From the IMG/VR virus record IMGVR_UViG_3300043466_003345, positions 1 to 25,946 of that record: a DNA stretch of 25,946 nt; one strand, written 5' to 3'. A program made the position numbers and the translations under genes. Every line of letters begins with the position of its first letter. Position 1 is the stretch's first letter. Below are positions 1 to 25,946 of the stretch, in pieces. The notes beneath the pieces are model-generated. The model had not been told where the DNA came from. It did no database searches and saw only the letters and a list, made by a program, of their open reading frames with translations. Origin of the DNA: a virus.

Positions 1-594
1 AAACAATATCAAAACCAAGGACTTGATTTTCCTGATTTGATTGCTGAAGGTAATTTAGGTTTAATGAAGGCGATTAAAAATTTTGATTGGAGTAAAGACC
101 TTAGATTTATATCTTATGCGGTGTGGTGGGTAAAACAATCAATTTTACAATCTTTGAACGACAACGCAAGAACTATTCGTCTACCAGTAAATGTTGTGCA
201 AGATTTATATAAGGCGAAGAAAGAATCTGAACTGACAGGGAAAGAATTAGAAAATAGATTCCAAACATTACCATCAATGTCTAATTTAGATGATACTATT
301 AATGAAGATGGGGATACACTTGTAGACATTATTAAAAATGATGACGCATTATCTCCTGACCATAGTTTTAATAGTAAGGATATTTTAAAAAATAAATTAA
401 AAAATCTTCTTGATAATTTAGACGAAAGAGAAAGAGCGATAATTGAAGATTATTATGGATTGTCTGGTAGTCCAAGAACATTAGAGGATATTGGTGAAGA
501 TTTTAATCTTACTAAAGAGAGAGTGCGACAGATAAAGGAGAAAAGTTTAAGAAAATTAAGAAACGAAAGTTCGATATTATTCGACTATATGTAA
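1..594 (+). CDS. RpoD-like sigma-70 factor (5' end outside window)
   Basis: The reading frame is open from base 1, so the N-terminus lies upstream. The visible 197 residues carry sigma region 2 (FPDLIAEGNLGLMKAI, then RFISYAVWWVKQSILQ and RTIRLPVNV) and region 4 (LDERERAIIEDYYGL, then the helix-turn-helix TLEDIGEDFNLTKERVRQIKEKSLRKLR). These recognise the -10 and -35 elements for core RNA polymerase. The part between regions 2 and 4 is short: the helix-turn-helix of region 3 seen in Bacteroidetes RpoD appears to be missing. A short phage-borne factor like this could redirect host polymerase to phage promoters. A strong terminator follows the stop codon. The family call is firm; the phage-specific role is inferred. 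Confidence 0.93.
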   Translation, partial: KQYQNQGLDFPDLIAEGNLGLMKAIKNFDWSKDLRFISYAVWWVKQSILQSLNDNARTIRLPVNVVQDLYKAKKESELTGKELENRFQTLPSMSNLDDTINEDGDTLVDIIKNDDALSPDHSFNSKDILKNKLKNLLDNLDERERAIIEDYYGLSGSPRTLEDIGEDFNLTKERVRQIKEKSLRKLRNESSILFDYM

Positions 595-600
595 AAATAA

Positions 601-636
601 AAAAAACCTTCTATTTATTATCGTAGAAGGTTTTTT
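601..636. terminator. Bidirectional intrinsic terminator
   Basis: A perfect 13-bp stem (601-613 with 624-636) and a 10-nt loop, with an A run on one side and a T run on the other. It lies 6 nt after the sigma factor stop codon and separates it from the lysis/envelope block. Confidence 0.9.
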
Positions 637-655
637 ACTTTTATGGAAAAATATT

Positions 656-985
656 ATGAAAAAAATTATTGAATTTGCTAAAAAGTATAAGATACACATT
701 TTAGTGTCTTTATTGGTTATTTTATTTTTCCGTTCATGTTCCAAGTCAAGTGAAGTTAGAAAATTAGAAAAGGTCAACACCAAAACTACTGAAGTTATTG
801 ATAGTTTAACTACCCTTATAAAAGGTCAGAAAGACACTATTAATAATATTTCTGAAGTTATTAGAGTTGAAAAAATTAAAATTCATACCGAATATGATAA
901 CTACATTTCCTCTAAAAATAGAGGAGAACAATTGATGGAATTACATAAAATTGTTAAACAAAATCTTAAAAACTTAGAAAAATGA
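656..985 (+). CDS. Small membrane-anchored coiled-coil protein (spanin-like topology)
   Basis: 109 residues. A lysine-rich N-terminus is followed by one membrane segment (about 12-27, IHILVSLLVILFF), and then a charged helical region (about 35-109) likely to form a coiled coil on the far side of the inner membrane. This is the layout of an inner-membrane spanin (Rz-like), but no sequence match is recognisable. It is the first gene after the terminator, and its stop overlaps the next start as ATGA. The lysis role is inferred from topology and proximity to the endolysin. Confidence 0.75.
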   Translation: MKKIIEFAKKYKIHILVSLLVILFFRSCSKSSEVRKLEKVNTKTTEVIDSLTTLIKGQKDTINNISEVIRVEKIKIHTEYDNYISSKNRGEQLMELHKIVKQNLKNLEK

Positions 986-1776
986 AAAAAATTTGGGAAT
1001 GGATTAAATTAAATCCAAATAGAACCATGTTTTTAGTCCCAATACTTTTAGTTGCAGGAATTTCTATTTCACACGTAGTCTCGTGGTATAATCTGTCTAA
1101 CCCAATTAGTTGGGCGATTTATTTGTCGATAGCGATAGAAGTTGGTGCGATGACCGCTTTGGTTGCTGCGACTAATAGAATTAAAGGCGGGGTTTGGATT
1201 ATGTTTGGATTAGTAACTTTCATACAAATGATTGGTAATATATTCTTTTCATATAAGGAAATTGATTCTAATGGAGAGCTCTTCAAAGCTTGGGTAGAAT
1301 TAACTGAACCTGTTTGGGAGTTTTTAGGTTCAGATACTACAGATATCATAGCATTAAAAAGATGGTTGGCGTTTTTAGAAGGAGGATTATTACCAATAAT
1401 ATCATTAACATCATTACATTTTTTCATAAAGTATGAAGATAACAAAAATGAGGTTGAACCAAAAACTGAAGAAAAAATAATTGAAGGGGATGTTATTAAA
1501 GAAACCCCTATTGAAGTTGTGGTTGAAAAAAAGGTACCGGTTGAAGTTATTAAAGAAGTTTTGGTAGAAAAAAAGGTGCCGGTTGATGTTATTAAAGAAG
1601 TTTTGGTAGAAAAAGAAGTACCGGTTGAAAAAATAGTTGAAGTTCCTGTAAAATATTTTGTGAATGATGAGGGGGAGATATATGATGAAAATGGTCATCA
1701 TATCAATCCTGAGACAATAACTACAACAACGGTTGATGATGGTGTCCGAAGACTTACATATACAAAACCGAGTTAA
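982..1776 (+). CDS. Four-helix membrane protein with VPVE-type repeat tail
   Basis: 264 residues. Four hydrophobic segments are visible (about 16-36, 41-62, 68-90 and 130-149). They are followed by a C-terminal tail of imperfect 14-residue repeats (VEKKVPVEVIKEVL and variants, about 176-225) and an acidic end. The repeats are also visible in the DNA as a 42-nt tandem unit. The E/K-V-P-V-E pattern suggests an extended rod-like tail. It sits directly before the amidase, so a holin or lysis-regulator role is possible, but four helices and a long tail are unusual for a holin. The function is unknown. Confidence 0.8.
   Translation: MKKIWEWIKLNPNRTMFLVPILLVAGISISHVVSWYNLSNPISWAIYLSIAIEVGAMTALVAATNRIKGGVWIMFGLVTFIQMIGNIFFSYKEIDSNGELFKAWVELTEPVWEFLGSDTTDIIALKRWLAFLEGGLLPIISLTSLHFFIKYEDNKNEVEPKTEEKIIEGDVIKETPIEVVVEKKVPVEVIKEVLVEKKVPVDVIKEVLVEKEVPVEKIVEVPVKYFVNDEGEIYDENGHHINPETITTTTVDDGVRRLTYTKPS
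1521..1650 (+). repeat. 42-nt tandem repeat inside the membrane protein gene
   Basis: About two and a half copies of a 42-nt unit beginning GTACCGGTTGAAGTTATT and encoding VPVEVIKEVLVEKK. Copies differ at a few positions, some silent. The region can expand or contract in frame. Confidence 0.8.
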
Positions 1777-1803
1777 ATAAATTTAATTTAATTTGCATGT
1801 ATA

Positions 1804-2397
1804 GTGGAAATAGAAAAATTCGGAAATTTAAAATCTATCGGTAAACACAAGAAAAAGACCCAAATAATTCTTGTACATACATCAAGGAATCATCAAGATT
1901 ACCTTAAATCATTAATTTATCGTTTTAACGGTAAAAATCCTAAATTACCTCATTATTTAATAAATAGAGAAGGTAAAACATATCAAATTTTATCTAACAA
2001 TGAGTATTCCAAATACTTTTCTGATGAAAATCTTAACAAATATTCTATTATCATATGTTTAGAAAATTTGGGTTGGTTAGAAAAAGAACCTTTAAGTAAC
2101 CAGTATGTTAACTGGATTGGCGATATTTATAATGGAGTTGTTTATGAAAAAAAATGGCGTGATTACTTTTTTTGGCAACCTTACACTGAAGAACAAATAA
2201 ATTCTGCGGTAGAGTTAACCAAAAAAATATTTGAAGGAACTTCAATAAAAAAATCAGTCATTGGTCATAACACTAAAATAAATGGTATAGAAAAATTTGA
2301 AGGAGTGGTAACCAGAAGTAATTATGATTCAGAATCAACTGATGTTAATCCCTCGTTCGATTTCGAAATATTTTTAAAAAAAATTGAAAATGAATAA
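1804..2397 (+). CDS. N-acetylmuramoyl-L-alanine amidase (endolysin, Amidase_2-like)
   Basis: 197 residues, starting at GTG because no in-frame ATG lies between the preceding in-frame stop and this codon. The fold is the type-2 amidase/T7-lysozyme family, which cleaves the bond between muramic acid and the stem peptide. Expected zinc ligands are H25 (ILVHTS), H155 (SVIGHN) and D180 (ESTDVNPSFDF), the last matching the Asp that replaces Cys in AmpD-type enzymes. HYLINREGKTYQI (50-62) matches the conserved core strands. There is no signal peptide, so a holin or similar would be needed for release. The gene overlaps the next by 8 nt. The family call is good; use in lysis is inferred. Confidence 0.85.
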   Translation: MEIEKFGNLKSIGKHKKKTQIILVHTSRNHQDYLKSLIYRFNGKNPKLPHYLINREGKTYQILSNNEYSKYFSDENLNKYSIIICLENLGWLEKEPLSNQYVNWIGDIYNGVVYEKKWRDYFFWQPYTEEQINSAVELTKKIFEGTSIKKSVIGHNTKINGIEKFEGVVTRSNYDSESTDVNPSFDFEIFLKKIENE

Positions 2398-2989
2398 CAA
2401 ACACGATGAAATAAAAAAATTGTTAAAGGCATCTAGAAATATGTTGTCTAACACTCAATTAAATGAGGAAGAAAACAGAATTAAAGGTCGTTATGGAATT
2501 ATAACAGAACAGGGTAGTAATTTGACCTCGGGTGACGTTACAGATAAAATAAATGTGACAAAATCTGTTGAAGATACCATTGAAGATGAAACGGAAACAA
2601 AAGAAGATAAAAAACAAGCATATAGAATATCTGGTGGTATTTTAGTTTTACATGGTAAAGATAATGTTGATTTGCAGTTAACAACTGATGAAAAAATTGC
2701 ATTTCAAGAAACTATGGATGAGTTTGTTCAGGGTGTTTCTAGTTTAGTGGATTTTAACAAATTGAACGTGTATAAGAACAATGTTGAATGGTCAGGAAAG
2801 ATTATTGATTTTGACCTTGAATTCTTCTTTTCAATTGGAGAGGAAAATGGAATCTATATAAATGGTGAAATGATAAGAACTGATGAGAAATTCTTAGAAG
2901 TAATAACTAAACTTAAAAGTTTTTATGAGAAATTCAAAACTAAATGGGCTAATGTTTTAGCTAATAGAAAAAAAACAGTAAAAGACTAA
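2390..2989 (+). CDS. Conserved phage protein of unknown function
   Basis: 199 residues from the ATG at 2390, which overlaps the amidase end. The N-terminal half is polar and probably disordered, rich in E, T and K (about 45-75). The C-terminal half (about 78-199) looks folded, with mixed strand and helix. Residues 37-41 read IITEQ, which fits the (I/L)-x-E-Q motif seen in other proteins of this window. No membrane segment or known domain is visible. Its place between the endolysin and spanin-like genes does not settle its role. Confidence 0.75.
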   Translation: MNNKHDEIKKLLKASRNMLSNTQLNEEENRIKGRYGIITEQGSNLTSGDVTDKINVTKSVEDTIEDETETKEDKKQAYRISGGILVLHGKDNVDLQLTTDEKIAFQETMDEFVQGVSSLVDFNKLNVYKNNVEWSGKIIDFDLEFFFSIGEENGIYINGEMIRTDEKFLEVITKLKSFYEKFKTKWANVLANRKKTVKD

Positions 2990-2992
2990 AAT

Positions 2993-3421
2993 ATGTTTAA
3001 AGAATTTATAACCAAATTAGATTTAAAATCAATTATGATATTGGTTTTATTTGTTTTGTGTGGTATTTTCTTCACCAAAATGATGTTAAGTGGGGAATCA
3101 CATAAAAAAGAAAGAAAAACTCTATTAGAGGAAAATAAAAAAATTGAAAAACAAAAACAACTTCTAAAAAAAGATTTTTTGTTACTCCAACAAAATTATG
3201 AGAAAGATTCGTTAGAAATTGTTCAGTTAAATAATCAATTAAATAAAATTAACCAAGACATATTAAAAAAAGATGTTGAATTAAGAAAGGCTAAAAATGA
3301 ACTTGTTAATTTTAAATCAAGTTTTGAAAAAACAAAAAAGGAAATTGAAGAACTTGAAAAAAATCCAATTAAACGAACTGGAAGTGAACTTTTAGAATCA
3401 ATTAAAGAAAAAACTAAATAA
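2993..3421 (+). CDS. Inner-membrane coiled-coil protein, candidate i-spanin
   Basis: 142 residues: an N-terminal membrane segment (about 13-33, SIMILVLFVLCGIFFTKMM) followed by some 100 residues of K/E/L/Q-rich sequence with strong coiled-coil character. This is the Rz-type inner-membrane spanin layout. Its stop codon shares one base with the ATG of the next gene, which encodes a secreted coiled-coil protein, as expected for an i-spanin/o-spanin pair. The amidase lies two genes upstream. Spanins have little conserved sequence, so the call rests on topology and order. Confidence 0.75.
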   Translation: MFKEFITKLDLKSIMILVLFVLCGIFFTKMMLSGESHKKERKTLLEENKKIEKQKQLLKKDFLLLQQNYEKDSLEIVQLNNQLNKINQDILKKDVELRKAKNELVNFKSSFEKTKKEIEELEKNPIKRTGSELLESIKEKTK

Positions 3422-3942
3422 TGAGAAATATTTTAATAACTACAATTTTTTGCTTAACGTATATGTTTGGATATTCCCAAATTTCATTTGTTAAGGAAAA
3501 CTTACCTGAATACTTAGTTCAAAATGGAGATACCATTGGAATAGTATTAACAATAGAACAAGTTCAAAAACTCGACAATAATAGTGAATTATTAACAGCA
3601 TTTAAAAAATTATCTTTAAAGTGTGATAGTTTAGATGCGTATTACGTTCAAGTTATTAATAAATCAAATGAAAAAATCGCATTATTGGAAGTTAAAGTAA
3701 AAAACTTGACAGACCAAAATCAAAAAAAGGATGACATGATATTAACATTGAAAGGTCAAGTATTAAATAAAGAAATGCAATTAACTTTATGTGAGAAACA
3801 AAGAAGTAATGATTCAATTATTATTATCGGATTGAAAAAAGATTTATTTAAAAGTAAAGTTAAGAATGTTGCGGGATGGACTACAACTGGTGTAACAGCG
3901 GCAGTTGCAATTTTTCTTGGAATATTTTTCGGAACAAGATAA
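3421..3942 (+). CDS. Secreted coiled-coil protein with C-terminal membrane segment, candidate spanin partner
   Basis: 173 residues. The N-terminus looks like a Bacteroidetes signal peptide (MRNILITTIFCLTYMFGYSQ, likely cut near residue 20). A coiled-coil region covers about 60-140, and a C-terminal hydrophobic helix covers about 150-171 (GWTTTGVTAAVAIFLGIFF). No clear lipobox is visible: C11 lies inside the hydrophobic core. An N-terminal export signal with a C-terminal membrane helix resembles a unimolecular spanin. Together with the overlapping upstream gene it may bridge the envelope. Confidence in the function is moderate. Confidence 0.75.
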   Translation: MRNILITTIFCLTYMFGYSQISFVKENLPEYLVQNGDTIGIVLTIEQVQKLDNNSELLTAFKKLSLKCDSLDAYYVQVINKSNEKIALLEVKVKNLTDQNQKKDDMILTLKGQVLNKEMQLTLCEKQRSNDSIIIIGLKKDLFKSKVKNVAGWTTTGVTAAVAIFLGIFFGTR

Positions 3943-3950
3943 TTATAGAT

Positions 3951-4196
3951 ATGGCACTGACATCATCTGAGAAGAAAGAAATTGAAACTATGATTAGAAA
4001 AGAAATCAAGGATTTCTTAGGTTCTAATACTATGAAACAACATGAAGACAAAATGTTGGAATTAATCGCAAAAGAAATAAAGAGGGGTAAGTTAGAAGGT
4101 GATATCAAAGACATTGTAATAAAAATATTCAGAGAGTTCTATCAATTTATGTGGACTCAAAGAGGATATTGGGAACCAAGATTAAAAAACGCATAA
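3951..4196 (+). CDS. Small helical conserved phage protein
   Basis: 81 residues from the ATG at 3951; a longer frame upstream overlaps the previous gene and is not needed. It is mostly helical and charged (SEKKEIETMIRKEIKDFL), with a C-terminus rich in aromatics (FREFYQFMWTQRGYWEPRLK). No known domain is recognised. It ends one base before the next gene's ATG, so it is translationally linked to the following virion-like protein. It may be a structural accessory, without direct evidence. Confidence 0.75.
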   Translation: MALTSSEKKEIETMIRKEIKDFLGSNTMKQHEDKMLELIAKEIKRGKLEGDIKDIVIKIFREFYQFMWTQRGYWEPRLKNA

Positions 4197-4197
4197 T

Positions 4198-5253
4198 ATG
4201 ATTAAGGAACAGTTAGGTTCGGCATTATCTCCGACTAATATTAGGAATAAGACAATGGAATTAGCTGTTACAGATTCTGCATTACAAGGAACAAATACAG
4301 GTGATGCGGTAAGAGCGGCGATGGATATGACCAGAGATTTGGGTGAAGAAAATATAATCAAAAGACCAATAAAGAAGAGTAATATTAAAAAATTGGTTGG
4401 AAAAACTAAAATGAAACTACCTATAGGTAAAATTTTTACTATGAGTAAGATATCTGAAAACAAATTATTTGACATTTCTAAAAAAGAAATGGATGAACTT
4501 ATAAATGAAAAATGGTCTCAAAAATACAAAGATAGTATTGATTGTAAAAATCCAAAAGGGTTTAGTCAACGAGCTCATTGCCAAGGAAAAAAGAAAAAAG
4601 TTTCTGAAGAGAAACTACAGGGTGGAAAAGCTGATAATAAAACTTTTGAAGATTTAGTTAAGAAAAATTTAAAAAACAACAAATCTTATGATGATATTGA
4701 GAGTATGTTAAAAAAACAACTTAACAAAGGTGTGAAAGTTGAAATGGAACATACTAATGATAAGAAAAAGGCTAACGAAATTGCCATAGACCATTTGTTT
4801 GAAGACCCAAAGTATTATGATAAATTGGAAAAAATAGAATCAAAAGAATCGACTGGTAGTGGTTCTGCTGGAGGGTTTGTTGGTCCTGTCGGATTCAATC
4901 CTAAAAGTAAATTCGTTAAGGATTCATTTAAGGAAACTCCAAAAAAAGTTGAATCTAATGAAGCAACAGGTTCAGGTTCTGCAGGTTCTTATGTAACACC
5001 AGCAGCATGGGCTAAAACTATGAATAAAGGTGATTGGAGAGGTAAATCAAAAACTCAAATACCTGGAGGTCAATTCGTTCAAGTAAAAAAGAAATGTAAA
5101 AAATTCCCATACTGTAATCAAGGTGATATAAAAGCTTTGAATTTGTCGGAAACCATTAAAAAAATAAGTTTGAAATATGGTATAAGTGAAAATGTTGTCA
5201 GAGATATATTAAAATTAGAGTTTGGTAATAATTCAACTAACAAACAAAAATAA
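4198..5253 (+). CDS. Virion-associated-type protein with GSGSAG repeats and DUF5661-like segment
   Basis: 351 residues, basic, with large low-complexity stretches. Recognisable pieces are IDCKNPKGFSQRAHCQGKKKK (about 113-133), a segment VEMEHTNDKKKANEIAIDH (about 180-198) resembling DUF5661, and two copies of E(S/A)TGSGSAG (about 218 and 254). A Cys-containing end, CKKFPYCNQGDIKAL, is followed by a helical tail. Such mosaic proteins occur in large marine and Bacteroidetes phages and are thought to be packaged or head-associated, but no enzyme activity is known. The N-terminal MIKEQ echoes the E-Q motif discussed in the findings. Confidence 0.75.
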   Translation: MIKEQLGSALSPTNIRNKTMELAVTDSALQGTNTGDAVRAAMDMTRDLGEENIIKRPIKKSNIKKLVGKTKMKLPIGKIFTMSKISENKLFDISKKEMDELINEKWSQKYKDSIDCKNPKGFSQRAHCQGKKKKVSEEKLQGGKADNKTFEDLVKKNLKNNKSYDDIESMLKKQLNKGVKVEMEHTNDKKKANEIAIDHLFEDPKYYDKLEKIESKESTGSGSAGGFVGPVGFNPKSKFVKDSFKETPKKVESNEATGSGSAGSYVTPAAWAKTMNKGDWRGKSKTQIPGGQFVQVKKKCKKFPYCNQGDIKALNLSETIKKISLKYGISENVVRDILKLEFGNNSTNKQK

Positions 5254-5280
5254 ATAGATATTTATAATAAAAAAAAGAAA

Positions 5281-6864
5281 ATGAAAAAAATAAATAGTAC
5301 TTATGTTGACAGTCTTATCTCAAAGGTTTTAAATGAAACTTTGGAAGAAAAAGCGGATAAATTAGTTTCTAAACTTAAAGGTGACATAAAAGAATTAGGT
5401 GGTATGGATGATTCTCATCCAACTTTTGGTAAGTTAAATTTTGCCAATATGACAGATGAGGAGATTGAAGATTTAATGAAAAAAACTTTACCATCAGGAT
5501 TTGATAAAGAAAAAGATGAAGAAGAAACTGAAGAAATGACTGAAGGAATGGACGGAGAATGTTCAGAGTGTGGTGGAATGATGAGAGAAGGTGAATGTTC
5601 AGAATGTGGATATAATAATGAAAGTATCTATCATAGAAGTGAAGATGATTTACCTCCAACTATTGAAGATGTTGAGGAAGATATCTATAATGTTTCTAAA
5701 GGATTTCCTAAAACAAAATCAGGAAAACCCGCAACACAAGAATTTGATTATGTTGGTGAAGAAATGAGTGAAGAATCTGAAGAAGATATGGAAAATGATG
5801 AATTTTGTAAGTATCAATTAGATAATTTCGGGCCGGATGATGAAAGATTCAAAGAAAAGTGTAAAACTATGTCTGAGTCTTTAAAAGGTGGTCAGAAAAA
5901 ACTTGACAAGAATAAAAATGGTAAAATAGATGCTGAAGATTTTAAATTATTAAGAAAAAATAAGAAAAAAGGTGGAGAAACGGATGAACAATGGCAAGCT
6001 TTAGCTGCGGATATGGCGGTTGCTGCGGCACCCGCGGTTGCTACTTGGGCTTTAGATAAAGCGTTTGGTGAAAGTAATGAAAGTAAGAAAAAATTTCCAG
6101 ATTTAAGTGGTGATGGTAAAGTAACACGTAAAGATGTTCTATTAGGACGTGGTGTAAAATTAAAAGATAAAGGAAAGGGTAAAGTTAGTGAATCTTTAAC
6201 TATGACCGAAGATGAATTGGTTGATTTAATTGAGAAAATTATCAAAGAACAAAAAGCTGGTTTGAAAACCATTGGAAAACCAAAAGGTTTAACTAAGTAC
6301 GAACAAGTACACAAAGCTGATGGTAAAGAAAACCAAGAGTATTTGAAATCAGTTGCTAAAAAAATGAAAGAATATTTGAAAGATGGTTCTAAAGGTGAAT
6401 ATGAAACAAATCCAAAACATTTTCCAAAAGGTAATGGTGAGTTAGGTGAAATGAAAAAGAAGGCATATAAAGCATCTGATGCGGTTAAAGACTATGTTGA
6501 TAATTTCACTGCGGCTGGTTTAGAGAACCTTAACTACGATGAAATTGAACCAAATGAAGATTGGGTATCAGACAATGTTAAAGGTTCATCAAGAACAGGT
6601 AACAATCAAAAATGGGGAAACGCTGTTGAGACAGATGTTAATAAGAAAAGAGATGAAATAAGAAAGAAGAACTTATTAGGTCAAATTAAGAAAAAAGCTT
6701 ATAACAAAGCTACTCAACCAATATCAAGAGATAAAGCTGGTGAAAATGAAGGTGATAAAATCATGGCTAAATTAGAATCAGTTGAACCTAAAACTGAAAA
6801 AAAATTAAATGAAGAATTTAACAAAATGAAACATTTAATTACTTACAATCAGAAGACACAATAA
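5281..6864 (+). CDS. Large acidic/basic mosaic protein with zinc ribbon and two EF-hand-like loops
   Basis: 527 residues. The N-terminal helix (MKKINSTYVDSLISKVLNE) is followed by an acidic stretch. Next comes a zinc-ribbon-like knuckle (C94, C97, C106, C109; CSECGG and CSECGY), then two EF-hand or dockerin-like calcium loops, DKNKNGKIDAED (209-220) and DLSGDGKVTRKD (274-285). A helix ending IEKIIKEQ (about 316-324) comes next, and a lysine-rich C-terminal half ends MKHLITYNQKTQ. It looks like a virion-associated scaffold or packaged protein rather than an enzyme. The upstream gap contains ATATTTAT at 5258-5265. Metal binding is inferred from motif spacing only. Confidence 0.8.
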   Translation: MKKINSTYVDSLISKVLNETLEEKADKLVSKLKGDIKELGGMDDSHPTFGKLNFANMTDEEIEDLMKKTLPSGFDKEKDEEETEEMTEGMDGECSECGGMMREGECSECGYNNESIYHRSEDDLPPTIEDVEEDIYNVSKGFPKTKSGKPATQEFDYVGEEMSEESEEDMENDEFCKYQLDNFGPDDERFKEKCKTMSESLKGGQKKLDKNKNGKIDAEDFKLLRKNKKKGGETDEQWQALAADMAVAAAPAVATWALDKAFGESNESKKKFPDLSGDGKVTRKDVLLGRGVKLKDKGKGKVSESLTMTEDELVDLIEKIIKEQKAGLKTIGKPKGLTKYEQVHKADGKENQEYLKSVAKKMKEYLKDGSKGEYETNPKHFPKGNGELGEMKKKAYKASDAVKDYVDNFTAAGLENLNYDEIEPNEDWVSDNVKGSSRTGNNQKWGNAVETDVNKKRDEIRKKNLLGQIKKKAYNKATQPISRDKAGENEGDKIMAKLESVEPKTEKKLNEEFNKMKHLITYNQKTQ

Positions 6865-6892
6865 TTCACATTTTAATTATCGTTATTATATT

Positions 6893-6926
6893 TTCTCCAT
6901 AAGCAAAACTTATGGAGAATTTTTTT
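6893..6926 (+). terminator. Terminator-like hairpin overlapping the next start codon
   Basis: An 11-bp perfect stem (6893-6903 with 6909-6919), a 5-nt loop CAAAA and a run of seven T (6920-6926). It follows the 527-residue gene by 28 nt. The ATG of the next gene (6912-6914) lies inside the 3' arm, so the hairpin may also gate translation. Confidence 0.8.
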
Positions 6927-7379
6927 GATTATATATCAAAACCAATGAAACCTGATGACGTAGATATTTGGTTAAGGGTTAATAATATCGTACCTGAAAA
7001 ATTAGAACTATTTTCTGATTTCGCACACTCACTTAATATCATTATTATTGAAACATATTTGGGTGAACCACCACCTTCAAATGAAACAAAAATAACCATT
7101 ACAGATGAAGATAATGACAAACATTTTGAATGGTGTTGGAACAAAATCGTAATAGGATTTTCAAAAGAAAATATAATATTTGAATCCAAAGGAGACCATT
7201 ATGATTATTTTAAGACTTTTTTTGATGATATTTTTTATAATCAAAAAGAAGAGAAAGTTAGGAAATCAATTGGTCATTTTTTTAATGATTTGTTTGATAT
7301 GAAAAAATCATTCACAAAATCAGATTTGGATATGATTGTTACAATATATAAGTTACTTGAAAAGAATATGAAAAAGTAA
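6912..7379 (+). CDS. Conserved phage protein of unknown function
   Basis: 155 residues, mixed helix and strand, starting MENFFDYISKPMKPDDVDIW. No catalytic motif or membrane segment is visible. The start codon lies within the 3' arm of a terminator hairpin and its next codons are the terminator's T run (FF). A later start at the second Met (residue 12) is possible but would lose what looks like a well-formed N-terminus. The gene stands alone between two intergenic gaps. Its function is unknown. Confidence 0.75.
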   Translation: MENFFDYISKPMKPDDVDIWLRVNNIVPEKLELFSDFAHSLNIIIIETYLGEPPPSNETKITITDEDNDKHFEWCWNKIVIGFSKENIIFESKGDHYDYFKTFFDDIFYNQKEEKVRKSIGHFFNDLFDMKKSFTKSDLDMIVTIYKLLEKNMKK

Positions 7380-7456
7380 AAAAATCCTCATTATTATTTA
7401 CAATAGGGGAAAAAACCCTAAGTTTTGTATAATAAATAAACTAAAAAAAACGAAAA

Positions 7457-7642
7457 ATGGAAACATTAGAAAAAATCAAAGCGTTGACTGAAGAACTATC
7501 TACCGAAACAACAAAGTTCTTTCAGAAAGGTAATAAAAGTGCCGGAACAAGAGCGAGACAAGTATCTCAACAATTAAAAGCATTGTTACAAACCTTACGT
7601 GAAGAAATCTTAGAAGAAAGAAAGAAAACTGATAATGAATAA
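7457..7642 (+). CDS. Histone H1-like DNA-binding protein (Hc1 family)
   Basis: 61 residues: METLEKIKALTEELSTETTK, then FFQKGNKSAGTRARQVSQQL, then KALLQTLREEILEERKK. The central K/F-Q-K-GNK-AGTR-R pattern matches the short histone H1-like Hc1 proteins of Bacteroidetes and Chlamydia, thought to bind DNA and affect nucleoid packing. In a phage it could compact phage DNA or alter host chromatin. The ATG follows an A-rich leader without a Shine-Dalgarno signal, as usual in Bacteroidetes. The next gene overlaps it by 8 nt. The family call is good; the role in infection is unknown. Confidence 0.85.
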   Translation: METLEKIKALTEELSTETTKFFQKGNKSAGTRARQVSQQLKALLQTLREEILEERKKTDNE

Positions 7643-7823
7643 TATTGAAAGTATTTTTTTATTTATATTTATATTTTCACTTTTGAACATTATCAGAGTG
7701 GTAGTTTCATTTATAAGTGCCCTATACCAAACAACCCCACAAAGGTTTATGTTAGATGATAGGGCACTTATAATCTTAGGATTATCCATATCCTACGCAA
7801 TAACCTATATTATTAAATCTTAA
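7635..7823 (+). CDS. Small two-helix membrane protein
   Basis: 62 residues with two hydrophobic segments (about 5-30 and 44-60) separated by a short polar loop (YQTTPQRFMLDDRA). It overlaps the Hc1-like gene by 8 nt and lies 2 nt before the next, so it belongs to one transcription unit. Its coding sequence contains a perfect 15-bp inverted repeat whose arms flank the polar loop. No family function is recognised. Confidence 0.7.
   Translation: MNNIESIFLFIFIFSLLNIIRVVVSFISALYQTTPQRFMLDDRALIILGLSISYAITYIIKS
7711..7773. repeat. Perfect 15-bp inverted repeat within a coding sequence
   Basis: The arms TTATAAGTGCCCTAT (7711-7725) and ATAGGGCACTTATAA (7759-7773) are exact reverse complements separated by 33 nt. 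Immediately next is a smaller hairpin (ATAATC, loop TTAG, GATTAT). The whole element lies in the small membrane protein gene. Confidence 0.9.
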
Positions 7824-7825
7824 AC

Positions 7826-8251
7826 ATGAGTTTATATAAAGAATTTTCAGAATTATTACCATATCTACAATCGGTTAGAAAACTAAAAAACTATTTGAGT
7901 TTTGATGTACATATCCCAAACACTTGGAAATTACCAAAACGTTTTGTAGAAGAAGATAAGGTTATGGAACAAGAATCTTCCGAACCTAATCAAAGACTTA
8001 TTTCATTTGTAACCCAGATTACTGAAGAGGGGGTTGAAAAAACTTCAATAAATATTAGAGGTATTATCAAGTACAATTTAGAAAGAGAAGAAAAAGAAAG
8101 ACTATTTGATGATAAAGTTAAAGAACTTAAAGATATGTTTGAAAAACAGAATCTACAAAGTCTACAATCATTAAAATTTCAAATAAAACCTAGTAAAATT
8201 ACCTTAGAAGATGGAGAAGAATCAAAAACTCCTAAAGTGGTTGGAGAATGA
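7826..8251 (+). CDS. Conserved phage protein of unknown function
   Basis: 141 residues, soluble and charged. The start MSLYKEFSELLPYLQSVRKL suggests an amphipathic helix. The middle (ISFVTQITEEGVEKTSINIR) looks like beta strands, and the C-terminal third is a K/E-rich helix plus a polar tail. No known domain is seen. The 3' end overlaps the next gene by 41 nt in another frame, which is long even for this compact region, so the two are probably translationally coupled. Confidence 0.75.
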   Translation: MSLYKEFSELLPYLQSVRKLKNYLSFDVHIPNTWKLPKRFVEEDKVMEQESSEPNQRLISFVTQITEEGVEKTSINIRGIIKYNLEREEKERLFDDKVKELKDMFEKQNLQSLQSLKFQIKPSKITLEDGEESKTPKVVGE

Positions 8252-8396
8252 ACAACTGAAGGATAAGAATGAATTAGATATTGAAAAACGAAATCTTATT
8301 AATCAATTAAAAAGATTAAAAAAAGAAGACGTTTTACCTGAAAAACCAAAAAATTTAACATTATGGCAGAGAATAAAGAAAGTATTGATGGGATAA
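8211..8396 (+). CDS. Small helical protein
   Basis: 61 residues, strongly charged and helical (LENEQLKDKNELDIEKRNLI, then NQLKRLKKED), ending in a basic amphipathic stretch LTLWQRIKKVLMG that could touch membrane or nucleic acid. It overlaps both neighbours (41 nt upstream, 34 nt downstream), so the exact start is uncertain; an alternative TTG start lies at 8241. Its function is not recognised. Confidence 0.65.
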   Translation: MEKNQKLLKWLENEQLKDKNELDIEKRNLINQLKRLKKEDVLPEKPKNLTLWQRIKKVLMG

Positions 8397-8626
8397 TTGA
8401 AAAGTTAGCATTGATAACTGACGCTTCACAAAGTTTATTCACTGATGGTAAAATGGTTATTGTTTTTGAACTTAAATTAAAGGATTTTAAGAGGGTTCAA
8501 AATAATTTCAGACAAATAGACCACGGACACAAACAATTCAAAATTGACATATCTGGAACAGAATTCATCTTTATTTTGGATGAGTTGTTGAAAGACGAAA
8601 AAGATACTTCTTCGGAAACCCCTTAG
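8363..8626 (+). CDS. Small conserved protein of unknown function
   Basis: 87 residues with an alternating helix/strand pattern (IIEKLALITDASQSLF, then KMVIVFELKL, then TEFIFILDELL). It is the last gene of the plus-strand run that begins at 7457. Its 3' end overlaps the convergent minus-strand gene by 56 nt, and no terminator is visible between them. No motif allows a function call. Confidence 0.7.
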   Translation: MAENKESIDGIIEKLALITDASQSLFTDGKMVIVFELKLKDFKRVQNNFRQIDHGHKQFKIDISGTEFIFILDELLKDEKDTSSETP

Positions 8627-9221
8627 TAATTAATATTTCATAAAGATATTTTCTTTGAGCGGTTGAAATATCTTTCACAAAAATACAATCCATTCTTTTT
8701 TCTTTTATAAATAACTCTGAAAGGGTATCGATAAACCTTTCGGAGTCTTCATTATTTTTAAATGTAAATAAATTAAATGAATCGTCATTTTGAAGGACAA
8801 TTTTATTATTAAGTTTAGATAACATCTTCAAACCATCTTTAGATAGATACTTTTTTATAAATGTTTTGGTGTTAATTTTTTTCTTTGTTTCATAATCCAA
8901 AAACTCTTCTTCAATTCTATACTTACAAATTCTTGATATTTTAAACTCGGTATTCTCCAATTCAATCTTAACCTGTCTCCCAAACTCATCACGAATAAAC
9001 ATAGGTTGAGAAGGACCATAATTAACCTCAACAATACCCAATTCATAATCACAAAGTGAACCATTTTCAAACTTCATTTCAAAAATTACCTGTTCACTCT
9101 CACCTGATAAGGTATTAAAAAGTTTTAATGCCCGTTTTTCGGTGATAAATTTATTGATTATTTTCTTTTTTTCCTTATTCTTGAATAGAATTATTCTGTA
9201 ATTATATTCTAACATATTCAT
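8571..9221 (-). CDS. Conserved phage protein of unknown function
   Basis: 216 residues, lysine-rich. Strand-rich N-terminal (about 20-105) and helical C-terminal (about 115-216) parts are visible, with no membrane segment or catalytic motif. The start may be residue 1 or the Met at residue 3. It is transcribed divergently from dnaJ across a 28-nt gap, and convergently into the preceding plus-strand genes with a 56-nt overlap. It is probably a single-gene unit inserted between co-directional genes. Confidence 0.75.
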   Translation of the reverse strand: MNMLEYNYRIILFKNKEKKKIINKFITEKRALKLFNTLSGESEQVIFEMKFENGSLCDYELGIVEVNYGPSQPMFIRDEFGRQVKIELENTEFKISRICKYRIEEEFLDYETKKKINTKTFIKKYLSKDGLKMLSKLNNKIVLQNDDSFNLFTFKNNEDSERFIDTLSELFIKEKRMDCIFVKDISTAQRKYLYEILITKGFPKKYLFRLSTTHPK

Positions 9222-9249
9222 AAATTACAACATAAATGTAAAATTGTAA
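9222..9249. promoter_or_regulatory. Very short divergent intergenic region before dnaJ
   Basis: Only 28 nt separate the start of the minus-strand gene from the dnaJ ATG. They contain TTACAA and TTGTAA half-sites facing each other with 13 nt between, so a shared operator is possible. No recognisable -10/-35 set fits, so any promoter must overlap the coding ends. Confidence 0.35.
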
Positions 9250-10179
9250 ATGAACACTGAAAATTTATATGATGCCCTTGGAGTTTCAGAAACCGCAACC
9301 CAAGATGAAATAAAGAAGGCTTACCGAAAATTGGTGATTGAACATCATCCTGATAAGGGTGGAGATGAAAGTAAATTTAAAAAAATCGCTCATTCTTATG
9401 ATACTTTAGGTGACCCCAATAAACGAGCACAATATGACAACCAAAGAAAGAATCCATTTGGAAACCAAAACGGAGGGTTTAACCCATTTGAAGACTTCTT
9501 TAATGGTGGTGGATTCTATAATCAAAGAAAAAGAAGTGCTCCTGAAAAAGTAATTGACCTTACAATTGGTGTGATTGAATCATATAAATCTGTTAACAAA
9601 ACTATAACATATAGAAGAAATATTGAATGTAATACTTGTCATGGTAGTGGTGGAGATAGAAAAACATGTGATACTTGTAAAGGTGAAGGATTCTCAACAG
9701 TAAGAGTTGGAACTGGAATGTTTGTACAACTTATGAGACAAGTATGTAATACATGTAGAGGAAATGGTTATGTGTTAACAAAAAAATGTACAACCTGTGA
9801 TGGAAATACCACAAAAAATGTTACAGAAACAATCGATATCAAATTACCACATGGAGTTGATGAAGGTCAATTCTATAGACTTGAAGGAAAAGGTGATTTC
9901 TCAAAAGGTATGTATGGTGATTTAATACTAAGAATTAAAATAGCTCCACAAGATAACTTCGAGAAATTAAATAATGATTTAGTGTATAACGCTTATCTAG
10001 GTTTTGATGACCTTCAAAAAGATTCATTGGAAATACCACATCCATCAGGAACAGTTTCCGTTAAATTACCAAAAGAATTTGATTCCTCAAAACCACTTAG
10101 AGTTAAAGGAAAAGGATTTAGTACCAACGGAGTTGGGGATATGTTTATTAAACTTATTGTTAAGTTCAATAGGAATTAA
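9250..10179 (+). CDS. dnaJ: DnaJ/Hsp40 co-chaperone (type I)
   Basis: 309 residues with complete type I layout. There is a J domain (1-65) with the HPD motif H33-P34-D35, a short Gly/Phe-rich linker (66-92), and a zinc-binding domain with four CxxC pairs (C127/130, C140/143, C166/169, C180/183). Two beta-rich substrate-binding subdomains follow. The fourth zinc repeat lacks its final Gly (CTTCDGN), and the protein is shorter than host DnaJ (about 370), mainly at the C-terminus. It would stimulate the ATPase of host DnaK and help fold or assemble phage proteins; no dnaK or grpE is nearby. It is convergent with and overlaps the next minus-strand gene by 4 nt. Confidence 0.96.
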   Translation: MNTENLYDALGVSETATQDEIKKAYRKLVIEHHPDKGGDESKFKKIAHSYDTLGDPNKRAQYDNQRKNPFGNQNGGFNPFEDFFNGGGFYNQRKRSAPEKVIDLTIGVIESYKSVNKTITYRRNIECNTCHGSGGDRKTCDTCKGEGFSTVRVGTGMFVQLMRQVCNTCRGNGYVLTKKCTTCDGNTTKNVTETIDIKLPHGVDEGQFYRLEGKGDFSKGMYGDLILRIKIAPQDNFEKLNNDLVYNAYLGFDDLQKDSLEIPHPSGTVSVKLPKEFDSSKPLRVKGKGFSTNGVGDMFIKLIVKFNRN

Positions 10180-10340
10180 AATAGCTGTTTAAACAGTTGA
10201 ATAGTTCCGTATATTGAAGAAAATAGAATATAGAAGGACACAACAACATAAACCCATTGATGTGATGATAACCCATTGTTCTTACATTTTGAACAACCTT
10301 CAGTTTCTTTTAATATTGTGTTTTTGTCAAATTCTTTCAT
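10176..10340 (-). CDS. Small zinc-knuckle, tail-anchored membrane protein
   Basis: 54 residues from the ATG complement at 10338-10340. An N-terminal polar part has a CxxC pair (GCSKCKNNG, C16 and C19). One hydrophobic segment near the C-terminus (about 27-48, WVYVVVSFYILFSSIYGTI) ends in LFKQLF. It lies 4 nt after the upstream minus-strand gene and its stop overlaps the dnaJ stop. It contains a 12-bp palindrome CTGTTTAAACAG. Its function is unknown. Confidence 0.72.
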   Translation of the reverse strand: MKEFDKNTILKETEGCSKCKNNGLSSHQWVYVVVSFYILFSSIYGTIQLFKQLF

Positions 10341-10344
10341 AGTG

Positions 10345-10848
10345 TTAAAATTTATAATAATACACAAATTTACCATTAATTTCTTCAAAAGTAAAGTCGG
10401 ACATGTCAGATTCAATAATTTGGGTATCACCTGATGTATCAACAACAATCATATTATGTTTTAGTGTATTGAACAATTTACCTGGGTGTCTTATCGATGT
10501 ATTTAAAGTCAAAACCAATTCATTATTTTTTGTTCTATTCAACCAAAAGTGATAATCAAAATTATCGATATTATCCCTAATAATTAGTGCACATTCCTTC
10601 ATTTTTGGGTCGGGATTACATCTATCCAATATTTTGTTTGATTGATTGAATACAACATCTTTAATCTCATCTAAAGAGTTAACCACCTCGTCATTAAAAA
10701 TCCTTTGGAATCCAAGTTTACCCTGATTATCCTGAGAATGTTTATTATAAACAACTTTAACCTTTTGACCCGAAGATGAAATATATTTCTTCAATAGGGT
10801 CGAAAATTGTTCAACAATGATGTATTTTAGAGTTTCGACTAGTTTCAT
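10345..10848 (-). CDS. Conserved protein with N-terminal IVEQ targeting-like helix
   Basis: 167 residues. The first 14 (MKLVETLKYIIVEQ) closely match the start of the 456-residue protein at 15725 (MKITSLLSNLIVEQ) although the rest is unrelated, which suggests a shared targeting peptide. The remaining sequence is mixed helix/strand with a conserved-looking centre (NPDPKMKECALIIRDNIDNF) and no known catalytic motif. On its strand ATATTTAT lies 5 nt before the ATG. The repeat-spacer array ends 53 nt upstream. It may be a packaged phage protein; this is inferred. Confidence 0.78.
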   Translation of the reverse strand: MKLVETLKYIIVEQFSTLLKKYISSSGQKVKVVYNKHSQDNQGKLGFQRIFNDEVVNSLDEIKDVVFNQSNKILDRCNPDPKMKECALIIRDNIDNFDYHFWLNRTKNNELVLTLNTSIRHPGKLFNTLKHNMIVVDTSGDTQIIESDMSDFTFEEINGKFVYYYKF

Positions 10849-10891
10849 TGTAGATAAATATCTTTATAATTGAAACTATTATGGTTTAATA

Positions 10892-11443
10892 TTATTGTTT
10901 TGGTGTATACTCCCTCAATTTGTCGGTATCTTCCAACAGGTATGGTGTTGGATAAAAGAGACCCAAAGGTGTATACTCACTCAATTTGTCGGTCTCTTCC
11001 AACTTATCCATCAATTTTACTGCTCGAGGTTGAGGTGTATACTCCCTCAATTTGTCGGTCTCTTCCAACCTTGGCAAAGTTCTATCAAAACGCCATTCGG
11101 GTGTATACTCCCTCAATTTGTCGGTCTCTTCCAACAAGGTCCTTTCAATCCCTCTGCAAGTGGCAGGTGTATACTCCCTCAATTTGTCGGTCTCTTCCAA
11201 CCATATATTCATAATTGATTGAATTTCAGTGTACTCCATACCAAAAAATGACTCAAAAAATGACCAAATTTGATTATAATCAATCCAAAATTTCTTATTT
11301 TTTAAATCTTGGTTAATTACAAAAATATCACCTTTTTTATAAAATATAGAATTTGGATAATAATCATGTTTGTACATTTTCATTTTATCCAAGTTAAAAT
11401 TATCATTTAACCACTTTAACTTAATTTTTGTTAATTTATCCAT
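10892..11443 (-). CDS. Phage protein whose C-terminus is translated from a repeat-spacer array
   Basis: 183 residues. Residues 1-81 are an ordinary small folded protein (MDKLTKIKLKWLNDNF to FGMEYTEIQSIMNIW). From residue 82 on the sequence is five copies of LEETDKLREYTP or variants (LEDTDK, KLSEYTP), separated by four unrelated 10-residue peptides, ending in KQ. Each unit is 66 nt (22 codons), so the frame stays open through the array. The first copy continues the folded part without a break, so the repeat probably arose from the gene's own 3' end. Whether the long form is made as protein is unknown. A G/C-rich hairpin lies 24 nt upstream of the start. No known domain is recognised. Confidence 0.75.
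   Translation of the reverse strand: MDKLTKIKLKWLNDNFNLDKMKMYKHDYYPNSIFYKKGDIFVINQDLKNKKFWIDYNQIWSFFESFFGMEYTEIQSIMNIWLEETDKLREYTPATCRGIERTLLEETDKLREYTPEWRFDRTLPRLEETDKLREYTPQPRAVKLMDKLEETDKLSEYTPLGLFYPTPYLLEDTDKLREYTPKQ
10902..11201 (-). CRISPR. CRISPR-like array: five 36-nt repeats, four 30-nt spacers
   Basis: Repeats lie at 10902-10937, 10968-11003, 11034-11069, 11100-11135 and 11166-11201. On the minus strand the repeat starts GTTGGAAGAGACCGAC and ends GAGGGAGTATACACC. The three copies nearest the gene body are identical; the fourth and fifth each have one C-to-A change (plus strand). All four spacers are exactly 30 nt, unrelated to each other, and richer in G+C (51 of 120 by hand count) than the surrounding DNA. 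The 36/30 geometry and GTTG start resemble type II and type VI-B repeats of Bacteroidetes. No cas gene lies in the window. The array is also coding, in frame with the upstream gene. Mutated repeats at the far end suggest insertion occurs at the gene side. Confidence 0.85.
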
Positions 11444-11466
11444 ATATTAATTTTTATATAAAATAT

Positions 11467-11492
11467 CAAACCCCCCAATTAAGGAGGGTTTG
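11467..11492 (-). terminator. Strong hairpin before the array gene
   Basis: As minus-strand RNA it is a 10-bp stem with one G-U pair and a 6-nt loop. On the plus strand the same pair becomes an A-C mismatch, which suggests it acts in minus-strand transcripts. No clear U run follows, so it could be a processing or stabilising hairpin rather than a terminator. It lies 24 nt before the ATG at 11443. Confidence 0.55.
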
Positions 11493-11506
11493 ACTTTCAC
11501 CGACAC

Positions 11507-11670
11507 GGTTGAGGTATTTCTACCCGAATCGAAACTCCCGATTCTTGGAGGTTGGGTTTTCTTCCCCAGGATTTCCCGACATTCCTTTTCACCATTAAGG
11601 TTGAGGTGTTTCTACCCGAATCGATACCCCCGATTCTTGGAGGTTGGGTTTAAGGATTTCCCAACATTCC
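11507..11670. repeat. Twin structured direct repeats in noncoding DNA
   Basis: Two copies (11507-11585 and 11599-11670) begin with GGTTGAGGT and share most positions. Each contains a hairpin with arms GAATCG/CGATTC (11526-11544 and 11618-11636) and a second with arms GTTGGG and CCCGAC or CCCAAC. The arms are conserved while loop bases and loop length (18 versus 11 nt) differ, which points to selection on RNA structure. The strand is uncertain. The 290-nt stretch 11444-11734 holds no convincing gene. Confidence 0.7.
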
Positions 11671-11734
11671 CGTTTGATGATACAAAGATAAGCCAATTTT
11701 TTGAATTTACAAAACATTTATCAAAAAAAAATTT

Positions 11735-11830
11735 AGTCAGGACAGGATTCGAACCTGTTCCACGGCAAGTGATTGGTACTGACCTTTCGGTTACTCCCAT
11801 TTCCGCCCGCTACCATTACGGCACCTGACT
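11735..11830 (-). tRNA. tRNA-like gene, 96 nt, anticodon arm unusual
   Basis: On the minus strand a 7-bp acceptor stem (AGTCAGG with CCTGACT) is followed by TG, a D-arm (CCGT AATGGTA GCGG) and a perfect T-arm (ACAGG TTCGAAT CCTGT). No CCA is encoded. Between the D- and T-arms lie 48 nt, too many for a normal class I tRNA, and no clean 5-bp anticodon stem with a 7-nt loop can be drawn. The best class I pairing (CGGAA with TGCCG) leaves a 33-nt loop holding a GAAA-capped hairpin. It could be an unusual class II tRNA, a tRNA with an insertion, or a decayed one. It starts 5 nt after the stop of the upstream gene. Confidence 0.65.
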
Positions 11831-11835
11831 AATGA

Positions 11836-12261
11836 TTATTCATCAAAATCGTAATTCAGTTGTATAAACTCTTCAAAATATAGTTCATATTCTTCACAAA
11901 TATCTTTAATTTGATTTATTTTTGTTGATATTTTGGCAATAGCTTGATTTAATTTTTTAACATGTTCTACTAGATTATCAATTTCACCTTCTATTGAATC
12001 ACAATGTTCACATTCATTATTCCAATCTTGGTGGAAAAATGAATCACCATAATTATCAATTTTAGAAAATAACTGCAATACAACATGATTATCTTTTTCA
12101 TCATCAAGGTTATATTCTACTTGAATGAATCCTGATGTTGATGATATGAATAGTTCATAAAAACATCCTTTTGAATCTGAATCTTCAATATTATATCTTA
12201 TTTTTAATTCTTTAAGATAGTTTTCAATTATTTCCCTAACATTGTCTTTTGTCATTTCCAT
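11836..12261 (-). CDS. Hypothetical protein with CxxC pair and coiled coil
   Basis: 141 residues from the ATG one base after the preceding gene's stop. The N-terminal half is mixed helix/strand (NVREIIENYLKELKIRYNIE). A CEHC pair (C96 and C99 counting from MEMTKDN) could bind metal or form a disulfide. The C-terminal part (about 104-141) is a helical, possibly coiled-coil stretch. The protein is acidic. It is the last protein gene of the small-gene operon before the tRNA-like element. Its function is unknown. Confidence 0.72.
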   Translation of the reverse strand: MEMTKDNVREIIENYLKELKIRYNIEDSDSKGCFYELFISSTSGFIQVEYNLDDEKDNHVVLQLFSKIDNYGDSFFHQDWNNECEHCDSIEGEIDNLVEHVKKLNQAIAKISTKINQIKDICEEYELYFEEFIQLNYDFDE

Positions 12262-12262
12262 A

Positions 12263-12493
12263 TTATTCTGATTTAAAATCACGTTCAATTTTCTCTCTAA
12301 TTGATTGTACTATAAATTCACCTACTTCATTTTGAAATTTCTCTGCTTCTTTTTGAGTATTAAATTCATTTTGTAATCTACCCCAACCTCTAATATCGGC
12401 AACTAATTGATTTCCGCCATCTTGTTCTTTATTCCAGATGTGTGTACCATATTCATCATAGTAAACATCTGATAGCCATTTTTCTATTGTCAT
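12263..12493 (-). CDS. Small hypothetical protein
   Basis: 76 residues, starting MTIEKWLSDVYYDEYGTHIW. An apparent beta-rich N-terminal half (WNKEQDGGNQLVADIRGWG) is followed by a helical C-terminal half (TQKEAEKFQNEVGEFIVQSI). It ends FKSE, like the next gene upstream, and lies one base from each neighbour. It is probably a small accessory protein of the operon; no family function is recognised. Confidence 0.72.
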   Translation of the reverse strand: MTIEKWLSDVYYDEYGTHIWNKEQDGGNQLVADIRGWGRLQNEFNTQKEAEKFQNEVGEFIVQSIREKIERDFKSE

Positions 12494-12494
12494 A

Positions 12495-12902
12495 TTATTC
12501 TGATTTAAAGGTTAATTCTTCACCTGTTAATGCAAAGTATAGGTTTTGTAGTTGGTGAACATACATAATATCTACCATTGAAAATGCTCTTAAATCATCA
12601 AAAGAATTATCTAAAATTGAATATTTTCCATCTTTTTTTCTAACATCAATTTGTAAATAATAATCATGATTTGGGTCAGTATATGTAATATAATCATTAT
12701 CACCTTTATCTATATTCTTAAACCCAAATTTATATAACCAATCTTCTGTTAATAAAATACCTTCTATGTTTTCAATAAGTCCAAAATCTCCGCATCTAAA
12801 TCCAACTTCTTCTTTACAAATTGAAGCGACCAAAGCTATCTCTTGATGGTCATCTCCATCCCAGTTCACCCAATTCCCAATTCTTAACTCATTTGCTGTC
12901 AT
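12495..12902 (-). CDS. MTANELRIGNWV family protein (Bacteroidetes phage/prophage type)
   Basis: 135 residues from the ATG at 12902. The start MTANELRIGNWV and the C-terminal YVHQLQNLYFALTGEEL are hallmarks of a protein family common in Bacteroidetes phages and prophages and of unknown function. This is one of the better host indicators in the window. The DNA just upstream belongs to the repeated 23-bp junction sequence shared by three neighbouring genes. Confidence 0.85.
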   Translation of the reverse strand: MTANELRIGNWVNWDGDDHQEIALVASICKEEVGFRCGDFGLIENIEGILLTEDWLYKFGFKNIDKGDNDYITYTDPNHDYYLQIDVRKKDGKYSILDNSFDDLRAFSMVDIMYVHQLQNLYFALTGEELTFKSE

Positions 12903-12903
12903 C

Positions 12904-13146
12904 TTATTTCTTTTTAAATTGTTCAAACCATTGTTTTGTAGTATCACCTAAATTAGGAGTTTTACCTGAAGATAAATCTATACGATATTTTTGTAAAAAT
13001 ACAATTACTTCTTCCTCACTATACATTCTTTCAGCTTGCCATTTAGCTCCTTCAATAAAATCTATTTGAGGTGATGAATCTTCTGCATAATCAAATTGTT
13101 TAGCATAATTTATAGCGGCTTCTTCAAGTGTTTCTTTATCTTTCAT
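12904..13146 (-). CDS. Small Bacteroidetes-phage protein, paralogue A (WFEQFKKK ending)
   Basis: 80 residues. The signature is LEEAAINYAKQF near the start, FIEGAKWQAERMYSEEEV in the middle, and WFEQFKKK at the end. The same three-block layout is seen in the gene at 13419-13658, so the two are tandem paralogues with a lipoprotein gene between them. Such proteins are common in Bacteroidetes phages and their function is unknown. The last 23 bp are identical to the ends of two neighbouring genes. Confidence 0.8.
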   Translation of the reverse strand: MKDKETLEEAAINYAKQFDYAEDSSPQIDFIEGAKWQAERMYSEEEVIVFLQKYRIDLSSGKTPNLGDTTKQWFEQFKKK

Positions 13147-13147
13147 A

Positions 13148-13414
13148 TTATTTCTTTTTAAATTGTTCAACTTGTTGAATAATCAAAGTAATACTATCTC
13201 CCACTTTATAATCGTTTTCGTTAGCAAATGGTATATCAACTTCAAAAGTATGTTTATTGTCTTGCACATACAATTTAGGCAATTTTGATGCTCTACCTCT
13301 ATGCCCTTCTTCTATTGCAGAAACTTTACCTTTTATTATTTTTGTATTAATAACTTTGTAACCATTATTACAACCAAATAATCCCAATAAGCAAATTAAT
13401 AGTACATTTTTCAT
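13148..13414 (-). CDS. Small lipoprotein with a borrowed C-terminus
   Basis: 88 residues from the ATG at 13414. It begins with a lipoprotein signal (MKNVLLICLLGLFGCNNGYK, lipobox LFGC, Cys at 15), followed by a beta-rich domain (IIKGKVSAIEEG, LPKLYVQDNKHTFEVDI, GDSITLIIQQ). Its final residues VEQFKKK and the DNA encoding them are identical to the ends of the flanking paralogues, although the rest is unrelated, so its 3' end appears to be recombined. A cell-surface role such as exclusion of other phages is possible but unproven. Confidence 0.78.
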   Translation of the reverse strand: MKNVLLICLLGLFGCNNGYKVINTKIIKGKVSAIEEGHRGRASKLPKLYVQDNKHTFEVDIPFANENDYKVGDSITLIIQQVEQFKKK

Positions 13415-13418
13415 AATT

Positions 13419-13658
13419 TTATTTCTTTTTAAATTGTTCAAACCATTGTTCAAATGTATCTCCATGACCAGTTTCAATAATTGAAAACATACCATGTTCA
13501 TAAGTTTTTTTCATATCTTCCTCACTATACATTCTTTTCTCTTGCCATTTAGCGCCATATTGAAAACACCTATTAGCTAAATGATTTGGATTAGTAAGTT
13601 GTGAAAAATCATGAGATAATACAAATTCTTTAGCCGCTTCTTCTAATTCTGTTTTCAT
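13419..13658 (-). CDS. Small Bacteroidetes-phage protein, paralogue B (WFEQFKKK ending)
   Basis: 79 residues: LEEAAKEFVLSHDF near the start, QYGAKWQEKRMYSEEDM in the middle and WFEQFKKK at the end, matching paralogue A. It is the first gene of the minus-strand operon. A Bacteroidetes-type promoter (TATCTTTG on the minus strand) lies about 25 nt upstream. Its function is unknown. Confidence 0.8.
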   Translation of the reverse strand: MKTELEEAAKEFVLSHDFSQLTNPNHLANRCFQYGAKWQEKRMYSEEDMKKTYEHGMFSIIETGHGDTFEQWFEQFKKK

Positions 13659-13683
13659 ATCGATAATATCATTAATTAGAATA

Positions 13684-13716
13684 CAAAGATACTATTTTTT
13701 TCCGAAACAACAAAAC
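13684..13716 (-). promoter_or_regulatory. Bacteroidetes-type promoter of the minus-strand operon
   Basis: The minus strand carries TATCTTTG (13684-13691), a perfect match to the TAnnTTTG -7 element, preceded by TTTTGTTG at a spacing suitable for the -33 TTG. It is placed to drive 13658 down to at least 11836. Confidence 0.65.
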
Positions 13717-13740
13717 TTTATAAAAAAATAATGTTAAAAG

Positions 13741-13768
13741 TTGACATTAGACGCACTTTTCCTATACT
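13741..13768 (+). promoter_or_regulatory. Classical sigma70-like promoter
   Basis: TTGACA (13741-13746), 16-nt spacer, TATACT (13763-13768), 20 nt before the ATG at 13788. An AAAAGT/ACTTTT inverted repeat (13736-13760) overlaps the -35 and could be an operator for the downstream ribbon-helix-helix protein. The style differs from the other promoters in the window. Confidence 0.5.
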
Positions 13769-13787
13769 TACGATATATTTATATTAT

Positions 13788-13955
13788 ATGGCAATCAAAG
13801 GAAAACCTTACAAAGACGAAAAAGATAAAAAAGTTAAATACGGAATCAGTATTGACAGACATCTATTTGAACGAATGAAAAAAGAAGAAGTCAGCGTTTC
13901 CAAGTTTATACAGAATCTAGTGAAAGAGTATTATGAGAAAGTATCAAGTAAATGA
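13788..13955 (+). CDS. Ribbon-helix-helix-type small DNA-binding protein
   Basis: 55 residues from the ATG at 13788 (earlier in-frame starts would include the promoter). A basic N-terminus (MAIKGKPYKDEKDKKVK) precedes a strand, YGISIDRHLFERMKKEEV, and a helix, SVSKFIQNLVKEYYEKV. This is the pattern of Arc/MetJ/CopG-type repressors, which bind DNA as dimers. It may repress its own promoter and perhaps the divergent operon. The 3' end overlaps the homing endonuclease start by 23 nt. The fold call is moderate. Confidence 0.7.
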   Translation: MAIKGKPYKDEKDKKVKYGISIDRHLFERMKKEEVSVSKFIQNLVKEYYEKVSSK

Positions 13956-14745
13956 AAAGTTTTTTGACGAACTAAATGAAAAATCAGCATATTGGTTAGG
14001 ATTTTTATATGCAGATGGGTGTGTTAGATTTAAACATGGTAGAAGCGGTGAGTTGAAGTTGAAATTGAATAGTAAAGATAAATCACATATAGAGTTGTTT
14101 TTAAAAGATATTGAAAGTAATTCACCTATTAAATGTGATGATGGTGGTAAAAGTGAGTGTTGTTTTACTTATATTAATTCAAATTATCTTGTCAGTAGAT
14201 TGTATGAGTTAGGTTGTGTACAAAATAAAACACAAAAAATTCGATTACCAAAAATAGAATCAAATTTGATATCACATTTTATTAGAGGGTATTTTGATGG
14301 TGATGGATGTATCTATAAAAACAAAAATAGACCAAATTCCTTTGTTGTTAGTATTTGTTCAAATAATAATTTTATAAATGATTTAAATGAATTTTTTTCA
14401 AAAGGTAAAATTTTAAAATATGAAAAGTATTCCGTTTGGAGTTTACATAAAATTGATGACATAAAACTATTTAAAGAATTTTTGTATAAAGAAAGTGAAA
14501 CATTTATGAAGAGAAAATTTGATAAATTTAATGAAATTGATTATAATTTTAAACGAGATTACAGTTTAACTAAAAACAAATTTAAATACAAATTGACTAA
14601 CCCAGATGGTATGACTATAATTGTTGAAAATTTACGAAAGTTTTGTGATGAAAACGGATTAGTTTATTCAACTATGTCTAATTTGTCAAGAAATGTTGGT
14701 AGAACAAATAAAGGTTGGAAGTGTGAATTATATAATAAACTTTAA
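13933..14745 (+). CDS. LAGLIDADG homing endonuclease with NUMOD-like DNA-binding tail
   Basis: 270 residues. Two LAGLIDADG motifs are visible, YWLGFLYADG (20-29) and FIRGYFDGDG (116-125), each with the catalytic acidic residue, so it should act as a monomer. A C-terminal segment (about 215-268, NPDGMTIIVENLRKFCDENG then VGRTNKGWKCE) resembles the NUMOD-type modules that help such enzymes bind DNA. It is free-standing, not inside an intron that can be seen, and lies between the small DNA-binding protein and the Dam methylase. It is a selfish element that may help spread the region among related phages. Confidence 0.88.
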   Translation: MRKYQVNEKFFDELNEKSAYWLGFLYADGCVRFKHGRSGELKLKLNSKDKSHIELFLKDIESNSPIKCDDGGKSECCFTYINSNYLVSRLYELGCVQNKTQKIRLPKIESNLISHFIRGYFDGDGCIYKNKNRPNSFVVSICSNNNFINDLNEFFSKGKILKYEKYSVWSLHKIDDIKLFKEFLYKESETFMKRKFDKFNEIDYNFKRDYSLTKNKFKYKLTNPDGMTIIVENLRKFCDENGLVYSTMSNLSRNVGRTNKGWKCELYNKL

Positions 14746-14756
14746 AAAAAAAATAG

Positions 14757-15674
14757 ATGGCAATTTCATATATTGGGGGTAAGTCGAGAATTAGTTCGTT
14801 CATTACCCCATTTATCCCTACTGACATTGATACATACATAGAAATTTTCTCAGGCATGTACTGGGTATTTTTAAAAATGGATTTAGATAAATACCCGAAT
14901 TTGAAAACAGTTGTTTACAATGACTACAATTCATTAAATGCTAATTTATTTAAATGTATTAAAAACTATGATAAATTATGGGATGAATTATCAAAATACC
15001 CTTGTCAACAACTTGGGGTTGAAAATACTCCTCCTGAATATGAGGAAATGTTCAATAAATTTCAAAAAGAAGTGTTTGACCCCAATTATATCATTGGTGA
15101 TGAACCTAATTTTGATGCAGCTTGCAAATATGTTTATGTTCTGACTCAAATATTTTCAGGCTCAAAACCTGAGACCTCAAAATATACTGACTATAAAGGT
15201 AAATATAGATGTAAAGTTTTGATTTTCATGGATAAATTGAAAAATCCTGAATACAGAAAACATTTTGATAAAATAACTTTTATTGAGAATATGGATTTTG
15301 AGGAGGTTATTAAAAAATACGATTCACCAACTACATATATTTATGCCGACCCGCCCTATTTCTCAAAAGAAACATATTATTCCAACCATGATTTTGATAG
15401 AAATGACCATGAAAGATTGGCAAATGTATTAAAGAATATCCAAGGTAATTTTTCACTATCATATTATGACTTCCCATTACTACATCAATGGTATCCTACA
15501 CATCAATATAAATGGAAGAAAAAATTATTTGCAAAAGCTGCGGCAGCAAAGAAAGGTGTAACACAAAATATGGGTGAAGAATTATTAATTATGAACTACA
15601 CGTTAAACGAAGAAAAATCTGCGGTAAAGATTCCCCAACTTAAACGTGGTGAACAACTTTCATTGTTCAATTAA
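14757..15674 (+). CDS. Dam-type N6-adenine DNA methylase (D12 class) with clamp-binding tail
   Basis: 305 residues. SAM-binding motif elements are YIGGKSR (5-11) and YIEIFSGM (27-34); the catalytic motif is D198-P-P-Y201 (ADPPY). This is the D12/Dam class, which methylates adenine N6 in a short site. The protein ends GEQLSLFN, and QLSLF (300-304) is the canonical bacterial sliding-clamp-binding peptide, suggesting recruitment to replication forks. No partner restriction enzyme is near. It probably protects phage DNA; the target sequence cannot be read from the gene. Confidence 0.9.
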   Translation: MAISYIGGKSRISSFITPFIPTDIDTYIEIFSGMYWVFLKMDLDKYPNLKTVVYNDYNSLNANLFKCIKNYDKLWDELSKYPCQQLGVENTPPEYEEMFNKFQKEVFDPNYIIGDEPNFDAACKYVYVLTQIFSGSKPETSKYTDYKGKYRCKVLIFMDKLKNPEYRKHFDKITFIENMDFEEVIKKYDSPTTYIYADPPYFSKETYYSNHDFDRNDHERLANVLKNIQGNFSLSYYDFPLLHQWYPTHQYKWKKKLFAKAAAAKKGVTQNMGEELLIMNYTLNEEKSAVKIPQLKRGEQLSLFN

Positions 15675-15688
15675 TTTTTGTATATTTG
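15663..15688 (+). promoter_or_regulatory. Bacteroidetes-type promoter candidate
   Basis: TATATTTG (15681-15688) fits TAnnTTTG exactly; the nearest upstream TTG (15663-15665) is only 15 nt away, shorter than ideal. It lies 36 nt before the ATG at 15725, with ATATTTAT between them (15700-15707). Confidence 0.5.
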
Positions 15689-15724
15689 CATCTTTCGCAA
15701 TATTTATAAAGAAAAATAGTAGAA

Positions 15725-17095
15725 ATGAAGATTACATCGTTATTATCTAATTTGATTGTTGAACAATCTAGATTCCAAGTATTATACGACAAGATGGTTA
15801 AACCTCAGGGAACACCTGAACCTGGTGAAAGAAAGCCTAAAGGTTTAATGGATTTTGAAACATTAAAAGCAATAATTCTTGCTGACCCTACGACAAGAGT
15901 TCCTGAAGGAAAGGACATTGACACATTAACTCTTAAAGATATGGAGTCAGTTAAGGTTGGTAGTTACACACAATGGTTATTAAAGAATTTTATTAAACCT
16001 AATGTGGAAGTGAGTGGTGGTGTTACTGACCCCAATTCTCCGGCGGTTAAATCGGCAATTAAAGAGTATCAGAGATTATTTTTGGAGGATTTGTATAAGG
16101 TTACGGATGATTTAAGAAAGTTTGAGAGAGCGAAGCCATATCTTCCACAGAATCAGAGGGACATTAATAAATTTACAATTAATTCTTTATTTGAAACTTT
16201 GAAAGATTTTCAGATACCTGAAAAGAAGAAGGCGGATATTGAGAAGAAGGAAGCTAAGAAATCAAGAGAGGGTTTTAATCACGCTGGTGGTGAGATTATT
16301 TTTGAGGGTAGTGATTGGACGGTTATTCGTATTTCTGACCAAGGTGCGATTGGTAAGGATGCTGCGATATATTATGGAGGTTTCCATGAACATGACAAGG
16401 GAGAATCAAGATGGTGTACATCATCACCTGGTTTAACATATTTTAATGGATACATTAAAGATGGACCTTTGTATGTTATCTTCCCAAATGATGATAAGGG
16501 ACAAGTTGGTCAGAAGACTGGTTTGCCTAAGGAGAGATATCAATTCCATTTTCCATCTAATCAATATATGGATAGAGATGACAGACAGATTAATTTGGTT
16601 GACACATTAAACGGAAAGATGTCTGAATTGAAGGAGATATTCAAACCTGAGTTTGCCAAGGGATTGGTTACGAAGGGTGGAGATAAGGTTGAAATCAACT
16701 ATCCTGATAGTTCAGCTGGTAAGTTCGTTGCATTATATGGTTTTGATGATTTATTTGAATCATTACCTGACAATATCCAACATTTGTTGATTAATAACAA
16801 ATCAAAAGAAGATATTGCTCTTGTTGTACCAGAATCTATTGGTAGATTTAAGAGTCTTCAAGCTTTATTGTTACAGAATATTGTAAAATCAATTCCTGAT
16901 AATGTTGGTGAATTGAAGAATTTGAATTTCATTGCATTACCTGACAATAAAGAATTGGTTGATATCCCTGAAAGTATTGCTGACTTGCCTAATTTGGCTT
17001 TCGTTAACTTGAAAGGTTCTCCAAAGGTTAAGATTCCGGCAAAATTGAAGGAGAAGTTATCCGATGAGGGCTCAGGATTTTACTATGTGAGTTAA
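15725..17095 (+). CDS. WC-motif phage protein with C-terminal leucine-rich repeats
   Basis: 456 residues. The N-terminal helix MKITSLLSNLIVEQ matches that of the protein at 10848. A middle domain (about 195-290) contains the pattern GESRWCTSSPGLTYFNGY with W230-C231, followed by LYVIFPNDD and YQFHFPSNQYMDRDD. This domain recurs in large phages and its role is unknown. The C-terminal part (about 340-445) has leucine-rich repeats (IPDNVGELKNLNFIALPDN, IPESIADLPNLAFVNLKGS) suited to protein binding. It has its own promoter candidate. It may be packaged in the virion and act on host proteins early, but that is conjecture. Confidence 0.82.
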   Translation: MKITSLLSNLIVEQSRFQVLYDKMVKPQGTPEPGERKPKGLMDFETLKAIILADPTTRVPEGKDIDTLTLKDMESVKVGSYTQWLLKNFIKPNVEVSGGVTDPNSPAVKSAIKEYQRLFLEDLYKVTDDLRKFERAKPYLPQNQRDINKFTINSLFETLKDFQIPEKKKADIEKKEAKKSREGFNHAGGEIIFEGSDWTVIRISDQGAIGKDAAIYYGGFHEHDKGESRWCTSSPGLTYFNGYIKDGPLYVIFPNDDKGQVGQKTGLPKERYQFHFPSNQYMDRDDRQINLVDTLNGKMSELKEIFKPEFAKGLVTKGGDKVEINYPDSSAGKFVALYGFDDLFESLPDNIQHLLINNKSKEDIALVVPESIGRFKSLQALLLQNIVKSIPDNVGELKNLNFIALPDNKELVDIPESIADLPNLAFVNLKGSPKVKIPAKLKEKLSDEGSGFYYVS

Positions 17096-17128
17096 TTTTA
17101 TTATTATTTAATCATAAAATACATTTTT

Positions 17129-17416
17129 ATGAAAAACATTGACGTTGATATCTATATGACACAACTTAAAGGGTTTTTCGAAAAAAACCCCAATAGTTTG
17201 GTTGAACTTATTGGTAATATGAATCGTGATGATTTCTTCAATAAGGTTGAGGAACAATGTTATAACAATGCTAATTATGGTAATGAGATATCTCTTACAC
17301 AGAAACAGCTCATTGATATTGTTGTCACAATGAATAATCCAGATGTTAAAAATGTTAAAGAAAAGGTATCTGGTATATTTCAGAAAACAAGATTTGGATT
17401 AATTTCTTTAAATTAA
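17129..17416 (+). CDS. Small conserved phage protein
   Basis: 95 residues, helical. The N-terminal half (MTQLKGFFEKNPNSLVELIG) and a later helix (SLTQKQLIDIVVTMNN) are connected by polar sequence, ending FQKTRFGLISLN. It follows the WC-motif protein by 33 nt. An A/T-only hairpin with a T run covers the stop codon (17399-17420) and is a weak terminator candidate. No known function. Confidence 0.72.
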   Translation: MKNIDVDIYMTQLKGFFEKNPNSLVELIGNMNRDDFFNKVEEQCYNNANYGNEISLTQKQLIDIVVTMNNPDVKNVKEKVSGIFQKTRFGLISLN

Positions 17417-17424
17417 TTTTGTAA

Positions 17425-18201
17425 TTATAAATATATTATTCTCCCATTTTTAAGATATCTATATACTGTAGTGTGAGATAGATTTTCACCCTTCATACAT
17501 TCTATTATTGAATCATAGATATTATTGGTGTTAAGACACTGTACTTTTTTAGCATTCGGACTTTTACCTCCTTTGTTATCTCTATTTAATGCTGATTGTC
17601 TTATTTTTTCAACAACTTCAGGGTTTTTAGTTGGATTGTTCATTATGTTTCTCAATTTTAAATCCTCACGTGGTTTACCTTTTCTCGGATGTTGTTCTTT
17701 GTTTTCTTTCCAGTATTTTTTTAAATTTTCACTCGATTTATTACTGGTTATTGGATTAAACATAGGGTTATTTTTTTTCATTCTTTCACTTGTTTTTTTT
17801 CTGTTATGTTCTTGTTTCATAGGATTTCTTTCACTTGACATTCTTTCTTTTTGTTTTAAAAGTGATAATTTAGAAGGTCTTAAACCATAAGAACCTTCAC
17901 CACCATCAGTAAAATTAACCAAACTACCCTCATTTAAATCAAGTCTACCATATTTTTTTATGGTTTCTTTTTCTAAAATTATTGACTCCTCCCAAGATAA
18001 AAAATCCTTAATAATTTCAACCGACCAAAAAATTTTAGAAGTTATTCTCATCCAAATTTTGTTGTGTTTATGTTTACAATAAGCTCGTCTATAGGTATTA
18101 GTATCACAATTACCACTAACTTTTTTTGATACGGTTCCTCTACCAACATAAAATACTTCATTGTTGTCCAATCTTCTATGTATATATACAAAACACCTCA
18201 T
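17425..18201 (-). CDS. GIY-YIG homing endonuclease with NUMOD3-type repeats
   Basis: 258 residues. The N-terminal nuclease has the GIY-YIG signature (FVYIHRRLDNNEVFYVGRG, 4-22) and downstream conserved ETIKKYGRLDLNEGSLVNFT. The centre (about 113-150) has NUMOD3-like DNA-binding motifs (RMSSERNPMKQEHNRKKTSE, then RMKKNNPMFNP). A small helix-turn-helix-like module forms the end (KVQCLNTNNIYDSIIECMKG, then TVYRYLKNG). It is free-standing, on the opposite strand to its neighbours, and convergent with the small gene at 17129 at a 8-nt gap. On its strand ATATTTAT lies 4 nt before the ATG. Confidence 0.88.
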   Translation of the reverse strand: MRCFVYIHRRLDNNEVFYVGRGTVSKKVSGNCDTNTYRRAYCKHKHNKIWMRITSKIFWSVEIIKDFLSWEESIILEKETIKKYGRLDLNEGSLVNFTDGGEGSYGLRPSKLSLLKQKERMSSERNPMKQEHNRKKTSERMKKNNPMFNPITSNKSSENLKKYWKENKEQHPRKGKPREDLKLRNIMNNPTKNPEVVEKIRQSALNRDNKGGKSPNAKKVQCLNTNNIYDSIIECMKGENLSHTTVYRYLKNGRIIYL

Positions 18202-18261
18202 ACATATAAATATATGGGATTGGTATAAACATCCCGTATAATCTAATTTTTTTTAAAAAGT

Positions 18262-18292
18262 TTGATAATAACAAAGTTTTTTTATACTTTTG
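18262..18292 (+). promoter_or_regulatory. Bacteroidetes-type promoter for the PcfJ-like gene
   Basis: TTG (18262-18264), 20-nt spacer, TACTTTTG (18285-18292), a full match to the -33/-7 pattern. It lies 34 nt before the ATG at 18327. This is the best host-type promoter in the window. Confidence 0.7.
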
Positions 18293-18326
18293 TATTTGTT
18301 AATCATTAATAAACCTTTTTTTAATT

Positions 18327-20057
18327 ATGGAAGATTTGTATAAGTTTGTTGAAAATCGATATATTGTTTGGGAGTATGCGGATTCATGTCCATTTATTCC
18401 TGTCCAATCAAAGGAAGTTTGCGAAAATGAGGGACCAGTTCCTGTTATAGAGGTTAGAGTAAAACCAACTGAAAGGTGGGACTTGAAGGATGATGGTATG
18501 TATCATGGGGAGGAGTGTTATGTAAAAAACTATGGTAATTTATTGGCAACTGTCAATCATAGTAGAATAACTATTGTTGTGGGTAGAAAAGATGATAAAG
18601 TTAGTATTAAGATTTTTCAATATATAAGAATTAGAAATAGAGGTCGGAGATTTTTTAAAGTAACTACCAAAGTAGATTATGTTAGTTACAATTTAAAAAC
18701 TCATTCTTTGTATTCTGGTCATATATCGAATTACCATAAGAAAAGGAAATTTTCAAAAGCAGTAAGACAAAATTGTTATGAGTTGAACCCCCTAAATATG
18801 GTTTCCTCCTTGATAAGGAGTTTATTGACAACATCATTTCATAGTGAACCTGAAAAGATTGCTGAGAGAACTGAAGTTGTTGATAACGTATTTAAAGTTT
18901 TCTTTAAGAACATACCAGGTTCTGAGAAATATAAAAATCTTGATAATACCCAATGTTTGTATGCTGTTAGTTGTGAGAATAGGGGTATAAAACTTCCAAA
19001 TAATTGGAATGTGTTTTCTTATGTACATCCTCAACCTAAAATGAAAGATTTGAGAAAGCATCAGATGAAATATATGGATGCTTTAATGACCATTTTTAAA
19101 CTGAAGGGGGATAAGATAAAGAAAGTATTGCATAGTTTGGATACGTTTAATCATTTGGTGTTATATCGTTGGTGTGAAAAGTTTTTTGGTGAGAGTTTTA
19201 TGTTGGGACAATCTGATGAATTTTTAAAAAAGGTTTTTCAATCCAATCATGGTGTAAATTACAACTTTGATTTTTCAAAGTTTTCAAAATCGGAAAAGAA
19301 AAACGTATTTTGTATTTTCCAACAAATGTTGGATGGTCATATTAATGCGAATACATTCTTTGACCATTTAAGTATGAAGTCTAAAATATCGATATTTGAA
19401 GATATTAAATGGAAATCAAAAAATTATCTTCAATTCAGAGATGAACATATGGAATTTACTGAACGTTTGGATTTCTATACCAAAGGTGAATATAAAAGGA
19501 CTTATCCTAAAAAATTTGTTGAAAAAATTCAAGAAAACATTTTGGGTGAGTATTATCCTGTTCTGTTGACTGATTCATTGAGTTATAATTTGGAATCATT
19601 TAACCAATCAAATTGTGTTAAGGGTTATGTTAATAAAGAGAGTTCCCTAATAATTTCATTGAGAAAGGGTGATTCTGAATCAAAAGAACGGGCGACTATT
19701 GAATATAATATTTCTAAGTATTATCATTCTGTGGTTATTAAAAGGGTTCAAACTTTGGGTAGATTCAACTATCCTTTGACTTCAGATTGGAATGAGGTGG
19801 TTCAACTATTGGATGAAAGGGTTAATGACTTGGTTAATGATGGGGTTTTTGATGGTATCTATGAATGTGAGTATAAGGTTGGATATACCACTGCAAAAAC
19901 AAAAACAATATTTGAAGACTGTAAATGGATGCAACCTCATGAAAAAATATTAAAGTGGGAAAATTCTGACTTTGGTAAAATATCTGTTAATTTTAGGGTT
20001 GGAAATATTCTTGTACCAGAAATAGAACCAATGGAAATAATTCCAATTGAATTTTAA
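18327..20057 (+). CDS. PcfJ-like protein
   Basis: 576 residues. The C-terminal third resembles the PcfJ domain of phage and plasmid proteins: SFNQSNCVKGYVNKESSLII, then SLRKG, ATIEYNI, and VIKRVQTLGRFNYPL. The usual HCV-x-x-Y core reads N429-C430-V-K-G-Y434 here, so the His is replaced. The N-terminal two thirds (about 1-370) are helical and not recognisable. PcfJ was named from a conjugative plasmid; its biochemical role is unknown. The gene has its own strong promoter and is followed by three closely packed small genes. The fold match is good and the function unknown. Confidence 0.75.
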   Translation: MEDLYKFVENRYIVWEYADSCPFIPVQSKEVCENEGPVPVIEVRVKPTERWDLKDDGMYHGEECYVKNYGNLLATVNHSRITIVVGRKDDKVSIKIFQYIRIRNRGRRFFKVTTKVDYVSYNLKTHSLYSGHISNYHKKRKFSKAVRQNCYELNPLNMVSSLIRSLLTTSFHSEPEKIAERTEVVDNVFKVFFKNIPGSEKYKNLDNTQCLYAVSCENRGIKLPNNWNVFSYVHPQPKMKDLRKHQMKYMDALMTIFKLKGDKIKKVLHSLDTFNHLVLYRWCEKFFGESFMLGQSDEFLKKVFQSNHGVNYNFDFSKFSKSEKKNVFCIFQQMLDGHINANTFFDHLSMKSKISIFEDIKWKSKNYLQFRDEHMEFTERLDFYTKGEYKRTYPKKFVEKIQENILGEYYPVLLTDSLSYNLESFNQSNCVKGYVNKESSLIISLRKGDSESKERATIEYNISKYYHSVVIKRVQTLGRFNYPLTSDWNEVVQLLDERVNDLVNDGVFDGIYECEYKVGYTTAKTKTIFEDCKWMQPHEKILKWENSDFGKISVNFRVGNILVPEIEPMEIIPIEF

Positions 20058-20066
20058 AAACTAATT

Positions 20067-20432
20067 ATGGCAAAAATACCAAAACATTGTATTAAAAAAT
20101 TTAAGGAACATTATACTTCTTATCCGAGTATATTATCTATACCTGATTTGAATATAAATGATGATATAAATAAGTTCTTTTCAAAAAGTAGAATTGTATG
20201 GAGAGAGGAACATATTGATTCGGATGGTGTTATTAACACAACACATAAATTGATTGATTATGATTCATCTGGTGTAATGATTTTTATTTCTAAATCTCCA
20301 ACTATTTATAATACTGGAAATGTTTATATATTAACAACTGAGGCACGAATGGACGTTGCAAAATTAACTATATCAAGATTAAATAAAATAAAAAATGGAA
20401 ATAACAGCGGAACAACTAAGAGAGAAAATTAA
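20067..20432 (+). CDS. Small conserved hypothetical protein
   Basis: 121 residues, basic, with a strand-rich centre (RIVWREEHIDSDGVINTTHK, then GVMIFISKS and NVYILTTEARM). It has no known domain. The last 38 nt overlap the thioredoxin start in another frame, so it is likely co-translated with thioredoxin. It lies 9 nt after the PcfJ-like gene, on the same transcript. Confidence 0.7.
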   Translation: MAKIPKHCIKKFKEHYTSYPSILSIPDLNINDDINKFFSKSRIVWREEHIDSDGVINTTHKLIDYDSSGVMIFISKSPTIYNTGNVYILTTEARMDVAKLTISRLNKIKNGNNSGTTKREN

Positions 20433-20718
20433 AAATGGTGATAAAATTATTGTGGATTTCTACACGTCTTGGTGTGGACCCTGTAAAATGATGAAACCAA
20501 TATTTGAAAAGGTTGCATCAGAAATTAATGAACAGGAAACTGGTGTCAAATTATATACCTTTAATGCTGAAAGTGATTCTAGTTTATCAGTAGAATTGGG
20601 AATCAGGTCTGTACCTACAATTAAATCATTTAATGGTGGTAGTGAAGTATATAGTAGGTCAGGTATTCATGGTGAATCACAAATAAAAGATTTGTCAAAA
20701 CAACTTTTAAATGGATAA
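20395..20718 (+). CDS. Thioredoxin
   Basis: 107 residues, full length for the family. The active site is W26-C27-G28-P29-C30 within VDFYTSWCGPCKMMKPIF; the cis-Pro loop is RSVPTIKSF. It should be a cytosolic disulfide reductase, donating electrons to ribonucleotide reductase or other phage-needed enzymes; a DNA polymerase processivity role as in T7 is possible but has no evidence here. It overlaps the upstream gene (38 nt) and the glutaredoxin gene (8 nt), so the redox pair is tightly coupled. Confidence 0.95.
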   Translation: MEITAEQLREKIKNGDKIIVDFYTSWCGPCKMMKPIFEKVASEINEQETGVKLYTFNAESDSSLSVELGIRSVPTIKSFNGGSEVYSRSGIHGESQIKDLSKQLLNG

Positions 20719-20992
20719 ATTATTAGTTGTTTTCACAATGAAAGGATGTCCTTATTGTGAAATGATGAAGGAAAAGTTGGTTAATGAGAATATCGAATTT
20801 TTCGAGAGAGACATTGACGAACATAAAGAAGAATATAATATTTTTGTTGAGGTTACCAAGAATGATTATGTTCCGTCCTTTATGATAATTGAGAATCCTA
20901 GTGGTAAACATGTATCACATTTATATGCACCTGAACGAGACTATAATGAAATAGATGAAGGCGTTCAAATAATTCGAGAACATTTTAAATAA
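20711..20992 (+). CDS. Glutaredoxin-like protein
   Basis: 93 residues. The active site is C13-P-Y-C16 (FTMKGCPYCEMMKEKL) and the cis-Pro motif is YVPSFMII. The size fits small glutaredoxins such as those of T4-like phages, which reduce ribonucleotide reductase. It overlaps thioredoxin by 8 nt and is the last gene before a strong bidirectional terminator. Confidence 0.92.
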   Translation: MDKLLVVFTMKGCPYCEMMKEKLVNENIEFFERDIDEHKEEYNIFVEVTKNDYVPSFMIIENPSGKHVSHLYAPERDYNEIDEGVQIIREHFK

Positions 20993-21018
20993 AAAAACCT
21001 CCTTTTAGGAGGTTTTTT
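20992..21018. terminator. Bidirectional intrinsic terminator
   Basis: An 11-bp perfect stem (20992-21002 with 21008-21018), 5-nt loop, A run and T run on opposite sides. It sits between the glutaredoxin stop and the convergent gene ending at 21020. Confidence 0.92.
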
Positions 21019-21019
21019 G

Positions 21020-21859
21020 TTATATGATAATCATATCATTTATTTTGTCTCGAACCAACCAAGGTTTTTTACCAAAAGGTTCTGATAATTCAAGGGATAT
21101 ATCGTAATTTGAAAGATATTCTTTTTCAAATTTGTTAAAATTAAAATCAAACACATCTAAAACCAAAGATTCAATCACCTTATTATCATACATTGAGTCG
21201 CAATTTATATTCAGTACAACTTCTTCATTATCTTCTCTTTCAGTTATTAAATCTATCTTAATGTGAATTTCATCTGTATTCAAAATATTAAAAAGATGGT
21301 ATGCGACATATTCACAATAGAATAATTCGGTAATACCTAAACTTTTGGAATGACCGTATGGAAACGATGAACTCACAGACAAATTTTGATTTTGGATAAA
21401 GTAATCATCATTAATTGGGTTATTTTTATTTGAATTTATAATTAATCGATTATTGTATGAAATTGAATCTAAAAATCCTGAGAATTGATAACTACTTTGA
21501 GCAAAGTCAATTACTTTTGGATGGTAAATAGGTCTTGATGAATCATAAAACACAAAATGGTGTATACCATATTTACCAACACCATCATAATAATTAATGA
21601 TGTCAATAATATTAAAGTTCTTTATTTTATTCCATTCCAAATAATCTTTGTTTTCCTTAAAAAAACTTTCTTTAATTTCGGTTAAATTTGCAATAACCTT
21701 ACAAGTTGTCTCACCTTCAACAACGACAAAATTTTTAAAATCTGTGACCTTTATGTGTGTTCTGTACTGATTATTTGGGTCTATCTTATTTGAAATGTAA
21801 GTAGCAAACTTACTTACAAACCCAGTTTCTGAATTTTCTAAAATATAATCTATTTTCAT
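21020..21859 (-). CDS. Conserved phage protein of unknown function
   Basis: 279 residues, soluble. Conserved-looking stretches are FVVVEGETTCKVIANL (about 48-63), YDGVGKYGIHHFVFYDSSRP (about 90-109), and SSSFPYGHSKSLGITELFYC (about 163-182), separated by variable loops. The Gly/His/Asp-rich segments look enzyme-like or ligand-binding, but I cannot assign a family. It is bounded by a strong terminator on its 3' side and a hairpin on its 5' side, so it is probably a single-gene unit. Confidence 0.75.
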   Translation of the reverse strand: MKIDYILENSETGFVSKFATYISNKIDPNNQYRTHIKVTDFKNFVVVEGETTCKVIANLTEIKESFFKENKDYLEWNKIKNFNIIDIINYYDGVGKYGIHHFVFYDSSRPIYHPKVIDFAQSSYQFSGFLDSISYNNRLIINSNKNNPINDDYFIQNQNLSVSSSFPYGHSKSLGITELFYCEYVAYHLFNILNTDEIHIKIDLITEREDNEEVVLNINCDSMYDNKVIESLVLDVFDFNFNKFEKEYLSNYDISLELSEPFGKKPWLVRDKINDMIII

Positions 21860-21911
21860 TCAATGTTTTTTTTTCAATTAATAAACAAAATTTTTAATAC
21901 TATAAATAGAA

Positions 21912-21932
21912 AAAGGGAGACTAGCTCCCTTT
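21912..21932 (-). terminator. Intrinsic terminator of the small Cys-rich protein gene
   Basis: AAAGGGAG / CTCCCTTT, an 8-bp stem with a 5-nt loop. The T run follows on the minus strand (CTCCCTTTTTC), 25 nt beyond the stop at 21957. Confidence 0.8.
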
Positions 21933-21956
21933 AATTTTGTTATTTGTGAAAAATAA

Positions 21957-22118
21957 TTATTTTCTTTTATAATAACGTTCAACAATCTTTTTAATTGAAT
22001 CTTGAATTGCTGGATTTCCCTTTGGTGGTGAGGTTTGATTTGTACTTGTTTGAGGTACTTGATTTACCGCAGGTTTTGATTGTGCTCCGTTATTTTTGTT
22101 TTTACATCCACAGCTCAT
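21957..22118 (-). CDS. Small Cys-rich N-terminal, Pro/Gln-rich protein
   Basis: 53 residues: MSCGCKNKNN at the start, a low-complexity Q/P/T/S middle (AVNQVPQTSTNQTSPPKG) and a basic helix NPAIQDSIKKIVERYYKRK at the end. The paired Cys (C3, C5) with a disordered linker and a short helix form a layout seen in small phage proteins of unknown role. It has its own terminator downstream. It is supported by clean start, stop and terminator, not by a known domain. Confidence 0.72.
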   Translation of the reverse strand: MSCGCKNKNNGAQSKPAVNQVPQTSTNQTSPPKGNPAIQDSIKKIVERYYKRK

Positions 22119-22150
22119 AATAAATTATTTTTTAAGTGGTTTATTTTTTG

Positions 22151-22158
22151 TATCTTTG
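22151..22158 (+). promoter_or_regulatory. Bacteroidetes-type -7 element
   Basis: TATCTTTG, identical to the element before the minus-strand operon at 13684. No clear -33 TTG is present. It lies about 80 nt before the gene at 22238; the 119-nt gap 22119-22237 contains no other feature except ATATTTAT at 22226-22233. Confidence 0.45.
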
Positions 22159-22237
22159 TGTAATAATAAATATCATCAAGAAATGAATTATGTAAAGTTT
22201 TTTTTTAAAATAGTTAAGAAATCGTATATTTATGAAT

Positions 22238-23623
22238 ATGAGTAGAAAAATACAGATTACCGAGAAAAAACTAATCAATTTTTTAAATAGATTGGTAGAA
22301 CAGGAAGACGATTCTTATTATAAAATATCTCCACAAGAATATCTTGAATTACTTAAATTGTCAGGATATCATGGAAAAGGTATTACTAAACTACCAATGT
22401 TTGGAGGTAAACCACTATGGATAACTGGTAATTTAGACGTTTCAGGTCTACCTGTTGATGACTTAGGTAATGTTGGATATATTGATGGTAGATTGGATAT
22501 TGGTAATACTAATGTTGGTGATGTATCTCAAATACAAGTTAAAGGATATATATCTGACTATGGTTCTAAAAGGGATAAATTAAGAAAAGCGGCGGAATTA
22601 AGACAAAAAAGAGCAGAAGCTGCGGAAAGACGTGAGGAGAATGAATGGGACCCGGAAAATACTGATGACGTTGGTATAAAAGCAAATGCGCTATTTGAGT
22701 GGTTAGTTGGTCAAAATGAATCATCTGAAATTTCTGATGAGGAAAAAGAAGAGTTGAAAAACTTGGAAGTTGAATTAGAACAATTAAAAGAACGATACGA
22801 TTCCGATGAACTTGAATCTGATGAAGTAAGTGAACTATATGATAAAATAACTGAAATTGAGGAAAGGATTGAAGAATTAACCGGTGAAAATGTAGATGTT
22901 TATGATTTAGTTGAGAAAGGTAATCATTATGGATTGACTACTTTTGAAGTTTTAAGTTTAGGTGATAGGGAATATACTGTTGGTACAGAATCAGAAATGG
23001 ATGAAGCAGGTAAAGAATATACCGAGTCATATATTGATGATGTTGGAATTGAAGGATTTAATCGTAGTTTTATTGTAGATTATATTGATGAAGATGAATT
23101 AAGGGAATATATTCATGATTTTTATTATGATGATGTTAGTCAAAATCCTGATGTATATTTTGACGAAGATGATTTTGAATTGACTGAGGAGCAAGAAAAA
23201 AGAAAAGAAGAATTGGAGAATTATATTTCCGAAATGGAAGATATGAAATCTAATTTGGAAGATGAACAAAAAGAAATTGAGGATAGTGATAGTGATGAAT
23301 ATTTATCAATTCAGGAAAAATTAGATGAAATCGATGAGAATATAAACACCGCTCAAGAAGAGTTGGATTCAATAGAACCTGATACAGAACCAACAGATGA
23401 CATGATTGAGGATAAAGTTGAAGATTATGTTAATGATAGAATGAGAGACCCTCTTGCGTTCATTGAAGAATTTGGTTTAAAAATTGATAATTTTATCGAT
23501 AAAGATGAATTGGCTCAAGGATTATTAGATACTGATGGATATGGTGTTATGAATAGTTATGATGGTGAATATGACACGATAGAGTTCAATGATGAGACTT
23601 ATTATATTATGCGAGTTAATTAA
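22238..23623 (+). CDS. Very acidic coiled-coil protein with N-terminal LVEQ helix
   Basis: 461 residues from the ATG at 22238; an ATG 6 nt earlier is also possible. The start MSRKIQITEKKLINFLNRLVEQ fits the recurrent targeting-like helix. Next is a short repeat-like beta region (GNLDVSGLPVDDLGNVGYID, GRLDIGNTNVGD, about 65-100), then long acidic helical stretches rich in E/D (about 160-215 and 310-375), and a folded C-terminus. The net charge is strongly negative, which suggests a nucleic-acid mimic, scaffold or packaged protein. There is no enzyme motif. Its function is unknown. Confidence 0.78.
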   Translation: MSRKIQITEKKLINFLNRLVEQEDDSYYKISPQEYLELLKLSGYHGKGITKLPMFGGKPLWITGNLDVSGLPVDDLGNVGYIDGRLDIGNTNVGDVSQIQVKGYISDYGSKRDKLRKAAELRQKRAEAAERREENEWDPENTDDVGIKANALFEWLVGQNESSEISDEEKEELKNLEVELEQLKERYDSDELESDEVSELYDKITEIEERIEELTGENVDVYDLVEKGNHYGLTTFEVLSLGDREYTVGTESEMDEAGKEYTESYIDDVGIEGFNRSFIVDYIDEDELREYIHDFYYDDVSQNPDVYFDEDDFELTEEQEKRKEELENYISEMEDMKSNLEDEQKEIEDSDSDEYLSIQEKLDEIDENINTAQEELDSIEPDTEPTDDMIEDKVEDYVNDRMRDPLAFIEEFGLKIDNFIDKDELAQGLLDTDGYGVMNSYDGEYDTIEFNDETYYIMRVN

Positions 23624-23670
23624 ATTCTATTCATTTACTCAAAAAGTTTTCATATTATTATTTATAGTGA

Positions 23671-24453
23671 ATGGAAACTAAAATTAAAAAAAATAAGGTA
23701 AAATTTGTTATGGATACCGATTGGGTATTCAAAGGTGTGTTAGATTCTGAAGAGAAAAGATATATTTTATTAAATTACTTTCAAAAACTAAATAAGAATT
23801 TGGAAGAAATTAAGATATACCCAATGTTTACAGAGTTATCTCTTCATTTGGGTAATATGCAAACTTTATTAACTAGGAATCAAATTTTATATACTGATAA
23901 AAAATTCACATCAAATGATGAGGAATTAATGTTGACAGATTTAAAAGTTAAGGATGTTCCTGAAATGACAGATAAAGAATATGAGGAATATCAAAAAATT
24001 TTAAAATATAGTCAACCAAAATTATTTGATTATTTCAATATAACAAAATCACTTTGGATGGTGGTTTATGAGAATATTAATGTTAATGTTAAGAAAAATA
24101 AAAATAATTTATCAAGCAAAGGTGGATTCTTTTATTATGAATCAAGTGGTCAGGTTAGAATTTGGAGATATACCACAAGAAAAGTTATTAAATTGAAGAA
24201 CCAATACAAGACCAAGATTGATTTAATTTACGAGGGTGGGAAAAATGATTTGACAATATTAGAAATTATAAGTAAATTTTCATCAACATTTGAAACAAAA
24301 AACGAAAAAAAATATCCTGTTTTTGAAGTTACGTGTAAAGATATATTTCCGTTGAATGAAACATTAATACCAATCTTCAAAAGAAAAGTTTTGGTGTATA
24401 TTGCTCAAAGTGTTAAAAGTTTAAAATCATACGAAGAAAATGGGATTCAATAA
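23671..24453 (+). CDS. Conserved phage protein of unknown function
   Basis: 260 residues, lysine-rich. Some sequence is well-structured (VMDTDWVFKGVLDSEEKRYI, then GGFFYYESSGQVRIWRYTTR), with strand and helix alternating. No catalytic motif or membrane segment. It starts the final run of six overlapping or abutting genes, and the next gene overlaps it by 14 nt. TTATTTAT lies 5 nt before the ATG. Confidence 0.75.
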   Translation: METKIKKNKVKFVMDTDWVFKGVLDSEEKRYILLNYFQKLNKNLEEIKIYPMFTELSLHLGNMQTLLTRNQILYTDKKFTSNDEELMLTDLKVKDVPEMTDKEYEEYQKILKYSQPKLFDYFNITKSLWMVVYENINVNVKKNKNNLSSKGGFFYYESSGQVRIWRYTTRKVIKLKNQYKTKIDLIYEGGKNDLTILEIISKFSSTFETKNEKKYPVFEVTCKDIFPLNETLIPIFKRKVLVYIAQSVKSLKSYEENGIQ

Positions 24454-24631
24454 AAGATATGTTAGTGTTGAAACATTGTCACATATAATTGAAAATGAAA
24501 ATGATTTAATAAGATATTTTAAAAATGCTGACGCATTAATTTTTATAGATGATATATCTCGAGAGGTATATGACTTAGTGATGGAGAAAAAATCTTACAA
24601 ACACTTAATAAAAAAAATAAAAACAAAATGA
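24440..24631 (+). CDS. Small conserved phage protein
   Basis: 63 residues (MGFNKRYVSVETLSHIIENE start), helical with a central hydrophobic segment DALIFIDDISREVYDLVM and a basic tail. It overlaps both neighbours by 14 and 4 nt, so it is translationally coupled. Its function is unknown. Confidence 0.72.
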   Translation: MGFNKRYVSVETLSHIIENENDLIRYFKNADALIFIDDISREVYDLVMEKKSYKHLIKKIKTK

Positions 24632-24810
24632 ATGATAAACTTTTGAATAAATTAATAACGCCCGTTCATATTAGTTACATTTCACAACATATCTTCAAAA
24701 AAGATTTGAAGGAAACCAAAGAGATTATTGATAAATTAATAAACGATAATATAGTAGAAGAAAGTCAATACGCTAAAGAATATTATATTTTAAAAAGTAA
24801 AAACAAATGA
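24628..24810 (+). CDS. Small winged-helix-like protein
   Basis: 60 residues. The pattern ITPVHISYISQHIFKKDLKE then TKEIIDKLINDNIVEES and YAKEYYILKS resembles a small winged helix-turn-helix. No direct family match. ATGA overlaps join it to both neighbours (4 nt each). Confidence 0.68.
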   Translation: MNDKLLNKLITPVHISYISQHIFKKDLKETKEIIDKLINDNIVEESQYAKEYYILKSKNK

Positions 24811-25196
24811 GTAAAATTTTAGAATTTCCAATTGTAGAACCATTAAAATCAAACAGGTGGTTGATTAAATTACAAGGTATGGATATACATCCTTATCTAT
24901 TCAGAAAATATAAAATGTTTAATGAGGGTGAAGATATTATATTAACAACTGAGTTTATGGAAACGGTTGTTCATTCTTATAACCCAAAAGATATTTTCAA
25001 TATTGATAAAGTTACGATTGAATATCTTAGTCCTGTGGGTGATGTCGTTAATGGTTTATCATTTACACCAAAAGGAATTAATTTTGAAAGAAAACATTCT
25101 TATTCTGACGATAACTTGATGATTACAAAATTAAGATTTATTATTGATGCAAATACATTAACACTTTTATTTAAAACTGAAGAAAATGGAGAATAA
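24807..25196 (+). CDS. Conserved phage protein, possibly structural
   Basis: 129 residues, beta-rich (SNRWLIKLQGMDIHPYLFRK, KVTIEYLSPVGDVVNGLSFT, LRFIIDANTLTLLFK). The repeated strand pattern is like small virion proteins such as tail-tube subunits, but the resemblance is only general. It overlaps the DUF3310 gene by 11 nt. Confidence 0.72.
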   Translation: MSKILEFPIVEPLKSNRWLIKLQGMDIHPYLFRKYKMFNEGEDIILTTEFMETVVHSYNPKDIFNIDKVTIEYLSPVGDVVNGLSFTPKGINFERKHSYSDDNLMITKLRFIIDANTLTLLFKTEENGE

Positions 25197-25413
25197 AGAA
25201 CATGTAAATCATCCTAGTCATTATCAATTTGGAAAAAATAATGAGTACGAAGCAATTAAAGTAATAGATGCTTGGGGTTTGGGATTTAGTTTAGGAAATA
25301 CCATTAAATATATCTCAAGGGCTGGTAGAAAAGACAAAACTAAAGAAATTGAAGATTTAAAGAAAGCTATGTTTTATTTAGAACATCATATTAAAACATT
25401 GGAAAGTAAATGA
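25186..25413 (+). CDS. DUF3310-family phage protein
   Basis: 75 residues: VNHPSHYQFGKNNEYEAIKV, then IDAWGLGFSLGNTIKYISRA, then GRKDKTKEIEDLKKAMFYLE. All are hallmarks of DUF3310 (phage SaV-like), often annotated as a nucleotide-kinase-related protein, though the activity is not established. It is typical of phage genomes. The stop overlaps the next start as ATGA. Confidence 0.9.
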   Translation: MENKEHVNHPSHYQFGKNNEYEAIKVIDAWGLGFSLGNTIKYISRAGRKDKTKEIEDLKKAMFYLEHHIKTLESK

Positions 25414-25946
25414 ATGCACCAGTAAGGTATTACGGAAGTAAAGGAGGTTTCTACAATAAGATTATTGAATTTTTTCCTACTGATGGTTATGATACATATA
25501 TTGAACCTTTTGCGGGTACATTCATAGTAGGTTTAAAAAAACCAATCACAAAAATTGAAGTGTACAATGATATGGAGAAGAATATATATTCTCTATATAA
25601 AGTAATATCGGATAAAGAATTGTTCCAACAATTTAAAGAAAAGTGTGATTTGGTTTTTTATTCTGAAGATATCAGGAAAGAATTTAAAGAAGAACTTAAA
25701 AAAGAATTATCCATAGTTGATAGAGCATTTTATTTCTTTTATGTGAATAGGACATCTCATAATGGAATTGGGGGATTCTCAATGAATACTCATGTAAGAA
25801 GAGGGATGAGTAAAGCGGTTTCAGATTTTCTATCGGCAATAGACAGACTACCTGAATTACATGACAGATTATCAAAAGTTATTGTTACAAATACTGATGG
25901 TATTAAGTTAATTGAAAAATATAATAATCCAAATACATTACTATAT
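25410..25946 (+). CDS. Second Dam-type N6-adenine methylase (3' end outside window)
   Basis: 179 residues visible. RYYGSKGGFYNKIIEFFP and YDTYIEPFAG (about 29-38) are the D12-class SAM-binding motifs, and YVNRTSHNGIGGFSMNTHVR is a conserved central block. The window ends at NPNTLLY, just where the catalytic DPPY motif is expected. It is distinct from the methylase at 14757, so the phage carries at least two adenine methylases. It overlaps the DUF3310 gene by 4 nt. Confidence 0.9.
   Translation, partial: MNAPVRYYGSKGGFYNKIIEFFPTDGYDTYIEPFAGTFIVGLKKPITKIEVYNDMEKNIYSLYKVISDKELFQQFKEKCDLVFYSEDIRKEFKEELKKELSIVDRAFYFFYVNRTSHNGIGGFSMNTHVRRGMSKAVSDFLSAIDRLPELHDRLSKVIVTNTDGIKLIEKYNNPNTLLY

What the first reader, a model, noticed from the sequence alone, without database searches (positions are those of the whole stretch)
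10892..11443. A CRISPR-geometry array that is the in-frame 3' end of a phage protein gene
Five 36-nt repeats and four 30-nt unrelated spacers lie inside one open reading frame, starting at 11443 on the minus strand. The repeat encodes LEETDKLREYTP and continues the gene's own last helix (IQSIMNIW-LEETDKLREYTP), so the repeat looks derived from coding sequence rather than inserted. The 66-nt unit is 22 codons, so growth preserves the frame. Repeats are identical even at silent positions while spacers are wholly different, which excludes ordinary divergence of a protein repeat. No cas gene is in the window. Possible readings: a phage mini-array using host Cas1-Cas2 and effector, a decoy or anti-defence RNA, or a new system that captures foreign DNA and translates it as variable peptides.
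Basis: partly seen in the sequence, partly recalled or inferred. Interest (0 to 1): 0.95.

Follow-up and report, generated by a model that had tools for sequence, protein, structure and literature searches.

The report
CRISPR array growing from phage gene
In a large family of uncultured Flavobacterium-type phages, the last 36 bases of one small protein gene act as a CRISPR repeat to which new ~30-base DNA fragments keep being added, so a phage gene doubles as a growing CRISPR array although no cas1 or cas2 gene was found in the phages searched.

Summary
Five 36-nt repeats and four 30-nt spacers form the in-frame 3' end of a 183-aa ORF at 11443-10892 (-). The gene belongs to an undescribed phage family: 159 distinct copies in IMG/VR, 117 with 1-7 spacers (222 spacers, 191 unrelated clusters, nearly all 29-32 nt). 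A DNA-only search for the repeat found 54 arrays; 53 sit directly behind this gene and the other is cut by a contig end.

Growth is in place and polar. The window and a 98.4%-identical phage share the two distal spacers and differ in the two gene-proximal ones. Seven groups show this direction, none the reverse, one pair is ambiguous. One pair of phages differs by a single 67-bp repeat-spacer unit and 3 substitutions in 6.2 kb. Synonymous sites at both repeat ends are strongly constrained (Leu TTG 92% vs 13%).

Best reading: phage-borne mini-CRISPR arrays whose acceptor repeat is protein-coding DNA, extended by Cas1-Cas2 supplied in trans by the host. No cas1 was found in 66 phage records. Use as guides is inferred: no protospacer was found, and the repeats show no conserved hairpin. 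Frame preservation and peptide diversification are not supported as the general purpose.

The parts
10892..11443 (-). ORF of 183 aa: phage protein (residues 1-81) plus repeats and spacers
   Evidence: family members; AlphaFold model of residues 1-93 pLDDT 91.7
11202..11443 (-). gene body; its last codons (ATGAATATATG) occupy the place of a CRISPR leader
11166..11201 (-). repeat 1 (gene-proximal acceptor; third base of Trp81 plus codons for LEETDKLREYTP)
11136..11165 (-). spacer 1, absent from the near-identical phage L008
11100..11135 (-). repeat 2
11070..11099 (-). spacer 2, absent from L008
11034..11069 (-). repeat 3
11004..11033 (-). spacer 3, shared with L008 (one substitution)
10968..11003 (-). 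repeat 4 (one substitution, also in L008)
10938..10967 (-). spacer 4, identical in L008
10902..10937 (-). terminal repeat (one substitution, also in L008), followed by Lys-Gln-stop

Best explanation
The 3' end of a small phage gene is an acceptor site for CRISPR adaptation. The last 36 coding bases (last base of a Trp codon plus the codons for LEE-T-[DYL]-[NK]-L-x-x-x-TP) act as a CRISPR repeat and the codons before them take the place of the leader. A Cas1-Cas2-type integrase, most likely supplied in trans by the Bacteroidota host, inserts ~30-bp fragments at the gene-repeat junction and duplicates the repeat each time. The result is a mini-CRISPR array, cotranscribed with the gene, whose spacers turn over rapidly. 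SHOWN: geometry, in-place growth, gene-end polarity, constant association with this gene, nucleotide-level constraint at both repeat ends, and no cas1/cas2 in the searched records. INFERRED: that the enzyme is Cas1-Cas2, that it comes from the host, that the array is cotranscribed, and that it is used as guides by a host effector against rival elements.
For: 159 distinct gene copies, 117 with 1-7 spacers; lengths 30 (96), 29 (52), 31 (49), 32 (18); 191 unrelated spacer clusters. DNA-only search: 53 of 54 arrays lie behind the gene, the 54th is cut by a contig end. Polarity: 12 pairs in 7 groups share distal and differ in proximal spacers, 0 the reverse, 1 ambiguous. Window vs L008 98.4% identical over 7.36 kb with spacers 1-2 replaced. 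L164 vs L124 99.5% identical over 4.6 kb, only spacer 1 of 5 differs. L066 vs L067: one 67-bp unit and 3 mismatches in 6,206 bp. Repeat 2 differs from its own gene's repeat by 0.74 nt on average but by 9.1 nt from other genes' repeats. Synonymous constraint at both ends: Leu TTG 99/108 vs 115/852, Thr ACA 70/74 vs 156/305. Position 1 is G in 94/95 and position 36 is C in 84/95, the places where type II Cas1-Cas2 attacks in S. thermophilus (PMC6895254). The leader-distal end read inward is GGTGT or GTTGT; GTTGT is the leader-distal motif shared by F. columnare II-C and VI-B 36-bp repeats, and II-C machinery there adds spacers to VI-B in trans despite unlike leaders and repeats (PMC8092290). Nearest cultured match of a recombinase near a relative: Flavobacterium phage. 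No cas1/cas2.
Against: No protospacer found: not in 50,697 phage records, plasmids, related phage contigs or three exact IMG/VR scans. Host arrays with this repeat could hardly be sought (the two genome-contig scans found nothing). Repeats are not hairpin-enriched (mean z +0.26). The stop-codon bias tied to spacer length is not predicted. Loss by recombination could explain single pairs such as L066/L067.
Confidence: 0.7

Rival explanations
1. Spacer trap: the gene end mimics the host's leader-repeat and diverts new spacers away from the host array, weakening immunisation; the captured spacers themselves have no use.
For: Constraint is concentrated at the two repeat ends; the middle drifts with the protein and has no hairpin, as expected for a DNA acceptor rather than a crRNA scaffold.
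Against: A trap should fill with the infecting phage's own DNA; no spacer matched its own or a related contig outside arrays in the sets tested, and spacers are richer in GC than the phages (36.6% vs 31.1%). Self-spacers could have been purged if guides work.
Confidence: 0.14
2. By-product: host Cas1-Cas2 integrates by mistake at a chance repeat mimic, with no benefit to the phage.
For: Off-target integration at leader-repeat-like sites is documented for type II Cas1-Cas2 (PMC6895254).
Against: Synonymous end constraint persists across the family and arrays occur in 117 of 159 copies; 53 of 54 pattern-found arrays are at this one gene.
Confidence: 0.1
3. Diversification of the protein: foreign 30-mers are captured to be translated as variable C-terminal peptides.
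For: Window ORF open through the array; gene-frame stops in spacers 42/191 vs 69 and 84 in the other forward frames.
Against: Only 27/30/33-nt spacers keep the frame and these show no stop depletion (29/88 vs 31, 35); the bias sits in 29/32-nt spacers that run into a stop in repeat 2. 34 of 117 ORFs already stop in spacer 1.
Confidence: 0.05
4. An unrelated phage-encoded integrase builds the array.
For: No cas1 found in the phages.
Against: No neighbour gene is conserved: the commonest occurs in 17 of 69 loci. No other known enzyme makes 36-bp target duplications around 30-bp inserts (own knowledge).
Confidence: 0.06
5. Ordinary in-gene tandem (protein) repeat.
For: The repeat is coding and in frame in the window.
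Against: Unrelated spacers, frame-breaking lengths, polar spacer replacement.
Confidence: 0.01

Closest known systems
Virus-borne mini-CRISPR arrays (SPV1/SPV2, PMC6858448)
   Same: Virus-borne, no cas genes, few spacers, active spacer turnover at a fixed position, proposed use of host adaptation enzymes
   Different: SPV arrays are intergenic with a host-like promoter-bearing leader, 1-2 spacers and protospacers in related viruses; here the repeat is the coding end of a gene, the leader is coding sequence, there are up to 7 spacers, and targets are unknown
Subtype II-C / VI-B arrays of Flavobacterium columnare (PMC8092290)
   Same: 36-bp repeats, shared GTTGT leader-distal motif, adaptation in trans on an array without its own cas1/cas2
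   Different: Host chromosomal and non-coding; the hairpin expected of VI-B repeats is not seen here
Single repeat units / RNA anti-CRISPRs (Racr, reviewed in PMC11656645)
   Same: Isolated CRISPR repeat in a phage; zero-spacer gene copies resemble it
   Different: Here repeats accumulate spacers and are protein-coding
CRISPR-like repeats inside protein genes (usual CRISPR-finder false positives; own knowledge)
   Same: Repeats in frame within an ORF
   Different: Here intervals are unrelated, replaced between near-identical phages and often break the frame

Membership tests
CRISPR array | near-identical direct repeats with unique spacers of near-constant length | tested here: met
   36 nt; spacers nearly all 29-32 nt; 191 clusters
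CRISPR array | polar addition at the leader end and turnover between strains | tested here: met
   7 groups, none reversed, 1 ambiguous pair
CRISPR array | degenerate leader-distal terminal repeat | tested here: met
   typical in relatives; single change in the window
CRISPR array | spacers match mobile elements | tested here: inconclusive
   no protospacer found
CRISPR array | non-coding leader with promoter | tested here: not met
   upstream DNA is the gene's own coding sequence
CRISPR array | transcription and processing to crRNA | not testable with these tools
   no RNA data
Virus-borne mini-CRISPR array | no cas genes in the virus | tested here: met
   no cas1 in 66 records incl. the window, no cas2 in 22; records are mostly fragments, effector genes not searched
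Virus-borne mini-CRISPR array | repeat (near) identical to host repeat | not testable with these tools
   host unknown; one exact genome-contig scan negative
Virus-borne mini-CRISPR array | spacers target related viruses | tested here: inconclusive
   none found in related contigs for the spacers tested
Type VI-B repeat | stable repeat hairpin | tested here: not met
   mean z +0.26 over the family's repeats
Type VI-B repeat | 36-nt repeat with 30-nt spacer | tested here: met
   window and most relatives; the 36-bp repeat is shared with II-C of F. columnare, so not diagnostic

The most novel reading that the evidence does not exclude
A protein-coding gene end has become a CRISPR adaptation site: one stretch of DNA is under selection both as protein and as Cas1-Cas2 acceptor, giving phages an updatable guide memory without cas genes and showing how a CRISPR repeat can be born from ordinary coding sequence.
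Probability: 0.4. Interest if true: 0.96.

Novelty: new variant of a known kind. Interest (0 to 1): 0.9.

Why it matters
It would be the first described CRISPR array family whose repeat is the coding end of a protein gene (no precedent found in the open-licence papers searched). It makes three open questions testable: how viruses keep mini-arrays up to date without cas1/cas2, how promiscuous Bacteroidota Cas1-Cas2 is for its leader, and how new CRISPR loci arise. CRISPR finders that discard arrays inside ORFs would miss it. The arrays also record which DNA these uncultured phages meet.

Tried and rejected
Protospacer searches: phages, plasmids (one chance-level hit), related contigs (strong hits only at arrays), all fetched loci (AT-rich partial matches, plus L065 3413-3440, which is an old distal spacer before a degenerate repeat, not a target), three exact IMG/VR scans. 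Host arrays by exact repeat in genome contigs: none; homologues of the gene there: none. Repeat hairpin as a sign of Cas13b use: rejected. Conserved neighbour gene as the builder: rejected. Protein function by Pfam/PHROGs and fold: only uncharacterised phage proteins. Repeat in cultured phages or plasmids: none. My memory of Cas13b repeat sequences gave a lead only; it was not verified in the papers.

Full report
OBSERVATION. The array is exactly as described. On the minus strand R1 11166-11201, S1 11136-11165, R2 11100-11135, S2 11070-11099, R3 11034-11069, S3 11004-11033, R4 10968-11003, S4 10938-10967, R5 10902-10937, inside ORF 11443-10892. R1-R3 are identical; R4 and R5 have one change each. 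The record is a 25,946-bp virus contig.

FAMILY. Residues 1-93 have no Pfam match and the family no consistent PHROG match, and no tblastn hit in 50,697 phage records, tried with three family members. IMG/VR holds many relatives. AlphaFold gives a confident helix-four strands-two helices fold (pLDDT 91.7) with no PDB match and only uncharacterised phage proteins in BFVD. The repeat encodes the end of the last helix and the tail. A recombinase near a relative is closest to Flavobacterium phage immuto (42% identity), so the hosts are probably Flavobacteriia.

ARRAYS ARE A PROPERTY OF THIS GENE. Among 159 distinct gene copies, 42 have no second repeat by my criterion, 59 have one spacer, 34 two, 9 three, 6 four, 8 five and 1 seven. 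With the scan started elsewhere in the same genes, 10 of 507 gave a second copy, versus 88 of 128 at the repeat. Spacer lengths are 30 (96), 29 (52), 31 (49), 32 (18), a few others; 222 spacers of 27-34 nt fall in 191 clusters. A search of IMG/VR with a degenerate repeat pattern, blind to the gene, gave 54 arrays; 53 have the gene body directly upstream and the last begins 5 nt from a contig end. No other gene is conserved beside it.

GROWTH IN PLACE AND FROM THE GENE SIDE. Repeat 2 is identical to its own gene's repeat 1 in 37 of 58 arrays with at least three repeats (mean difference 0.74 nt), against 9.1 nt to other genes' repeats. Where related arrays share spacers but differ, the shared ones are distal and the different ones gene-proximal in 12 pairs (7 groups); none is reversed, and L014/L016 is ambiguous. 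The window and L008 are 98.4% identical over 7.36 kb around the array, share spacers 3 and 4 and differ in 1 and 2. L164/L119 and L124, from different metagenomes, share spacers 2-5 and differ in spacer 1. L066 and L067 become identical except for 3 of 6,206 bases when one 67-bp unit next to the gene is left out; alone that could be loss, but replaced first spacers require gain. Genes identical over 210 nt can carry wholly different spacers (L164/L120, L039/L016).

SELECTION ON THE REPEAT AS DNA. In gene bodies Leu is TTG in 115 of 852 codons, at repeat positions 2-4 in 99 of 108; Thr is ACA in 156 of 305, at positions 32-34 in 70 of 74 (Fisher about 1e-62 and 1e-13; gene copies are related, so these p-values overstate independence). 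Internal Leu at positions 20-22 is free (44 TTA, 41 TTG). So the two ends are constrained beyond the protein, as expected for an integration site. G1 (94/95) and C36 (84/95) match the attack sites, and 36 bp the ruler length, of type II Cas1-Cas2 (PMC6895254). The leader-distal end read inward is GGTGT, or GTTGT in some lineages; F. columnare II-C and VI-B share 36-bp repeats with leader-distal GTTGT, and II-C machinery feeds VI-B in trans in spite of different leaders and repeats (PMC8092290).

WHO BUILDS IT. No cas1 in 66 records (the window plus 65 phage contigs, up to 304 kb) and no cas2 in 22; control genomes rang. The records are mostly fragments, and effector genes were not searched. 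Host supply in trans is therefore the best inference, not a demonstration.

WHAT IT DOES. Not shown. Spacers have 36.6% GC against 31.1% in the phage loci (paired test p 2.5e-8), and the spacers tested have no match in their own or related contigs outside arrays, which speaks against self-derived filling unless self-spacers are purged. No target was found elsewhere. The repeats have no hairpin excess. My ordering is: guides for a host effector against rivals, then spacer trap, then by-product.

TRANSLATION. Gene-frame stops in spacers are depleted overall (42/191 versus 69 and 84 in the other forward frames), but mainly in 29/32-nt spacers (5/63 versus 27 and 26) and not in frame-keeping ones (29/88 versus 31 and 35). 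Shifted reading usually runs into a stop in repeat 2. ORFs end in spacer 1 (34), repeat 2 (22) or the terminal repeat (47) of 117. So the first spacer is at times read, but in-frame growth is not the rule. The cause is unexplained.

LIMITS. Metagenome contigs; related copies inflate counts; host genomes not searchable here; prior literature searched only among open-licence papers.

Noticed in passing
window 11495-11651: Two 65-nt copies (89% identical, 92 bp apart) of an element with CCGAATCG/CGATTCTTGG arms upstream of the array gene; also in L008/L001, in no other fetched locus outside the window, no Rfam match.
   Followed up: partly
window 11734-11830, minus strand: tRNA-like sequence: AGTCAGG...CCTGACT acceptor-like ends and GGTTCGAATCC T-arm with an enlarged middle; ARAGORN does not call it. 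Possibly an interrupted or degenerate tRNA.
   Followed up: no
191 spacer clusters across loci: Stop codons in the gene frame are depleted in spacers of 29/32 nt (5/63) but not of 30 nt (29/88 with 27 and 33 nt included); cause unknown.
   Followed up: partly
L071, L020/L021, L103, L023-L025: The array gene occurs as 4-6 tandem paralogues, often with their own spacer and degenerate repeat; the terminal repeat can overlap the start codon of the next copy.
   Followed up: partly
L008 and L013 (one 63.6-kb contig, IMGVR_UViG_3300044638_006592): Two separate arrays with different repeats, each matching its own gene copy, in one phage.
   Followed up: partly
window 13933-14745: LAGLIDADG homing endonuclease-like gene (PF14528, E 7e-9).
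   Followed up: no
window 14757-15674 and 25410-25946: Two DNA adenine methyltransferase-like genes (PHROG 56; PF02086).
   Followed up: no
window 1-594: Partial gene for a phage-encoded RNA polymerase sigma factor (PHROG 351, E 6e-48).
   Followed up: no
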